The position numbers and the translations under genes are program-made. Source: Oceaniferula flava (GTDB taxonomy: Bacteria > Verrucomicrobiota > Verrucomicrobiia > Verrucomicrobiales > Akkermansiaceae). Taken from it: a stretch of 64,000 bases of DNA. The notes below the pieces were generated by a model that was not told where the DNA came from, searched no databases, and saw nothing but the letters and a program-made list of their open reading frames with translations. The DNA lies in contig NZ_JAFBGL010000005.1 of NCBI RefSeq assembly GCF_016811075.1, positions 248,001 to 312,000 on the forward strand, written 5' to 3'. Position 1 is the first letter of the stretch. Each line of letters opens with the position of its first letter. Below, one piece after another: positions 1 to 64,000 of this stretch.

Positions 1-507
1 GTGCAAACTTGCAATCTGTTCTATCAAGCGGCCATCAATGCCGCCGAGAAGCGGATTTGGTTATCGACGCCCTACTTTGTGCCTGATGAATCCTTCATTC
101 ACGCCCTGCAGTTGGCTGCGCTCCGCGGAGTCGAGGTGAAGCTGATCATTCCGGAGAACAGCGACAGCACCCTGGTCAATTTATCCATGCAGTCATACTT
201 CGCCGAGCTGCATCAACTTGGCATTGAAATCTACCGCTATCAGGAGGGCTTCTTGCACCAGAAGGTGATGCTGGTGGACGATCACTTCTGCGCCTACGGC
301 AGTGCCAATCTGGACAACCGATCGTTCCGACTGAACTTCGAAGTCATGGTCGGATTTTTCTCCAAAGACTTCGCCCGCAAGACCGAAGCCATGCTCACCG
401 AAGACATGGCGAACAGCCAGCTCGCTCCCGAGGGACAACTGCTAGATAGAAACCTTTTTTACCGATTCTCCGTGCGTGTCTCGAGACTGCTCGCGCCTAT
501 CCAATAA
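1..507 (+). CDS. Cardiolipin synthase-like phospholipase D protein, C-terminal part (5' end outside window)
   Basis: The reading frame is open at the left edge, so the start and the first half of the protein are missing. The visible 168 codons contain one complete PLD catalytic motif: H86-x-K88 followed by D93, then G-S-A-N-L-D-N-R-S (about residues 100-108). Upstream of it is the N-terminal-of-domain signature with S-T-P-Y-F-V-P. This is the usual layout of the second PLD domain of bacterial cardiolipin synthases, which join phosphatidyl groups to make cardiolipin at the inner membrane. That the missing part carries another HKD motif is inferred from the family. A complete second PLD gene lies at 16335-17591. 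The AarF/UbiB gene begins 25 bases downstream in the same direction, so the two may be co-transcribed. Confidence 0.85.
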   Translation: MQTCNLFYQAAINAAEKRIWLSTPYFVPDESFIHALQLAALRGVEVKLIIPENSDSTLVNLSMQSYFAELHQLGIEIYRYQEGFLHQKVMLVDDHFCAYGSANLDNRSFRLNFEVMVGFFSKDFARKTEAMLTEDMANSQLAPEGQLLDRNLFYRFSVRVSRLLAPIQ

Positions 508-532
508 TGCTGACCCACAACCCTACAAAACT

Positions 533-2179
533 ATGACACTAGAAATGAAAAAACTCGCTACTTACAAAGATGTCGCTCGGCTCGTTTTAAAATACGGTCG
601 TAGTGACGAACTCGATCACCAACATTTTGCCTCCGAGTTCCAGCTGGACGAGCAGGTGGAGCCGAGTGAGGATGCCGTCGAGTTTGCCAAGGACCTCGAG
701 TCGCTCGGGCCCACCTTCATCAAGCTTGGACAGATTCTCTCCAACCGTGGGGACCTGCTGCCGCCAAGCTGGTTGTCGGCCTTGGAGAAATTGCAGGACG
801 ATGTCGAGCCGTTTGCCTTCGAGACGGTAAAGGAGACTATCGAGACAGAAGTCGGCGTTCGCATCTCCAAGTTGTTCGATGAATTTGATGAAACGCCGGT
901 GGCCACCGCCTCGCTCGGTCAGGTACACCTCGCCACGCTCCGGAGCTCGGACACCCGCGTGGCCGTGAAGGTGCAGCGACCGAACATTCGGGAGCAAATC
1001 ATGCGCGAAACCGAGGTCATCGCCAGCATCGCCGAGTTTCTGGAAAAACACACTGAGGTCGGCAAGCAAACCGAACCGACCCGGATGGTGGAGCAATTCC
1101 GTAAATCGATTCTCGCCGAGCTGAATTATCAGCAGGAAGCGGCGAATCTCGAGCGACTGCGCAACAATCTGAAGAAATTCGAGCAGCTGACGGTGCCGAA
1201 ACCTCATCCGGATTTTTGCACCGGCAAGGTGTTGGTGATGGACTACATCGATGGCACCAAGATCACGGACATACCAAAAATTGCCCTTATCGACCTGGAT
1301 GGAAAAGCTCTAGCAGAGGAGTTGTTTTCCGCATATCTTCAGCAAATTTTGTTAGATGGCTTCTTCCACGCCGACCCGCACCCGGGGAACCTTCTGCTGA
1401 CCAAGGAGGGCAAGATCGCGCTCATCGATCTCGGCATGACTGGTGCGGTTCCAGATAGGATCAAAGATCAGCTGCTACAGCTCTTGGCCGCTATTTCCGA
1501 AGGCCGAAGCTCGGATGCCGCCAGCATCACGATGAAAATTGGCACCCCGCGTGAGCACTTTGATCTGCAAGGCTGCCGCGAGGCGATCACTGAGATCGTG
1601 GAAAACTACCAGGGGCTGGACGTGGGTGATATCTACGTCGGCCAGCTGGTCATGGAGATCACCCAAGCCTGTGGCAAAAACGGTCTGCGTATTCCCGACG
1701 TGATGTTCATGTTAGGGAAAATGTTGCTCAACTTGGATGGCGTGGGGAATATTCTGGATCGGCATTTTACACCCAACGATACCATCCGTGACTACACCAC
1801 CACCATTGCCCGCAAGCGCATGCGTGAAGAACTGACGGCGGGTAGCTTGGTGCCTTTCATAATCGAAATCAAGGAGCTGGTGAGTAAGACGCCGGAACGA
1901 CTTAACACTCTGATCGAGCGCATTTCCACTAATCAGATGGAGCTTAAGATCGATGCCATTGATGAGCCCTTACTGCTCAAAGGCCTCTATCAGGTGGCCA
2001 ACCGGATCACCACCGGGTTGATCATCGCCGCCATGATTATAGGTGCTGCAATGTTGATGAATATCGAGACCAGTTTCACCCTGTTAGGTTATCCGGGGCT
2101 AGCGATCCTACTCTTCCTCACAGCGGCGATTGGAGGCACGGTTCTGGTGGTGAATATTTTTCTAACTGAACGAAAATAG
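533..2179 (+). CDS. AarF/UbiB (ABC1) family atypical protein kinase
   Basis: A 548-residue protein of the UbiB/ABC1 atypical kinase family, whose members support ubiquinone biosynthesis or lipid homeostasis at the membrane. Visible motifs in order: K-L-G-Q (about residues 64-67, the family KxGQ signature), the A-S-L-G-Q-V-H loop (about 126-132), V-A-V-K-V-Q-R-P with the nucleotide-binding lysine (about 143-150), H-A-D-P-H-P-G-N catalytic loop (about 279-286) and I-D-L-G metal-binding motif (about 298-301). Two hydrophobic segments near the C-terminus fit the family's membrane anchor. A longer frame begins with GTG at 476, but it overlaps the preceding gene. I chose the ATG at 533; a second ATG at 545 is also possible. 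No strong Shine-Dalgarno sequence is visible. The substrate is unknown, and no ubiquinone genes are nearby. Confidence 0.9.
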   Translation: MTLEMKKLATYKDVARLVLKYGRSDELDHQHFASEFQLDEQVEPSEDAVEFAKDLESLGPTFIKLGQILSNRGDLLPPSWLSALEKLQDDVEPFAFETVKETIETEVGVRISKLFDEFDETPVATASLGQVHLATLRSSDTRVAVKVQRPNIREQIMRETEVIASIAEFLEKHTEVGKQTEPTRMVEQFRKSILAELNYQQEAANLERLRNNLKKFEQLTVPKPHPDFCTGKVLVMDYIDGTKITDIPKIALIDLDGKALAEELFSAYLQQILLDGFFHADPHPGNLLLTKEGKIALIDLGMTGAVPDRIKDQLLQLLAAISEGRSSDAASITMKIGTPREHFDLQGCREAITEIVENYQGLDVGDIYVGQLVMEITQACGKNGLRIPDVMFMLGKMLLNLDGVGNILDRHFTPNDTIRDYTTTIARKRMREELTAGSLVPFIIEIKELVSKTPERLNTLIERISTNQMELKIDAIDEPLLLKGLYQVANRITTGLIIAAMIIGAAMLMNIETSFTLLGYPGLAILLFLTAAIGGTVLVVNIFLTERK

Positions 2180-2203
2180 AAGTAGTTCCGCTAGGGCGCA
2201 AAA

Positions 2204-2227
2204 AAGGCGGGCCAAGCAGCCCGCCTT
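2204..2227 (-). terminator. Rho-independent terminator between convergent genes
   Basis: Arms AAGGCGGGC (2204-2212) and GCCCGCCTT (2219-2227) form a perfect 9-bp stem with a 6-base loop. Six A's at 2200-2205 read as a U-tract on the minus strand, so it best serves the L,D-transpeptidase gene ending at 2252. It could also stop transcription from the AarF/UbiB side, but no T-run follows it on the plus strand. Confidence 0.8.
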
Positions 2228-2251
2228 GATTGGAAATGTGCTAGTGGGGAC

Positions 2252-2875
2252 TTAGAAGTTCCACATTTTACCCTGCTCGGAGTCTTCGAACACCTTGTTG
2301 CTCAGCATGTAAGATGACGGTGGGTTCGGCAGAGGGGAGTCGTCGAGTCGTGGCAGCTTGGCTCCCACGGTGCTATCCCAGGGCTGGGTGGTCGCGACGT
2401 TGACGCGGGTGCCGACCTTGACCAGATCGAAAGCTTTGCGTGCGGTGTTCAATGGCATACGCACACAGCCAGCGGTGCAGGGGTAAGGCTTCACGAAGCC
2501 CCAGTGCATGCCGTAGGCCGGGCTGTAGAAGGACATCCAATAGGTCATCGGGTAGCCACGTCCAGGCTGTCCCTGACGTCGGCGATATTTGGTTTTTGCT
2601 GTGATCCGGTGAGTGCCCTTGGGGGTAGGAGTCGCGGACTTGCCCACAGCCACTGGGCTGGCCAGAAGGACCTTGTCGCCCTCGACGATGTATAGCTTCT
2701 GCGCCGAGGTGCTGATCGCCACTTTCACAGCGGAGCGATTGGTCGGCTGGGTGACGGGAGGATCGAAGGTGAAAGCACTGCCGGGAGATCCGCTGGTGGG
2801 TGTGTTGCAGGAGCTGAAAAGAGAAGCTCCGATGGCGAGCGCGGCGGATGCGAGGATGTTGGATAGATATTTCAT
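2252..2875 (-). CDS. L,D-transpeptidase (YkuD domain) lipoprotein
   Basis: A 207-residue protein with a lipoprotein signal peptide: hydrophobic stretch then L-F-S-S-C, so Cys23 would be lipidated. The YkuD catalytic domain follows (about residues 50-180). Its active-site signature is present: H124 in M-H-W-G-F, then T-A-G-C-V-R-M with catalytic C137 and R139. Enzymes of this family form 3-3 peptidoglycan cross-links or attach envelope proteins to peptidoglycan in the periplasm. The mature protein begins with a Pro/Ser/Thr-rich linker. The gene stands alone, ends at a terminator at 2204-2227, and is divergent from the sulfatase at 3070. The exact acceptor substrate cannot be told from sequence. 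Confidence 0.9.
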   Translation of the reverse strand: MKYLSNILASAALAIGASLFSSCNTPTSGSPGSAFTFDPPVTQPTNRSAVKVAISTSAQKLYIVEGDKVLLASPVAVGKSATPTPKGTHRITAKTKYRRRQGQPGRGYPMTYWMSFYSPAYGMHWGFVKPYPCTAGCVRMPLNTARKAFDLVKVGTRVNVATTQPWDSTVGAKLPRLDDSPLPNPPSSYMLSNKVFEDSEQGKMWNF

Positions 2876-3069
2876 GAGATGGACGATGTGGGTCAGACAT
2901 GAGTTTCCATAATTTTCCGATCAACGCAACCGTTGTCTGCTGACGGAAGAGCCCCTCGCCAGCTGGCATGACCTGATCAGCGGATTTGGGGATTTACTCG
3001 GTGATACGACCGATGCTAAGTCTAAGAAATGCTCTTTTTGGGCCATGACTTAACTTACCAACTCCTATC

Positions 3070-4857
3070 ATGATCAAAACGCTCTCACTTCTTTTCGTCG
3101 CCACCGGCCTGCTCCGTGCGGCAGCTCCCAATGTGGTCATGGTGATCACCGATGATCAAGGCTACGGCGATCTCGGATACACCGGAAACCCCGTGGTCAA
3201 AACGCCTAACATCGATAAGCTGGCGAAGGAGTCCACCGGGCTGAGCGACTACCATGTGGGCCCCACCTGTTCACCAACGCGTTGTTCCCTGCTGACCGGC
3301 CATTGGACCAATCGCACCGGGGTCTGGCATACCATTATGGGGCGGTCGATGCTGCGTGAGAACGAAGTCACTCTCGGCCAGATGTTCAAGGACAACGGCT
3401 ACCAGACTGGCATGTTTGGCAAATGGCACTTGGGCGATAACTACCCATACCGCCCGGAAGACCGCGGCTTCACCGAGGTGTTTCGTCACGGTGGCGGCGG
3501 CGTGGGGCAGACTCCTGATGTCTGGAACAATGCCTACTTCGACGGCTCGTATTTCCACAATGGCGAGATTGTCCCCGCCAAGGGCTTCTGCACCGATGTG
3601 TTTTTCGCGCGGGCGAACTCCTTTATTCGTCAGTGCGCGGAGGAAAAGAAACCATTCTTCGCATATATCTCCACTAACGCACCGCATGGGCCGCTGCACT
3701 GTCCGCAGGAATACTTGGACATGTATTCCGACCAGAAAGACGGTATCGCCGCCTTCTACGGCATGATCACCAACGTCGATGACAACGTGGCCAAGACACG
3801 CGAGCTGCTGAAGTCATTGGGGATTGAAAAGAACACCATCTTTATTTTCACCACCGATAACGGCACGGCCTACGGGGCCAAGGTTTTCAATGCCGGGATG
3901 AAAGGCAAAAAAGGAAGCCCCTACGATGGCGGCCACCGGGTGCCATTTTTCATCCACTGGCCAGCGGGGGGGCTCGACCAAGAGCGCGAGGTGGATACCC
4001 TCACGCACATGGTGGACATCGTTCCCACCTTGCTGGAAATGACCGATTCGAAAAAGCCGGAAAAGGTGAAGTTCGACGGGCTTTCCATCGTCAAGCTGCT
4101 CGACCCCAAGAGCAAAGACTTCGCCTGGCCGGCCCGCTATGTCATCAGCGATTCACAGCGGGTGCGCGACCCGATCAAATGGCGTGGTTCCTCGGTGATG
4201 TCGGAAAAATACCGCCTCATCAATGGCAAGGAACTCTACGATATCGATGCCGATCCGGGACAGAAAAAGAACATCGCCAAGGATCACCCCGAGGTGGTCA
4301 AGGACATGCGCGATTTCTACGATGCGTGGTGGGCCGAGCTAAAACCGACCTTTTCCCAAACCACCGAGATCTACCTCGGTCATCCGGATCACCCGAAGGT
4401 GACACTCACCGCACACGATTGGATTCAAAAAGTCTACCCTCCTTGGCATCAGGGATCAGTCCGATCTAACAAGTGGCAGAAGCCGCCGAAGGAAGGCAAA
4501 CTGAAGCACGTGGGACACTGGGCCGTCAAGGTGGTGGAAGATGGCAAATACCGCATTTCCCTGCGCCGTTGGCCCGCTGAGTCGGGCGCCGCAATCAATG
4601 CCGCCCTGCCTGCTGGCAAGGCCGTTCCGGGTGCTTCCCGTGCCTTCCGCGAAGAGCAAGGAAAAGCGATCGGAGCCACGGCTGCCACGCTGCGCATCGA
4701 CGGTAAGGATCTGGAAACCAAGGCGGTAGAAGGTGATGTCGAGGAAGTCAGCTTCGAGACTGAGCTCAAAGCCGGCTCTTACAAACTGGCTCCCTATTTC
4801 ACCATCGATGCCGGCGAACTCGGTGCTTACTACACGGTAGTGACCCGCCTGGAATAG
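3070..4857 (+). CDS. Secreted S1-family sulfatase (arylsulfatase A-like)
   Basis: A 595-residue sulfatase with a short N-terminal signal peptide (ends near A-A-A-P). The metal-binding D-D-Q-G-Y-G-D-L block is at about residues 28-35. The formylglycine motif C67-S-P-T-R71 is canonical, so Cys67 would need oxidation by a formylglycine-generating enzyme. K-W-H-L-G and T-T-D-N-G further confirm the S1 fold. Residues from about 450 onward form an extra C-terminal extension beyond the usual sulfatase core. Expected role: hydrolysis of sulfate esters on algal polysaccharide fragments in the periplasm or outside the cell. The nearest neighbours are unrelated, so the sugar specificity is open. One of four sulfatase genes in the window. 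Confidence 0.93.
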   Translation: MIKTLSLLFVATGLLRAAAPNVVMVITDDQGYGDLGYTGNPVVKTPNIDKLAKESTGLSDYHVGPTCSPTRCSLLTGHWTNRTGVWHTIMGRSMLRENEVTLGQMFKDNGYQTGMFGKWHLGDNYPYRPEDRGFTEVFRHGGGGVGQTPDVWNNAYFDGSYFHNGEIVPAKGFCTDVFFARANSFIRQCAEEKKPFFAYISTNAPHGPLHCPQEYLDMYSDQKDGIAAFYGMITNVDDNVAKTRELLKSLGIEKNTIFIFTTDNGTAYGAKVFNAGMKGKKGSPYDGGHRVPFFIHWPAGGLDQEREVDTLTHMVDIVPTLLEMTDSKKPEKVKFDGLSIVKLLDPKSKDFAWPARYVISDSQRVRDPIKWRGSSVMSEKYRLINGKELYDIDADPGQKKNIAKDHPEVVKDMRDFYDAWWAELKPTFSQTTEIYLGHPDHPKVTLTAHDWIQKVYPPWHQGSVRSNKWQKPPKEGKLKHVGHWAVKVVEDGKYRISLRRWPAESGAAINAALPAGKAVPGASRAFREEQGKAIGATAATLRIDGKDLETKAVEGDVEEVSFETELKAGSYKLAPYFTIDAGELGAYYTVVTRLE

Positions 4858-4905
4858 CGCTCGGCGATCCCTCCGGCCAAGCAGTGATCACTACTGCCTT
4901 CAATG

Positions 4906-5940
4906 CTAACTTGCCGCCTTGATATCGAGCTGCTCGCAGAATGCCATGCACTCGTCCAAGGGGGCTAGACCGCCAGACGGAGTGAGGTCTCTGCGACAGG
5001 TGGTGGATACCGCTAGACCTTGTTGCAGTGAGGTTTCCACCGCTTTGTCGAGATACAGTCCTTCGAGGAAGCCGGCGACAAAAGCGTGATCGACCCCGGC
5101 CGATCCCACGCGTTGAGACCAGGGGAGGAAGTATCCAGTTTGATGGTAGAAATTCCCCTCGGTGTCCAAGTAGACCGCCGCAGTGCCGCACTGCAGGATA
5201 ACAGCTTTGTGCAGGCCCGTTTTCAGCAATTGCTCACAGGCGTCCTTGGCGAGGTCGGCGTCGAATTGGTTTTCCGAATACAGTTCCTGATTCAAAATAC
5301 TCTCAGCCACCCGGTCGTTGATGATCAGGTAGTCCGCTTGGGACAGCGCTTCGGTGAAGTCGTCGAGTTTCGCTTGTTGATCGACGGGAGCGATTTCCAC
5401 CACGGTGGTGATCCCTTGTTTTTTAGCATCGCGCAGCAGCTGGGCGGCACCGGAGCGACCGTATTCAGGGTTGTGATTATCCATTTTCCCAAGTGCGCCA
5501 AGGGAGCCGAGTAGGAGAATCTTCGGCTTCACGGCACGCAGTTTTACATCGGCGCGGGAGAAGGTCTCTCCAATGCCGCAGAAGTGAAAGCAGGTGTGCT
5601 TGCCGGTTTTTTCCACGGTGTAAACATCGGTGTAACCGGTGCTTTCACCTTCCACGGGCTGCAGCTGGGAGGTGTCGATTTTATGCTCGGTGCAGCAGTC
5701 GACAATGAACTTGCCGTCCAGATCCTTGCCCACCTTCGCCGCGGCGAATAACGGGAAGGGCACCCGCAGCTTGGCCAGGTTGATCAGGGTGTTGAGCGGA
5801 GCACCGCCATTGCTGACCATCTCGCGACTGACGCGGGTGGCGGAGCGTTCATCAGGATAGTGGTCGACGACTTTTTGGTAATCGACAACAAAGGTTCCAA
5901 CCGCAAGCAGCGGTGGGTAGGCGGGATCAGACTTCTTCAT
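4906..5940 (-). CDS. PfkB-family sugar kinase
   Basis: A 344-residue cytoplasmic carbohydrate kinase of the PfkB/ribokinase superfamily. The N-terminal N-G-G-A-P-L-N block (about residues 44-50) matches the substrate-binding G-G-x-x-x-N signature. The second signature near the C-terminus reads V-G-S-A-G-V-D-H-A-F (278-287). D284 fits the catalytic base, but the usual anion-hole G-A-G-D is changed to A-G-V-D. Its start overlaps the end of the upstream Mpv17-like gene by 14 bases, pointing to translational coupling. The phosphorylated substrate (sugar or nucleoside) cannot be assigned. It runs convergent with the sulfatase at 3070, with 48 bases between them. Confidence 0.85.
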   Translation of the reverse strand: MKKSDPAYPPLLAVGTFVVDYQKVVDHYPDERSATRVSREMVSNGGAPLNTLINLAKLRVPFPLFAAAKVGKDLDGKFIVDCCTEHKIDTSQLQPVEGESTGYTDVYTVEKTGKHTCFHFCGIGETFSRADVKLRAVKPKILLLGSLGALGKMDNHNPEYGRSGAAQLLRDAKKQGITTVVEIAPVDQQAKLDDFTEALSQADYLIINDRVAESILNQELYSENQFDADLAKDACEQLLKTGLHKAVILQCGTAAVYLDTEGNFYHQTGYFLPWSQRVGSAGVDHAFVAGFLEGLYLDKAVETSLQQGLAVSTTCRRDLTPSGGLAPLDECMAFCEQLDIKAAS

Positions 5941-6775
5941 CTTCGGTAGCGGTAAGGATAGACAGGAGCAGCACCCAGATGGTGACTGCGAGAATGGCGA
6001 GTGGCAGCTGAAGTTCAGCCGGGAAGCAGTAGATGATGGAGACCATGGGAATCCAGAATGCCCAGTTGGTGATCAGCACAGGGAGAATCTGAGTTCCCCA
6101 AAATTGTCTGAACGGTGACATCTGAACCTTCACTTGATCGAAGGAGAAACCTTTGTTTTTCCAGAGGTAGAGAATTGTTTGGTATGGGTTGGCGAAGAAC
6201 ACGGTCCAGACAAACTGATCGACCAGCACCTTGGGGACCAGCACCTGCCAGGAGCTACCGGTGCCAAAGAGATTGCCTTGCAGGGTGTAAAAGAAGCTTT
6301 GGATCACTCCGAGCACTCCGAACATCATGAGATTGAACAGGGCGTTGCCGCTGTTGGCCTTGGTCCATCGTTTTTCCTTGGACATCAGGACCTTGACCAC
6401 CTCGGCTAGAAGTCCCACGGCGAGTCCCATGCCGAGGAAGGGAAAGAGCAGACCCATGCGTGTCTGCAGGGCATCGAGTGCGGTGAAGAAACTTTGAGTG
6501 GCTGGAACCGCGTAATAGAGCACAGCGATCAATGCCATCACGCCCCAGACAAAGCAGGCGGGTTTCAGGCTCTGGCGGGCGGCGCTGAGCCCGGCGCGAG
6601 CACTGTTGGCCACCATGTCGTCCCAGTAAGGTGCGTCGGCTGGGATGTCCGGCATCGAGTTCCAGTCGAGAACCTCCGTTGGCAAAATATTGCGCGCACG
6701 GTAGAATCGCCTCACCGAAGAAGGCGGGCTACTGGATGCCGTGGCCGCGGCAAAATTATCATTGAGTATAAACAT
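5927..6775 (-). CDS. Polytopic membrane protein resembling the Mpv17/PMP22 family
   Basis: A 282-residue integral membrane protein with about five hydrophobic segments. Its C-terminal half has the order of features seen in Mpv17/PMP22 proteins: K-V-L-V-D-Q-F-V-W, a short loop with K-N-K-G-F-S-F, then F-W...L-I-T-N-W-A-F-W-I-P and a final hydrophobic helix. Mpv17 proteins are mainly known from mitochondria and peroxisomes, where they act as small pores. The family assignment is by eye and not certain. I chose the ATG at 6775 because the longer frame (to 6979) adds a non-hydrophobic, unconvincing leader. The gene overlaps the PfkB kinase by 14 bases, so they probably form one operon. Function in this bacterium is unknown. 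Confidence 0.6.
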   Translation of the reverse strand: MFILNDNFAAATASSSPPSSVRRFYRARNILPTEVLDWNSMPDIPADAPYWDDMVANSARAGLSAARQSLKPACFVWGVMALIAVLYYAVPATQSFFTALDALQTRMGLLFPFLGMGLAVGLLAEVVKVLMSKEKRWTKANSGNALFNLMMFGVLGVIQSFFYTLQGNLFGTGSSWQVLVPKVLVDQFVWTVFFANPYQTILYLWKNKGFSFDQVKVQMSPFRQFWGTQILPVLITNWAFWIPMVSIIYCFPAELQLPLAILAVTIWVLLLSILTATEDEEV

Positions 6776-7042
6776 GGTGCTGTGTGTGTATGGGTGGAAA
6801 TGGCAGAAATCGGTCTTCGCGAACAAATAGGTGAAAGGCCCGATTTTTCTCCAACGACCAAGCAGATGCCATGCCAACGGGTCTCCCGTGAATGTGTCAA
6901 ATAGGTCAAAGATCAACTGCCTTGGAAAACGCCTTGCGAGGCATAGAAACGATGTATTTCCCTCATGGGAAAACCGCAAAATCGACCTGCTGGAGGGATG
7001 AATGGCGTTAAAAAGAACCCTGTCTCATCGGGATCATGAGTG

Positions 7043-7106
7043 CCTCTGAGGTGAATATCACAGCCTATGATTTTTACCTCTGAGGATGAATCTTATTCCT
7101 CTGAGG
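7043..7106. promoter_or_regulatory. Three copies of dyad-symmetric CCTCTGAGG upstream of the Mpv17-like/PfkB operon
   Basis: CCTC-T-GAGG occurs at 7043-7051, 7077-7085 and 7098-7106, with starts 34 and 21 bases apart. A related palindrome, GAGGCCTCAG, lies at about 7119-7128. They sit in the 405-base stretch 6776-7180, between the end of the MBL/rhodanese gene and the Mpv17-like start, about 270-330 bases upstream of the latter. No other gene is visible in this stretch. Binding by a repressor or activator is inferred only from the repeats. Confidence 0.35.
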
Positions 7107-7180
7107 CATGATGTTTCCGAGGCCTCAGATTGTGGGGGCTATGTTCCTCTCAATATCAGGTGGATGTTAGTGTGTTGACA

Positions 7181-8596
7181 CTAAGTCGCACTTCCATTTT
7201 CGCTGACTTCGAGGTCGGATGCTTTCCAGGCTTTCCAACTGCCTGGCACATTGTGCACGTTTTCAAAGCCAAGTTTCAGGAGAAGACTGGCGGCGATGCT
7301 GGCACGGTAGCCGCTGGCACAGTAGGTGAAAGTCGGTTTGCTGCGATCGAGCTGATCCGCTTTCTCCTCGATCTCGGGAAGGAAAAGGTGCACGGCCTCA
7401 GGGATGTGACCAGCTTCCCACTCGGATGGGGTTCGCACATCGACGATTTGAATTTCATCGGGCAGCTTTTCGATCAGGCTTTGCAGCTCGTGCACGCTGG
7501 TCGAGCCGCGCTGTTGGATTTTTTTACCCGCTTGAATCCAGGCGCTTATGCCACCTGCCAGATAGCCGGCAAATTCTTTGTAGCCGGTCCGGAGGAAGCG
7601 CTTCACCAGGGTCTCCACCTCGCCGTCTGATTCCGGCACGAGTAGGATGGGGGTGTCGGGGTCGAGCAACCAGCCAGCCCAGACAGACATCATCGGTGAG
7701 GATCCGATGTTGAGAGATCCTTCGATAGAGCCGTCGCCGAAGGCCAGCATGTCGCGGGTGTCGATCAGCTGAACCTTGCCGTCCTTGACCTTTTCGAACT
7801 CTGCTGGGGTCAGGGCTTTGACTTTGGGCAGGGCTCCGAGCACTTCAGGCCCTTCGGCATTGATCCTTTTCATCCGCGGGTAGTAAGTCGGCGTGGGTGG
7901 CGTGCCGCTGAGGACGAAGTCTTTGAATTCTTCGAAATCGTCGTATTGCAGAAACGGATTGGTCTCTTTTTCATATCCCACGGTGCTGCGTATGCGATCG
8001 CCGATGTCGGCACCGCAGGGCGAGCCGTGACCGTGAGCGGGGTAGACAATGGTTCCGTCCGGAAGCTTCTTGTAGTAATCGGTGAGTGTGTGGAAAAGGT
8101 CCTGGGTCAGCTCGTCGGTTTCATCTTCACCAAGCAGGTCGGGCCGACCCGCGGAGCCGACAAATAACGAGTCGCCCGAAAGCACACCCCAAGGGAGGTC
8201 AGGATGATCGCTACTCGCCATCTCATAGCTGACGTGTTCCGGTGTGTGGCCGGGGGTGTGTCGGACGGTGACCTGGGTATCGCCGAAGGAGAAGGTGTCG
8301 CCGTCGCGGATCGGTTCGTGGTCGAAGCCGTATTCGGCATCTTTTTCGACGCTCAGGTAGATTTTCGCCGTGCCGGTGCGCACCGCCAGTTCACGGGCGC
8401 CACTCACCAGGTCGGCATGGATGTGGGTTTCAAAAATGTGGGTGATCACCAGGTTTTTCTCACGCACGAGTGCGATGTATTTTTCCACATCGGGAGTGGG
8501 ATCAATCACGGCGGCGATGCCTTTGCCATCATCTCCCAAGAGGTAAGAAAGTTCTGCGATGCCTTCGGTGCGGATGGTTTCGAATAGGGTAGCCAT
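7181..8596 (-). CDS. MBL-fold/rhodanese fusion, persulfide dioxygenase-like
   Basis: A 471-residue fusion of an N-terminal metallo-beta-lactamase domain with two rhodanese domains. The metal motif reads T-H-I-H-A-D-L (H58, H60, D62 in this start), followed by H-T-P-G-H-T and L-S-G-D-S-L-F-V-G with the expected ligands. This is the ETHE1/CstB-like persulfide dioxygenase arrangement, oxidising persulfides to sulfite. The residue after the Asp is Leu where the general MBL motif has His; in ETHE1-type enzymes that His is not an iron ligand. The first rhodanese domain has no active-site Cys and is probably structural. The second has an active loop C-A-S-G-Y-R-A with C426. I chose the ATG at 8596 because M-A-T-L-F begins the domain; a longer frame reaches 8767. 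Confidence 0.88.
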   Translation of the reverse strand: MATLFETIRTEGIAELSYLLGDDGKGIAAVIDPTPDVEKYIALVREKNLVITHIFETHIHADLVSGARELAVRTGTAKIYLSVEKDAEYGFDHEPIRDGDTFSFGDTQVTVRHTPGHTPEHVSYEMASSDHPDLPWGVLSGDSLFVGSAGRPDLLGEDETDELTQDLFHTLTDYYKKLPDGTIVYPAHGHGSPCGADIGDRIRSTVGYEKETNPFLQYDDFEEFKDFVLSGTPPTPTYYPRMKRINAEGPEVLGALPKVKALTPAEFEKVKDGKVQLIDTRDMLAFGDGSIEGSLNIGSSPMMSVWAGWLLDPDTPILLVPESDGEVETLVKRFLRTGYKEFAGYLAGGISAWIQAGKKIQQRGSTSVHELQSLIEKLPDEIQIVDVRTPSEWEAGHIPEAVHLFLPEIEEKADQLDRSKPTFTYCASGYRASIAASLLLKLGFENVHNVPGSWKAWKASDLEVSENGSAT

Positions 8597-8714
8597 GGTT
8601 TTTTTTAGTGGGATTGTGGTCGCTGCTGTTGCGAACGGTGCTTGAAAGCCATAGTGCAGTGGCTGTGCCAGTCCTCGATCCCTATAATATAAGGTTTCCA
8701 GCGCGATGAGGTCG

Positions 8715-8767
8715 TTGCAAGCGTTGCAAAATGCGAGTTTCCCCCGTGGACCCACTGCAATTTGCAA
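8715..8767. promoter_or_regulatory. TTGCAA repeat cluster upstream of the MBL/rhodanese gene
   Basis: The palindrome TTGCAA occurs at 8715-8720, 8724-8729 and 8762-8767. The first two are part of a 9-base direct repeat (GTTGCAA twice), and the third is in the mirrored form TTGCAAC. The cluster is 119-171 bases upstream of the MBL/rhodanese start at 8596. An AT-rich TATAAT-like patch lies between, at 8683-8690. This could be an operator for a sulfide or persulfide sensor, but that is inference. Confidence 0.3.
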
Positions 8768-8850
8768 CCATTGAGTGCTTCCGTTTGTACAGCAAAAACG
8801 CCCCTGCCTGGCATCTAGCAGACAGAGGCGAGGAAGGAGTTTTCTATCCC

Positions 8851-9753
8851 TTAAAATTTCGAATTCCAGCTCAAGCCAAAGAAGGGAGCGGCGTCCTGAT
8901 CGCTGTCGTAAATGGTATGGCCGTTGTCATTTTCAACCTCCAGCGAACTGCCGAATTTCATCCCGGCGTAGAGTGACAGCTGGGAGCTATCGCTGAACTG
9001 ATAGGTCGCTCCAAGATAGACTGGGATCCCGGTTTCTTCGCCCACACCATCGGGGGCGTATCCTCGATCGTTCAGGCGGAAACGGAGTTTTTCATAGCGG
9101 GTGCCCAGGCTGAGCTGCCACTTTTCTGCTGCTTGCCAGTTGAGAACCAAACCCGGCCCTTGGCTGGCGCCGAGACCTCGACCGGTTTTCAGCTCGAGCG
9201 TGTCCGAGATTTGCCACTTGATGAGTAAGATGGGGAAAACATTGAGGTCGTCCTCGAGCTCGGAGCTGATGCCCAGGCCGGGGCCGATGTAAAGGCGGTC
9301 GCTGACGCGGTAGCTGGCTCCAGCGAGTAGGCCGCCGGTCACGGAATCAGAAACCTCCGCACCATGTTCGTAGCTGGCACGCACGCTGGGCAGGGCAAAG
9401 AGACTCCAGTCACGGTCTAACGCCCAGCGGATGGGGACGCCGAGGGTGAAGGAGTCCACCTCGTCCCAAAGCGCTGGGATGCCGTCAAATTGATAGTCGT
9501 GATGGCCGTAGTCGAGTGATAGCCCGATCGATCTGGCGGGGCCCATGTTCCGCTGGACGCCGAGGGCGAAATTCGTGCGGTCGACTGAAAATGAGCCACC
9601 CTCGTCGAGGTCGCTGTCTTGCTGATGGAGATAACCGGCATCGAGGGTGAAGGTCCATGGGGAGGCCGTTGCCGCAGGTTGCGCGGAGGTCATGCTTTCA
9701 CCAGCGAAGGTGGCCGCTGGAGTGAGGGCGAGGAGCAGTCTGGTCAGTTTCAT
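8851..9753 (-). CDS. Predicted outer-membrane beta-barrel protein
   Basis: A 300-residue secreted protein with a clear Sec signal peptide ending near T-F-A-G-E. The mature part alternates hydrophobic and polar residues in many short strands, with G-x-S-Y-R-V-S-D-R-L-Y-I-G-P-G-L-G-type turns, and it ends in L-S-W-N-S-K-F. A C-terminal aromatic residue is typical of outer-membrane barrels. No specific family or ligand is recognisable. I used the ATG at 9753 at the signal peptide; the longer frame adds an unconvincing leader. It lies 64 bases downstream of the exporter gene on the same strand. Confidence 0.7.
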   Translation of the reverse strand: MKLTRLLLALTPAATFAGESMTSAQPAATASPWTFTLDAGYLHQQDSDLDEGGSFSVDRTNFALGVQRNMGPARSIGLSLDYGHHDYQFDGIPALWDEVDSFTLGVPIRWALDRDWSLFALPSVRASYEHGAEVSDSVTGGLLAGASYRVSDRLYIGPGLGISSELEDDLNVFPILLIKWQISDTLELKTGRGLGASQGPGLVLNWQAAEKWQLSLGTRYEKLRFRLNDRGYAPDGVGEETGIPVYLGATYQFSDSSQLSLYAGMKFGSSLEVENDNGHTIYDSDQDAAPFFGLSWNSKF

Positions 9754-9817
9754 GATGTGCCGCACAGTATGGCAGCTATTGGGGAATCGGCAATCGAGGA
9801 TCTCTGCGATTTTAAGT

Positions 9818-11062
9818 CTAGGCGTGGGACGTTTCTGGCTGGGGGGATGGTATGGCGAGTGGACGGCGCGCGAGGAATACGTAGCAGCAAAGAGCAAGCA
9901 ACGCTGCCACAACCATCAGCAGCGCCATGGGCAGGGCATTACTTTCACCGAGCACTCCCACCAGTGGCGATGCCAGAGCACCGAGTGCAAATTGGATGGC
10001 ACCTAACACCGCGGATGCCGTGCCCGCCGATTCAGGCACCTGGTGGATGGCTAGGGCGCTGGCATTGCCCATCAGCGGGCCCACGGCGGCGACTGCGAGG
10101 AAGATGCAAGGCAGGATCAAGAAGGCTGAGGCGTTTAGCAAGATACAGGCGAGAGCTGCGCCCGAGGCAACGAGGAGTAAGATCAGACAGCAGAGGATGA
10201 TCCGGGTGGGAGCCACTCTGGAAACGATCTTGGCCGAGACCGCCCCGAAGACAATCAGGCCCAGGGCATTGACACCAAAGGCGATGGAATACTGGGTTGG
10301 CGAAAGCCCAAGCACCTTCTGAAACACAAAGGGGGAGGCCGCGATGTAGCCAAAGAGGGCCATGAAAGAGAAACCCGTCACTAGGGTGTAGCCGACATAG
10401 AGACGATGCCGGAAGAGCTGCAAGATCGTTCGGAGCAAACGGCCACCACCGGCATGGCTGCGTCTGGCCTGTGGCAGGCTTTCCCCGACGTTGCGAAGCA
10501 CACCGATGAAGGCAAGCAGGGACAGCAGGGCAATGACCACAAATACCGCACGCCAACCGGCCAGTGAGACAATCAGGGTGCCTGTGATCGGAGCAAGAAT
10601 TGGGGCGACACCTCCGATCATCATCATAATCTGGGTTTGCCGCGCTGTGGTGGCTGCATCAGGTGAGCGGTCGGCGATGATCGCACGGGCCAAGACGATA
10701 CCTGCCGCGCCACCAAACCCTTGTAACACGCGCAAGATAATCAAGGCCCCGACCGAGCTGACAAGTGCGCAGAGCACTCCGGAACCGATGGCCAAGGCAG
10801 TTCCTAACAAAAGTGGTCGACGTCGTCCGTAATGATCCGAAAGTGGTCCGATAATCAACTGCCCAAGAGCGAGGCCGATCAAAAAACTGGTAAGTGTCAG
10901 TTGAATCCCTGACGCCCCCGCGCCAAGATCCTCCGACATGTTCGGAAAGCCCGGAAGATACATGTCCGTGGCGATGGGCGCGACCGCCGAGAGCAAGGCC
11001 AGCACGCAGAGCGCGGAGATGGTTAACGGCTTGGATTCAGTGGTGGTGTCGGAGCATCGCAT
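9818..11062 (-). CDS. Bcr/CflA-type multidrug efflux transporter (MFS)
   Basis: A 414-residue major-facilitator protein with about 12 hydrophobic helices. The Bcr/CflA signature after the first helix is present (A-T-D-M-Y-L-P-G-F-P), as is the MFS loop-2/3 motif G-P-L-S-D-H-Y-G-R-R-R-P. Members export drugs such as bicyclomycin, chloramphenicol or sulfonamides by proton antiport; a physiological substrate here is unknown. I chose the ATG at 11062. An upstream GTG at 11119 in frame would add 19 residues that look unlike an MFS N-terminus. The gene is divergent from the aldo-keto reductase at 11331. Confidence 0.88.
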   Translation of the reverse strand: MRCSDTTTESKPLTISALCVLALLSAVAPIATDMYLPGFPNMSEDLGAGASGIQLTLTSFLIGLALGQLIIGPLSDHYGRRRPLLLGTALAIGSGVLCALVSSVGALIILRVLQGFGGAAGIVLARAIIADRSPDAATTARQTQIMMMIGGVAPILAPITGTLIVSLAGWRAVFVVIALLSLLAFIGVLRNVGESLPQARRSHAGGGRLLRTILQLFRHRLYVGYTLVTGFSFMALFGYIAASPFVFQKVLGLSPTQYSIAFGVNALGLIVFGAVSAKIVSRVAPTRIILCCLILLLVASGAALACILLNASAFLILPCIFLAVAAVGPLMGNASALAIHQVPESAGTASAVLGAIQFALGALASPLVGVLGESNALPMALLMVVAALLALCCYVFLARRPLAIPSPQPETSHA

Positions 11063-11223
11063 GGAGAGAAGAAGGAAGTCGGAGGGGGCGAGCCGACGGT
11101 TCGGGGGCTTGAACGTCACCCCTTTTTAATCCCTCACCCAGAGTCCTGCAACTGGATAAATTTCAGCATGAATCCATCTTCTTTAGGTGATGAGGTGGAA
11201 TCATGTAATCCTTGATTTCACTA

Positions 11224-11265
11224 GGTTTGAGGGCCTTATGAAAGAGGTTTGAGTCGGGCTCAAAC
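11224..11265. promoter_or_regulatory. Inverted repeat GTTTGAG-N5-CTCAAAC plus an extra half-site
   Basis: A perfect 7-bp inverted repeat spans 11247-11265 (spacer TCGGG), and another GTTTGAG copy lies at 11224-11230, 23 bases upstream. The site is in the 268-base divergent region between the exporter (11062) and the aldo-keto reductase (11331), 65 bases before the latter's ATG. The layout fits a transcription-factor operator. There is no T-tract after it, so a terminator is unlikely. Confidence 0.4.
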
Positions 11266-11330
11266 GATCGTTCTCCTTTTTATGATCAAACCTTTTTACG
11301 GATCTCTATTCGGGTCTAACTAGTTTGGAT

Positions 11331-12494
11331 ATGACACGACGTGAACTGATCCGAACAGGCGCCCTCTTGGGCATTGGAACCGCAGCTAGCCAGATGGCCA
11401 CAGCGAAGGAACTGGAAATCCGCACCACCAATGAGGCATTGATGAAAACCCAAGGTCCGGTCGATGCGAGCGAAGACCTGCCCACCAACAAACCGGGTGA
11501 AGGTAAGCATTATCGCCCGAAATATCGCATGGGGCTGGGAGGCCTTGCCGCGGGCAATGGCTTCAACACCATCTCCACCGACGAGGAAATACTGGAGATG
11601 CTGCACGAGGCGTGGGACCTGGGAGTGAGACATTTCGATACCTCTCCATTCTACGGCCTCAGCCTGAGTGAGCGCCGTTTCGGAGATCTGCTGCGCAATA
11701 AGAAACGTGAAGACTACGTGCTCTCGTCGAAGGTGGGGCGACTTCTAACACCGTCCGCGGAACCTCTGCCCAAACGTTGGCACTGGGCGAATCACTCTCC
11801 CTTCCATTACCGCTACGATTACACCGCCGCAGGCACGCGCCGCTCCATCGAAGACAGCCTGCACCGCATGGGGGTCTCGTCCCTCGATATCGTCTACATC
11901 CACGATCTTTCCCCGCAAAACAGCGACATGGGCAAGGAGTGGACCAAGTATTACGATGAGGCGGTCAAGGGTGCCATCCCAGAACTCACCAAGATGCGTG
12001 AGGAAGGAATCATCAAGGGCTGGGGCTTCGGCGTCAACACGCCGGACGTGGTGTATAAGTCGCTGGATATTTGCGATCCTGATATCTGCCTGTTAGCCTT
12101 GCAGTATTCCATCATGGACCATAAGCAGGCACTGGAGAAAACCTTCCCCATTCTCGACAAGCGCGATATCTCCGTGGTGGTCGGCGCTCCCTTGAACGGC
12201 GGCTTTGTCGCGGGGAGAAATCGTTATAACTACTCCGCCAGCATCCCACCGGCGATGAAGGAAAAATTCACCGCCATCAGCGCGGTGGCGAAAAAGCATG
12301 GCGTCGATACCAAAACCGCGGCGCTCCAGTTCGCCGAAGCGCCATCGACGGTTTCTGCCATCATCCCTGGGGCTCGCACCAAGGAGCAAATTCAGCAAAA
12401 CATCGCCTCCATGAAGGTGCAGATTCCCGCCGCGTTCTGGTCAGAGCTGAAGGCGAAAAAGCTGATCGAGCAAAACGCAGCAACCCCCGCGTAG
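11331..12494 (+). CDS. Tat-exported aldo/keto reductase, aldose/L-fucose dehydrogenase-like
   Basis: A 387-residue aldo/keto reductase. The N-terminus has a twin-arginine motif (T-R-R-E-L-I) followed by a hydrophobic stretch, so export by Tat with bound cofactor is likely. The AKR catalytic tetrad is visible: D103 and Y108 in F-D-T-S-P-F-Y-G, K134 in S-S-K-V-G, and H191 in Y-I-H-D. The spacing and wording of these blocks resemble D-threo-aldose 1-dehydrogenases, which oxidise L-fucose and similar aldoses. With two GH95 fucosidases in the window, a role in fucose oxidation is plausible but inferred. The ATG at 11331 is used; a TTG six bases earlier is less likely. Confidence 0.85.
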   Translation: MTRRELIRTGALLGIGTAASQMATAKELEIRTTNEALMKTQGPVDASEDLPTNKPGEGKHYRPKYRMGLGGLAAGNGFNTISTDEEILEMLHEAWDLGVRHFDTSPFYGLSLSERRFGDLLRNKKREDYVLSSKVGRLLTPSAEPLPKRWHWANHSPFHYRYDYTAAGTRRSIEDSLHRMGVSSLDIVYIHDLSPQNSDMGKEWTKYYDEAVKGAIPELTKMREEGIIKGWGFGVNTPDVVYKSLDICDPDICLLALQYSIMDHKQALEKTFPILDKRDISVVVGAPLNGGFVAGRNRYNYSASIPPAMKEKFTAISAVAKKHGVDTKTAALQFAEAPSTVSAIIPGARTKEQIQQNIASMKVQIPAAFWSELKAKKLIEQNAATPA

Positions 12495-12538
12495 TGCCCG
12501 CGCCGGAGAGCTGATCGGTTCTCTAACCATCCTGACCA

Positions 12539-12572
12539 CTCAGCCCGCTTTCCTCATGGAAGGCGGGCTGAG
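12539..12572. terminator. Hairpin between convergent genes, overlapping a stop codon
   Basis: A 15-bp stem (one G-T wobble) joins 12539-12553 to 12558-12572 around a TCAT loop. The photolyase-related gene's stop codon (TGA on the minus strand, 12554-12556) lies in the loop, and its last five codons form the right arm. There is no T-run on either side. It probably acts as a bidirectional end signal, though a purely structural or chance origin is possible. Confidence 0.5.
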
Positions 12573-14077
12573 CTGTGCATGGATGAATCGTCCAGCTTGG
12601 CCAGAAAGGCTTCGGCCTGCTGGTAGTATCCCTGTTTTTTGTCGCCACTCATTTTTTCGGCCATCCGCACCATCATCGCCCAGCGCGGGTTCTTGCGGAG
12701 TTGATCGGCGTGGGTGAGAATCCACGACCAGTAAAGGCTGTCCCACACGCCCGACCATGCCTCTTTTTTGTAGTGGCTCATTTTCAGCACGTAGTTCGAG
12801 CCACTGAAATATGGCTTGGTGGTGATGTTGCCGCCATCAGCATTCTGGCTCATGGCGTAGACATTGGTGACCATCACCCAGTCGTAGCTATCGATGAACA
12901 TTTCCATGAACCACTGGTAGATGGCGTCAGGGTCGATTTCGCAGAGAAACATGAAACCGCCCAGCACCATGAGGCGCTCGATGTGGTGGCAGTAACCAGT
13001 GCGTAGCACGCGGCGGATGGTGTCGTCGATCGGATGGATGCCGGTCTCCCCGGTGTAGAACGAGGCGGGCATCGGCCGGGTGTGTTTCCACGCATTGGTG
13101 CTGCGCATCGTCACACCCAAATCATCATAGGTGGCGCGCATAAACTCCCGCCAGCCGATGACCTGCCGGATGAACCCCTCGACGCTGGCAATAGGGGTGT
13201 CGTGCTCCTCCGCGAATGCAAGGGCCCGTTCCACCACGTAAGCCGGCGTGATCAGCCCGATGTTCAAGGCTGGTGTGAGGAGGCTGTGATAGAGCGTATT
13301 TTCCCCTTCCTCGATGGCATCTTCGTAGGGGCCGAACTTGGAAAATCGATGGGTGAGAAAGTCCTCGAACCATTGCTTGGCCTCGGCGCTGTTGATGGGG
13401 TAGGAAGATGGACCGCACTCGCCGGGTCGATCGCCGAAGTGCTGCTCGACGTATTCCAGAGCTTCCTCTCGGTACTCATCTGGAGGAAAAATCGGCAGCT
13501 CCGGGAGCTCTGGCAGCAATGATTTGGGCAGCTTCTTGCGGTTGTCCTCATCGAAACTCCACTGGCCACCAACGGGTTCGCCGTTTTCCACGAGTATGTT
13601 CAGGCGGGTGCGCTGCCAGCGGTAAAAGTCCGCCATGAACCAGCGCTTTTTGCCGGCCCGATATTCGTCGTTTTGCTCCGCGCTGTTGATGAACAGCGGC
13701 GTCGGGAGGAACTTCAGCTCCAGCCCGGCACGATCGGTTTCACGTCGCAGCCGTTTTTCCAGTATGAAATCGACAACTTCCGCTGCGACGATGGTGGTCA
13801 CTCCGTCTGCCAGCATCTGCTGCACGACCTCTTTGAGCACGGAGCCACCACCAACATAATCAAAATACTGCGCGTCGCAGCGTTCGGTCACCTTATCGAA
13901 CCACTGGCGCATGGAGGCGCGGTGCAGGCCTATTTTCTGCCGATGAAAGGCCATCGGATACTGCTCGTCGCCAAAGAACAGTGGGTCTTCGCTGAGATAG
14001 ACTTTCTGTGGATCCTGTTGAAAACCGGGGTGATTTTCGAAAAGTTGGTTGGGGAAAACGAGCAGCGCGACCGACAT
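12554..14077 (-). CDS. Photolyase/cryptochrome-related protein (FeS-BCP family) lacking the cluster cysteines
   Basis: A 507-residue protein of the deoxyribodipyrimidine-photolyase-related family (prokaryotic 6-4 photolyases such as PhrB). The N-terminal half is the Rossmann-like antenna domain. The C-terminal half carries the FAD-binding helical blocks: V-I-G-W-R-E-F-M-R, H-H-I-E-R-L-M-V-L-G, and S-Q-N-A-D-G-G. In PhrB-type enzymes four cysteines hold a [4Fe-4S] cluster, three of them in a late block after the K-P-Y-x-S-G motif. Here that block (about residues 433-450) reads S-H-Y-K-K-E-A-W-S-G-V-W with no cysteine. Only C363 and C379 remain in the neighbourhood. FAD-dependent, cluster-free DNA repair or light sensing is the likely role. 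Confidence 0.85.
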   Translation of the reverse strand: MSVALLVFPNQLFENHPGFQQDPQKVYLSEDPLFFGDEQYPMAFHRQKIGLHRASMRQWFDKVTERCDAQYFDYVGGGSVLKEVVQQMLADGVTTIVAAEVVDFILEKRLRRETDRAGLELKFLPTPLFINSAEQNDEYRAGKKRWFMADFYRWQRTRLNILVENGEPVGGQWSFDEDNRKKLPKSLLPELPELPIFPPDEYREEALEYVEQHFGDRPGECGPSSYPINSAEAKQWFEDFLTHRFSKFGPYEDAIEEGENTLYHSLLTPALNIGLITPAYVVERALAFAEEHDTPIASVEGFIRQVIGWREFMRATYDDLGVTMRSTNAWKHTRPMPASFYTGETGIHPIDDTIRRVLRTGYCHHIERLMVLGGFMFLCEIDPDAIYQWFMEMFIDSYDWVMVTNVYAMSQNADGGNITTKPYFSGSNYVLKMSHYKKEAWSGVWDSLYWSWILTHADQLRKNPRWAMMVRMAEKMSGDKKQGYYQQAEAFLAKLDDSSMHSSARLP

Positions 14078-14160
14078 GATAGGCTAGCTTAGCCTCTGTC
14101 GGTCAAGATGCATGGGGAAATGCTGTCACGTGCCTCAAAAGGTTGAGTTGTCCGACGGGG

Positions 14161-15267
14161 TCACTTTTTCTTTTCGGCAGCGGGCACGAACTTTTTCGCG
14201 GCATAGTGATTGAAGTCTTTCATCAAGGCATCGTGGCTGTGGTGCTCGAACTCGTAATTCCACGGCTCGATATAGCGCAGTCCGAGTTCTTTGGCCTGTG
14301 TGAAAACTGCCTGATATCCCTCGGCGGGAAAACGGTGCGCTTGGTTGGAGCGACCGATGACCTGGCCGTAGATATCGCCGGGGAACTTTTTCACTTCGGA
14401 AATGAGATCCGCTTGGTAGTTGGTTTTCCCCGACAGCCACCAGATCGCGATGCCAGCTTGCTGCTTCAGTTTGGGATCGGTAAGGATGCCTTGCATGATC
14501 AGCTTGGCCGCCGCGGTGCTGCCCAGCAGTTCGTGCACTTCGTAGGCGACGGCTTTGTTAGGAAATGCGTTCGCTGTGCTACTGATGGCTGCCAGGGCGG
14601 CGGTCGACCACTGCTGTGCAAACTTCTGACTTTCGGTCGCCTTCAGCCCCGCTGCGCTAAGGAGGGTTTCGTTGGGAACTCCGTTGAAGTGGCCCTCGAG
14701 GCCGTTACTGGTCATCTGCGGCACGTAGACCATCATCAGGCGTGGGTCCTTGTTGTATTTTTTACCCACCGCCTGCATCAGCAGAGCGAGCCGTTTTTGC
14801 ACCACGGGGTCCCAGTATTTGGGAAGCTCCACGGCGGTTCCTCGGAAGTGCATCACGAAGGTTTTAGCTCCCAGTTTACTGCTTAACCAAGGGGGAGACA
14901 TGTGTGCTTTGAGCGCGCGCTGCATCGCCGGCTTGCGTGCGAACGCCGGTCTCTTCGTGGGAGCGGGAGCGTTCTTGGCGTGCGCCGTCCAGCCGCCGTA
15001 AATCGCGAGCGTCCACTTTTTCCCATCGGGCAACAGGCGGAGCCGGGATTCGATGTCGGAAAAATCATAGCTGCCCGGATTCGGCTCCAGATCCGCCCAC
15101 ATCACCCGCACCAATGCCCCTTGCATCTCCGGATGCTTTGCCGCACGCTCGGTGAGCATGCTGGAATAGGTGCCGGTGGGTTTGTCGATTTTTGCCGTCC
15201 GCGGACTTTCGGCGTGAACGGTGGATGTGCATAGCAAGATGCCAAGAAGAAGTGGTGATTGTTTCAT
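14161..15267 (-). CDS. Secreted protein with TIM-barrel glycosidase-like features, function unknown
   Basis: A 368-residue protein with a Sec signal peptide (cleavage near V-H-A-E-S). Residues about 50-75 contain V-R-V-M-W-A-D-L-E-P-N-P-G-S-Y-D-F, the wording common at the first strands of GH42- and GH5-like TIM barrels. Further blocks (M-M-V-Y-V-P-Q-M, Y-E-V-H-E-L-L-G, Y-I-E-P-W-N-Y-E-F-E) also fit a barrel with acidic residues at strand ends. I cannot assign a GH family or confirm the catalytic pair. It lies on the same strand between the EEP phosphoesterase and the photolyase-related gene, with 83 bases to the latter. A sugar-cleaving or sugar-binding envelope role is inferred. Confidence 0.6.
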   Translation of the reverse strand: MKQSPLLLGILLCTSTVHAESPRTAKIDKPTGTYSSMLTERAAKHPEMQGALVRVMWADLEPNPGSYDFSDIESRLRLLPDGKKWTLAIYGGWTAHAKNAPAPTKRPAFARKPAMQRALKAHMSPPWLSSKLGAKTFVMHFRGTAVELPKYWDPVVQKRLALLMQAVGKKYNKDPRLMMVYVPQMTSNGLEGHFNGVPNETLLSAAGLKATESQKFAQQWSTAALAAISSTANAFPNKAVAYEVHELLGSTAAAKLIMQGILTDPKLKQQAGIAIWWLSGKTNYQADLISEVKKFPGDIYGQVIGRSNQAHRFPAEGYQAVFTQAKELGLRYIEPWNYEFEHHSHDALMKDFNHYAAKKFVPAAEKKK

Positions 15268-15503
15268 GTGCTAGACCCTGATGGTTGGTTTGATGTGGGA
15301 TGCTTTTCGGACAAAGGACCGGGAGGTAGCGACATGGGGGAACGGCGATTCTGGGAGTTATCCTAGAACACGCCAAGTCGATTAGCTCATTCTCTATGAA
15401 GTATTTCCGCCTAGGCCAAGTGAAATCTATCAGTATTCACCTCATTGAGCTCAAAGTTCTGCTAGGTGTTGGTGCAAAATGGCACAGCAAGTCCTGTGTC
15501 GGC

Positions 15504-16280
15504 CTATGCCCAGTCAAGGTCTGCCACCACGGGATGGTGGTCCGAGGCCACCGTGGAACCACGGGAAATACATAAGATCTGAGAATTCCGTAGCTTCAGC
15601 GAGGGGGAAAGAAGGATGAAATCAATCCTCCTTCGGCCCTTTTTACTCGGTCGCCAGCCATTATAAGTGCTGCTGGCGTTTGGCAGTTCAGAGCTCTTTG
15701 AAAAGCTATCTATCAATTGCCTTTTATCGCGGAGTAAGGTTTTTAGTGGGGTGCTTCCGGGCCGACAATTAAAGTCGCCCATCAGCACCACCGGATCACC
15801 GGGGGAAGGACGGTTTTGGATGGTTGCTAACAACAACTGAGCCGAAAGCCTTCTCGATTTCCATGAGAGGTGGTCGAGGTGGGTGTTGAAAACGTAAAGA
15901 CCTCGACGGCTAGAGCGATCAATCAAGCGAAGCCAGGTGCACATGCGTGGAATGCGGTTTCCCCAGGTGGTGGATCCTGGGATGTCGGGTGTGGCTGATA
16001 ACCAGAAGTGGCCGCTTTCAACTTTCTGCCATCGTTTGGTTTCATAGAAAATGGGCACATGTTCTCCGTCATGATCTCCAAGGCTTCTTCCTACTCCCAC
16101 ATAGCGATGATTGCGCATGACCTTTTTCAGATCGTCTAACTGATTTGGTAAAACCTCTTGGAAACCCGCAATGCTGGCTTGTTGGATCTGATCCGCCATG
16201 AGTTCCAATCGCTTCGGCCACTGTCGATGCTTTTTTCGACGATCGATGGCGCAGCGGATGTTGTAGGTCATTAAACGCAT
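15504..16280 (-). CDS. Endonuclease/exonuclease/phosphatase (EEP) family protein
   Basis: A 258-residue single-domain protein of the EEP superfamily. The catalytic blocks are all present in order: M-T-Y-N-I-R at the N-terminus, F-Q-E-V with the metal-binding Glu, F-N-T-H-L-D-H, M-G-D-F-N-C, R-R-I-D-F-I-L and S-D-H-H-P-V at the C-terminus. EEP enzymes use a divalent metal to cleave phosphodiesters in nucleic acids, phospholipids or inositol phosphates. There is no signal peptide, so it is probably cytoplasmic. The compact size and neighbours (cardiolipin synthase 54 bases upstream on the same strand) would also allow a phospholipid-related role, but the substrate is unresolved. Confidence 0.87.
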   Translation of the reverse strand: MRLMTYNIRCAIDRRKKHRQWPKRLELMADQIQQASIAGFQEVLPNQLDDLKKVMRNHRYVGVGRSLGDHDGEHVPIFYETKRWQKVESGHFWLSATPDIPGSTTWGNRIPRMCTWLRLIDRSSRRGLYVFNTHLDHLSWKSRRLSAQLLLATIQNRPSPGDPVVLMGDFNCRPGSTPLKTLLRDKRQLIDSFSKSSELPNASSTYNGWRPSKKGRRRIDFILLSPSLKLRNSQILCISRGSTVASDHHPVVADLDWA

Positions 16281-16334
16281 TGCTGGGAGTGCTGAGACTT
16301 AGTTCTGGCTTGAGTTTAGATGATGCGATGCCGC

Positions 16335-17591
16335 TTAGAATTGTTCATGGCAGAGGTGACATAATCTTTCCTTCAGTCTGGGTAACCACGACCGCTGCCG
16401 CCAGCTGTTCAACTTGATTTCCTCGCAGTGTCTCAGGTTGTCTTTAAAAAGCTGGTCGAGCTCGCCGGTTACTTTTTCCGAGGCTATGCCGACGGTGATC
16501 TCGTTGTTGATCTCGAACGATCGATCGTCGAAGTTCGAGGATCCGATACCCGCCCATTGACCGTCGATGGTGAAGACTTTTTGATGCAGTAAGGTCACTT
16601 GATATTCGTGGATTCGAACACCGATGTTCAGTAGCTGATCGTATATTTTCCGACCGGCGTAGGTCACGTAGGTGGAGTCAGTGGAGTCCGGACCTGGGGT
16701 CATGATCTGGACATCGACGCCTCGTTGCACGGCCTGTTTGAGGGCCTCGATTCCACGTGAGTCGGGGAGGAAATAGGGGTTTTGAATTCGGATGGTCTTC
16801 TTAGCCAAGGCAATGGCGATGTAGTGCAGCACCTGCACTGAGGACGGCGCGTTGTCTGGCTTGATGGATGCCACGTGGGCCTTGATGTCGCCGCACGGAT
16901 CGAGGGGAGGGAAGGTGTCCTCATCCAGAAAATGCTGCCGCGCCGCCTCCGCCCAGTTGAGCGCAAAGGTCGACTGGATGGAGCCCACGATCGGACCGGT
17001 GAACCTGGCGGTGACATCTTGGAAACGACTGAACTTCTCCTGATCTTCCAGCCACTGGTCGGTGATACAGTGCCCCCCTACGAAGGCACTGGTGCCATCT
17101 AGCACCAAGATCTTCCGGTGATCGCGGATGTTGAATCGACCGAAGTTCATGGGGGAAATGGGGTGGAAATTGTAGAGCTCCACACCCGCTTTCTCGAGTC
17201 GTTGTCGGGTGCCTTTCCCCATGTTTGAGCCACCTCGGGCATCCACCATGACGCGCACCCAGAGTCCACGCTGAGAGGCTTCCACCAGTGCGTCAGTGAT
17301 CATCTCGGAAGCCTTGCCCTGTTTCCAAAGAAAGGTTTCCAAGTGCACCGTCCGCTGGGCTTCGCCGATGGCCTCAATGACTGCAGGAAAGAAATGCTCG
17401 TTCTTAATCAGCTCCACCGCGTTGCCGTCTAACAATGTTCCGTGTGTGGCGCCAGCGAGTGCATGCAGTGAATCCTGGATGTTGCCATCCGGGTCATCGT
17501 GATAGACGCACTCTTGGTGGCGAGTGAGTCGCCAGATCATGAAGACGAGGAGAGCGGTTGTTAGGCTCAGGATGATTTCTAATGCAGTCAT
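16335..17591 (-). CDS. Cardiolipin synthase-like protein with two PLD domains
   Basis: A 418-residue membrane-anchored enzyme. One N-terminal hydrophobic helix is followed by two PLD domains. The first HKD motif is H158-R-K160 with D165, followed by V-G-G-H. The second is H336-Q-K338 with D343, followed by G-S-S-N-F-D-D-R-S. Cardiolipin synthases of this type have about 400-480 residues, and only one N-terminal helix is seen, as in the ClsB-like or truncated forms. Expected reaction: transfer of phosphatidyl groups between phospholipids. The gene is divergent from the small barrel gene at 17984, and the EEP phosphoesterase follows on the same strand. Confidence 0.9.
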   Translation of the reverse strand: MTALEIILSLTTALLVFMIWRLTRHQECVYHDDPDGNIQDSLHALAGATHGTLLDGNAVELIKNEHFFPAVIEAIGEAQRTVHLETFLWKQGKASEMITDALVEASQRGLWVRVMVDARGGSNMGKGTRQRLEKAGVELYNFHPISPMNFGRFNIRDHRKILVLDGTSAFVGGHCITDQWLEDQEKFSRFQDVTARFTGPIVGSIQSTFALNWAEAARQHFLDEDTFPPLDPCGDIKAHVASIKPDNAPSSVQVLHYIAIALAKKTIRIQNPYFLPDSRGIEALKQAVQRGVDVQIMTPGPDSTDSTYVTYAGRKIYDQLLNIGVRIHEYQVTLLHQKVFTIDGQWAGIGSSNFDDRSFEINNEITVGIASEKVTGELDQLFKDNLRHCEEIKLNSWRQRSWLPRLKERLCHLCHEQF

Positions 17592-17983
17592 GGGGGGATG
17601 TTAAAGAGGTTCATCATAACACTGTTCTGTCTTGGCTGCAAAGTGGACTTCGTGTGAGACCATGGTTGCCAGTTTTCTAACAAAATATTGTAATGCTCTA
17701 AAATCTTCGTCTCGACGTAGCAATGATTGCAAAGTGAAACATGGAAGTTTGCATCTTGCCCCACCTGTTTGCCTCAGCAGCTTTTTCGGGATTCAGGGAT
17801 GAGCCGTGGCGGTGTGTGGTGACTACCTTATAATCAGCGTTTAGAGGCTGGTCTTCTACCGCGTTCCGCTGCTGGGACGCTGTCTGGCATAGATTATGCG
17901 ATATCAATTTCAGTCTGACTCATCGCGGTCCGAGTGGATCATTCGAAGAGATCAAGGCATCAAACAAATCCAGATTCAAAACT
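17592..17983. other. Intergenic region between divergent genes
   Basis: A 392-base stretch between the cardiolipin synthase start (17591) and the barrel protein start (17984). A 69-codon frame on the minus strand (17698-17907) has no recognisable features and is probably chance. The stretch presumably holds the promoters of both genes, but I see no clear -35/-10 pair, repeat or hairpin. Confidence 0.5.
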
Positions 17984-18664
17984 ATGAAAAAAACATTAGC
18001 TACTGTCCTGAGTTTACCTTCCATCGCATTTGCCGGCCCCTCCGAGATGGCCCCTCAGCAGATTCATGTCAGCCCCACTCTTCATGATGAGCCCGATTGG
18101 TTCATCGGCGCATCCGGCGGCTTCTTGCTTGATGCCGAAGACGAATTCTACTCCCTGCAAATTGGCAAACGCATCGACAACTTGGGCGACTGGAAACAGT
18201 CCCTCTTCCTCGACATCGGTTACTCAGAACTGAAGAACGACGGTGACGAACTGAACCTCGAAGAGTCGTTTAACCTCACCTCCGACGACAGCTTCACTGG
18301 CGATGCCGACATCGAAGCGGACTTCATTCCCATCACCCTGAACTACATGCTCGAAAGAGAGCTGACTACCAACCTGAACTTCTACATGGGAGTGGGTGCC
18401 GGTGTCGCTATCATTGATGCTGATGGTGATTTTGACGATCCAGCGAACTCCATTGACGATTCTGGAAACGACAGCAAGTCGACCTTCTTTGCCCAAGCAT
18501 TCCTAGGCCTGTCGTATGACTTTAACCCAAACCTGAGCCTCTATGGCGGAGCTCGCTACATGTATATCGATGACTACTCATTGACTACTAACAGCGGATC
18601 GAAGATCGAAGTTGACGACAATGATGACGTCCTTGTGGAGATGGGGATCCGTGTTCGCTTCTAG
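17984..18664 (+). CDS. Small acidic outer-membrane beta-barrel protein
   Basis: A 226-residue protein with a Sec signal peptide ending near A-F-A-G-P. The mature part is rich in Asp and Glu and has alternating strand patterns with L-Y-G-G-A-R-Y-M-Y and a final M-G-I-R-V-R-F. The C-terminal Phe and the overall size fit the OmpA/OmpW-like eight-strand barrel group. Several acidic loops (for example D-A-D-G-D-F-D-D) could bind divalent cations. A strong terminator follows at 18688-18720. No partner gene suggests a specific function. Confidence 0.75.
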   Translation: MKKTLATVLSLPSIAFAGPSEMAPQQIHVSPTLHDEPDWFIGASGGFLLDAEDEFYSLQIGKRIDNLGDWKQSLFLDIGYSELKNDGDELNLEESFNLTSDDSFTGDADIEADFIPITLNYMLERELTTNLNFYMGVGAGVAIIDADGDFDDPANSIDDSGNDSKSTFFAQAFLGLSYDFNPNLSLYGGARYMYIDDYSLTTNSGSKIEVDDNDDVLVEMGIRVRF

Positions 18665-18687
18665 AACTAATCTACCATAATAGTTGA

Positions 18688-18720
18688 AGTCGCTCCCTGT
18701 GCGGGGGGCGGCTTTTTTTT
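18688..18720 (+). terminator. Rho-independent terminator of the barrel protein gene
   Basis: A 10-bp stem with two G-T wobbles (left arm 18688-18697, right arm ending at 18713) is followed by a run of eight T's to 18720. It lies 24 bases after the stop codon at 18664. Confidence 0.9.
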
Positions 18721-18857
18721 GCTGTCTGATGAGATGTTAGGTTGGGGGGCTGGTTGCATAGAACAATGCCGGGTGCTGTATTGAGCTGACTCCGTCTGCT
18801 GCACCGGTGACATTGAATTTGCGTGCTCTCCGGGAGAATTGATGTTTACTCATCGCT

Positions 18858-19973
18858 ATGAATGATAACTCGATTTCCCGCCGACCATTTTTAAAGACGG
18901 CCATTGGCGCTGGCCTGGCAGCAACGCTCGTTCAGGGGCGGGCCCAGCAGGATGATGACAGCCCGGATAAGAAAAAGTTGGGCTGGGCCATCGTGGGGCT
19001 CGGCGGGCTGAGCAAGGGTCGGATTGGTCCGGCGCTGATAAAAACCAAACACGCCCACATGGCCGGCGTGGTCACCGGCACAGCGGAGAAAGCCAAGGAG
19101 TGGCAGAAAAAATACGGATTCAAGGACAGCGGGATTTATAACTACGACAACTTTGACGAGGTCATCAAGAACCCGGATATCGACGTGGTTTACCTGGTGT
19201 TACCGAACTCGATGCACAAGGAGTTCACCCTCAGAGCGGCGAAGGCCGGCAAGCATGTCTATGTGGAAAAACCCATGGCCACCTCACCGGAGGAGTGCCG
19301 CGAAATGATCGACGCCTGTGACAAGGCCGGGGTAAAATTGGGCGTGGCCTACCGACTGCAATTCGAGCCTCACCACAAGGAAATGATCCGCTTTGCCAAG
19401 GACAAGACCTTTGGAAATGTTCGCCACATGGATGCCGGTTTTTGTTTTCGGATGGGCGGCTCGGACGGCTGGCGCTTGAAGAAAGCCATGGGCGGCGGAG
19501 CGCTGTTCGATGTCGGAGTCTACGCCATCCAGGGCGCGCGCTACGTGTTCGGTGAAGAGCCGGTGACCGTGAGTGCGTTGGAAACCAAAACCGATCCGAA
19601 AAAGTTTGCCGAAGTGGACGAAACCGTGACCTGGACGATGCAGTTTGCGTCCGGAAAAACCGCCAACCTGATCTGCTCCTTCAACATGGGAGGATACAAT
19701 CAGCTCACGGTCTTCGCCGACAAAGGCCGCTTTGGTATGGCTCCTTGTTTTGGCACACGGGGGCAGAAAGGCTGGACGTCTGATCCCAAAACCCCTCTGA
19801 ACTTTCCGCAGACCGATCACTTTCAGGTGCAGATGGACATCTTTTCCCAAGCCATCATGGATGGGAAGGACTCCACGGTCAGTGGCCTTGAGGGGCTCAA
19901 GGACCACCTTGTGATGGAAGCGATCTTTAAGTCCATCGCCAGCGGCAAGGCCGAGGCGGTGGGCAAGGTGTGA
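18858..19973 (+). CDS. Tat-exported Gfo/Idh/MocA family oxidoreductase
   Basis: A 371-residue NAD(P)-dependent oxidoreductase. The N-terminus carries a twin-arginine signal (S-R-R-P-F-L-K, residues 7-13) and a hydrophobic stretch ending near Q-G-R-A-Q. The Rossmann motif V-G-L-G-G-L (about 46-51) and the family's E137-K-P139 motif are present. Y-R-L-Q-F-E-P-H-H and G-G-A-L-F-D-V-G-V-Y match the glucose-fructose oxidoreductase branch, which works in the periplasm with tightly bound cofactor. It is convergent with the GH95 fucosidase at 20031, so a role on released sugars is plausible. The exact sugar is unknown. Confidence 0.9.
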   Translation: MNDNSISRRPFLKTAIGAGLAATLVQGRAQQDDDSPDKKKLGWAIVGLGGLSKGRIGPALIKTKHAHMAGVVTGTAEKAKEWQKKYGFKDSGIYNYDNFDEVIKNPDIDVVYLVLPNSMHKEFTLRAAKAGKHVYVEKPMATSPEECREMIDACDKAGVKLGVAYRLQFEPHHKEMIRFAKDKTFGNVRHMDAGFCFRMGGSDGWRLKKAMGGGALFDVGVYAIQGARYVFGEEPVTVSALETKTDPKKFAEVDETVTWTMQFASGKTANLICSFNMGGYNQLTVFADKGRFGMAPCFGTRGQKGWTSDPKTPLNFPQTDHFQVQMDIFSQAIMDGKDSTVSGLEGLKDHLVMEAIFKSIASGKAEAVGKV

Positions 19974-19984
19974 TGTCATCTATT

Positions 19985-20013
19985 CCTCCAGCGAGCTTTG
20001 AGGTCGCTGGAGG
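19985..20013. terminator. Hairpin between convergent Gfo/Idh and GH95 genes
   Basis: Arms CCTCCAGCGA (19985-19994) and TCGCTGGAGG (20004-20013) form a perfect 10-bp stem with a 9-base loop. It lies 12 bases after the oxidoreductase stop and 18 bases after the fucosidase stop on the other strand. No T-run is present, so termination efficiency is uncertain. Confidence 0.55.
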
Positions 20014-20030
20014 GATGGCTGCGGCTAGCG

Positions 20031-22385
20031 CTACGCTAGGGGCAGCGGGTAGGACTTTCCGGCAAGGGTGTCGAATTTCCACTCCTGCTTCCCGTAGACC
20101 ACCACGCACGGTTGACCCGATTTCGAATGGATGGTGACGGCGCTGAGCTTGCCGTCTTTCCACGTCATATCGACTTCGAATCCACCGCGAGCACGCAGGC
20201 CCTTCAGGGAACCCGTCGGCCAAGATTTGGGAAGGGCGGGGAGCAGCTGGATTTGTTCCGCATGACTCTGGACTAACATCTCGCAGTAGCCGGCGGTGGC
20301 ACCGAGGTTGCCATCGATCTGGAACGGAGGGTGTGAGCAGAGCAAGTTGGAGTAGACGCCGCCGCCGCTGTTGCCGTAGATGGTGCGGGTTTCGCCCACC
20401 AGGTTGATCAGGCTGCGGAGTAACTTGTGCGCGCGGTTGCCATCGCCCAAGCGTGCCCAGAAGTTGATTTTCCATGCGCGACTCCAGCCGGTGCTGGCGT
20501 CTCCGCGGGCATTGAGTGAGACCCGGGCGGCCTCGGCCAGCTTCGGTGTCTGGGCCATGCTGATCTGACGACCGGGGAAGAGGGCGAAGAGGTGGGAAAC
20601 GTGGCGGTGTTTGTCCTTGGGATCATCTTTGTCGATCTCCCATTCCTTGAGCTGTCCCCAGCGTCCGATGGCGGGCTTCAAGAGTGCATCGCGCATGGCG
20701 GCGATGTGATCCCGGAAGGCCTTGTCGTCGCCCAAGGCGTCGGCGGCTTCGACGGTGTTGTTGAACAGATCGTAAATGATTTCCTGATCGTAGGTGACGC
20801 CTTCCTCCGGCTCATACTTGTACTGCTCTGGCGACCATCCATCCGGAGTGACCAGGGTGCCGTCGGGGCGGCGTTTCAGGTGATCCTCCCAGAAGTGGCA
20901 GATCTCCTTCATGATCGGGTAGGCGGTTTCACGCAGATATTTCTTATCGCGACCAAAGGCGTAGTGCTCCCACAGGTGTTGGGCATACCAGGCGCTGCCA
21001 GGGCCATTCCACTTCCAGTAGCCGATGCCGCAGGCGTTGTTCATGGTGCGGATGGTCCAGCCGCGGACGTCACCGTATTGCACGCGTGTGATCTGGGCAC
21101 TGGGTTTGCGGATGCTGTCGACGTAATCAATGAACGGCTCATGGCACTCGGCAATGTTGGCGGTTTCCACCGGCCAGTAGTTCATTTCCAAGTTGATGTT
21201 CGAGTGATAATCGCCCGCCCAGACGGGGATGTTGCTGTGGTTCCAGACACCTTGCAGGTTGGCCGGCAGGGCACCGGGGCGCGAGCAGGAGATTAACAGG
21301 TAGCGACCAAACTGGCAGAAAAGAGCTTCGATTTCCGGGTCGGCTGTCTTGTCACTGGTGTATGCAGCGAGTCGCTCCGCGGTGTTTTTGGCCGCGAGTT
21401 TGCTGTCGGTGCTTCCGAGGTCGATGGCGAAGCGGTGGAACAGGGATTGATAATCGCTAATATGCTCGGCGAGCAGATCTTTGTAGTCCTTGGCCGAGGC
21501 CGCGGCGACGCTGCGGGTCACTTTTTCATGCGGGTGTTCGCCTAGCCATTCCTTGCTGTGATCCTGCGCGAAGTTCGTGCCGGCGCCAAGCACCAGGGTG
21601 ACGCTGTCGCAGCCGTGGAACTCGAGACCCAATGGTGACATCGGGCTGCTCAGTGAGTTCTCCGGCTTGCCTGGCTTCAGCTCGCCACCTTCGTGCAGCA
21701 CCTGAAGTTGTGATTCGTATTCAAACCCGTTCGACATCTTGCCGACGGCCTTGAAGCGGTTTTTGGCCAGACGGATCTTGGCCTCGTGCATGTCGGTGAG
21801 CCAGACGCGCCCGGTGTAGGCGCCCGGTTTGCTGGCGGATAACTTGACCACAATAACCTTCGCCGGATGACTGGCAAAGGCGGTCTGGGTGTAGCGCACA
21901 CCTTTGTAGTCGTAGCTCACCGTGTGCACAGCGCGATCGATGTCCAGTTCGCGTCGGTAGTTACTGACTTTGCTGGATTCATGACCGAGGCGGATGAAAA
22001 TGTCGCCAAACGCCTGATGGGATCCGAGGTTGATGGTTTCCTCCTCTTCGCTGTCGCCTAGAACCGTGCCTTCCGGAGCCATGCGATCGCCACTCCACAG
22101 GCTGATTTCATTGAACTGAATACGCTCGAGCTCCGTGCCGCCGAAGAGCATCGCACCCATCGGTCCGTTACCGATCGGTAGCGCTTCCTTCATCCAGTTT
22201 TCAGCGGGTCGGCTGTACCAGAGTGAAAGTGGGCGGGAGTTGTTTGTTGGACTTGTAGGTGTGGATTGCATTGCGCCAAATGAGGTGTGTGGTGCCATGC
22301 CGAGCGCGGCAGTGGCGAGGGTCGAATGGCGTAGGAAAAAACGCCTGGAGATGAGGTTGCCCTCTGCTTTGGAATTCTCGGACAT
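20031..22385 (-). CDS. GH95 family alpha-L-fucosidase, Tat-exported
   Basis: A 784-residue glycoside hydrolase of family GH95, which removes alpha-1,2-linked L-fucose (some members act on L-galactose) with inversion. A Tat signal is visible (S-R-R-F-F-L-R, residues 13-19). The N-terminal beta domain opens with L-W-Y-S-R-P-A-E-N-W and L-P-I-G-N-G. Candidate catalytic residues by comparison with the Bifidobacterium AfcA enzyme: N396 and N398 in S-N-I-N-L, E581 in L-K-E-W, and D691 in F-Q-I-D-G-N-L-G. All are in place, so it should be active. A second GH95 at 44782 uses a Sec-type signal. It is convergent with a Gfo/Idh/MocA oxidoreductase. Confidence 0.93.
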   Translation of the reverse strand: MSENSKAEGNLISRRFFLRHSTLATAALGMAPHTSFGAMQSTPTSPTNNSRPLSLWYSRPAENWMKEALPIGNGPMGAMLFGGTELERIQFNEISLWSGDRMAPEGTVLGDSEEEETINLGSHQAFGDIFIRLGHESSKVSNYRRELDIDRAVHTVSYDYKGVRYTQTAFASHPAKVIVVKLSASKPGAYTGRVWLTDMHEAKIRLAKNRFKAVGKMSNGFEYESQLQVLHEGGELKPGKPENSLSSPMSPLGLEFHGCDSVTLVLGAGTNFAQDHSKEWLGEHPHEKVTRSVAAASAKDYKDLLAEHISDYQSLFHRFAIDLGSTDSKLAAKNTAERLAAYTSDKTADPEIEALFCQFGRYLLISCSRPGALPANLQGVWNHSNIPVWAGDYHSNINLEMNYWPVETANIAECHEPFIDYVDSIRKPSAQITRVQYGDVRGWTIRTMNNACGIGYWKWNGPGSAWYAQHLWEHYAFGRDKKYLRETAYPIMKEICHFWEDHLKRRPDGTLVTPDGWSPEQYKYEPEEGVTYDQEIIYDLFNNTVEAADALGDDKAFRDHIAAMRDALLKPAIGRWGQLKEWEIDKDDPKDKHRHVSHLFALFPGRQISMAQTPKLAEAARVSLNARGDASTGWSRAWKINFWARLGDGNRAHKLLRSLINLVGETRTIYGNSGGGVYSNLLCSHPPFQIDGNLGATAGYCEMLVQSHAEQIQLLPALPKSWPTGSLKGLRARGGFEVDMTWKDGKLSAVTIHSKSGQPCVVVYGKQEWKFDTLAGKSYPLPLA

Positions 22386-22668
22386 GGTGAGTTGAGTTAG
22401 ATTTGTTAGGATGCGTCACCTGTGTGAGGACAGGTAAGAATGGACGGTCAGCAGGGGGCGTTGAACAATACGGACGATCGATGGAACTCTTTAACGAATC
22501 GTCCCGGAATCAAGGATTTCCGCAGAAATCATACCCGCTCCCTGACCTCATTTCTGACCTACTTGGCAGCAGCGGACGGCGGCTCGTAAGCCGAATGATC
22601 CAGTCCGTTCAGGTGGGCTGGAAGTTGCTCAACTCGCTACGCGCGAGAGCTTTGTTGCCTCCGGAGGC

Positions 22669-25212
22669 TTAGTGTTGCACCACCTTAATCCGGATGAATT
22701 TGTGTTCCATGTCCATAGGCACGGTCACGGTGATGGTTTCGATGTCGCCATCATCGGCGGTGACTTCCTCGGTCAGCCCGATGGTTTTCCAGCTGGATTC
22801 TGTGAGGTCGGACGACCACTCGGCTTGGATGGTGACGCTTTCCAACTTCCGGCGACTGTACTCAAACGTCATGGTCTCGCCTTCTTGAGTCATCGGGGAA
22901 ACGGCGGAATCCGACTTGAGGGGATCGGTGTTTAACATCCATTCCGTCTCATTGTTCATGCCGTCCTGATCCGGATCGGCCGTGGGTGCATTGTCGGGGT
23001 TGTCCGGATCGGCGACGATGGACGACTCAGACCATGCCTGATAGGAAAAGTTCTGGGCTTCGTCGACCTGGATGTTGTCGATGGCTGGATCGGCGGCATT
23101 CCAGCGAGTGTTGGCAGTCCGGAAGCGGAGTTTGATATTTGCGTTGCCAGCATAGGCTGAGAGATCGATGTCAGCTGTGGACCACTGATCGGAGCTGCTG
23201 GAATGCTGTTGGTTGTCTTTGAACCACACCCCGTTGGTCCAGCTTGTGCCATCGTGCACATCAAGAGAGAGATAGTCGATATAGGGACCATACATGTGAT
23301 AGTCGAATCGCATGGATGGCGAGGTCATTGAGCTGAAGTCGAAGAGAGCTTCAATCGAAGATGTCTTGTAAGCGCCTAATCCGTGGTGTCCTTCTGCGTA
23401 GAGGTAGTAGCTACCGTCGGAGGCTCCACTCGGGCCGGACGCTGCTGTTTCCGTTCCTCCAGTGTGGTTCATCCAATTGTAATCATCGTCTGTTGACTGT
23501 GCCCAGTCGCCGCTTGTTCCAGCCTCGAAACTTTCGGAGTAGGGAGGGGTAACGGTATTAATGACAGCCATCGCTGATCCTGTGAGCGCTCCAGAGGCGT
23601 TGGCGTTGGCGGATTTGTCACGGGCCACTACCGAGTAGCTGTAGGTGACTCCATCGTCGAGACCTGTATCCAAGTAGACAGGGCTGTCCTGCCAGCCACT
23701 ATCATGGGAGCCGTCTGCGACACTGGTGTTGGTGAAATAATATTCCACCTCCGCAGGGTCGGTGGTGAGGGATACCTCCATCTTAATCGAGCCGGCTCCG
23801 AAGGTGGCTGGAGCGAAGGACCAAGTTAGAGGGTTGGGGCTGGGGGCCTGAATATCCATGGTGGCCCACACCGCCGGGTGATCGGACAAGGCCGCTGAGA
23901 CGGTGGTGTAGTGGCCATCGTGGCTGTGGACCTTCATGCTGTTGACGTGATCTCGACCATTGTATTTGTGATCGGTGGTGGGGAGGATTTCAGTGACGTC
24001 TTCGTGTAAGAGGTTGAAATCACCGAGCATGATCAACTTGTCCGCCTGATTGAGTGCTGTGATGCCGAGTTGTGGGTAGACATAGTTATCGCGCAGCTTC
24101 GTCAGACCTTCCTTTTCCGATTCAAAATCGTTGTCGTTGAAATTGTAAGTATTGTGGAAATGGAAGATGTGCACTGTGTCGTTACCCAGCTTGATGGTGA
24201 CATACTGGGCGTGTCGTTCCCATTCGTCGCCGCCCGGGTCCGTTTGGATAAGTTGGCTGTGGGTGCTTTCGAAGGGAATTTTGGATAGGATGGCAATGGA
24301 TGTTTCCGAGGTCGACCACCAGTATTTGGTTGTCTCATTGACCGTCTGATAGGTGTAAGGATAATCAGAGAGGATGCTTTTAATGTCCGTCCACCAGCCG
24401 TTCTGAAAATCGACCTCCTGCAGGCAAATCACATCTTCGCCCTGGAGGAAGTTATCGCGGAAATCGATGATGTTCTGGCGGTTGTAGGTGCTGTCACCGC
24501 TGCCTTTTCCTCCATGGATGTTGTAGGTCACGATGGAAAAGTCCGCGTAATCACCAAGGATGGCGATGTTGTCCATTCCAAGTGCCTGATTATTGACATT
24601 GGCGGTATCGACTTCAAAGCGGAAGTTGGCTTCTTCGCCGGGGGCTAGGATCTGATCAGCCAGCTGGCTGAGATCGAGTTCTTTGTCCTCGTAGTCGGAA
24701 GTGGCCCCCAGTCCATTTAAGATCGACTCCCACCGCGCGAGAAGGGTTTCAGCCTGTGAACCTCCGTTTGCATTCGTGAGGTCTCCGCTTTCGTAATAGA
24801 GATTCAAGTTTTGCGGAGAGTTTCCGTTGATGCTTGCGAAATCGAACACCACCTTGCTGAGGTGAATGTTGCGTGTGCTGTTGTTTTTTACAGAGAACTG
24901 AATCGTGGGTCGGTCGATCCGGAGACTCATGACGCCATTGGTGTCGGTATTGCCGACTGCTTGGCTGGGGCCGTATGTTCCGTCGGTCGATCCCCATGTG
25001 TGCCTCGCGCCATCACCACCCCAGAGAGAGCCGGAAACGTTTTTGACATCGCCGACGGCAGCTTTGGCACCTGACTCGGCCCGATGAGCCGCGTAGGCGG
25101 AGGAAAAGTCATTCCAGCCCGCTAATACCTTGTCATCTGCCTGCAGTCCGGCTGTGGGAATGAGGCTGAAAAAGGGAAGAAGGGGGGCGAGGTAGAGTTT
25201 GATTCTGCGCAT
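22669..25212 (-). CDS. Secreted multidomain protein with EEP phosphodiesterase and MAM-like domains
   Basis: An 847-residue exported protein with a Sec signal peptide (ends near G-L-Q-A-D). Order of parts: an N-terminal beta-rich module (about 25-222), an EEP nuclease/phosphatase domain (about 225-455) with V-T-Y-N-I-H-G, C-L-Q-E-V, G-D-F-N-L-L and S-D-H-P-A, a fibronectin-like stretch (about 460-555), and a MAM-like module (about 560-725) with S-F-E-A-G. A calcium-type D-P-D-Q-D-G linker follows, then a C-terminal module that starts M-T-F-E-Y-S and contains W-S-S-D-L. The catalytic blocks look intact. Likely role: extracellular nuclease or phosphodiesterase, perhaps for phosphate or DNA scavenging. 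Its C-terminal module is shared with three other proteins in the window. Confidence 0.82.
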   Translation of the reverse strand: MRRIKLYLAPLLPFFSLIPTAGLQADDKVLAGWNDFSSAYAAHRAESGAKAAVGDVKNVSGSLWGGDGARHTWGSTDGTYGPSQAVGNTDTNGVMSLRIDRPTIQFSVKNNSTRNIHLSKVVFDFASINGNSPQNLNLYYESGDLTNANGGSQAETLLARWESILNGLGATSDYEDKELDLSQLADQILAPGEEANFRFEVDTANVNNQALGMDNIAILGDYADFSIVTYNIHGGKGSGDSTYNRQNIIDFRDNFLQGEDVICLQEVDFQNGWWTDIKSILSDYPYTYQTVNETTKYWWSTSETSIAILSKIPFESTHSQLIQTDPGGDEWERHAQYVTIKLGNDTVHIFHFHNTYNFNDNDFESEKEGLTKLRDNYVYPQLGITALNQADKLIMLGDFNLLHEDVTEILPTTDHKYNGRDHVNSMKVHSHDGHYTTVSAALSDHPAVWATMDIQAPSPNPLTWSFAPATFGAGSIKMEVSLTTDPAEVEYYFTNTSVADGSHDSGWQDSPVYLDTGLDDGVTYSYSVVARDKSANANASGALTGSAMAVINTVTPPYSESFEAGTSGDWAQSTDDDYNWMNHTGGTETAASGPSGASDGSYYLYAEGHHGLGAYKTSSIEALFDFSSMTSPSMRFDYHMYGPYIDYLSLDVHDGTSWTNGVWFKDNQQHSSSSDQWSTADIDLSAYAGNANIKLRFRTANTRWNAADPAIDNIQVDEAQNFSYQAWSESSIVADPDNPDNAPTADPDQDGMNNETEWMLNTDPLKSDSAVSPMTQEGETMTFEYSRRKLESVTIQAEWSSDLTESSWKTIGLTEEVTADDGDIETITVTVPMDMEHKFIRIKVVQH

Positions 25213-25441
25213 GAGTCAATGTGTGTGTAACGGGAATTTACGCTTTTTAGGCGTGAAGAAAAGAACCATTTCAGGAGGGCGTGGTTTCGCTCAGATACTC
25301 GGGCCTTCGGTCTAGGCGGGAGCTCCAAGTGAATGGAACAAGGCCTGAGAGATGTATTTCCTACGCTTCTCAGCGCTCGCTGGGATAAAAATAGCTCATC
25401 TTTTTTTGGATTATTTCATGTGGGGGACGCTCTTAGTGAAG

Positions 25442-25975
25442 ATGAAACGATTCAACATGTTCGCGGCGGCCATCGCCCTAATCAGCATGCCGATGCTCCA
25501 GGCGGCCAACCAGCCGGCGGCGGTGAAGGTCGGTGACAAGGCTCCCGACTTCACCCTCACCAGCACCGATCACAAGCAGGTGTCACTCTCGGACTATGCT
25601 GGTAAGCAGCTGATTCTGGTGTTCAGTAGGGCCCATTGGTGACCGTTCTGCGTCAAGCAGCTGGTGCAGCTGCAAGCGAAGAAAAAAGCGTTCGATCAAC
25701 TCGGCGTGGAGATGGTCTGTGTCTTTCGTGAGGAACGTGGTGGACTGGCAGGGGCGAAGAAAACCGCCGACTCCACCGGGTTTTCCCCCCTCCTTCTCGA
25801 TTACCCGATCGCCAAAACCAAGGCCTACTCGCAGGGTAGCTACTCGACCTATCTCATCGGCAAAGACGGCAAGATCAAAGCCGAGCTAAACGGCTTGAAA
25901 AAAAATCGCCCGACCGCTGACGCCATCGCAGCCAAGGTCAGCGAAGTCTTCAAACCAACCCCAACCAAACCATGA
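25442..25975 (+). CDS. Peroxiredoxin-like selenoprotein (in-frame TGA at 25640-25642)
   Basis: Read through TGA as selenocysteine, this is a 177-residue AhpC/TSA-type thioredoxin-fold protein. The Sec signal peptide is M-K-R-F-N-M...L-Q-A-A. The motif is R-A-H-W-U67-P-F-C70. Both halves are in one frame, and the second half continues F-R-E-E-R-G-G-L. The paralogue at 44020-44550 is alignable through this region and has R-A-H-W-C-P-F-C, so TGA sits exactly at the peroxidatic Cys. A 7-bp hairpin follows at 25657-25673. Expected role: thiol peroxidase or disulfide reductase in the envelope. The stop overlaps the next gene's start (ATGA). I chose the ATG at 25442 because it begins the signal peptide; upstream frames are unlikely. 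No selA, selB, selC or selD is in the window. Confidence 0.85.
25657..25673 (+). promoter_or_regulatory. Candidate bacterial SECIS hairpin for the peroxiredoxin-like selenoprotein
   Basis: GCAGCTG (25657-25663) pairs perfectly with CAGCTGC (25667-25673) around a GTG loop; GGT lies at the apex. The stem begins 15 bases after the TGA, near the spacing of the E. coli fdhF element. Caution: the stem is largely the coding sequence for Q-L-V-Q-L, and the Cys paralogue keeps five of the seven pairs, so the hairpin alone is not discriminating. Confidence 0.5.
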
Positions 25976-27243
25976 TCCTCCGGACTCTCATCATCGCCAT
26001 GGCTCTTGTGAGCATCGCCTCAGCGGCTTATTCACCGAAGCCTGGCGACCGCTTTCCTGATCTCAAGTTTCCTTCCATCACCGGCGGCGAGCAAGTTGCC
26101 GTTTCTTCTCTCACTGAGAAAAAGCTGATGCTGCACCTCTTTGCCTCCTGGTGAGCAGGCTGTCGCAGGCATGTGCCAGGTTGGCATCAGCAAACAAAGA
26201 AACTCGTCGCCAATGGTCAGTTGGCTGTCGCTGGGATTGTGCAGGAGCAGCACCCTGATAGGGCCGCGCTCTATATGCAATGGCAGCAGATGGACTGGCC
26301 GGTCTTGTCCGATCCCTTCAATGATCTCGCCATCTCCGCCGTGCCCATCACCCTACTCATTGATGAACACGGCATCATCCGCTATCGCAACCCCAAGCCG
26401 AAAGACCTTCAGCGATTTCTGCAAACGACGTATTCAGACCAGGCGGAAAAGCAGCCGGTCCGCTTGCTGCCGCGGGGGATCGAGGAGTTAGAGTCTCTAC
26501 TCGCCCAGTCGCCGAAGAATGCGACGGCGCACTTCCGACTTGGTGTGGCCTACCGGATGCGCTTCGATTCTGAAAAGAGGCAATTTGACGACTTCGCCAA
26601 GGCGATGAGCCACTGGCAGACCGCGCTGGAGCTCAACCCGAACCAATACATCTGGCGTCGGCGCATTCAGCAGTATGGTCCCCGCCTTGATAAACCTTAC
26701 TCGTTTTACGATTGGGTTAGCCAAGCTCGCCGCGATATCTCGCAGCGGGGAGAGGTCGCACTACCACTGAGTGCGGAACCTTCGGGCGCGGAGTTCGCGG
26801 TTCCTTCACGATCTGCTGGGCGCGGGAAAAAAGAGACAGCTCTCAAGCACCCCGACCCCCAAGGCCAAGTAGCGCGTGATACCAAGGGACTGGTGAGCTC
26901 TCGCACCGTGATCGTCGCCTCCACCAATCGTAAGAAGTCCGCCGTGCGCGTTCATCTCACCCTGCAACCCGGCGAGCTAACAACGTGGACCAATGATGCC
27001 GGTAACGTCAGCTTTCATCTCGACCCCGATTCTCCCGTGGAGGTGCGCGATTTGAAAATCCCAACACTGCCGAAGTCGGACAGCAGCGCGGAAACGCGGG
27101 TCGTTGAGTTCGAGTTGCACCCAAAAGCCGGTCAGCCTCTGCCCGACAAGATCTCAGCCTCCGCCTTCTACTACGTCTGCACCAAGAGCGATCACACCTG
27201 CCAATTTCTGCGCAGCGACATGATGATCACCTTGAAAAAATGA
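25972..27243 (+). CDS. Thioredoxin-like selenoprotein with DsbD-alpha-like tail (in-frame TGA at 26152-26154)
   Basis: Read through TGA, this is a 423-residue exported protein. The signal peptide ends near S-A-A-Y. The thioredoxin-fold domain (about 25-150) has the active site L-F-A-S-W-U61-A-G-C64-R-R, where thioredoxins have W-C-x-x-C, and a cis-Pro block S-A-V-P-I-T-L-L. The part after TGA is in the same frame and gives a normal continuation of the fold. A TPR-like helical region follows (about 170-245). The C-terminal beta-rich region ends Y-Y-V-C-T-K-S-D-H-T-C, like a DsbD alpha-domain cysteine pair. Likely role: envelope thiol-disulfide exchange. It overlaps the upstream selenoprotein by four bases (ATGA). 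A hairpin with a GGT loop lies at 26174-26186. Confidence 0.85.
26174..26186 (+). promoter_or_regulatory. Candidate bacterial SECIS hairpin for the thioredoxin-like selenoprotein
   Basis: TGCCA (26174-26178) pairs with TGGCA (26182-26186) around a GGT loop; a G-T wobble can extend it by one pair. The loop begins 25 bases after the TGA at 26152-26154. The small stem with a GGT apex resembles the E. coli fdhF selenocysteine insertion element. It has not been tested against a covariance model. Confidence 0.6.
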
Positions 27244-27309
27244 TGAGATTCTCGTCGAGGAACGTCGTTGTTAGGTTTCGCCTTGCTCCACCATCAGGAG
27301 AACAAGCCG

Positions 27310-28137
27310 CTAAGCTCCGGTGACCCAGCGCGACTTCATGCGTTCGATCTCGGCGGCGGTGAAAAAATGCTGGGTATACCGGCACTCTAAAATCTGCTGG
27401 CCGAGGTCTTCGGGGAAAACGACGGTGTTTTTGAACTCCTGATAGAGTTTTTTTAGCGACTTGTCGGTGGTCGAGTTCCGGCGTTCGATGTTGACACCGG
27501 GAAGCTCCAGGAAATCGGAGGTCAGCTCGGACTTTTTGCGGTCGTCTAAGGTGGTTCTCAGCACCAGGATATCGTAAGGTGCTTGGCGGATGATTCCCCA
27601 TTCGCTGACCGGGTCGAAGGGATGAGCGAAGATGTCGACACCCAGCGCCGGTTCGAACTCGTTCTCAAACCATCGCTGTGGTCCCAAGTGATTGCTGTTG
27701 TTCAGAAAATCATCGATCAGCTTTTTCAGATTCTCCTGGTTGAGTTGGAAACCTTTGCGGATGGCTCGGTTGTTTTCAAAGTAGGCAGAGATGTTTCGCT
27801 CAAAAGGATCGCGGACCAGGGTGATGATTTTCACTGGCAGTCTGGGTTCCACGATCTTAGCCGACAGCTGGTCGGAAAGCTGCCCCCGTTTATCGATGGC
27901 AAAGGCCTCGTCTCCTTGATGGGAGCGATTCTTGTCAATGTTCGCCCGGTTGAGCGAGTGGGTGTGAAAGCCAAAGCAATCGGTCCGGTCCTTCAACGCC
28001 TCGTAGATGGAGGTCGATGCCACTTTTCCCATCTGATAGACGATGCAGATAGGGGCGCCACCGGTGACACTGGCGGCGACCTTTTCGCGGGCCTTACGTA
28101 TTTTGGCTTTGCGTTTGCGAACTTGTAAAAAGAGCAT
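27310..28137 (-). CDS. Sulfotransferase-like / capsular polysaccharide protein
   Basis: A 275-residue protein with a P-loop-type nucleotide site: Y-Q-M-G-K-V-A-S-T-S (about residues 34-43), which resembles the 5'-phosphosulfate loop of sulfotransferases and PF10364-type capsule proteins. L-V-R-D-P-F-E-R-N-I-S (about 107-117) fits the 3'-phosphate-binding block. Expected reaction: transfer of sulfate from PAPS to a glycan. The ATG at 28137 avoids overlap with the upstream gene, and the domain begins right after it; the longer frame to 28323 would overlap by 80 bases. It is the last gene of a three-gene glycan cluster on the minus strand. Confidence 0.7.
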   Translation of the reverse strand: MLFLQVRKRKAKIRKAREKVAASVTGGAPICIVYQMGKVASTSIYEALKDRTDCFGFHTHSLNRANIDKNRSHQGDEAFAIDKRGQLSDQLSAKIVEPRLPVKIITLVRDPFERNISAYFENNRAIRKGFQLNQENLKKLIDDFLNNSNHLGPQRWFENEFEPALGVDIFAHPFDPVSEWGIIRQAPYDILVLRTTLDDRKKSELTSDFLELPGVNIERRNSTTDKSLKKLYQEFKNTVVFPEDLGQQILECRYTQHFFTAAEIERMKSRWVTGA

Positions 28138-28243
28138 GACTGAGTGGTGGAAAGCCCGCCTACTGCGGGAGGATGTTTTAAAACAAACGGCCAGGCCGAT
28201 ACTTGGCAAGCGTTTTAACACTCGGCTTAAGCGAAAGTCTGAG

Positions 28244-29254
28244 TCACGAAACGGAGGGCACCGTTTCGATGAAATCATCCGGGAGTAGACCTCGGCGGCT
28301 CCATTGGCCCAGATCGCAGCCATTCAGCGCTGGGGCGAAGCTGTGCACTCGAAGCCCGCTCAAGGCAGCATAGTAGGCCAGTGAGCTGACGCCGGTGAGC
28401 AGGGTGTCGTTGGTCTGCAGGTGATCTTCGATGGAGAAATCTGCTGGGAGAAGCTGGATGGTGGAGGTCTGTCCACGGCGCTGCCAGGCATGGCCGATTT
28501 CCTGAAAATGGGCGTTGATGGAGAGATCGGCAAAGTGGAATTTGAGCCAGAGTGCGTCGTGGCCCGGGGCTAGCTGTGTGGCGGCATCGAGTAGCGCCTC
28601 GAGGTAGTCGTTCCAGATGACGCCGCGGTGGATGTAACTGGAATCTAACACGAGAATCAAACGCCGACCTTCACCGTCAGGGAATGGGGGGATGTGATCG
28701 CGAATATCGATGCGTTGAGGCATGCCTGCAAAGCCACGGGGCGAGAGCGCGTAGGCGCCGAGGAATTGGCTGCCGGCGTGATCGAACATCGGGCGTTTCG
28801 GTTGCGCTCCAGCCAAGCGGTAGCGCAAGGCATCGCGCAGTCGACGTCGCCACGGCAAGTTCGATTGATTGCGGCTTTCCCAGTCCATGCAGGTGAAACC
28901 CTCTTCAACAAATCCCCAGCCGCGGCAGCGGGGATGGGCGAGGATTTCGCGATAGCTGGGTTCGTTGGTATGCGGGAGCAGAACGTTGAAGGGCCCCGGT
29001 AGGACTTGTTCGAGTAGGCTGAACAAACGATTGCGAGCTTCCTGATAAGAGCTTCGATTTCCCCGCTTGATCGCGTTTTTGAGCTGGTCGTTGATCAGGT
29101 CCAGATGGCCGGGGGTCGATGGAGGCAGGGTGGATCGGAGGCCGACCCAAGCTACCCGATTACGCGGAATGTTTCGCTGTCGAATAGCCGCCTGACAGAC
29201 ACGGGTGACCAGCGGCGAGTGGGTCACGCAGAGTAATGCATCATCGTCAGCCAT
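28244..29254 (-). CDS. Putative glycosyltransferase with polysialyltransferase-like motifs
   Basis: A 336-residue protein without signal peptide or clear membrane segment. I do not recognise it with certainty. Three blocks match, in order and with similar spacing, the motifs of bacterial sialyl/polysialyltransferases: acidic E117-E118-G119 (their D/E-D/E-G), K238-F-H240-F (their K-x-H-P, with P changed to F), and S290-S291 in T-G-V-S-S-L. These enzymes have a GT-B fold and use CMP-sialic acid. No CMP-sialic acid synthesis genes are in the window. It starts two bases after the stop of the upstream gene at 29257, so the two form an operon. Another GT-B enzyme is an alternative. Confidence 0.45.
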   Translation of the reverse strand: MADDDALLCVTHSPLVTRVCQAAIRQRNIPRNRVAWVGLRSTLPPSTPGHLDLINDQLKNAIKRGNRSSYQEARNRLFSLLEQVLPGPFNVLLPHTNEPSYREILAHPRCRGWGFVEEGFTCMDWESRNQSNLPWRRRLRDALRYRLAGAQPKRPMFDHAGSQFLGAYALSPRGFAGMPQRIDIRDHIPPFPDGEGRRLILVLDSSYIHRGVIWNDYLEALLDAATQLAPGHDALWLKFHFADLSINAHFQEIGHAWQRRGQTSTIQLLPADFSIEDHLQTNDTLLTGVSSLAYYAALSGLRVHSFAPALNGCDLGQWSRRGLLPDDFIETVPSVS

Positions 29255-29256
29255 AG

Positions 29257-30303
29257 TCAGTGGTCGGCTGTGCCGTGGTGGTTTTCAGCACGGGCCGCGA
29301 AGGATGGCCCATCGAGATCGAGTAGTTCAGCCAAGGTTCCCTCGGCGTGGATGACACCGTCTAGCTTGAGTTTCCGCAGATAGTCGTGGGCGAAGAACAG
29401 ATCGTGGGAAAAGTATGACCACAGGATCGATGCCCGTTCGTTCACCGTTTTTGCGCCGTGGTGGGTGGGGTTGAGGTAGGTTTGCTCGCTGAGGTAGAAG
29501 TCGGCGTGGTAAAGCGTCGGGCGTAGTCCTTGGCGCAGACACCAATCGACCACACGCAGGGTGATGTAGGTGAAGGGGGTGGTGGTGCCGCGGATGTTGT
29601 CGATTTCAAACCGCACGTTGTGCCCACCAGTCGACCGACCTGCGAGCTTGCGCGGGAGGATGGAAGTGGGGGCTGAAGCTTCTGCTGGCTGACGGAGGAG
29701 ACGCTTGGCATTGTGGATGTTGAGAAAGAGGATGTCGCTACGTGTCCCTTGGCTGGCTTGGTGTTCAGGTTCGGATGGAGGTCGGGTCGTGCGGCCGACG
29801 AAGTCATGTGCCTCAATGGAGTCCCCCGCGTCAGAGCTTGGCGTCCCGGGAAGGACCAAGGCGATCGTTCCTTGGTCGCAGGAAACCGGCGACTGGTTGA
29901 GCTCGCCGTTATGGAAGTCGCTCCAGAGGGTGTAGGCCTCGGAGAATTTTCCGGCGAGCATCGCTTGAGCATAGCGCAGAGTCCGAACATTTTCCTCCGG
30001 AGCATGGCCGGAGTGCAGCGCTTGGAGGAGTTGGTGAATGTCGCTCTGCAGCTTCTCAAGGTCGCTGCGATCGAATGCCCGGATCGATCGCTGACGGAGC
30101 CGACGATTGGTGCGCGTCAGAAGGTGAGCGATCAAGATGTCGGGCGACAATGCCGTGCGGCGAAGAACTGCCGCAGCGAGCTCAAGGGAGCTGTCATGAC
30201 GTCGTAGGCGCACCAAGGCAGTGCGCAGCAATCCGCTGGAAAGCTGGGTTTTGAACGACGTGGCGGGAGCGGTTTTCATCGGGGCGGTGCGTCTTAGTTG
30301 CAA
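29257..30303 (-). CDS. Putative glycosyltransferase with a GT29-like sialylmotif L
   Basis: A 348-residue protein, first gene of a three-gene cluster. The N-terminal 130 residues are helical and resemble no domain I know. Residues about 146-172 read I-A-L-V-L-P-G-T then D-S-I-E-A-H-D-F-V-G-R-T, which resembles the large sialylmotif of GT29 enzymes (V-V-G-N-x-x then I-D-x-H-D-x-V-x-R). A late I-H-A-E-G could take the place of the VS motif. GT29 proteins transfer sialic acid from CMP-sialic acid and are mainly eukaryotic. The match is by eye. An ATG at 30279 is an alternative start. The gene ends two bases before the next one starts. Confidence 0.45.
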   Translation of the reverse strand: MQLRRTAPMKTAPATSFKTQLSSGLLRTALVRLRRHDSSLELAAAVLRRTALSPDILIAHLLTRTNRRLRQRSIRAFDRSDLEKLQSDIHQLLQALHSGHAPEENVRTLRYAQAMLAGKFSEAYTLWSDFHNGELNQSPVSCDQGTIALVLPGTPSSDAGDSIEAHDFVGRTTRPPSEPEHQASQGTRSDILFLNIHNAKRLLRQPAEASAPTSILPRKLAGRSTGGHNVRFEIDNIRGTTTPFTYITLRVVDWCLRQGLRPTLYHADFYLSEQTYLNPTHHGAKTVNERASILWSYFSHDLFFAHDYLRKLKLDGVIHAEGTLAELLDLDGPSFAARAENHHGTADH

Positions 30304-30414
30304 ACGCAGGAGGCCTGCGTCAGACAGGGTAACCTATGACGTGCAGGTGCGGACGAAAGACTGGGATGGTGTCAAAGTGCTCACAAACAGGGAGCCATTT
30401 TTCATCCTTCACCC

Positions 30415-31284
30415 CTAACCGAAGCGGCGTTGCAAGCGTGGCTGGAGGAAATTCGCCAGCACGATCGTGAGTGCTCCAAGGTAGAAGCTGAGCCGAAGTT
30501 CCTCGTGTTCGCCAAAGATGAGGGCGGCGGCCATGATCCCATAGACAGGTTCAAAGTTGGCCGCGAGGTTGAGCTTGTAGGCGCTGATTTGACGTAGCAA
30601 TCGATTGGTAAAGTCCTGGGCAAAGACGGTGCAGACCAAGGCCAAAATCAAGAGCCAGAGCCACTCGGTAGGATCGGAAAAAGCCATGGCGCCATACCCG
30701 CCGGGATCAAACACCGGGATGGCGAGGCTGCAGACGGCTGCGGCTGCCATCATCTCCCAGTAGACCATCACCATTGGGTCGCTGCCGGAGACCACCATGT
30801 GTTTATTCACCACCATGAAAATCGCCGCCAAAAAGGCGCTCACCAGTGCCAGGCCAAGCCCCGCGAAGTAGGCACTCTGGGTGCCGGCGATCAGCACAAT
30901 GCCCGCTAAGACTAACAGCCCAAGCATGACCTCGTAGGTTCGGATTCGGCCACGATTCAGCAAGGGCTCTGCGAAGGCGGTGAACAAGGACAAGGTGGCC
31001 AGCCCCGCCAGTGCGATCGAGACATTGGCAATCTTCACCGCGCCGAACAGGCACAGCCAGTGCAGGCCGATGAGCACGCCGATTCCCATCAGCTTGGCCA
31101 CCACTACCTTGCCGAGCCAGAGTTTGCGATCGGACATACATTTCACCCAGAGCATCGCCCCGAGCGTCGCCAGAAGGCAGCGCCAGGTGACCAACACCGA
31201 GGCACTTAAACTGCTCAACCGCCCCAGGATGGTGGTCGCTGCAAAAATAAGAACCAGCAGGTGGAGTTGAAGAGTCGGATGAAT
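30415..31284 (-). CDS. EamA/DMT-family transporter with no ordinary start codon at its true N-terminus
   Basis: An inner-membrane EamA-type transporter with about ten hydrophobic helices in two repeats. The first ordinary start in frame is TTG at 31218, but it would remove helix 1. Upstream codons continue the family pattern: H-P-T-L-Q-L-H-L-L-V-L-I-F-A-A-T-T-I-L-G-R-L, as in many EamA proteins. Between this and the in-frame stop TGA farther upstream there is no ATG, GTG or TTG, only ATT, ATC and CTG. I set the start at ATT (31284). A frameshift, a sequence error or internal TTG initiation are alternatives. The transported compound is unknown. Confidence 0.7.
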   Translation of the reverse strand: MHPTLQLHLLVLIFAATTILGRLSSLSASVLVTWRCLLATLGAMLWVKCMSDRKLWLGKVVVAKLMGIGVLIGLHWLCLFGAVKIANVSIALAGLATLSLFTAFAEPLLNRGRIRTYEVMLGLLVLAGIVLIAGTQSAYFAGLGLALVSAFLAAIFMVVNKHMVVSGSDPMVMVYWEMMAAAAVCSLAIPVFDPGGYGAMAFSDPTEWLWLLILALVCTVFAQDFTNRLLRQISAYKLNLAANFEPVYGIMAAALIFGEHEELRLSFYLGALTIVLANFLQPRLQRRFG

Positions 31285-31388
31285 GGCAAGACGGATACAG
31301 AACGGATCCGGAGAGATGTCAACTCACGGCTCGCTGATTCGGTGTCGGGTGTGAGTAAAGAGGGGAGGCTTATCGCGACTCTCGTGAC

Positions 31389-31802
31389 CTAAAATAATTG
31401 GCCGAACTCGACGGCGATCTCTGCCAGTCGGGCTTTTTCCGTGTCGGAAAATTCGTAGGGCTTCACCTTGCCGATGCCCAGTGTGCCGATTACGCGCTCG
31501 CCGTCGTTGGAAAAAATAGGCACAGCGAGCGAGCCGGAGACGCCGGTTTTGCGGGCGTCTTCTTTGGCCACTCCACCGAGGTCTTGTTGTAGATTGCACA
31601 GCTCCACCGGTCCGCGACTTTCTGCAGCCACGCCGGCGATGCCTTTGCCGAAGGGGATTTTGGAGATTTTATCCATCAGGAAATCCGGCACTCCGATGGC
31701 GCTTTTCAAGATCAGCCACTCGCCCTCGGCTTGATGCAGGGTGCCGGTCTGACACTCAAATTCCTCCATGGCCGTTTTCAGTTTCATGTCTAATTCACTC
31801 AT
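31389..31802 (-). CDS. GAF-domain protein
   Basis: A 137-residue, single-domain cytoplasmic protein. The sequence has the GAF layout: G-T-L-H in the first strand, I-P-F-G-K-G-I-A-G near the helix start, S-L-A-V-P-I-F, G-T-L-G-I-G-K and a final helix. GAF domains bind small ligands such as cyclic nucleotides, or act as redox sensors or methionine sulfoxide reductases. The catalytic cysteines of the free-methionine-(R)-sulfoxide reductase are not clearly arranged here, so a sensor role is more likely. It is transcribed toward the EamA gene and is divergent from the PATR protein at 31993. Confidence 0.7.
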   Translation of the reverse strand: MSELDMKLKTAMEEFECQTGTLHQAEGEWLILKSAIGVPDFLMDKISKIPFGKGIAGVAAESRGPVELCNLQQDLGGVAKEDARKTGVSGSLAVPIFSNDGERVIGTLGIGKVKPYEFSDTEKARLAEIAVEFGQLF

Positions 31803-31992
31803 GCAGACAAACTGAAATCGGAGAGGCTAACTGTCCAGTGAGAAAGCGGTTAGGCAAAGGGTATTTTCCTAGGGGATACTGATGCCTAGTAATACGCCAC
31901 TGAGATGTTAGTTGATTGAAAATGAACCTATCGACGTGGGGTTTATTATGAATTGTTATTGACTAACTAAACAGTGTTTTAATAGTGCCGCT

Positions 31993-34278
31993 ATGCGTCT
32001 ACCCCACTTTTCGGCTTTATTGTTAGTTTCTCTATCCGCTTATAGTCATGGAGATACATACACCTGGCTAGGAGGTGGTGCTAACAATAATACCACGACA
32101 GAAGCCAACTGGTCATCCAACACTGCCCCTCCGCATGGGCAAGGTGTGGGCACAGGAGCTGCCGTTTGGGACTTTTTCAGTGAGCAATCGCGGTCCCCAT
32201 ATCTCGTTAGCGATACCAAGTTAGGTAGCATAGAGTTCAGCTCCAGGTTAAGCTATAGCCTAGGGGGGGCATCAAGAACCATCAGCCTCAATGAGACAAT
32301 CCTCAATGACGGTGGCGGGACTGCCACGCTTGCCCCAAGTATTAGTGTGAATGGTGGTTCGGCAAGCATCAGCGCAACCAATGGCTATATTGTCCTTAAT
32401 GGGGGAGTGGCCACTAACAACAAAGATTTGGTGCTCAATGCTGATGAGAGCCAAACATTGACGATTAACGGTGTCTTAAGCGGTGGTTATTTACCAAACT
32501 ATGGCGGAGTTGGTCTTACCAAGAATGGCACCGGAACCTTGGCTCTGGCTGGAAATAACACGTTTAGTGCGCCATTGAATGTGACGGCTGGGACATTGTC
32601 CCTACTGGACGATAACGCTCTTTCACCGAACATCGAGAGTCTAAGTATTGCTGAAGACAGCACATTGGTCGTCGGGGATGGGGTGTCGATCTCGGACCGC
32701 CCAGTTATCTTGGCTGGCACTCTGGATTTCGAGGGGACATCCGATTGGTCTTTCGAGGACGGATTGGAATTAGTGGGAGCGGTAGTAACATCTGAAGATG
32801 TCCCCGCGCGTGTGGTGCTGTCTGCTTCAGGAACTTCCGGCACGCTGGATAGCACCGATCCTATTGTGTATACGGGCGGTGGGTACTTGGAATTGAAAGC
32901 TAAGACTGGAGCGACGTTGAAAATCGATGGTGAACTGAATATCGACCCAGACGGTAGTTACACGAAGGTGCAAGTGGGTGATGACGGTAGTGAGTATGAA
33001 GGCACGGTGGAGATCAATAATGGGATTAATCGTTATCCCGGTAGTAATGGCTCTTTGTATTCAATCATCGTTAAGTCAGGCACTCTGAGATTGGGTATTG
33101 GGGAATATGATGAGTTCTTCAGGTTTAGCCTCTTTGAAGATGGTCATGTCGATATCAAGAATGGGCATGTGTCCATCCCCCGCTTGTCCGGCAGTGGGGA
33201 TATGACGGTGGGGGTTAGCGGTCTGACCATCTTTCAAGATATGGATGAGACCTACAGTGGCGATATTCAGGGTAACGAAGGATCTCGGGTTACCAAAAAG
33301 GGAGACTCAGTCCTGACCGTGCAGGGTCAACTTAACCCATCCAGCATTATCATCGAAGAGGGAGAACTGAAACTCGATGATGGTCAGCTGCACGCGACTA
33401 CCGGTCTGAGCCACGAAACGGAAGTATCCGGCACCGGGGTTCTCTCGGGTGTTGGGCAGGTGGATGATCTGCGTATTAGTAGCGGCGGAGTGCTCCGCCC
33501 TGGATTGAACGAGGTGGGCGTCATGGTCGCTGACCGAGTTTTCCTGGAGAGCGGTGGCATCGTGGAGTGGTCTCCCGACTCGTGGGTCGGGAGTGCTGGA
33601 GTTGGCTGGCCGACTGTTAGTGCCAATAGCACAACGATCAATGCAACCAGCAGCAGTCGCACAGTGATTCGGATTGATACGGACGCGATCAGTGATTTCA
33701 TCGATGGGAATGCCAAGTTTGTCATCCTGTCTGGTTCGCTCACTGGCTTTGACGCGGATAAATTTGAGATCGAAGACCTGAGTGATTCACCACTTGAGGG
33801 CAGTTGGTCGGTGGTTGATGATGCATCGACTACTGGACTCGCTCTCAAATACACATCGGCTGACCCTTACCTGGCTTGGATCAATGATCACGGCTACACC
33901 GGCGCAGAAGCGGAGTATGCTGCCGACCCTGATGGTGACGGATTGGTCAATGGAATCGAGTTTGTCCTCGGCTCTGCTCCCAGCAGCGATGATGGGCAGA
34001 GTCTCCCTGTCCCGACGGTGGAAGATGTCAATGGCAGCGATCACCTGTGTTTCACATTCACTCGCACAGATGAATCTGCATATACATCACCTACCGGCAT
34101 GGTTTCTGTCGACTTATCTCTCTGGGTCCCCATGTATAGTGTGACTGGCTACATCATCAATGAAACCGATCTTGGAAATGGGAAAACGGAAGTGAAGCAG
34201 TACATTCCCTATGATCCGCAAACAACACCGAAGCTCTTTACCCGCTTGGAAGCTTCGGCGGAACCGAATGACGAATAG
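31993..34278 (+). CDS. Secreted PATR-repeat protein with C-terminal sorting-type module
   Basis: A 761-residue exported protein with a Sec signal peptide ending near S-H-G-D-T. The N-terminal part contains W-L-G-G-G...N-T-T-T-E-A-N-W, typical of PATR/autotransporter-like proteins, and a passenger-associated repeat (L-T-K-N-G-T-G-T-L-A-L-A-G-N-N-T-F near residue 180). Long stretches of beta-rich sequence follow. The last 130 residues hold a calcium-type D-P-D-G-D-G-L linker and a module with L-C-F-T-F-T-R and V-D-L-S-L-W. The same type of tail is found in three other proteins of this window. No enzyme domain is visible; a structural, surface or adhesive role is likely. Base composition is lower in GC than in its neighbours. 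Confidence 0.72.
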   Translation: MRLPHFSALLLVSLSAYSHGDTYTWLGGGANNNTTTEANWSSNTAPPHGQGVGTGAAVWDFFSEQSRSPYLVSDTKLGSIEFSSRLSYSLGGASRTISLNETILNDGGGTATLAPSISVNGGSASISATNGYIVLNGGVATNNKDLVLNADESQTLTINGVLSGGYLPNYGGVGLTKNGTGTLALAGNNTFSAPLNVTAGTLSLLDDNALSPNIESLSIAEDSTLVVGDGVSISDRPVILAGTLDFEGTSDWSFEDGLELVGAVVTSEDVPARVVLSASGTSGTLDSTDPIVYTGGGYLELKAKTGATLKIDGELNIDPDGSYTKVQVGDDGSEYEGTVEINNGINRYPGSNGSLYSIIVKSGTLRLGIGEYDEFFRFSLFEDGHVDIKNGHVSIPRLSGSGDMTVGVSGLTIFQDMDETYSGDIQGNEGSRVTKKGDSVLTVQGQLNPSSIIIEEGELKLDDGQLHATTGLSHETEVSGTGVLSGVGQVDDLRISSGGVLRPGLNEVGVMVADRVFLESGGIVEWSPDSWVGSAGVGWPTVSANSTTINATSSSRTVIRIDTDAISDFIDGNAKFVILSGSLTGFDADKFEIEDLSDSPLEGSWSVVDDASTTGLALKYTSADPYLAWINDHGYTGAEAEYAADPDGDGLVNGIEFVLGSAPSSDDGQSLPVPTVEDVNGSDHLCFTFTRTDESAYTSPTGMVSVDLSLWVPMYSVTGYIINETDLGNGKTEVKQYIPYDPQTTPKLFTRLEASAEPNDE

Positions 34279-34331
34279 CGCGTGACGCAGCCGGTCAATC
34301 GGTTGATCGCCGCACGTGGCTCGTTAGGTTT

Positions 34332-35510
34332 TTAGGAAACCGCGAACAGTGCCTTGGCAACTGCTGGGGTCTGGTGGCTGGCGAGGCCGGCAATGTTGAT
34401 GCGGCAGCTGGTGGTGCCGTAGATGCCGAAGTCCTGGCGTAGGCGATCCATTTGTGCCGGTGTTATCGGCAGCAGGGAGAACATCCCTTTTTGATAGCGC
34501 AGGCTCTGAAATTTTTCAGCAGCGCCAAGCTTCAGCAGCTCATCGGCAAGATCCCGGCGGATATCTGCGACCCGACGACGGCAGGCTTCCAGCTCTGCGA
34601 GCCATGGTTCTGGATCTTGAAACAGCATGGCAGCGACGGAAGAGCCGTGATCGGGTGGCATCGAGTAGTTCGCACGGGCGATTCTTTCCAAGGTGAAGCG
34701 GATATTTTCCAGCGGTTTGGCATCGGGTGCAATGATCATCGCCGCCCCGGTGCGTTCGCAGTAGAGCCCCATGTTCTTTGAGCAGCTGGCGACCACGAGC
34801 ATCAGTTCATGTTCACGGGCCATCAGCCGGAGTCCGGCCGCATCCTCCTCGATGCCATCCCCAAAACCTTGGTAGGCGATGTCCACGAGAGGGATGAGTT
34901 TTTTCTCACGACAAAGATCTGAAAATGCCTGCCAGTGTTCGAGCGTGGGGTCGATGCCCGATGGGTTGTGGCAGCAGCCGTGGAGCAGTAGCACATCGCC
35001 AGCCTGGGCCTCGGCGAGGTCTTCCATCGCGGCGGCGAGATCGAGGGAATGATCGTGCTCTTGTTCCTGCCAGCGGTAGGCACCGAGCTTGAGACCGGCC
35101 GCCGACATGATCGGGTGGTGGTTGACATAGCCGGGGTCGGAAATCCACGCTGTGGCGCCGGGGGAGATGTGCGGGATGAAGTCGGCGAGTAAGCGCAGGG
35201 CACCGGTGCCGCCGACGGTTTGGATAGTGCATTGGCGATCGAGCACCGGGCTGTCCGGTCCGAGGAGGAAGCGCGAGATGCCATCGATAAATTCGAGGTT
35301 GCCGGACAGGCAGCGGTAGGACTTGGACGCCGCGGAAGCTGCCAATCGAGCTTCGGCATCCTGCACCGCCTGCATGACGGGTGTCTTGCCCTCGGCGTCG
35401 CGGTAAACTCCCACGACCAGGTCGATTTTTTCCTCCCGTTGATCGTGAGCGAATGCCGTGGTGAGCGCCCAAAGAGGATCGGATTCTGCGGGGGCGAGTC
35501 GGGAAATCAT
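34332..35510 (-). CDS. Aromatic/aspartate-type aminotransferase (PLP class I)
   Basis: A 392-residue class I aminotransferase. K245 in S-C-S-K-N-M-G-L-Y is the PLP lysine; H-N-P-S-G-I-D (181-187) and D210-I-A-Y213 are the other cofactor contacts. The N-terminal D-P-L-W-A-L-T block, the late C-R-I-N-I-A-G-L with the carboxylate-binding Arg, and the length match the TyrB/AspC family. It transfers amino groups between 2-oxoglutarate and aromatic or acidic amino acids. It follows the EamA-like gene by 18 bases on the same strand, so an amino-acid transport role for that partner is possible. Confidence 0.93.
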   Translation of the reverse strand: MISRLAPAESDPLWALTTAFAHDQREEKIDLVVGVYRDAEGKTPVMQAVQDAEARLAASAASKSYRCLSGNLEFIDGISRFLLGPDSPVLDRQCTIQTVGGTGALRLLADFIPHISPGATAWISDPGYVNHHPIMSAAGLKLGAYRWQEQEHDHSLDLAAAMEDLAEAQAGDVLLLHGCCHNPSGIDPTLEHWQAFSDLCREKKLIPLVDIAYQGFGDGIEEDAAGLRLMAREHELMLVVASCSKNMGLYCERTGAAMIIAPDAKPLENIRFTLERIARANYSMPPDHGSSVAAMLFQDPEPWLAELEACRRRVADIRRDLADELLKLGAAEKFQSLRYQKGMFSLLPITPAQMDRLRQDFGIYGTTSCRINIAGLASHQTPAVAKALFAVS

Positions 35511-35528
35511 GAGGCCGGTAGGTGAGTG

Positions 35529-36443
35529 TTAGGTCGCGGATCGATTGGATAAGATGACTCCCACGGTGATGAGGAAGACGCTGATGGCGGTGCTGAAAGT
35601 GATCGATTCACCGAGGAAGGGCACGGCCAGAATGGCAGCGAGGGCGGGGGCGAGCGAGCCGATGGTGGCGCTCTTGGCGGTGCCCAAGCGCGAGATGGCG
35701 AAGGCATAACCGACGGTGGACAGCAGCCCGACCCCCAGGCCCTGAATCAACAGGAAGGGGACAGCCTGATGCAAGGTGATGCTATCGAGATGGCTGGGCA
35801 CCACGCCGGTGAGCATCAACGTCACCAGCATGACCAATGAGCCCACTGCGAGCACGATGCCATTGCCGATGGCATCCAGCCCTGAGCTCCGCAGGCCGAC
35901 GCTGTAGATCCCCCAGAACAAGCTGGCGACGAGAAGGTAGCCAATGCCTCGGAGCGTCTCCGGATCGATGCCCGCAGGCTGGGCGATGATCAGACCCAAG
36001 GCCCCGGCGATGATGATCGAGAGAGGTAACAGCTGACGGCGAGGCAATCGACGACGGTCGATTAGGAAATACACCAAGCTCACCGAGAGGGGCGCGGTTC
36101 CGGCGACCAGGGCTCCCACATGAACGGCGGAAGTGGTGCGGGCACCGGCGGAGGCGATGAAGAAAAAGGGAAGGCCTCCGCAGAGCACCATGAGCACATC
36201 GCGCAGGCGAAGTTTTTTAAACTCGGCGAAACGACTGGAAAAGGCGGGCAGCAGAGCGAGCACGGGAACGGCAAAACGTATCAGCGCCACATCCGCTGTG
36301 GTCAGTCCGGAAGTGCTGATCGCTCGCAGAGTCAGCGCGAAACCAGCCCAGATGATCACCACACTGTAGAGGACCAGGTAGCCGGTGGTTTTCGGACTGA
36401 GAAAGCCTCTTCGGACTTGAACTTGATCGGCGAGAGTGTGCAT
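35529..36443 (-). CDS. EamA/DMT-family transporter
   Basis: A 304-residue inner-membrane protein with about ten hydrophobic helices in two EamA repeats (V-V-I-I-W-A-G-F-A-L-T near the N-terminus, G-S-L-A-P-A-L-A-A-I-L near the end). The family exports or imports small metabolites, including amino acids and nucleotide sugars. I chose the ATG at 36443; an earlier start at 36542 would add a soluble leader without support. The gene is immediately upstream of the aminotransferase at 34332, which hints at an amino-acid substrate. That link is inference. Confidence 0.85.
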   Translation of the reverse strand: MHTLADQVQVRRGFLSPKTTGYLVLYSVVIIWAGFALTLRAISTSGLTTADVALIRFAVPVLALLPAFSSRFAEFKKLRLRDVLMVLCGGLPFFFIASAGARTTSAVHVGALVAGTAPLSVSLVYFLIDRRRLPRRQLLPLSIIIAGALGLIIAQPAGIDPETLRGIGYLLVASLFWGIYSVGLRSSGLDAIGNGIVLAVGSLVMLVTLMLTGVVPSHLDSITLHQAVPFLLIQGLGVGLLSTVGYAFAISRLGTAKSATIGSLAPALAAILAVPFLGESITFSTAISVFLITVGVILSNRSAT

Positions 36444-36695
36444 AGCGACGGAGGTCAGCTCTTGAGATGACACCGTAATTCTAACTCTGTCCTGGCAAAA
36501 ACATCTTGCAGGATTCCACAGCGAGCGATGAGCATTCGGCAAGGTCGCTCAGCCTCGTGAATCCCGTCATTGCGCACTTCCTTATGACACTGATCGTTAA
36601 GGTAATGTATTGATTTTTTGCTGATGCCCTCGGTTTGTCCGGCACAAATAGCTTGGCAACAATCCTTCCTGAAAGGGTGTGAATTGCGCGCTGAA

Positions 36696-39608
36696 TTACT
36701 GACCCGATGCTTGAGCTTTCCCCTTGGAAAAGATCACCACTGGGCGCAGAGCTTGGTGTGCATGTTCTTTGCTTGCGATTTCCACCACCCGACCATCGTA
36801 GTGATAGTCTCCGCGATGATAGTAGCTGTTAGAATACTCGTTGACGTTATAGCGCACCGTGCGGGCGATCACGAAGGTGACATCCATCGTAGGCTTGTCA
36901 CCGGCCACGGACTGCAGGTAATCGGTGACGTCCAAGTAGTTGTGCCGGTAATCTGAAGCGTGGAAAGAAACTGCACCGAGAAACTCGCCGTAGAGTCCGA
37001 GCCCTTTGCCGACGCCACTGCTGTAGCCGGCGTGGTTGTCTTCGATATCAATCATGTCCCCGGTGCCATCGGTGGACCCCATGGTGGTTTGGGTGATATG
37101 GTATTTCCCCAGCCCCGGCGCATCCGCCCATTGCATCGCAGAGCCTTCGCTCCAGTGGGTATCGGTCACGGCATAAACATGGAGAATTTCGCGTTCGCTT
37201 TGATCGCTTCCGCTATTTCTTCCCGAGATTTTCAGCAGCACCTGCTGCATCTCTGCCGGGGACCCCAGACGGAAACGTAGCAACCCAACATTACGCTGGG
37301 AGGGATCTGAGTGGTGGTTGGAAACCTTTATGGTGGCGGCTGCTCCGAGGCTCTCGGTGGCGGCGACTTGTTGGGTGGTGTCCTCGCTTGGGATGACCTG
37401 CATCCGGGCTGACACGGCGCCCGCCATGGGCACCTTGATCAAGTAGGCGGTGTAGTTCGGCGCATCAAACGACAACTTTTTCGCGTGATCTAACGCTAAC
37501 AGCTCAGTGACTTGGCCGGTGTTGTATTCATCGACCCGTTGCAGCGACACCACCGCGCCAGCTTCGACCTTCAGCGCGCTGAGATCGATCGAAACAGGAA
37601 CGCCCACACCTGAGGTGTTAGATCCGTAGATATAATACATCTGCTTGGCCTCATCGATCGCTGCCAGGGTGCGGCGTTGATAATGGGCACCGGATACCAC
37701 CTCGACCGGCACCAAGGGTTTGCCGCCACAGAAATGCTTGGCATACATCTGGAAGCAGGCGCCACCGCGAGTGATCCCACCATAGTTTTTAGGCTCTTGA
37801 CGACTGACATAGCTCAGCTTGTTTCCCACGCCCTCGAGTAGTTCCGGTTTTTGTGAGGCTCCGAGTTTGAAAATAAAGATCCCACCGTCCTCGCCGAGTC
37901 CGTTCGGCCCGTGCTCGCCGGAGACCTGGAGGATTTGCGCCATCGTGACGCCGAAATGGAGGTCTTCGGTATCGAGTTTCTTCTTGGTAAAGGTGCCGCC
38001 GGTATTGGTGTTGTATTCTGAAATGACCAGAGGGAGGTCCGGCATCGGGTCGTTGTCTGCGGTGGCGACGTCGTTCCGCGTTCTTAGCATAATCTTCTCC
38101 GCGCCTAAGGCGTCGCCGTAGCGGTGGTAATCGTATGAATGATAGTTCAGCGGGTTGTTTTTCCGATACTTGCCGAAGATGTCGTATTTGACTTTCTTCC
38201 ACGAGATGTTGCCCCAGTTGTGTGGGCTGCTGCCTTCCTTGCCTTTGACGTAGGGTTCGGTCAGGCTGTTGTCCCAGTATGAGCCGGCGCAGACCGGTCC
38301 GCAGAGATTCGGTTTCAGGGATTTGCCAAATGCGGCATTCACATCGGCGATCGCTTTGCGCGTGGCGTCGGCATGCACCAGCCAGTGGCTTTCCCAGACA
38401 TCGTAGCTGATCCAGTGGTGCGGCTCGTTGCGGTATTGATACATCGTCACATCATAGGTCGAGGCATAGTGGTAGACGATCGCATACCAGTATTTCCAGT
38501 ATCTGAAAATGGTCTCCCAGTCGCCAGTGATCGGCGTTTTGCTGATGTCTCTGGAGCTGACGAGCATCGCCATGATGTCGTGGTTTGCCAGATACTGCAT
38601 GTGTTCCGGCACGCCATGACGCTCGAGTTCAGTGTGCAAATGCTTCCAGTCGATGTAGTAGTTCGACGCGCTGGCCTGGCGCATGGGGTTCTTGCGAATA
38701 TCTTCGGATGCTTTGGCAAAGGCCGCTGCGGAGGTGATGCTGCTATTGTCGGCCAATTGCGAAAAGCTCGGTTTAAACCAGCTCCGGTGCTCGGTGATGC
38801 CCCACCAGTTCAAGTAATCAAAGCCTGTGAGCATGGCTGTGTCGGCCGTTGCTCCCATGATCTTGGGAATGCGATGGCCGTTAGGCGCTTTTAAAACAAG
38901 GGAGTGAGGTGGGGCCGATGCCTTGTAAAGCGTGGTGACTTCACTGGCCGACAGAGCATGGTCGTATACTCGAAAATCATCCAGGGCACCGTGGTAGAAC
39001 TGATCGTTGTGGCCGCTACCGATGATGAAATCGGCAGACGGATCCACCGGGGTATTCGTTCCGTTGACTTCATGCCACAGCTGCGAGTTCACATAGATTT
39101 TCATCGATCCCTCCGAGGCATTCTTGGTGAACACCCAATGATTCCAATTTCCCCACAGCAGTGATTCCTCATCTCTGGCGTAGGCCTTCTCAAGGCGGTC
39201 CCGCTTTGCAGACGTGAAGGTATCAAAGTAGATCCGGCCATTCTTGTGAGGGAAGTGGGCGTTGAGCTTTGGCTCGCCATTCACATGGGCGAAAAAGAGA
39301 TTGCCGTCAGGTTTCGAAGGGGCTCCGTAGCACCAGACCGCAATGCTTAGCTCGTTGGCTGTGTTCGATAACACCGTGCCGAAATCGACAACCTGGCAGC
39401 TGCCGTCAAATTTCAGTGCACCTCCGATCAGTCCGCGTGTCCAGCTCGGGTTCACCACCTTGCCATGATATCCGCCACCGGAGGAATCCGCGGCTGTGGT
39501 GCCGCTGGTTTCATCAAATGTCCAATGCCCCACCAGACCAGCGTGAGCACTCATGCTGGTGATCATCAGGGTGGCGAACAGCGTTTTGTAAATGCTTGGA
39601 AGGGTCAT
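36696..39608 (-). CDS. Secreted LamG / clan GH-A-like glycoside hydrolase with C-terminal carbohydrate-binding module
   Basis: A 970-residue exported protein with a signal peptide ending near S-A-H-A-G. A LamG/ConA-like lectin domain covers about 24-230 (G-H-W-T-F-D-E-T, D-D-F-R-V-Y). A TIM-barrel region follows (about 245-720). Candidate catalytic acids are E395 in Y-R-N-E395-P-H and E531 in V-I-S-E531-Y-N, which fits the acid/base and nucleophile of clan GH-A enzymes. The last part (about 755-965) is a beta-sandwich like CBM96/DUF7594 modules. I cannot assign the GH family; agarase- or porphyranase-like activity is possible given the sulfatases nearby, but this is a guess. Confidence 0.75.
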   Translation of the reverse strand: MTLPSIYKTLFATLMITSMSAHAGLVGHWTFDETSGTTAADSSGGGYHGKVVNPSWTRGLIGGALKFDGSCQVVDFGTVLSNTANELSIAVWCYGAPSKPDGNLFFAHVNGEPKLNAHFPHKNGRIYFDTFTSAKRDRLEKAYARDEESLLWGNWNHWVFTKNASEGSMKIYVNSQLWHEVNGTNTPVDPSADFIIGSGHNDQFYHGALDDFRVYDHALSASEVTTLYKASAPPHSLVLKAPNGHRIPKIMGATADTAMLTGFDYLNWWGITEHRSWFKPSFSQLADNSSITSAAAFAKASEDIRKNPMRQASASNYYIDWKHLHTELERHGVPEHMQYLANHDIMAMLVSSRDISKTPITGDWETIFRYWKYWYAIVYHYASTYDVTMYQYRNEPHHWISYDVWESHWLVHADATRKAIADVNAAFGKSLKPNLCGPVCAGSYWDNSLTEPYVKGKEGSSPHNWGNISWKKVKYDIFGKYRKNNPLNYHSYDYHRYGDALGAEKIMLRTRNDVATADNDPMPDLPLVISEYNTNTGGTFTKKKLDTEDLHFGVTMAQILQVSGEHGPNGLGEDGGIFIFKLGASQKPELLEGVGNKLSYVSRQEPKNYGGITRGGACFQMYAKHFCGGKPLVPVEVVSGAHYQRRTLAAIDEAKQMYYIYGSNTSGVGVPVSIDLSALKVEAGAVVSLQRVDEYNTGQVTELLALDHAKKLSFDAPNYTAYLIKVPMAGAVSARMQVIPSEDTTQQVAATESLGAAATIKVSNHHSDPSQRNVGLLRFRLGSPAEMQQVLLKISGRNSGSDQSEREILHVYAVTDTHWSEGSAMQWADAPGLGKYHITQTTMGSTDGTGDMIDIEDNHAGYSSGVGKGLGLYGEFLGAVSFHASDYRHNYLDVTDYLQSVAGDKPTMDVTFVIARTVRYNVNEYSNSYYHRGDYHYDGRVVEIASKEHAHQALRPVVIFSKGKAQASGQ

Positions 39609-39784
39609 GGTTGCTGGAGGGCTTATCTGGGGGATAGAGGGTGGGGGCTGTTAGGAACCTTGGTTTTCTATCTGCTCCCATCAAACCTCGTCGAGCACAC
39701 TATGGGAAAAGGGAGTCATACAGAGGCAGTGGCACCGAGAGAGTCGTTGTTGTCTCCCGAGCGCTTGATAGGCGGCAAAAGAAA

Positions 39785-39818
39785 AGGGGAAAGAGTCAGC
39801 GCCCTGACTCTTTCCCCT
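39785..39818 (-). terminator. Strong terminator of the ThuA-like gene
   Basis: AGGGGAAAGAGTCAG (39785-39799) pairs perfectly with CTGACTCTTTCCCCT (39804-39818), a 15-bp stem with a CGCC loop. On the minus strand the stem is followed by TTTTCTTTT-like sequence. It lies 34 bases beyond the stop of the gene at 39853. Confidence 0.88.
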
Positions 39819-39852
39819 AGATGCATGTAGCGGCTGGTAGTCCGCGCTTGTT

Positions 39853-40878
39853 TTAGCGATAGTGGCTAACGGGGCGGGGTTTCACTCCGAACTCCTCGTA
39901 TTTGAATCCATCCTCCAGTGCTTTGTAATCACCCACGATATCGACCGAGCTCTTGGCATCGATCTTATCCTCCATGCCCAGTCCCCAGTAGAGAGCATTG
40001 ATGGTCAGGCGACGTACTCCTTCGTTTTGAAAATCTTTGGCCGAACCCATGGTGAAGTGGAAAATGGGCGAGCTAAGCCCCTTGTTGCCCACCCACTTTT
40101 TCGTCCAGGCGATGGGAAGAGCTTCCTTCTCGGTATTCGGCGCGGCGTCTTTTTTCAGCGACTGCATAGGCTGGCCGGTCAGCAGCAAGGTGCAGTCGGC
40201 AGGAACTTTGCCGTCTTTGTGACAACGGTAAACATCCGTCGTGCCCCAGACGTCGTTCACCCCGCGCAGAATGGGGTTCTGCTTGGCCTCGGGGGCGATG
40301 ATGCCCGTGGTGGCCTCGCGTTTCCAGCCACCGTGGTGACCCATGAACTTGCCGCCGAGTAGCTCTTGGAGCGACACGTCTTTGCCATTCACACGATACG
40401 GTTTGGTATCGCGCCAGAGGCCGTGGTTGGCGGTGCGGAGGGCGAGGATGGGTTTGCCGGAGTCGAAGTAGGAATAAAGATGATCGACGTCCTCGTCGGG
40501 CAGCTGCAGGAAACGTGACATCCAAATCAGGCCGTCTGCCTTGGCCAGATGTTCCATGCCGGGCACGATGCTTTTGCGGCCTTTTTCTTTGAAGGGGGAG
40601 GGCATGGTGGGATCGACTAAGCCGTCCTCATTCATCAGGAAGAGCACGGTGCAATGAAAGCCGTGATGTTTGGCGAGCGTGCGGGCCAACATGGGCAGTG
40701 CCTGCTCGGCACGGTATTCCTGCTCGGCGGCGATGAGCACGATGTGCTTGCCCTCACCAGGGCCCTTGCCTCCGGGAATGACTAACCACTGATCTGATTC
40801 AGGGACCGGATGAGGTGAAGCCATGGATGAGAGGGAGGAAAGGAGAAGTAAATAGGATGCCGCGATACGTAAAATCAT
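39853..40878 (-). CDS. Secreted ThuA-like (class I amidotransferase-fold) protein
   Basis: A 341-residue exported protein with a Sec signal peptide ending near S-M-A-S-P. The core resembles ThuA/trehalose-utilisation domains, which have a flavodoxin/class I glutamine amidotransferase-like fold: H-I-V-L-I-A-A, then L-I-W-M-S-R-F, G-K-P-I-L-A-L-R-T and G-H-H-G-G-W. ThuA-like proteins are common in Verrucomicrobia and Planctomycetes near sugar-degradation genes, and their biochemical role is still uncertain. The usual catalytic Cys is not evident. The gene has its own terminator at 39785-39818. Confidence 0.75.
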   Translation of the reverse strand: MILRIAASYLLLLSSLSSMASPHPVPESDQWLVIPGGKGPGEGKHIVLIAAEQEYRAEQALPMLARTLAKHHGFHCTVLFLMNEDGLVDPTMPSPFKEKGRKSIVPGMEHLAKADGLIWMSRFLQLPDEDVDHLYSYFDSGKPILALRTANHGLWRDTKPYRVNGKDVSLQELLGGKFMGHHGGWKREATTGIIAPEAKQNPILRGVNDVWGTTDVYRCHKDGKVPADCTLLLTGQPMQSLKKDAAPNTEKEALPIAWTKKWVGNKGLSSPIFHFTMGSAKDFQNEGVRRLTINALYWGLGMEDKIDAKSSVDIVGDYKALEDGFKYEEFGVKPRPVSHYR

Positions 40879-41011
40879 AATGAAGGATGACCGATCTCAT
40901 AGGGAAACGGGCGCCATGCAACAACGCTAAACTTGTTATAGCTCAGGGGGCAAAGGGTCAAAAATCTGCGTCATAGAGAGACGCTTGCTCGCTGGTGACG
41001 AGAGTGGGTTG

Positions 41012-42421
41012 CTACCTTCTTCCGCCGCGCCGATTGCCTTGTCGGCTCTGCTTTGGTTCAGCGGTCGGATCGTAGTTGGTATTTTCCTCAGGCCGCTGTG
41101 CCATGGTTTCTGTGAGCCGCGCTTCCATGGCCCTGACCATGCTGTGAAACTTCTGCAGCTCGTTGCCGGCCAGGTTCTTTGATTCGCCGAGGTCTTCCTT
41201 CAGGTGGTAGAGTCGATTGCTGCCCGATTCCCAGTCTCGGAGCAGTTTCCAGTCGCCGTCAATGAGTGCGGTCTGGGGAACTTGCTGCGGGCCGTGGCCG
41301 TAGTGGGGGTAGTGAAACAGCAGGCCTTTGGTCCGTTGGAAATCTTCTTCGTGGCCAGTGAGCAGGGGCGTGAGATCGACACTTTCTGCGGTGGTTTTGC
41401 GAGACCCTGACCAGGCGGCAAAGGTGGAAAAGAGGTCGGTGCCGCTGACGCTCTGCCTGCAGTAGCCGGTTTGCACATCAGGACCCAGCACGATCAGCGG
41501 AACGCGGATGCCTCCTTCGTAAAGGGTTCCTTTTCCCCCCTGAAGCGGTGCGTTGTTAGGCGTGCGTGGGTTGCCGCGAGTTCCGTTGTCAGACATGAAC
41601 ACGAGGTAGGTCTGGTCGGCGATCTTGAGTTGTTCAATGGCTTGGCTGATCCGTGCCAAGCTGGCGTCGAGGTCCCAAGTCATCCCGGCGTAGTCGGCTT
41701 CACGATGGAATTGACCAGCGGGAAGCGATTTGAATTTGTCGATGCTTGCCGGCTTGCTTTGGGTCGGCTCATGCACGGCATAGTGTGAGATCTGGAGGTA
41801 AAACGGTTTTCCTGCGGCGACATTTTTTCGCATGAACTCAATGCCGCGCCGAGTGAGGCTGTCGATTTCCTTGGGGTCCTCGTCAGTGCCTTTGGATTCG
41901 TTCTGGGTATTGCCGTCGTGCAGGTCGAAGCCGTAGTCACCGGCGTCATCGTTGCGGCCAATGTGCCACTTGCCGAGGAGCGCAGTGGCGTATCCTTGCT
42001 CCTTGAGCACCGATCCGATGGTCGGCTGACTGTCCGACAGACGGGTGGTCGGTTCCGGCGTGATCAGTTTCTTGCTGCCATCGTTTTTGCCCCTCCCCGG
42101 TGTGGTGATGTGCAGCTGCGCCGGTGTCAGACCGGTCAGCACCGCGGCCCGACTGGGTGTGCACAGGGCACTGGGTGAATACGCTTGGGAAAATACCATG
42201 CCACGCGCAGCCAGCTTCTCCAGCTGGGGCGTTTGGTAGTAGTCGCTCTTACTGGAAGCATCGCCCTGGATCATCGCCACGGAGGTTCCGGTCCAGCCCA
42301 TGTCATCGGCGTAGATGAAGATGATGTTAGGCTTCTTGGAGGGCTCGGCCGCCACCACTGGGCTGATGGAAGTGATGGCGAGGAGGCCGCAGAGGGCTCT
42401 CTGAATGATCGCTGATTTCAT
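41012..42421 (-). CDS. Secreted S1-family sulfatase
   Basis: A 469-residue sulfatase with a Sec signal peptide ending near V-V-A-A-E. The metal-binding Y-A-D-D-M-G-W and the formylglycine motif C87-T-P-S-R91 are intact. K-W-H-I-G and M-S-D-N-G-T-R further support the fold. The C-terminus ends in a basic Gly/Arg-rich tail (R-R-G-G-R-R). The Lcl/EF-hand gene ends only five bases upstream, so the two are in one operon, with this gene second. Expected role: removing sulfate esters from polysaccharides or oligosaccharides. Confidence 0.92.
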   Translation of the reverse strand: MKSAIIQRALCGLLAITSISPVVAAEPSKKPNIIFIYADDMGWTGTSVAMIQGDASSKSDYYQTPQLEKLAARGMVFSQAYSPSALCTPSRAAVLTGLTPAQLHITTPGRGKNDGSKKLITPEPTTRLSDSQPTIGSVLKEQGYATALLGKWHIGRNDDAGDYGFDLHDGNTQNESKGTDEDPKEIDSLTRRGIEFMRKNVAAGKPFYLQISHYAVHEPTQSKPASIDKFKSLPAGQFHREADYAGMTWDLDASLARISQAIEQLKIADQTYLVFMSDNGTRGNPRTPNNAPLQGGKGTLYEGGIRVPLIVLGPDVQTGYCRQSVSGTDLFSTFAAWSGSRKTTAESVDLTPLLTGHEEDFQRTKGLLFHYPHYGHGPQQVPQTALIDGDWKLLRDWESGSNRLYHLKEDLGESKNLAGNELQKFHSMVRAMEARLTETMAQRPEENTNYDPTAEPKQSRQGNRRGGRR

Positions 42422-42426
42422 CTCTT

Positions 42427-43881
42427 TTACGGACGTTGTGGGCGTTGCGATCCTTGAGGTCTGCCCTTTGGAGCTTCGTCCTCGGTGAGCACGCCGTCTT
42501 TATTTTTGTCGAAACGGTCAAAGTGGGCGTCTGGTCCGCCGAATTCCTCTTTGGAAACTTTGCCATCACCGTTTTTATCCTCACGCTTGATAAACGCAGC
42601 ACCGCTCTGGCCTCTGTTAGGTTCCGGTTTCTTGCGTTGCGTTTCTGACGGCTGTTGCGGGCGCTCGCGTTTGCCGGACTTTTTCTGTTCGATTTCTTTT
42701 ACCACGGGAGCATCCACCAGTTTCACTCCACCGCCGCGCACCAGACGCACCATGTTGTAAATGCGGATCACATCGCCCTGAGGTCCGCGACCGTAGGGGA
42801 ACTTCGAGGCGTCGCCTGTTTTTGGATCGGATCGTTGTGAACCGGCACCGTGCACATCCATCAAGGTTTTCTGACCGTCTTCGCCCATCCAGCCGAGCGA
42901 TCTTCCGAACGCGAAGTAGGTGGCTGTGGTGTTGCTGCGGGTGCCGACGTGGGTGCTGCTGCTCCAGTAGTGGGCGTAGTCTTTGTTACCGCCTTCGTTT
43001 TTCAGAGCCGTGCATTCAAAGATCGGATTGATCGCGGCGGAGCCTGTGGTGTCGGGTGAACGCGTGTAATCCACGATGCTCTGCAGCTCCTTGGCACTGG
43101 GGAGTCGCCAGTCGGAGTGACCGGCCAGTTTCATCTCCTCAGCGTATTTGAGCGCCGTGGGCCAGTCCATACCGCGCCCGCTATCCGCCTTCATCCAGGT
43201 CAGGCCGGTGGCGGCGTCCGTGATCGTGCCGTCGTCATTGTCCTTGAATTGGTTCACTCCATAATCACTTTTTCCACGAACGTAGAGGACGTGGAAGGTC
43301 TTCTCGCCGCGACGACTTTTGATCGGATATCCCTTGATCCGACCGTCCGCAAAATTGACGCCGAAGAGGGTTTCGTTGCCGCCCATGGTGGTGCTGACAT
43401 ACTTGGTGGAAGTGGCGAATTGAGAGTCGATAATCCGCTCACCCTTGGTGGGATCGCCATACTTGAAATCGAACACCGTGCGATCGATGAACGGCTTGAG
43501 ACGACTGGTGTCCGTGGCGTGAGGATCGGGGTCGATGCCATCGAGCTTGATCAGCGAGTAGAGCTCTTTGATGGTGGGCAGTCGCCAGTCGCTGTGGCCG
43601 CCGACACGACATTGGGCGGCATTTTTAAGCGCCTCGGCATAGGTCATCTTTGCCCCGGGGTCCTTGGTCCACATCAGGCCGGTGACGGTGTCGGTGACCG
43701 TGCCGTCGTGCACTTGGTAGGAAGGAGCATTGCCCGCGTAGTGGGCGTCCTGACCTGGATCATCCCCGTAGGCCACCGTCTGGCCGGTATCCACGATGGG
43801 GTAAGAAAGTGTCTCCGCGTGGATCGAAGTCGCGCAGCTTACCAAGGCTGCTGCGGCGATGGTGAAATTTCTCGTTCGCAT
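42427..43881 (-). CDS. Secreted Lcl-type (DUF1566) protein with EF-hand tail
   Basis: A 484-residue exported protein with a signal peptide ending near I-H-A-E-T. It has two DUF1566/Lcl-type domains: the first contains G-L-M-W-T-K-D and D-W-R-L-P-T-I-K-E-L (about 68-106), and the second has G-L-T-W-M-K-A and D-W-R-L-P-S-A-K-E-L (about 228-265). A Lys/Arg/Gln/Pro-rich linker leads to two EF-hands, D-K-N-G-D-G-K-V and D-K-N-K-D-G-V-L. DUF1566 domains are known from the Legionella collagen-like adhesin Lcl, where they bind glycans. The gene is followed after five bases by a sulfatase. It is paralogous to the protein at 52318-53769. Binding of sulfated glycans is an inference. Confidence 0.8.
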   Translation of the reverse strand: MRTRNFTIAAAALVSCATSIHAETLSYPIVDTGQTVAYGDDPGQDAHYAGNAPSYQVHDGTVTDTVTGLMWTKDPGAKMTYAEALKNAAQCRVGGHSDWRLPTIKELYSLIKLDGIDPDPHATDTSRLKPFIDRTVFDFKYGDPTKGERIIDSQFATSTKYVSTTMGGNETLFGVNFADGRIKGYPIKSRRGEKTFHVLYVRGKSDYGVNQFKDNDDGTITDAATGLTWMKADSGRGMDWPTALKYAEEMKLAGHSDWRLPSAKELQSIVDYTRSPDTTGSAAINPIFECTALKNEGGNKDYAHYWSSSTHVGTRSNTTATYFAFGRSLGWMGEDGQKTLMDVHGAGSQRSDPKTGDASKFPYGRGPQGDVIRIYNMVRLVRGGGVKLVDAPVVKEIEQKKSGKRERPQQPSETQRKKPEPNRGQSGAAFIKREDKNGDGKVSKEEFGGPDAHFDRFDKNKDGVLTEDEAPKGRPQGSQRPQRP

Positions 43882-44019
43882 AGTGTTTGAACTATGCGGC
43901 GATTGAAAAGTTGTAGAGTTTCAGACCATCACCCTTGAGCCTGATGATTGGAAAACGATCGAAGCTGCCGCCTGGTGGGGCGACAGCTCACGGTCAATGG
44001 TTCTGGTGGATGGACCAGG

Positions 44020-44550
44020 TTATTTTTTCAGAGCAGCCAGAATCTCTTCGTTGCTGGCACGCTTTTTCTTAGTCCCTTCGATCTTGGCAGCCACCTTGCC
44101 GTCCTTGTCGATGATGTAGGTGTCGTATCCAGTTTGCGAATACACCTTTGTCTGGGCAGATTTTTCGTCTAACAAAATAGGAAATGACCCCTGGCTGACT
44201 TTGGCAGATTTTTTCATGCCTTCCAATCCATCGCGTTCTTCACGAAACACAACAAGCACCTCAGCACCTGCTTCCGCAAACTTGTCATAATCTTTGCGGA
44301 GCTGCACCAGCTGGCGCATGCAGAACGGGCACCAATGCGCACGATTGAAGGACAGCACTACGGTCTTCTTTCCTTCGTAGTCTTTCAGGCTGACTTTTTC
44401 GCCTTGGCTGTTCATCAGTTCGAAGCCTGGAGCCTTGTCGCCTACCTTGACCTCGGCGGCCGCTACGGCTTCTGCACCGGACTGGGCTTGAACGAGAGCG
44501 CTGCCGGCAAGGAGACTGAACATGAATGCAATATATGTGGTTTTGATCAT
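44020..44550 (-). CDS. Exported peroxiredoxin-like protein, Cys form
   Basis: A 176-residue AhpC/TSA-type protein with a signal peptide ending near V-Q-A-Q. The active site is R-A-H-W-C-P-F-C, followed by F-R-E-E-R-D-G-L and a V-Y-S-Q-T-G-Y-D-T-Y block. It matches the selenoprotein at 25442-25975 through the entire length, with Cys in place of selenocysteine. I chose the ATG at 44550 at the signal peptide; a longer frame begins eight codons upstream. Expected role: envelope thiol peroxidase. It is divergent from the GH95 gene at 44782 and lies 138 bases from the Lcl gene. Confidence 0.85.
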   Translation of the reverse strand: MIKTTYIAFMFSLLAGSALVQAQSGAEAVAAAEVKVGDKAPGFELMNSQGEKVSLKDYEGKKTVVLSFNRAHWCPFCMRQLVQLRKDYDKFAEAGAEVLVVFREERDGLEGMKKSAKVSQGSFPILLDEKSAQTKVYSQTGYDTYIIDKDGKVAAKIEGTKKKRASNEEILAALKK

Positions 44551-44781
44551 GTCGGTATGAGAGTTGCTAGACACACTTTATTCCTCGATTGAGTGAAAAT
44601 TGACGACTTTCACTGGAACGAAGCCTGAATGGCCTTCATTGAAGGCGGCCTAAATCTGCCCCTTCCACGACGAACAATAATGATATACATCCTTTTTACG
44701 GTTCGTATTTCTAGCCTTATCACGTTCGGAGTTTTTCCTCCTTGAGGCAGGGGCTTTCGAGTAACACACAGAATTATATTT

Positions 44782-47196
44782 ATGAATCAACGACCTATTC
44801 AAGGATGCCTGGCCATTGCGGCAGGTGTCATGGCTTTCTCCGGGGGCTATGCCGAGGCAGCTCCGAAAAAGAAAAAACCTAACAAGTTTAAGTATCGCGA
44901 AACAGCACAGGTTCAAGCGCTGAATCAAGCCCCTGAGCAACCGCTATCCTTGTGGTATAACAAGCCGGCGACCCACTGGGAAGAAGCCTTGCCTGTGGGG
45001 AATGGTCGCTTGGGAGCGATGGTCTACGGCGGAGTCTCGCAGGAGATCATCCAGCTCAATGAAGAATCAATCTGGGCAGGACCACCGATCCCTGAGGTGA
45101 AGGAAAATGTCAGGAGCACGGTGGACGAAGTCCGTAAGTTGCTCTTCGCCGGTAAATATGAAGAGGCACAGAAGAAGCAGCAGGCTGTGCTCACTGGCCG
45201 GATCGCCCCAAGAAGCTACCAGACGATGGGCGAGCTCAGGTTCGATTTTGGCTCGGCAGAAAAAGTCAGCGGCTACCGCAGAGTGCTCGATCTGGATACG
45301 GCTGTGGCCACCACCGAATACAAGCTCGGCGGCGTCAGCTTTGTTCGCGAGGTCAGCGTCAGTCCGGTGGACGATGTGATCACGATCAAGATTTCCGCAG
45401 ACCAACCTGGCTCGATTTCGTTTAAAGCCAGCGTCGAGCGGGATGGAAAATTCAGCACACAAGCGAGTGGCGATGACACGGTGATCGCCACTGGTCAGGC
45501 AGCCCACGGGAATCGCCATCTGGGCGTCAAGTTCTCGGCCGTTTATAAAGTCGCCGCTAACAACGGCTCGACGAAGGCAAAGAACGGGGTGTTATCGGTG
45601 AAGGATGCCGACTCCGTGGTGATCTACATTACGGCGGAAACCGACTACAACCGCGACGACACCGATCACCCACTGACTCACGACCGAGTCGCGCAATGTC
45701 AGCAGACGATTGCTGCGGCGATCAAAAAAGGATACGCCAAGGTGAAAGCGGATACCACGGCATCGCACCAAGAGCTTTTCCGTCGTGTCGATCTCAAGCT
45801 CGGAACCCCATCGAGCAAGTCGACCCTCGAGAGGTTACAGAGCTACAACAAGGGGGAAGTCGATCCCGACTTTGAAGCACTCTATTTTCAGTATGGTCGC
45901 TACCTGCTGATTGCCTCGTCCCGACAGGGCAGTCTGCCAGCCAACCTGCAGGGGATTTGGTGCAAGGATCTCGCGGCTCCGTGGAACAGCGATTATCACA
46001 TCAACATCAACATGCAGATGAACTACTGGCATGCAGAAACGGCTAACTTGTCCGAATGCCATCTGCCCTTCATTAGCTACATTGAGCGACTGGTTCCTTC
46101 CGGCAAAAAGACCGCCATGGACCTCTACAGCTGCCGGGGCTTCTTTGGCAATCATGCCTCAGACGTCTGGCACTCTGTGGTGCCATTTGGCAAAGTGCAG
46201 TATGGCCAATGGGTCGTGGGAGGTGGCTGGACCACCCAGCATTTCATGGAGCACTACCGTTTCACCGGCGACCAGGTCTTCTTGAAAAACCGAGCCTACC
46301 CCATTCTGAAAGAGTCCTCCCTGTTCTTCCTTGATTGGTTGGTCAAGGACCCGAAAACCGGCAAGCTGGTGTCGGGGCCAAGCACCTCGCCTGAGAACAA
46401 GTTCCTGGCTCCGGGAAGCAAGGCACCATGTAACCTGACCATGGGACCATCCATGGACCAACAAATCATCTGGGACGTTTTCACCAATACCCTCGAAGCG
46501 GCCAAGGTGTTAGGCATTGAAGATGATTTTACCCAACAGGTCGCGCAGGCACTCAGCCAGCTCGCCTTGCCCCAAATCGGCTCGGACGGTCGACTGATGG
46601 AGTGGACCGAAGAGTTCGAGGAAAAAGATGCGGGCCACCGCCACATCTCCCACCTCTTCGGCCTGCATCCTGGCCGACAGTATAACGTTTACAACAGTCC
46701 GGAAATGGTCGCCGCCGCGCGGAAATCTATCGACCACCGCCTCTCCAAAGGTGGTGGACACACTGGCTGGAGTCGGGCATGGATCATCAACTTCTGGGCC
46801 CGCTTTATGGACGGCGAGAAAGCCCACGAGAACCTCGGCCTGCTATTTAGTAAATCCACTTACAACAACCTCTTCGATAAACACGCCCCCTTCCAGATTG
46901 ATGGCAACTTTGGGGCCCCGGCTGGCATGATCGAAATGCTGCTGCAATCGCATGCCGGACAAATTGATCTGCTCCCGGCATTGCCCAAAGCTTGGGCGGA
47001 CGGATCGGTCAAAGGCCTGTGCGCTCGCGGTGGGTTCGAAATCGATATGGAGTGGAAAAACGGCTCTCTCACGGCGGCCACGCTACGCTCCAAGCTCGGT
47101 AATCCCTGCAAAGTTCACTACGGGGAGACGACCAAAACCATCAAAACTAAAAAGAACGAGAGCGTTGATCTGCTCGCGCTGTTAGCTCAGTCATAG
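44782..47196 (+). CDS. GH95 family alpha-L-fucosidase, Sec-exported
   Basis: An 804-residue GH95 enzyme with a Sec-type signal peptide (ends near Y-A-E-A-A), followed by a Lys-rich segment. L-W-Y-N-K-P-A opens the beta domain. Candidate catalytic residues by comparison with AfcA: N408 and N410 in I-N-I-N-M, E607 in L-M-E-W, and D707 in F-Q-I-D-G-N-F-G. All are present. It should remove terminal alpha-L-fucose (or L-galactose) from glycans. Compared with the GH95 at 20031 it has a different export signal and a longer N-terminal module, so different substrates are likely. A strong terminator follows at 47239. Confidence 0.93.
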
Positions 47197-47238
47197 TTTC
47201 AGATTGCCGCTCCTTGACGGAGCTCGGGGGCGGCAAAC

Positions 47239-47277
47239 AAAAGGGGCAGGTGGTTAGAGATACCACCTGCCCCTTTT
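47239..47277. terminator. Strong bidirectional terminator
   Basis: A perfect 16-bp stem pairs 47239-47254 with 47262-47277 around a 7-base loop. T's follow on the plus strand (47274-47278) and A's precede on the left, so it can end transcription of both the GH95 gene (stop at 47196) and, on the minus strand, the sulfatase at 47385. Confidence 0.9.
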
Positions 47278-47384
47278 TCGTGAGGAAGTTCTAGGCCGGC
47301 ATACCCGTCTCCATGACAGTGGGTATCCGGCTATACGAATGGAGACCTTGTTGTAATCCTACGCTGAGGCCTCCAGCTTTTGTG

Positions 47385-48965
47385 TTAGTCGACCTTGGGA
47401 ATGTTAGTCATGCCGATTGGTTTGCGTTTTTTCGGCGCGCTGCGACCGCTCTTTTTCAGCTTTTCGAGAAGTGCTTGCAGCTCCTTCCGTTTCTCGGCCT
47501 CCTTGTAGTAAAGGTTGGTGGTTTCACCCGGGTCTGTCTTGAGGTTGTAGAGCTGGCCTGGGGCGTCGGGCTCTTTTTCTTCCAAGGCGTATTTGGACAG
47601 CAGGCGGGAGTGGTAGGGGTTGCCGCCGGAGCCTTGGTGATCGAGATATTTCCAATCCCCCTGGCGAATTTGAAACTCACCCCGGAAGCTCTGGGTGAGC
47701 AGGTGGGGGCGGATGGACTGCGCCTGATCCTGGGTGCCAATCATGGCGGGGAGCATGTCGAAGCTGTCGGTGGCGGCCTCATCCGGGAGCTCAAAGCCCA
47801 CAATCGAGGCCAGGGTGGCAAAAATGTCGGTGGTGTTGGTCATCTGGTCCGACACCTGACCTTTGGGAATCCGGCCTGGCCATCTGACGATGAAGGGCAC
47901 GCGATGGCCACCTTCCCAGGCGTCCCTTTTCATGCCACGATATCCTCCCGAGGCATCGTGGTTGTGGTCTTCGCGCATCCAGGCGACGTGCATGAATTCC
48001 GCGCCATTGTCGGCATTGAAAAGGATGATCGTTTCGTCGTCGATGTTCAGCTCCTTCATCAGATCGATGGTGCGTCCAACGATGTGATCGAGCTGATAGA
48101 CAAAGTCGCCGCGCGGGCCGGCTTCGGTGGCGCCGTTGAATTTTTCCGCCGGAAGAACCGGAGCGTGCGCAATCTGGGTGGAGAGCACCGCGAAGAACGG
48201 TTGTTCCGGGCGTGTCTCCCGGTGCTGGGTGATGAAGTTCTTGGTCTTGGCGTAGAACAACTCATCGACGCCGACAAATTGATAGTCGGGAGCCACCCAA
48301 CCTGCGTCGTTGTCCCAGCGCCACTTGCCGCCGGGGTTCGGTGTGTTCTCGGGGTTATAGCGATGGTTGGCCGGCTTTGGGACCATGCCATTTTCGATGT
48401 AAACGTAGAGGGGATCGGTGGTCGGGCAGTTCGGGGTGATGAAAGATTCGTCGAAGCCGCGCTCATTGGGACCGTCGATCAATGGGGTGCTTTTCTCGTA
48501 GTCAATCAGCAGTGAGTTGTCGAAGCCGCCGCCGAGGCGTTTGCCATCTTTGTCGAGCCATGTCAGGCCGACGTGCCATTTGCCGAAGACCGCGGTGCGG
48601 TATCCCTTTTTTTGCAGCATGCCCCCGAGGGTCATGGTGCCAGGTTTCAGGTAGCTGGGACCGCCGGGGCCTTCAAAAGCGCCGCCGCCACGGCCAGTGG
48701 AGCGATAGATCTGTTGCCCGGAGAAGAGCCCGTAGCGGGAAGGGGAGCAGATGGTGGACGGGCTGTGGGCATCGGTGAAGCGGATCCCCTCAGCCGCCAT
48801 CTGGTCCAGCCGCGGGGTTTTATAAGCGGCTTTCTGATTGTAGGCGGAGAGGTCTCCGTAGCCGAGGTCATCGGCATAGATGATCACAATATTCGGCAGC
48901 TTGGCAAATGCCGCGGCCGATAAGGAGAGAAAAATAGCGGTGGTGAGCTTGAGCATTGCCTCCAT
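47385..48965 (-). CDS. Secreted S1-family sulfatase
   Basis: A 526-residue sulfatase with a Sec signal peptide ending near A-F-A-K-L. Y-A-D-D-L-G-Y-G-D-L and the formylglycine motif C73-S-P-S-R77 are intact, as are K-W-H-V-G and F-N-A-D-N-G-A-E. It ends in a Lys-rich tail. The start could also be the ATG at 48956, three codons later. It is convergent with the GH95 gene and separated from it by the terminator at 47239, so shared regulation is not evident. Expected role: exo- or endo-sulfatase on algal polysaccharides. Confidence 0.92.
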   Translation of the reverse strand: MEAMLKLTTAIFLSLSAAAFAKLPNIVIIYADDLGYGDLSAYNQKAAYKTPRLDQMAAEGIRFTDAHSPSTICSPSRYGLFSGQQIYRSTGRGGGAFEGPGGPSYLKPGTMTLGGMLQKKGYRTAVFGKWHVGLTWLDKDGKRLGGGFDNSLLIDYEKSTPLIDGPNERGFDESFITPNCPTTDPLYVYIENGMVPKPANHRYNPENTPNPGGKWRWDNDAGWVAPDYQFVGVDELFYAKTKNFITQHRETRPEQPFFAVLSTQIAHAPVLPAEKFNGATEAGPRGDFVYQLDHIVGRTIDLMKELNIDDETIILFNADNGAEFMHVAWMREDHNHDASGGYRGMKRDAWEGGHRVPFIVRWPGRIPKGQVSDQMTNTTDIFATLASIVGFELPDEAATDSFDMLPAMIGTQDQAQSIRPHLLTQSFRGEFQIRQGDWKYLDHQGSGGNPYHSRLLSKYALEEKEPDAPGQLYNLKTDPGETTNLYYKEAEKRKELQALLEKLKKSGRSAPKKRKPIGMTNIPKVD

Positions 48966-49055
48966 TTACGGATGGCAATGCCGTGCTTGTTCAAAAAATC
49001 ACGGGTGCACTGAGGTGGGGCGTGTCAATCAGAGGAGAGGGGCTCGCCGATGTGC

Positions 49056-51920
49056 TTATTCCATGACCTCTTCCGCCTCGAAGCGGAAGAAGGCCTTGCT
49101 TTGTTCGCCGGTGAGCATCTGGTAACGGTAGGTGGAAAACTGCCCGTCAGCCTGATCCGGTGAAAGCTCGCTCAGTGGCAGGTCGTCGATTTTCCACTGG
49201 TTCAGATCCGTAGACCACGTTGGCTTGAGACGTGCGCCCGACATCGGGTAGCGAGCACGCACACTGAGCGCGCCATCAGTGATGGTGACCTGCCTGGAGC
49301 CTCCTTCATCAAGCTGTCTGGGGTCGCCGCCGAAGACGAATTCCTCGATGTTGCTGCGGCCGTCGCCGTCCATGTCTCCATGGGGCAGGGTGTCTGCCTG
49401 CGGCACCGAGCTGTGGCTGCGGCCAGTCATCATTCTGAATTGCTCGTCACTCCAGTCGTGATAATTGGTCATCCGGTTCGCTTGCACCGGTGCATCGATA
49501 AATCGGAACGCCTCGCTGACGATGGAGGCGTCCGGATAGGAGTGGCCCAATCCGGGAACCCAGTATTCGTCCATGATGAATCCTTGGGACCACCATTGGG
49601 GGTAGTAGCTGCGGAAAAAGGAAGCGGAGGCATCTTCTTCGCCGGCCATCCAGACAAAACGTTGATTCTGTGCGACGAATTCATCCCACTCGGTGTCGGT
49701 CCAGCTTTCTCCGTAAAGTCCGTAGTAGTAGTTGATCGGTAACGCGTGGGCCACACAGACGGCACCGTGATAGACGTCGGGATAAAGGAGGGTGCAGAGC
49801 GCGGAGATCAGAGCCCCACCGGAAGACCCGGCAATGTAGACCCGCTCGGGATCCACTTCATACTCGTCCATCAGCGATACCGTGAGGTCGAGGATGCGTG
49901 CGATCCTCCATGGGTCAGGGTTGGCGTTACTGGTCTGTTCTGCGGAGGCACCGATCAGATAATGGTCGTCCATGACGCTCTCGAAGCGATTGACATCGAA
50001 GGCTCCCAGAGCGGTGTTCACAAAGATCAGTAAGCCGATGGGTTTGTCCGGCTCGTAGGCGTCGGGAACATAGACTTTTCCTACCTGGGTGCCAGCTGGG
50101 TATTGCACCTGCTCCTCGACGGTCATGGTTGCGGCGTCAGTGCCGTCGAAAATTTTCAGAACACGCCAGGTATCAAGTCCGCTGAGTTGTTTCGGGGTTG
50201 AAAAGTAGCCGTCAATGTCGGCGGCGTATTTCAGGTGGGATCCCCAACCTTCCAGAGTCCCACGCACGATGGCATCCCCCGGATCGGGAACATTCCTGCT
50301 AGAGATAAAAATCACTGGGTCGTTGTTCACTTCGATCGTTTGCACCCGGCTAGGAGAGAGGTCGATGTTGGCTGATGCGGTTTCGGCGAGCGCTCCACCA
50401 TCGCGGCGGTCTTTGTTGTTGGATCGCCACAGTGACAGCGTGTTGTGTTCATCGGCCTCAAGCCAGTTGATCACCACTCCGTATTCGCGGCCTTTCTGGA
50501 GGTTCGTTAGAGGAGAGCTGAGGTTGAAGGTGATGTGGTCACCGGTGACCATCGATAGCCCGGCGAGTGAGAAAATTTCATCGGAGTCGGCGATGAATTC
50601 GTTTTGCTCCAGTGAAGTGTCACCCGTTCCGGAGTCGCCGGTATTGAGGTAGAAGGAAAGGCGCACGGCGGCTGCGGAGCCGAAGCTCTGGGCGATGGCG
50701 CTCTTAAAGGTGATCGCACCGAGGTCGTAGCTGCCTGTGCCGGAAACGACGAAGGTGGTGCCACCGATCGATTCCGAGCTATTCACCTTCTCGATCTCCG
50801 TGCCGTAGGGGTAACTGGTGGAGCGGATGTTGCGGTTGATGTTTTTCAGCAAAATGTCTGAGGAGGGCAAAATCGCATCGGGGGCTTGTCGCGTCACCAG
50901 CACCGTGCCGGTCGGCGTCCCCACGGGTAAGACCGTGACACTGGTCGTGGCCGATCTGTTTCCTACTGCGTCAGTGACCTCCAGGGTGTAGACGGTGTCC
51001 TCGCTCGGCTGAACGCTGACCGTGACTTTGCCGTCGTTAGGCACGGCGTCGGTGGCGTCGATCGCTCGCAGGTCGGTGACCGAACTTGCCGGCGTGCTCG
51101 ATAGCGTTGCGGCGCTCGCCGATGGATCGTAGACGATGTTGAGATCCACCGAGTCGCCCACGATGATGAAGCTGGATGAGGCGGTGACATAAGGTGGCTG
51201 CAACTGGGGTGTCGTGGTGGTGAGTTTGACTTCACGAATGGCATTGTCAGCCGACCCCTGGGTTCTGGAGCGGAAAAAATAGGGGAGATTCAGGTCGATG
51301 TTCGTCGTCCCCGAGCCATTGATCCCGCCATACGAGTAGGTGTAACTGCCATTAGCGGCGACGTTGAGGATGAAGCTCTGCTCGGTGCCGGCGGTTGTGG
51401 CAAAGGGGGTGATGTTAGAGGTTTCGCCAATGCCCGCATTGCCATCCGCATCCCACTCGATGATGCCGGTGGAAATACTGCCATTGCGCGGAGTGAGACT
51501 GATGCCGATGCCGTCAGCCGGGGCGATCGAGCTGTCACCGCTCGCGGTATCGAACAATTTCGTCGTTTCATCCTCAGCGGCTAAGCCTATGGAAAAGTGG
51601 TTGGAAGGATAGGGCGTCGTGCCCGTTGCTCCGAGATCAAAGATGATTTCCAAGGTGAACCCCTCGCTGATGAAGAAGGGGGAGTCACTGTAGAAATTGT
51701 TGACCCGGTTCCCTGTGGAGGCGGTTCCGGCAGTGAGGTTTCCGTCGTCTGCCCACAGCCAGCCGCCACCGTTCGATGCCACCGCGCGGCCACCTCCGCC
51801 GATACCGGCATTGGTTTCCAATCCATCACCGTCGAATGTATCATGGTAGACGATCTGCCCGGTCGCATGCGTGATGCAGCTGCATGAGAGGAGAAGGAGG
51901 TGGGAAAGTTTTGTAGTCAT
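49056..51920 (-). CDS. Secreted multidomain alpha/beta-hydrolase esterase
   Basis: A 954-residue exported protein with a signal peptide ending near A-T-G-Q. Order of parts: an L-type-lectin-like module (about 22-235), an Ig-like module (about 245-332), a beta-rich module (about 345-540) that recurs in the sulfatase at 53817, and an alpha/beta-hydrolase domain (about 600-840) with nucleophile S700 in A-G-S-S-G-G and a catalytic-His candidate in G-L-G-H-S-Y-P. It resembles polyhydroxybutyrate-depolymerase or feruloyl/acetyl-xylan esterases. A D-M-D-G-D-G-type linker leads to a C-terminal module with W-S-T-D-L. Likely role: removing ester groups from polysaccharides, or PHB breakdown. The exact substrate is open. 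Confidence 0.78.
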   Translation of the reverse strand: MTTKLSHLLLLSCSCITHATGQIVYHDTFDGDGLETNAGIGGGGRAVASNGGGWLWADDGNLTAGTASTGNRVNNFYSDSPFFISEGFTLEIIFDLGATGTTPYPSNHFSIGLAAEDETTKLFDTASGDSSIAPADGIGISLTPRNGSISTGIIEWDADGNAGIGETSNITPFATTAGTEQSFILNVAANGSYTYSYGGINGSGTTNIDLNLPYFFRSRTQGSADNAIREVKLTTTTPQLQPPYVTASSSFIIVGDSVDLNIVYDPSASAATLSSTPASSVTDLRAIDATDAVPNDGKVTVSVQPSEDTVYTLEVTDAVGNRSATTSVTVLPVGTPTGTVLVTRQAPDAILPSSDILLKNINRNIRSTSYPYGTEIEKVNSSESIGGTTFVVSGTGSYDLGAITFKSAIAQSFGSAAAVRLSFYLNTGDSGTGDTSLEQNEFIADSDEIFSLAGLSMVTGDHITFNLSSPLTNLQKGREYGVVINWLEADEHNTLSLWRSNNKDRRDGGALAETASANIDLSPSRVQTIEVNNDPVIFISSRNVPDPGDAIVRGTLEGWGSHLKYAADIDGYFSTPKQLSGLDTWRVLKIFDGTDAATMTVEEQVQYPAGTQVGKVYVPDAYEPDKPIGLLIFVNTALGAFDVNRFESVMDDHYLIGASAEQTSNANPDPWRIARILDLTVSLMDEYEVDPERVYIAGSSGGALISALCTLLYPDVYHGAVCVAHALPINYYYGLYGESWTDTEWDEFVAQNQRFVWMAGEEDASASFFRSYYPQWWSQGFIMDEYWVPGLGHSYPDASIVSEAFRFIDAPVQANRMTNYHDWSDEQFRMMTGRSHSSVPQADTLPHGDMDGDGRSNIEEFVFGGDPRQLDEGGSRQVTITDGALSVRARYPMSGARLKPTWSTDLNQWKIDDLPLSELSPDQADGQFSTYRYQMLTGEQSKAFFRFEAEEVME

Positions 51921-52317
51921 GGGTGTGGAAATACCGTCACCTCACCGCCGTGGTGGCTCGCAGGCTGAGATGCCCGGAGCTGTGTTCAGGGTGAGTTGAA
52001 AAGGCTGGGTGCGTTGCTGTGCTTAGGGGCTGATCGAGCAATATCTGTGCTCGGATTTTATAGCGGCAGACTATAGTTCCCTGCCCCTGCGCACCAAGGA
52101 GATTTTCCGGGTTGATGAAAAAAGTCCTCTACCTCTTAGGTGGTCGCTGGGCGCGATGCTGTGAGCGTGTAAAATAAGTTTAGTCAGCGTCCTTTACTGA
52201 GTTTTAACACAATTGATGGGTCTTCACATATTCCCTTAACGTGAAGGGGGCATATTTCGAACAACACCAAGAGCTCTGGAGATCTCTCTCTAACAAAAAC
52301 CAAAACCCATTGATGAA
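51921..52317. other. Intergenic region between divergent genes
   Basis: A 397-base stretch between the esterase start and the Lcl/EF-hand gene. A short inverted repeat, CTTCAC (52222-52227) and GTGAAG (52241-52246), lies about 75-95 bases before the downstream ATG and could be a regulatory site. No gene or strong promoter is evident. Confidence 0.45.
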
Positions 52318-53769
52318 ATGAAAGGACAATCGCATTTTATAATACTCGCCAGCACGCTACTTGCTGTGACCGCGATGGCAGAGGAACAGAAGCGGACTTA
52401 TCCTCTTGTTGATACTGGACAGATCCGAACTTACGCCGGAAATAATGAAATTCCTTACCCCAAGGCGGGTGAAGCCTACTTTGGTCAGGATGCTCAGTTT
52501 TCAGCCGCTCCGTTCTCCTTCACCGATAATCACGACGGCACCGTCACGGATGCCAATACCGGCTTGATGTGGCAGCAGGTCCCCAGTGCGAAGGGTTTCG
52601 GCTGGAAAGAGGCGATCGAATACTGCAACGAACTCAAGTTAGGCGGTTATGACGATTGGCGGATTCCCACTCTCAAGGAGTTGTTCTCGATCAGCGATTT
52701 TTCCAGTGGCTGGCCCTATCTGGATACTCACTATTTCACCCTAGCCACAGGGAACGTCTCCAAGGACGAGCAATACTGGACGTCCAATGACTACAAGGTG
52801 GGCACTACCCACAACGGTGCGCATTCCGCATTTGGAGTCAATCATGTCACGGGTCACATCAAGGCTTACCCCTCCGGCGCGGGAGGACCGCGTGGAGGGA
52901 AGTGCGTGCGAGCTGTTCGCGGCAAGGTCTATGGTGAAAATGCCTTCAAGGAGAATAAGGACGGAACGATCACCGATGAGGCAACCGGGCTGATGTGGAT
53001 GACAGCTGATGCCGGTAAGGGAATGGAGTGGAAGGAGGCGCTTGCATACGCTGAGTCATCGACCCATGCCGGTTACGACGACTGGCGTCTGCCCAATGTC
53101 AAGGAGCTGCAGAGCATCGTGGATTACTCCGGAGTTTTCCCAGCGATTGAGCCTCTATTTGAGTGCTCTCCGATCACCAACGAGGCGGGTGAAAAAGACT
53201 ACCCCTATTATTGGACGAGCACATCGGCCCAGTTTAGCAAACGGAACCCTGGATACCACTACGCTTGGTATGTTGCCTTTGGTCGTGCGGTCAATGGGGA
53301 GGGTATCGATACCCATGGGGCTGGCGCCGTGCGCTTCGATACCAAATCCGCGTCCGGCCCTGATGGGGAAGGCGGCGAGCGTTATACGAACTATGTCCGA
53401 CTCGTTCGCGGTGGAGTTGCCAAACCACGCGCTTCTGGTCCTGAAATAGAGAAAGTTCAGGCTGTCGCGGCGCAAGAAGAAGGTGGCCAGCGCCCTTCCG
53501 GTCCGCCACGGGGGGAGCGCCCTAACGGAAATCGACCAGGTGGAGAACTTCAAGGAGGTCCTCCGCAGGCTGGTCGTCCAGATGGTAAGGCGTTCATAGC
53601 TCGATTAGATAAGGATGGCGACGGCAAGGTATCCAAAGCTGAATTCGACGGCCCCGCCGAACACTTCACCCAAATCGATCAAAACGGAGATGGAAAGATC
53701 GATGCCCGCGAGGCGAAAAATGTGCCTCCAAAAGGTGGTCCACCTCAAGAAGGTGCCCCGTCGAGATAA
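52318..53769 (+). CDS. Secreted Lcl-type (DUF1566) protein with EF-hand tail, second copy
   Basis: A 483-residue exported protein with a signal peptide ending near A-M-A-E-E. It has two DUF1566/Lcl-type domains (G-L-M-W-Q-Q and D-W-R-I-P-T-L-K-E-L; G-L-M-W-M-T and D-W-R-L-P-N-V-K-E-L), a Pro/Gly/Arg-rich linker, and two EF-hands (D-K-D-G-D-G-K-V and D-Q-N-G-D-G-K-I). It is a paralogue of 42427-43881, with the same domain order throughout. It is convergent with the multidomain sulfatase at 53817 and divergent from the esterase. Calcium-dependent glycan binding at the cell surface is inferred from the family. Confidence 0.8.
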   Translation: MKGQSHFIILASTLLAVTAMAEEQKRTYPLVDTGQIRTYAGNNEIPYPKAGEAYFGQDAQFSAAPFSFTDNHDGTVTDANTGLMWQQVPSAKGFGWKEAIEYCNELKLGGYDDWRIPTLKELFSISDFSSGWPYLDTHYFTLATGNVSKDEQYWTSNDYKVGTTHNGAHSAFGVNHVTGHIKAYPSGAGGPRGGKCVRAVRGKVYGENAFKENKDGTITDEATGLMWMTADAGKGMEWKEALAYAESSTHAGYDDWRLPNVKELQSIVDYSGVFPAIEPLFECSPITNEAGEKDYPYYWTSTSAQFSKRNPGYHYAWYVAFGRAVNGEGIDTHGAGAVRFDTKSASGPDGEGGERYTNYVRLVRGGVAKPRASGPEIEKVQAVAAQEEGGQRPSGPPRGERPNGNRPGGELQGGPPQAGRPDGKAFIARLDKDGDGKVSKAEFDGPAEHFTQIDQNGDGKIDAREAKNVPPKGGPPQEGAPSR

Positions 53770-53816
53770 TCCGAGTGGATTGGAAAGACGGTTTCGTTTC
53801 GCAATAGGGCAGGCAC

Positions 53817-56800
53817 TTAGGGATCGACGCGAGCTCTAAAAAAGAGGCGTGAGTGGTTCCTGGGTAACAGGCTGTCTTTGGACAGACTCCACGAACCTCT
53901 CACCTGTCCTTGGGAATCCACAGATTTGATATCCTGCAAGCCAGGAGGGTTGTCATACCATGTTTCCATATCGAGGCTATATTGCGGGGTAATGGATTGG
54001 CCGAGCAAGAAGGGGAGCTGATAGTTTACATCGATCGCACCCAGGCCGTCGCTTATTTCCAGAGCATTGATACGTTTCGTTTCCAAGCTCCAACGTGGCC
54101 GACTTGCTTGCAGGGTGGAGGAAGACTCCACTTGATACCCCCAGAACTGGAGCGGGCCAATAGATGTTGTTAGGTCGAAGTTGAGCACCGTGGTGCCAAT
54201 CGTAATCGTGCCAATTCCAGTGCTTGGATTCAGTTGCATCTGGCACTCGGCTCGCTCGGAAGGGAAATCTGCGGCAGCCAAGGTCGTGCTCGTCACCGCT
54301 GAGCCGGCGTAACTGATTTCCAAGACAGAATTGCTGGCGTTGATACGAACTGCCAAGCACTGCGACGGGGTGTTGCTTGCTCCGAGTAAGAAGGAAGCGG
54401 CCCCTCCCGACGGGAATTGCATCGTCCACGTGAAGGTGGCTTCTTGGGTTAGGCCGCCGCTGAATGGCAAGTAATTAAAACCACTGCCGGTTCCGCTCGC
54501 TGTTAGGCTGTAGCCGTCGGCAGCACCACTGCCGTCGCGAGTGCCGATCTGATAAGCTGCCGGAGTTAGATTGGACCAAGTAAAGAACTCATCGTCTGCC
54601 TTGAAGTAGGTCGAGCGAGTCACCTCGTGCGTCCCTTCAACGAGCGGAATAAGGTTCTGGAGAATGGTCGTTTCTGATGCCGAGAGGTCTGTCGTTTCGT
54701 AGGGATCGTTGCTCAGGTTAAACAGCTCGTAGGTTGGTGCGCTGCCGTTGTTGGCGCGATCGCGGACAATTTTCCAATCGCCCTGGCGCACCGCCCGCCA
54801 GCGCCGACCGCCTTCGGTAAAATACCAGTAGTGATAATCGCGAGGTTGAAGGTCGTCTTTATGGCCGCCGAGGAGGACCGGCAGAATGGAACGTCCGGTG
54901 ACCTGGGTGGGCGTCGAAATACTGGCGAGCTCGGCGAAGGTGGGTAGCATGTCGGCAAAGGTGCCGATGACATCTGAGGATGAACCTGCTTCGATCGTGC
55001 CAGGCATCCAGGCTACGAATGGCGAGCGGATACCGCCCTCGTAGCAGTCTCGCTTCGCGCCCCGGAAGTCCGCGTAGCCAGATTTCAGGTGTTCGGAGGT
55101 GAGGAAAGTGGGCTCGTCTTCGCCGTTATCGGAGCTGAAGATCACCAGTGTGTTGTCATCGATTCCTAGTTCCACGAGTTTGTCCATGATGCGGCCGGTG
55201 TCGCGGTCGGCAGCTGAGACCATGGATGCGTAGCAATGGTCGTTGAAGTCAGGCATCGTGGGGACATCGGCATCAGCACCGAAGGGCATGCCTGGATACA
55301 CTTCGTTGATCATGGTTTGGTTCAGATCGGAAGTATCGTAGACCAGTCCGTCTTCATCAGTTAGAGCGGCTAGCGTGGCGGCCGGATACATGTAGGCATG
55401 CGGCGGAGTCCAAGCGCAGTAGAGGAAGAATGGGCGGTCGGCATTTTCTTCGATGAATTTGAGGCCCTCGGCCACGACGACGTCGTGCGAGCAGACGTTT
55501 CCTGAGTTGTCTGTCCAGGAGTGCATGATCTCGTTGTAGTTGTGGGCTCCTGCGATATAGAGGCTGTCACCTGCTCCTAACTGATCCGAGTTGAAGTAGA
55601 TTTTCTGATCGTTTTTCCATAGAGACTTGGGGAAAAACCTGTGTGCGGCAGTTTGGCTGAGGTAGCCGCAGAAGAAATCAAAACCCTGGTTCCAAGGAGC
55701 ACCAGTTGAGGTTCCCATTCCCCATTTGCCGACGCAGCCAGTGGTGTATCCTGCCTGTTGGAGCACTTCTCCGATGGTGATGCGTGTGGGGTGAAGGTTT
55801 TCTCCAGAGTTATGACGGTCTTGAGATCGTCGAGTGTCCTGGCCCGTCATGAGGGAGGATCGACAGGAATGGCAGACTGGGCTGGCGGTGTAGAAGTTGG
55901 AGAACATCATTCCCTGGCTCGCCATGCTATCGATGCGTGGTGTTTTCAGAGTAGCTTGACCATAAACTCCAATTTCGCGTGTATCGAGATCGTCGATCAT
56001 GATGAAGATGATATTCGGACGCCTGGTAGGCATGTGGCTGGCATCAAAGGGGTCAGAGCCAAGCCTGATTTCTGTGCCGTCTGGAACATCGTCGCCGTCA
56101 CTGTCAGCAAGCATTGGATCTGTTCCGGTGTTACCCGTGGAAACAAATATCCCAGTCCCCGTCTCTACACCGTCGAGCAGATCGTCGTCATCACTGTCTG
56201 AGTCCAATGGGTCGGTAGGACCGGCGATTTCGACGCCGTCATCGAGACCGTCGTCGTCGGAGTCCGGATCGTTCGGCTTGGTTCCCGCTGCATGTTCGGC
56301 TGCGTTATCGACGCCGTCATTGTCGGGGTTACCGTTCGCGTTTTCGTCAAGATCTTGGAAATAGAGGTATTCCCAAGCATCCGGCAGGCCATCGTTGTCG
56401 GAGTCCGTGTTACCACCATTGCTAGAGCTGCCATGGAGGATGTAGCGCACGTGGCGGGTAGTAGCGACGGAGTGGTTGGTGTTTGTGATCGTAGACCGTC
56501 CGCCGTCGACGCCTTCGTTATACTGGAAGTAATCGGGGCTCGATGAGCCCGACCCGTAATAGGTGAAGAAAAACCCGTAATCTGCGTTTTCTTCTACAGT
56601 TAGAGGCGTGCTTAGCTTGAAGGTGATGTAGTTGTTGTTAGACAACTGACCGTCTATAGTGAACGCTTCGGCATAGAGCGGGGTGACGGTGCTGCCCACG
56701 TAGTAGTCGTCCCCGTCGTTAGACCTTGAGTGACCTGTTCCTGTGTTCCACTCCGCGACAGTGCCCTTGTAGATCCGTAAGGTAATCGTGTCGTTGAAGA

Positions 56801-57062
56801 AGGTTTGATTGCCGTTCTTGTGGATCGTGATCGACGTGATTTCGTAATGGGTCTCGGCGCCGTTGCCGAGGTAGAAGGTCATTCCTCGGGCGTGGTCGCT
56901 ATCGCTGTCTTCGTCCTTGATTCGCGAATAGGTAGTGCCTGTGTTGTTGGAAGATAGGATATCGCTTGTCGGGGCAGTGGTGGTCACAGTCACCGTTTGG
57001 CCGATGGCTTGGTGAGTAAGCACGATGAGGGCTGCGGCTACGGTTGAGAATTTGATCGTCAT
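53817..57062 (-). CDS. Large secreted sulfatase with non-canonical CxSxR motif and accessory domains
   Basis: A 1081-residue exported protein. Order (numbered from this start): signal peptide; a beta-rich module (about 25-210) that recurs in the esterase at 49056; several D-x-D-x-D-G calcium repeats of thrombospondin type 3 (about 220-340); the sulfatase domain (about 345-780) with M-I-D-D, K-W-G-M-G and S-S-D-N-G-E-D; and a C-terminal beta module followed by a tail with Y-S-L-D-M. The formylglycine site reads C397-H-S-C-R401, with Ser where C-x-P-x-R has Pro. It may still be matured, or be inactive. The ATG at 57062 is used; the frame extends to 57104. One of four sulfatases in the window. 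Confidence 0.85.
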   Translation of the reverse strand: MTIKFSTVAAALIVLTHQAIGQTVTVTTTAPTSDILSSNNTGTTYSRIKDEDSDSDHARGMTFYLGNGAETHYEITSITIHKNGNQTFFNDTITLRIYKGTVAEWNTGTGHSRSNDGDDYYVGSTVTPLYAEAFTIDGQLSNNNYITFKLSTPLTVEENADYGFFFTYYGSGSSSPDYFQYNEGVDGGRSTITNTNHSVATTRHVRYILHGSSSNGGNTDSDNDGLPDAWEYLYFQDLDENANGNPDNDGVDNAAEHAAGTKPNDPDSDDDGLDDGVEIAGPTDPLDSDSDDDDLLDGVETGTGIFVSTGNTGTDPMLADSDGDDVPDGTEIRLGSDPFDASHMPTRRPNIIFIMIDDLDTREIGVYGQATLKTPRIDSMASQGMMFSNFYTASPVCHSCRSSLMTGQDTRRSQDRHNSGENLHPTRITIGEVLQQAGYTTGCVGKWGMGTSTGAPWNQGFDFFCGYLSQTAAHRFFPKSLWKNDQKIYFNSDQLGAGDSLYIAGAHNYNEIMHSWTDNSGNVCSHDVVVAEGLKFIEENADRPFFLYCAWTPPHAYMYPAATLAALTDEDGLVYDTSDLNQTMINEVYPGMPFGADADVPTMPDFNDHCYASMVSAADRDTGRIMDKLVELGIDDNTLVIFSSDNGEDEPTFLTSEHLKSGYADFRGAKRDCYEGGIRSPFVAWMPGTIEAGSSSDVIGTFADMLPTFAELASISTPTQVTGRSILPVLLGGHKDDLQPRDYHYWYFTEGGRRWRAVRQGDWKIVRDRANNGSAPTYELFNLSNDPYETTDLSASETTILQNLIPLVEGTHEVTRSTYFKADDEFFTWSNLTPAAYQIGTRDGSGAADGYSLTASGTGSGFNYLPFSGGLTQEATFTWTMQFPSGGAASFLLGASNTPSQCLAVRINASNSVLEISYAGSAVTSTTLAAADFPSERAECQMQLNPSTGIGTITIGTTVLNFDLTTSIGPLQFWGYQVESSSTLQASRPRWSLETKRINALEISDGLGAIDVNYQLPFLLGQSITPQYSLDMETWYDNPPGLQDIKSVDSQGQVRGSWSLSKDSLLPRNHSRLFFRARVDP

Positions 57063-57331
57063 GAATGCAGAGCGTTTCTGAAATACCTTGTCCGCGCTAC
57101 TCATGGATTTGTTAACTCCAAGATCGTCAATATGCAGAACTGAGATTTCTCTTTATGGAAACTAGTTCTTTCACCCCGTGTGCCAAGGAAATTCCACGAA
57201 CGGACGCTTTGATCGGGGCTCAGCAAAGAGGAAGGGCGCTCTGTGTGAGCTATTCGTCCCTGTGCCTCCGTTCCGCCACTTCAAACAAATTGCAACTTCC
57301 GTTCTGCATCCGGGTTTCTCTCATCAGATCC

Positions 57332-58720
57332 ATGAAACTTCCGATGTTCTACCTTGCCCTCGCGCTGATCTCCAGCCTTTCAGCGCAAACCAGTCCGTCC
57401 CGCAGCCAGTCCGCTGGTCACGCATCGTCACTGCTGAAAAGCGGTAAGATCCCGGACCTCACTGCCGTCACCGATCAGGGGAAACCGGTTAAACTCCGCG
57501 AACTCTGCGCAGGCAAATTCACGGTTCTCGCATCCGGCTGCCTCACTTGCCCGGAGTTCCACAAATCCTACCCGGAAATTGAAGCCGCGCGCGCCGACTA
57601 TGCCAGCGACAAGGTGCAGTTCTACTACTTTTACAAAAGCCTGCGCCACCCGGAACTCGGAGGGTATGTCGACGCCCAGAACATCAAGGAGCGACTGCTG
57701 CAACTCGCCGAAGCTCGCAAAAAACTCGCCACCCAAACCCCATGGCTGGCCGATACCATGGACGACTCGCTGCGCATCGGACTCGGCGCCAACTCGCAAT
57801 CCGTTTATCTCATTTCTCCCGAAGGTGAAATCCTCTACGCCAATGGTAAGATCAAGCGCGCAGACCTACGCAACGCTCTCACCAAAGCCCTCGGAGCCCC
57901 GGAAAAAACCACCTTGGCCGCCGACCTCAAACTGCCCCGCCTCCAACGTCCGCCCCGCTTGGTCAACGAAGATTCCAAACTCGGAGTCAAACGCCCGGAA
58001 GGCCTGACCATCCTCAAGATCACACCCGCTGATCCGGAAAAAACCTACTACGTCAAACTCCGTGCCGAAGGTGACGACGCCCTGATCAAAACTGGCACCG
58101 GGCGACTGTTTCTCGGCTTCTATCCGGACCCCATCCACGATGCCTGCTGGAACAACCTCACCCAACCCATGCGCTACCAACTCACGCTCCCCGAGGGCAT
58201 GACCGCTACCCCCGCCGAAGCGTCGGCTCAAGTGGGCCATGGCGACAAGGACTCGCAACCTCGCCAGTTCTGGGTCGATATCAAATCCAATGGAACACCC
58301 GGACCGATCGAGCTGAAACTCGACTACTTCGGCTGCACCCCGGACATGTGCATGGCGCTGACCCACGGCTACACCATCGAACTCAAAGACCAAAACCGCG
58401 GCTCCCGCACCTACGGCATGAACCGAGGCGGCCCGCGTGCCTCCAAGGGGACACGAGGATCTGGGAAACGCGAAACCGCCAAGCGTGAATCCCCGCGAGA
58501 TGGCGCAGGCCAAATCACCCAGATGGATACGAACAAAGACGGATCCGTGAGTTACCAGGAACTCCTCGCCTCCGCTCGCGCAAAGCGGGGAGACCAAGTG
58601 AAGCCGGAACGAGTCAAATCTCGATTCGACTCCATCGATACAAATAAGGATGGAAAAGTCACCCCTGAGGAATTCAGCCAAGCCCCCCGCGGCGGCAATC
58701 GTCCTCAGGCTTCGCAGTAG
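57332..58720 (+). CDS. Exported deiodinase-like redoxin with DsbD-alpha-like and EF-hand regions
   Basis: A 462-residue exported protein with a Sec signal peptide ending near S-L-S-A-Q. The thioredoxin-fold domain (about 35-190) has C70-L-T-C73-P-E-F. Together with Y-F-Y-K-S-L-R-H-P and A-D-T-M-D-D-S and Y-L-I-S-P-E-G this resembles iodothyronine deiodinase (PF00837) proteins, with Cys in place of selenocysteine. A beta-rich stretch with F-G-C-T-P-D-M-C follows, like a DsbD alpha-domain cysteine pair. A basic linker leads to two EF-hands, D-T-N-K-D-G-S-V and D-T-N-K-D-G-K-V. Likely role: envelope thiol redox; true deiodination is unlikely to be the native function. Start chosen at the signal peptide. 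Confidence 0.75.
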   Translation: MKLPMFYLALALISSLSAQTSPSRSQSAGHASSLLKSGKIPDLTAVTDQGKPVKLRELCAGKFTVLASGCLTCPEFHKSYPEIEAARADYASDKVQFYYFYKSLRHPELGGYVDAQNIKERLLQLAEARKKLATQTPWLADTMDDSLRIGLGANSQSVYLISPEGEILYANGKIKRADLRNALTKALGAPEKTTLAADLKLPRLQRPPRLVNEDSKLGVKRPEGLTILKITPADPEKTYYVKLRAEGDDALIKTGTGRLFLGFYPDPIHDACWNNLTQPMRYQLTLPEGMTATPAEASAQVGHGDKDSQPRQFWVDIKSNGTPGPIELKLDYFGCTPDMCMALTHGYTIELKDQNRGSRTYGMNRGGPRASKGTRGSGKRETAKRESPRDGAGQITQMDTNKDGSVSYQELLASARAKRGDQVKPERVKSRFDSIDTNKDGKVTPEEFSQAPRGGNRPQASQ

Positions 58721-59232
58721 CTTGGGAAGGCAACGAGCATTCGCATCGACCGAGGGAGGAAATGAAGCGAGGTGGGGGAGTGACCTATTTATTTTCTTAG
58801 AACAGACCGCTCCCTTTCTCTCTTAAACCGCGCACGCTTTATTCGGAGCGATGCTCTCTGTCTCGGCGACGTCGGCGTTGAAATTCAGCTCTCAGAGCGA
58901 TCGAGATTTTCCCCCGAAACTCCTCACATATCTTGGAACGTTTCGCTTGTTTAACTGCTTTCTTGAAAGCCTCCTTTTTTCGGGGCGAGACGAAGGGACT
59001 TATTGGAATAGATGCCGTAGTGTCGGACCGTTTGCTGGTCAAAGGGCGGAAGGTGGTTGTGTCCTTATCAAAGTCTGTATCGTAATACGTGAAACGGTCC
59101 AAGGCCGCGAGGTTCATTAAAGTTTCACCTAAATAGGGATGAAGCTCTTCGAGAGCTCTAAATTTCGATACAAAAAACCACACTCCGCAACATGCAAAGT
59201 GTGGTTTGATAAATGAGTGATGATCTCAATGA
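58721..59232. other. Mostly non-coding region between a redoxin gene and a PEP-CTERM gene
   Basis: A 512-base stretch. The largest frame is 58839-59183 on the minus strand (114 codons), ending in an Arg-rich run. It has no signal peptide or recognisable domain, and its first codons lie in a terminator hairpin, so I do not annotate it as a gene. The terminator is at 59175-59207. I see no other feature. Confidence 0.5.
59175..59207 (-). terminator. Terminator of the PEP-CTERM gene
   Basis: AAACCACACT (59175-59184) pairs with AGTGTGGTTT (59198-59207), a 10-bp stem. On the minus strand the stem runs into a T-tract (complement of the A's at 59172-59177). It lies 26 bases past the stop of the gene at 59233. 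Confidence 0.85.
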
Positions 59233-60012
59233 TTACTTACGGCGGCGCATGATCAGCGCCAGACCACCAAGACCCAGTAAAGCCACAGAAGATGGCTCAG
59301 GGACCAGTGTGAGGGTGCTTCCACCACCGCTGATGGGAGTCACCTCGAAATAGTCTGTGAAGTTACCAGCGGTAATGGCGGTGCCACCCACAGTGGCAGT
59401 GCCATCTCCTGTGTTAGTGACGAGCTCCTGAATCCAGTCTGCTTCGGTAGTTGTCACCCCGCTCGAAAAGCTCCCGGTCCAATCAGTTGCAAAATCGAAG
59501 ACTCCAGTGGCTGTGCTGATATCAATATCAACAGCACCGCTGGCAGTAATCACCACACTGCCACCAATGTTCAGAACACCAGTTGCATTATTAGATATAA
59601 ACCGGCCGCCATAAAAGAGTTCCCCTCCTGTCAGGTTTACAGTGCTCCCGTTCGCGTTGAGGAGTCCGGTTCCTAAATTGAGTGTGCCGCCTTGGAGGTT
59701 GTATGTAGGAATAGTCGAGCCGCCGCTATTGAAAAAGTTGAAACCTGGGGTGGCAGTGATCGTTCCCGCAGTTTGTGTGAGTGTGGCACCCCCAAAACCA
59801 CCTACTTGGTTGTTACCTGTAACAGTTCCGTCCACCGCAATGGTGCCCGTGTCGCCATCTCCCGGTAAGCCTGTGCCGCCGGCGGTCTGATTGGTCCAAT
59901 TGGCAGCTGCTTCGAGATTACCTCCATCGAAGATAAATGATGCGGCAGATGATGAATGACAAAGGGCTACCGAACATAGGGCCATTCCGAGTATCGTTGT
60001 TTTTGTGCTCAT
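59233..60012 (-). CDS. PEP-CTERM sorting-domain protein
   Basis: A 259-residue exported protein. The signal peptide ends near S-S-A-A-S. The mature part is rich in Gly, Thr and Asn with repeated beta-type patterns and no enzyme domain. It ends in V-P-E-P-S-S, a hydrophobic helix (V-A-L-L-G-L-G-G-L-A-L-I-M) and R-R-R-K, the PEP-CTERM signal read by an exosortase. Such proteins are usually surface or extracellular-matrix components. No exosortase is in the window. The gene is divergent from the unrecognised gene at 60229 and has its own terminator. Confidence 0.88.
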   Translation of the reverse strand: MSTKTTILGMALCSVALCHSSSAASFIFDGGNLEAAANWTNQTAGGTGLPGDGDTGTIAVDGTVTGNNQVGGFGGATLTQTAGTITATPGFNFFNSGGSTIPTYNLQGGTLNLGTGLLNANGSTVNLTGGELFYGGRFISNNATGVLNIGGSVVITASGAVDIDISTATGVFDFATDWTGSFSSGVTTTEADWIQELVTNTGDGTATVGGTAITAGNFTDYFEVTPISGGGSTLTLVPEPSSVALLGLGGLALIMRRRK

Positions 60013-60228
60013 GTGTGTGTTATATTGTTATTACCTAATGAATTAAGGCTCGGGTATTCATTACTGCTTTTTGGATGCTGCTATCAAGCTTCTTTTCGAG
60101 AAAAAAATAACGGTGATCTCTCTGATTGCGATCTTTCAAGAGTGAATACAAAAGGCAGAAAAGGGGGGGCGGAGGAAGAATGGGTAATAATAGTGCACTT
60201 TACTTATTCTGGGCCGTTTTTTCAGCAT

Positions 60229-61278
60229 ATGCCTCTTGTTTTTTTAGCGGGCCTTGAGCATCTGCTCGTTGTGGGTGACGCCGCTTCTCATCCTCATCGT
60301 GCGGACACGAAAAAATACTCACACGGCCTGAACTCACTCACGCAATCATCATTCTCGCAAGTATGTGTCATTGCCCTGGCCCTCTTTTTTAAGTATCAAG
60401 CGCCCTTGAAAAAAATTATCTATCGCACAGAAAAGGGTGATCAGGCCAGCGTCAGCTACTTCGTGGAACCCCACGCGGATGAGGCTGAAGTCAGATGGTC
60501 CTTTTACCCGCATTTACCGGAAGGAATGTGTGCAAAAAAAGGCGATGAACGTGGACTGGGGTCTTTTCATCACGACACACGCCAATCATTCGAGGACTTC
60601 AAGATCAGGCCCGCGCGAGAAATTTCTGATGCAATCTACGAGCAAGTGATGTCCGCGATGGGAGGGCTGAGCGAACTGGAAATGATCACCAGGAAAATGG
60701 GCCCCAGCGGAATGGAGTTCAATCGCGTGTCCATGCCCTCGTTCGCACAATTGAAAAGCGGCCTCAGCGAGCCACGGCCGGCTTCGCAACTATCTGATCA
60801 CGACCTTTTCCCAAGCTGGACATTCATCAAAGAAATCAAGGTCGAGGGTGAAACCCGCTTGTTGCTTCGCTGCGCCGAGTATGGGATGATGTGGGTGCAT
60901 GTGGACGAGACCGGAATGACTCACGCGTCGTCTCAGATCAGCAATGAAGAAGCCCGGGAGCTCTACAAAAAACACCTGCTATACTTCACCGAAGGCGAGA
61001 AAGAGAAACTCAAAGAGGCTCTTCAAATCGGCAATAATTTTGAAGAGGCATTAAAGACCGCTTTAGGTCGCATGAGAGTCATGGATAGCTTCTTTTTGCC
61101 GGAATCTCCGAGCATCGAAATCGACGGGTGCATCACAATGGCCATGTGCGTGGAGGACGCGGGCATCATCAGCGCTACCTTGACTAAAGATGGCACCCTC
61201 GTCGATTATCGTTTGATCCAAGGACTCGAAGCCTGGAGAATTCTTCAGCCCATCATCGACCCCGTGGTGCCTGAATAG
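60229..61278 (+). CDS. Hypothetical protein
   Basis: I do not recognise this protein. The frame extends to 60013, but that part would overlap the divergent promoter and has no protein-like character. I set the start at the ATG at 60229 (349 residues); a later start is possible. A hydrophobic stretch at about residues 45-55 (V-C-V-I-A-L-A-L-F-F) could be a membrane segment or signal anchor. The remainder is soluble, with charged helices and an S-F-F-L-P-E-S-P block near the C-terminus. No catalytic motif is visible. Its neighbours give no hint of function. Confidence 0.5.
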   Translation: MPLVFLAGLEHLLVVGDAASHPHRADTKKYSHGLNSLTQSSFSQVCVIALALFFKYQAPLKKIIYRTEKGDQASVSYFVEPHADEAEVRWSFYPHLPEGMCAKKGDERGLGSFHHDTRQSFEDFKIRPAREISDAIYEQVMSAMGGLSELEMITRKMGPSGMEFNRVSMPSFAQLKSGLSEPRPASQLSDHDLFPSWTFIKEIKVEGETRLLLRCAEYGMMWVHVDETGMTHASSQISNEEARELYKKHLLYFTEGEKEKLKEALQIGNNFEEALKTALGRMRVMDSFFLPESPSIEIDGCITMAMCVEDAGIISATLTKDGTLVDYRLIQGLEAWRILQPIIDPVVPE

Positions 61279-61843
61279 CTGCTGCATGTTGTCATGAAAG
61301 AATCTTTGCGCACGACGCAGACCTTTCTCGAACTCTGTATATGGCCGCTCTTTCAGGCTCCAGATATACCCCTATTTTGAAAGAGTTTATCAGAGACTGT
61401 TAGGAAAAGGAAAACCCAAGAAGCCCGCTGTTACTGCTGTCATGATGACCGACCGAAGGGAGATAGACAGAAACGATGTGACGTGCCTGAAAGGTGAACG
61501 TAGAGAATCAAAGCTGGTTTGTCATCTGAACTCGCTGATTAAGAGGTGTAAAATAAAATTCAATCCGCTTAATGAAAATAATCACTAAAGACAGTTGCTG
61601 CCCCCTTTTTCCTTTTTCAGGGCCTCTCGTCCGTTCGTACAATCTGGTCTAATGTCTGAATATACCCCATCACATGATAAATGGCACCGTCATTATTGGG
61701 TCTCACCAGGCGGCGTATTTGGGGATTTACCAGAGTAACTGGGCGGCAAGGTGAGGTGGCTCCAGGTCTCAGACTGCTTCCCGTTCAAATGATTGACAGA
61801 TATCCCTTATTCCGTTAGTCCTTTTTACTTATTGTACTAAATC
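61279..61843. other. Intergenic region without a recognisable gene
   Basis: A 565-base stretch between the hypothetical gene and the TPR gene. I see no reading frame of useful length, no tRNA and no strong hairpin. The sequence is mixed in composition and could hold the promoter of the TPR gene or a decayed element. The base composition begins to drop here toward the right edge. Confidence 0.5.
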
Positions 61844-64000
61844 ATGTTTTTACTCCGCACACTCTCTATAACAATAGTGCTCCATCTTGGCGTATTTCAA
61901 TCGCTTGTCCTAGCGCAAAAAGTTGAGGAAACCCAACTGGACCAGCTCAAGGACGCTCTGTTATGGGGCGATCCAATAGCAACCATGAAAATCTCTGGAG
62001 AAATGCGACAAGCTTCTCCTGATCATGCAGATACCCACACCGCGCTTGGGATAGTCGCGATGGTGCAGAAGAATTTAAACTTGGCGAAAAAGCACTTTAC
62101 CTCCGCTACCGAGCTACAAGCGAATCACCCTGTAGCTTCTGCCTATCTAGCACGCATTCTTATCGTCCAACAGCAAGCCAAAGAAGGGGAAGGCATACTG
62201 AATAAGGCTTTGGTAGCGCATCCTGAAGCGGCGGACTTGCTCGACTTGAGAGCGGAACTGCAGGTCAGACAGGGTAAAGTGGATGACTCCATAGCGACCT
62301 ACAAGCGGATAGTAGATAATACAGAAAATAGCGACCTTCAACGTGCTACTTGCTATATGAAGATCGCGCAGATTTATGTTCTGAAGAAGGATTCACCCAG
62401 TGTAATACGCACCCTAGAAAGCTCGCTCAATGTGGAGTGGACGCCACAAGCTGCCATCGCTCTGATGCAGCATTATGTGGCGTCACAGCAACCTATGAAG
62501 GCGAACAAGGTTCAGGATAAGATTGTGGCGCAAGCGAATACCAAACGGTTCAAGTCCAAGAGAATGCAAATGTTGAAAGCCATTGAAGGACCTACAGTCT
62601 TAAATAATTTCATGCTGATTGGATACTACCTAGACCAAGCAGAATACAACGCAAGGGAGGTGAGTAAGCTTATTTATCATAATCGACTGATTCTGGATAA
62701 GATGAAGACGGCAGAGGCAAAGACGAAACTCAAAGAATTGGATGGCCTAGAGTTTAGACACGAATACAGAGAGTTAAAAGGGCTAGTGGCTGAAAAAGCT
62801 GCGTCAAACTCGATCAGCCGCATAGCTAACAACATCGTCAAACTAGCGCCTTCTGTGACGGTCAAAGATAAAGACGCAATCTTAGACTACGCCAAGAAAC
62901 AATTGGCGAGTGGGGACGAAGTGGCAAAAGAACAGTCCAAGATTGCGCTCCAGTTGGTGAAAAAGCAAGATTACCGACTTCATGATTTCACCCATCCATC
63001 GATCGCATTCAAGAAGATACTCAAGCAGCATAAGTTGCCTGAGTACTTATCCTCATCAGCTATTACTGAGTTGAAAAACTATTACAGGGAGCAGGAAAAA
63101 CTAAGAAAGGTTCCTGTTTACAAGGATCTTGTGATTCAATTTGCCGCTAATCCGAGTGATAATACATTACAGAAGAAGTTAGCGGCAGCTTATCTCTCTC
63201 ACATTAAAGACATAGACATTAAGCGAGATCAAGCTAACGATGAGGCTCTTTACCCTAGACGCTATTGGGATCAAATTCCCCTAGTGAGGAACTCACCAAC
63301 CGGTGAGAGAAGCTATGCAGAGAGAAAATCAGCAGCGTATGCCCTACACGATTTAGGAGCACTGTCCTACCTAGAAGATAATGAGAAATGGAAGGAGTCG
63401 GTAGCGTATAACACGCGGATGCTGAAGGTATTTCCTTCTAACAAGGCTCTGTTGAATAGAGCGCAAGCATACATTCATCTGCAAAACTACCAAGCAGCGG
63501 CAGAAGACTATGCGGCTCTCTCAGCGGTGCTTGCTTGGGATCGTGCCGAACGTTATATACCGCCGAATCAAATAAATGGACAAGGGCCTAACCCTGGATT
63601 TGCTCAGATTGCTAAGGACCTCCATTTACTCGTAACTGGAGATCAATCTCCTGAGACGCAAAAAGCGCGTAAGCTTCTGCAGTCTATCCATAGTAAACAA
63701 TGGGACGATGTAGTAGATTTCGTAAAGGCGCCAAGCCCAAGTATGGGTCTACTAAAGGCGCTTCATTATGAACTCAGCTACACGAAAGCTTGGAATAGCT
63801 CACTGAGTCAGCATTTGAGTGAGAAATTACACAGACTGTCAGGAAAAGCCGCCGACGACTATTACAAAAATCACCATAATCTGATCTACAGTTCGGTAGC
63901 AGCTACTCTGTATAAAAACCAATCAGAGAAATCGTTGGATAAGAAAATCAACGCGTTAGAGCGATGCTTGAACTATTCTAAAACAGAAGGTCGCAGTGTC
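61844..64000 (+). CDS. Large secreted TPR-repeat protein (3' end outside window)
   Basis: An open frame of 719 codons that reaches the right edge without a stop. The Sec signal peptide (M-F-L-L-R-T...L-V-L-A-Q) is clear. The first 200 residues contain TPR-type helical repeats: A-L-G-I-V-A-M-V-Q-K-N-L-N-L-A-K-K-H-F and I-A-T-Y-K-R-I-V. More helical, Lys- and Glu-rich sequence follows, with another TPR-like block near residue 545 (A-Q-A-Y-I-H-L-Q-N-Y-Q-A-A-A-E-D-Y). TPR proteins form protein-protein scaffolds. Codon use is richer in A/T (CTA, TTA, AGA, ATA) than in its neighbours, which could point to transfer or lower expression. The function is unknown. Confidence 0.75.
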   Translation, partial: MFLLRTLSITIVLHLGVFQSLVLAQKVEETQLDQLKDALLWGDPIATMKISGEMRQASPDHADTHTALGIVAMVQKNLNLAKKHFTSATELQANHPVASAYLARILIVQQQAKEGEGILNKALVAHPEAADLLDLRAELQVRQGKVDDSIATYKRIVDNTENSDLQRATCYMKIAQIYVLKKDSPSVIRTLESSLNVEWTPQAAIALMQHYVASQQPMKANKVQDKIVAQANTKRFKSKRMQMLKAIEGPTVLNNFMLIGYYLDQAEYNAREVSKLIYHNRLILDKMKTAEAKTKLKELDGLEFRHEYRELKGLVAEKAASNSISRIANNIVKLAPSVTVKDKDAILDYAKKQLASGDEVAKEQSKIALQLVKKQDYRLHDFTHPSIAFKKILKQHKLPEYLSSSAITELKNYYREQEKLRKVPVYKDLVIQFAANPSDNTLQKKLAAAYLSHIKDIDIKRDQANDEALYPRRYWDQIPLVRNSPTGERSYAERKSAAYALHDLGALSYLEDNEKWKESVAYNTRMLKVFPSNKALLNRAQAYIHLQNYQAAAEDYAALSAVLAWDRAERYIPPNQINGQGPNPGFAQIAKDLHLLVTGDQSPETQKARKLLQSIHSKQWDDVVDFVKAPSPSMGLLKALHYELSYTKAWNSSLSQHLSEKLHRLSGKAADDYYKNHHNLIYSSVAATLYKNQSEKSLDKKINALERCLNYSKTEGRSV

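Follow-up and report, generated by a model that had tools for sequence, protein, structure and literature searches.

The locus raises the question of whether a TGA codon inside a gene for a thioredoxin-like protein is read as selenocysteine (Sec) and, if so, what kind of protein the complete product is. The gene lies in the window (the whole stretch of 64,000 nucleotides that was analysed) and was originally predicted, from the letters alone, to encode a selenoprotein with further C-terminal domains. It contains a single in-frame TGA, at the first position of a CxxC-type site, and the frame is open from there to the terminal TGA (Table 1). Both this arrangement, which in the read-through product gives F-A-S-W-U-A-G-C-R around residue 61, and the predicted four-base ATGA overlap with the upstream gene, whose stop codon occupies positions 25973-25975, were borne out.

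Table 1. Coordinates of the features discussed; positions are those of the window unless another locus is named.
Feature	Position	Strand	Basis or remark
Predicted Sec gene, 423 residues including Sec61	25972-27243	+	start ATG 25972, end TGA 27241-27243
Hydrophobic N-terminal segment, probable export signal	25972-26028	+	sequence; AF2 helix 2-13
TlpA/ResA/CcmG-type thioredoxin domain, residues 22-155	26035-26436	+	Pfam AhpC-TSA/Redoxin; VIA-align to 4grf
Predicted UGA for Sec (U61) in W-U-A-G-C	26152-26154	+	TGA in 69/69 homologues
SECIS-like hairpin	26173-26187	+	arms 26173-26177 / 26183-26187, loop 26178-26182 AGGTT
TPR-like helical part, residues 165-235	26464-26676	+	Pfam TPR_11, AF2 model
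Highly conserved linker YIWRRRIQQYGPRLDKPYSFYDWV..AR, residues 226-253	26647-26730	+	homologue alignment
C-terminal DsbD-alpha-like beta-sandwich, residues 296-423	26857-27240	+	fold and profile comparison
Cys403	27178-27180	+	conserved in 68/68 homologues (of 69) reaching it
Cys410	27199-27201	+	conserved in 67/67 homologues (of 69) reaching it
Prx-like gene, in-frame TGA 25640-25642, HW-U-PFC	25442-25975	+	overlaps Sec thioredoxin gene; possible partner
Sister-group member L163	1301-2269	-	W-A-S-W-U-G-C
Sister-group member L164	261-1169	+	W-A-S-W-U-G-C
Sister-group member L165	1307-2224	-	W-A-S-W-U-G-C

The in-frame UGA, its hairpin and the selenocysteine machinery

Relatives of the gene were found in 18 of the 386 genomes of the host order, at 44 loci in a species-level genome collection, and in two of the 387 genomes (the window's own included) of an even sample of the host phylum. 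L055 is an Acidobacteriota record; in its phylum 14 of 297 genomes gave a match, one of which (L099) is only TlpA-like. In that of L061, a Planctomycetota record, 41 of 392 genomes did so at E <= 7e-81; all 41 rows carry an inner TGA, and 21 of them are read at the site. From these searches we assembled 69 distinct homologues, mainly from Verrucomicrobiota, Planctomycetota and Acidobacteriota and with the window included, after removing same-genome duplicates between searches. This set leaves out L052, L076, L077, L079 and L082, which end short of residue 61, L098, which is likewise short of the site, and L099, which has TGC and matches in the thioredoxin part only; L166 and L167, pieces of members with TGA, are additional to it. 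The closest named relatives are Akkermansiaceae MAGs, at 70% identity, which points to a verrucomicrobiote as the host.

In every one of the 69 homologues residue 61 is encoded by TGA, and the protein is conserved on both sides of it. W60, site 61, G63, C64 and Pro125 are invariant, the last standing at what we take to be the cis-proline place of TlpA/ResA/CcmG thioredoxins. No further stop interrupts the matched stretches except in L122, where an extra one occurs because the match runs past the end of the gene; L036 entered the order search with TGA and TAG, and its tblastn match holds one stop. Behind the TGA, the divergence from the nearest homologue, L039, is 0.625 per site at third positions and 0.199 at first and second positions together (360 codons). 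This excess at third positions, with the TGA present throughout the family, argues that the arrangement is not due to chance and has been kept as under protein selection. Homologues with a true stop and without a conserved downstream part would have spoken against the original prediction; instead, the TGA and the downstream protein are kept together.

A tree of 68 rows (without L069, 310 residues long and cut by its contig) is arranged largely by phylum, with three changes for Planctomycetota, five for Verrucomicrobiota and seven for Acidobacteriota, where shuffled trees need about 20, 20 and 13, respectively. From this grouping we infer that the family is old, with some transfers. No relatives of the Sec thioredoxin were found in the viral contigs and phages searched. 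Plasmids gave nine matching records, and the eight listed cover 28-31% of the query, in its thioredoxin part, under the names TlpA (five), redoxin, alkyl hydroperoxide reductase or none.

The hairpin predicted behind the TGA, TGCCA-GGT-TGGCA, is present at 26174-26186, its first base being the 20th after the TGA, but the conserved register lies one base away from it, with GTGCC/GGCAY as the family stem. Bacterial SECIS hairpins sit at such a distance behind the UGA and carry a G in the apical loop. All five base pairs are formed in 69/69 homologues, with compensatory changes among eight combinations of arms: GTGCC/GGCAC (47 homologues), GTGCC/GGCAT (10), GTGCC/GGTAC (six), CTGCC/GGCAG (two) and, once each, GTACC/GGTAC, ATTCC/GGAAT, ATACC/GGTAT and GTACC/GGTAT. 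The loop is NG[GT]NT in all 69. In an analysis of 43 homologues (42 distinct rows), 98.8% of 252 cells are paired, and three pairs are changed on both sides, a number reached by 10 of 500 shuffles. The covariation score is 0.231, compared with 0.142 in shuffles, and none of 500 shuffles is as high, a count that carries the tool's warning that it is not a probability. Sliding the hairpin to six other registers gives a covariation of at most 0.122, and RNAalifold finds the same helix without constraint. Codon choice is constrained at Val68, Pro69 and residue 70, and also at Ala62 (three of 83 control columns have p < 0.001); Val68 is GTG in 41 of the 43 homologues where codon usage expects 15.4.

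When sequences are folded singly by energy, the window's own 60-nt RNA takes another minimum-energy fold (z +1.37) and has four of the hairpin pairs, in the centroid only, and many of the 43 homologues also favour another minimum-energy fold. The outer pair 26172-26188 is non-standard in the window and standard in 62 of the 69 homologues, and Rfam scans gave no SECIS family match at the site. In L075 (5124-5171) the stem is ATTCC/GGAAT, together with changes of Val68 to Ile and His72 to Asn. Pairing has thus been maintained there alongside residue changes, and the RNA structure may have driven the change in the protein.

A search of the window's own genome for the sel genes, on which the prediction depended, found the complete set over curated cut-offs: SelA (499.2 bits), SelB (310.9 bits), SelD (372.1 bits) and a tRNA-Sec with anticodon TCA (57.6 bits, cut-off 47). 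The SelD gene (L018, G000:C3:6010-6936) has one inner TGA as well, so that SelD may itself be a selenoprotein. Within the order, selA (E <= 1e-40) occurs in 16 of the 18 genomes that carry the family, compared with 101 of the 368 that do not (Fisher p 2e-7, uncorrected for kinship). Among the 44 carrier genomes of the species-level collection, SelA is over its cut-off in 34, gives any match in 38 and gives none in six. The selA gene lies upstream of the Sec thioredoxin gene in four of 48 contexts, L064 among them, accompanied by selB in one and by tRNA-Sec in two that are near-identical. In L059, selA, selB and the Sec thioredoxin gene follow one another in this order (1409-6353) and precede a Prx-like gene whose in-frame TGA is at 6656, a row of same-strand genes that looks like a small selenium operon. 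In the near-identical pair, L068 and L078, the tRNA-Sec is placed between selA and the Sec thioredoxin gene, and the same interval holds a further frame of ~394 residues.

That the TGA is a true stop, whether in a pseudogene, through a sequencing error or as the end of a short peptide (25972-26154), would agree with the table 11 list of open reading frames, which breaks the gene there, but it has next to no probability in view of the TGA at the same codon in 69/69 homologues, the lack of other stops apart from L122 and the invariant residues behind it. A suppressor or an altered code could instead have the UGA read as Trp, Gly or Cys, and the frame would be open under any such code. However, the genome has the full Sec machinery, a paired hairpin follows the codon, the UGA replaces the catalytic Cys of a WCxxC site, and both this gene and its upstream neighbour terminate in TGA, so we regard such a reading as very improbable. 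Conservation, the hairpin and the sel genes were our grounds for rejecting other recoding, as they were, with the conservation taken behind the TGA, for rejecting a pseudogene or a sequencing error. Comparison of the homologues shows that the UGA at codon 61, the protein flanking it and a base-pair-compensated hairpin have been kept, and that the genome has Sec machinery; the codon would accordingly be expected to specify Sec.

Domains of the read-through protein

The AF2 model of the window protein, made with 41 sequences, has a pLDDT of 90.6 and a pTM of 0.86. The predicted thioredoxin fold is clear in it (VIA-align Z 12.5, rmsd 2.0, 129 residues aligned to 4grf). The predicted TPR-like part is indeed helical, and its identity is weaker: TPR_11 scores 26.4 bits in the window protein, compared with a gathering score of 26.8, and matches at E <= 0.1 in 29 of 41 homologues. 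Only AhpC-TSA and Redoxin pass the Pfam cut-offs in the window protein. The best-conserved part of the protein is the linker around residues 226-253, in which R229-R231, Q233, Q234, G236, P237, K241-Y243, F245, Y246 and W248 are found in 69/69 homologues. A hydrophobic N-terminal segment is present in 54 of the 69 by a simple scale, with start codons picked by a script near 60 codons upstream, and the protein is probably exported.

The protein is like TlpA/ResA/CcmG thioredoxins in its fold, the place of its active site and its probable export. What sets it apart from them is that the active site begins with a predicted Sec and that the domain is followed by two more parts. It might be a Sec-containing cytochrome c maturation protein, in the role of CcmG or ResA. 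The closest solved structures do include ResA, CcmG and DsbE, and three of 41 homologues have a weak match to the CcmH/CycH TPR family. However, GVXGXPETF, given as the CcmG fingerprint in the available text of PMC5909903, is absent from the window protein and from the displayed rows of the homologue alignment (ResA is also without it), and the neighbour clusters and translations that were inspected showed no obvious gene for cytochrome maturation. We therefore consider this role improbable.

The tail had been predicted to resemble the DsbD alpha domain, and this is supported by its fold and, less strongly, by profile comparison, with adaptin ears scoring nearly as high. Modelled alone, the C-terminal 128 residues have a pLDDT of 94.1, and C403 and C410 lie on neighbouring strands. 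The first 14 Foldseek rows comprise 13 DsbD N-terminal domains and, in row 10, a FixG-related one (E 3e-4 to 1.5e-3). The first ten VIA-align rows are N-terminal domains of ScsB or DsbD (Z 8.9-8.0, rmsd 3.1-3.6, 101-110 aligned), followed by adaptin ears at Z 7.9, and the tool treats gaps under 1 as tied. With hhalign, the tail matched a DsbD N-terminal profile at 85.1% over 110 columns, with a score of 39.5 and both Cys in register; the profile has 31 rows, which are the own-genome sequence twice and 29 relatives, with E. coli DsbD added, and without the latter the match is at 66.7%. For comparison with the score of 39.5, the highest among 200 column shuffles was 22.0, and reversal gave 11.4, the Trx domain 17.4 and the TPR part 8.7. 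No profile match to the tail was obtained with the N-terminal domain of E. coli DsbD by itself, and the tail profile found four matches among solved-structure sequences, at E 0.29 or worse. Weak Pfam matches that lie in or possibly in the tail are to AP5B1_barrel (1/41 homologues) and NPCBM_assoc (2/41). The tail is like the DsbD/ScsB alpha domain in its fold and, in the profile alignment, in the register of its Cys pair. The protein differs from DsbD/ScsB in carrying the sandwich on the same chain as a Sec thioredoxin domain, which precedes it, and in lacking the membrane domain: DsbD_TM (the membrane beta domain) gave no match in the window protein at E up to 1.

The protein could also be a true selenoprotein in which a TlpA-like reductase acts alone, the sandwich being a structural or binding part, as in adaptin ears, and the Cys pair a structural disulfide. 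The tie between adaptin ears, from Z 7.9 down, and the lower DsbD rows would fit this, as would the lack of a match to E. coli DsbD alone and the existence of sister selenoproteins that are tail-less (see below). Against it, DsbD or ScsB alpha domains fill the top of both structural searches, and the two Cys, besides lying on neighbouring strands, are in register with the DsbD/ScsB pair when the profiles are aligned. On balance we find a purely structural tail unlikely, and we prefer a DsbD-alpha-like tail with a Cys pair that would take part in the chemistry.

Relatives, cysteine versions and known selenoproteins

An exchange of Cys and Sec at residue 61, which the original prediction had proposed to look for in homologues, was not found, all 69 having TGA. 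No Cys orthologue was met in the order (386 genomes), the host's own phylum (387) or the phyla of L055 (297) and L061 (392), in searches where a Cys codon at position 61 would outscore a stop. Among the weaker rows from the phylum of L061, 15 of 21 were read at the site. Eight of these resemble TlpA, have TGC at the site and lack the RRRxQQ linker; three belong to a W-U-GC sister group and two are Sec-less paralogues. Of the other two, one is a fragment of a genuine family member and carries the TGA, and one lies behind the site. The Sec-less paralogues are L162 (301-2058, +), which has Ser and a tail too divergent for its Cys pair to be aligned surely, and L158 (1432-2478, -), which has Asp and is of the sister type. 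Both genomes also encode a Sec member of the family.

The three members of the sister group, L163-L165, are probable selenoproteins, judging from their sequences. In each, the TPR-like part is accompanied by a related linker, the frame ends where the DsbD-like tail would start, and a CTGCC/GGCAG hairpin stands behind the TGA. Their best NCBIfam model is NF041054, with 104-163 of 300 bits, below the cut-off. Like the sister group and the ResA-like WAxxUGC proteins of NF041054, the window protein has a TlpA-like domain in which a predicted Sec follows W, with a TPR-like part behind it and a related linker (RKQIW..E.P..FY). Unlike the tail-less U-G-C sister group, it has U-A-G-C, one residue more, and the DsbD-like tail. 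Since the Sec thioredoxin and the TPR-like part are shared, it is the U-A-G-C site and the tail that mark the present family. Every one of the 41 homologues is matched by NF041054, which has the best E-value of the NCBIfam models; it scores 58.4 of 300 bits in the window protein, in which no NCBIfam model reaches its cut-off.

Among published selenoproteins, those described as Trx-like 1 or thiol-disulfide isomerase-like and as 'Redoxin family' are similar in having a Sec UxxC site in a Trx-like domain (available parts of PMC2398784 and PMC13188914). By the descriptions there they are set apart from the window family, as Trx-like 1 has many Cys homologues (7,880 in GOS, according to the same parts of PMC2398784) and TPR or DsbD-like parts are not mentioned. 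Fragments of the window family may have been counted under Trx-like 1 or Redoxin in single-read metagenomes. TsoB, listed as 'Rhodanese/DsbD fusion-like' in PMC13188914, is like the window protein in being a selenoprotein with a DsbD-like part, going by its name, and unlike it in having a rhodanese and two Sec (UxxxxU), going by the table's description. As far as its available text goes, this review, of May 2026, counts 119 selenoprotein families or subfamilies, and its table does not name a Sec-thioredoxin/TPR/DsbD-like architecture. Some members could be hidden under the table's UxxC 'Redoxin family protein' and 'thiol-disulfide isomerase-like protein' entries. Nor is the architecture described in the available parts of PMC9312934, PMC12013277, PMC2398784, PMC4807772, PMC5909903 and PMC7539508, the last of which records TlpA selenoproteins in algae. 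Literature searches with the active-site motif, and for selenoprotein, thioredoxin and TPR in Verrucomicrobia, did not find it either. The claim that the combination is undescribed thus holds once the DsbD-like tail is included, but not for the Sec thioredoxin with a TPR-like part, which is common to the sister group near NF041054. As far as we have searched, this is a new family of a known type, which is new in its build and lacks Cys members.

In its available sections, the deep-Sep paper (PMC12013277) notes that selenoprotein families are usually found via Cys versions and states families without Cys homologues as the weak point of the method. The window family is an example of this blind spot in widespread phyla. 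Families known almost only with Sec do exist, several of them in algae (available text of PMC7539508).

A possible electron relay and the neighbouring genes

We think it likely, taking all parts jointly, that this is a genuine Sec gene of an unnamed family, that its UGA is read as Sec, that the product is exported, and that residues 61/64 and 403/410 form a relay. Electrons would come from a DsbD/CcdA-type membrane transporter, such as the genome's own 717-residue DsbD-like protein. Sec61/Cys64 of the thioredoxin domain would exchange them with Cys403/Cys410 in the same chain, and they would end at an exported acceptor, perhaps the neighbouring Prx-like UxxC selenoprotein. By such an exchange, one soluble protein would join the roles of the DsbD gamma and alpha domains. 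The electron path, the partner and the substrate are what we infer for this relay, and either Cys/Sec pair could be the donor. A ScsB-TlpA-peroxiredoxin pathway of the envelope was reportedly described by Cho et al. in 2012.

A further idea, which we hold tentatively and with some doubt, is that the relay is Sec-obligate: a self-contained envelope system in which a Sec thioredoxin is fused to its own DsbD-alpha-type partner and in which Cys is unable to replace Sec. The chemistry would appear to be impossible with Cys because the searches of several phyla met no Cys orthologue, and the two paralogues in which Sec loss was seen have Ser or Asp, rather than Cys, in its place. If the idea is true, the family would escape methods that depend on Cys homologues. 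With a plain thioredoxin site and no Cys versions, the question 'why selenium, not sulfur' could be tested by a simple U61C comparison, and the effect could be measured with a partner that the protein brings along, its own DsbD-like domain.

A TGA-bearing Prx-like gene (W-U-P-[FY]-C) adjoins the Sec thioredoxin gene in five of 48 contexts, many of which are short; it is upstream in the window and downstream in L053, L059, L076 and L077. Four of these Prx-like genes have a thioredoxin-dependent thiol peroxidase as their best NCBIfam model, and the one in the window has ResA; no score is above its cut-off. Clustering of the neighbours revealed no general partner, and the commonest cluster (six loci) is sulfatase-like by eye. 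The DsbD-like protein of the window's own genome is encoded at L100 553-2706 (G000:C8), and a second, shorter DsbD_TM match is also present. The N-terminal domain of the L100 protein ends in ARWQICDDDSCVDEP, which recalls the tail motif of the Sec thioredoxin family.
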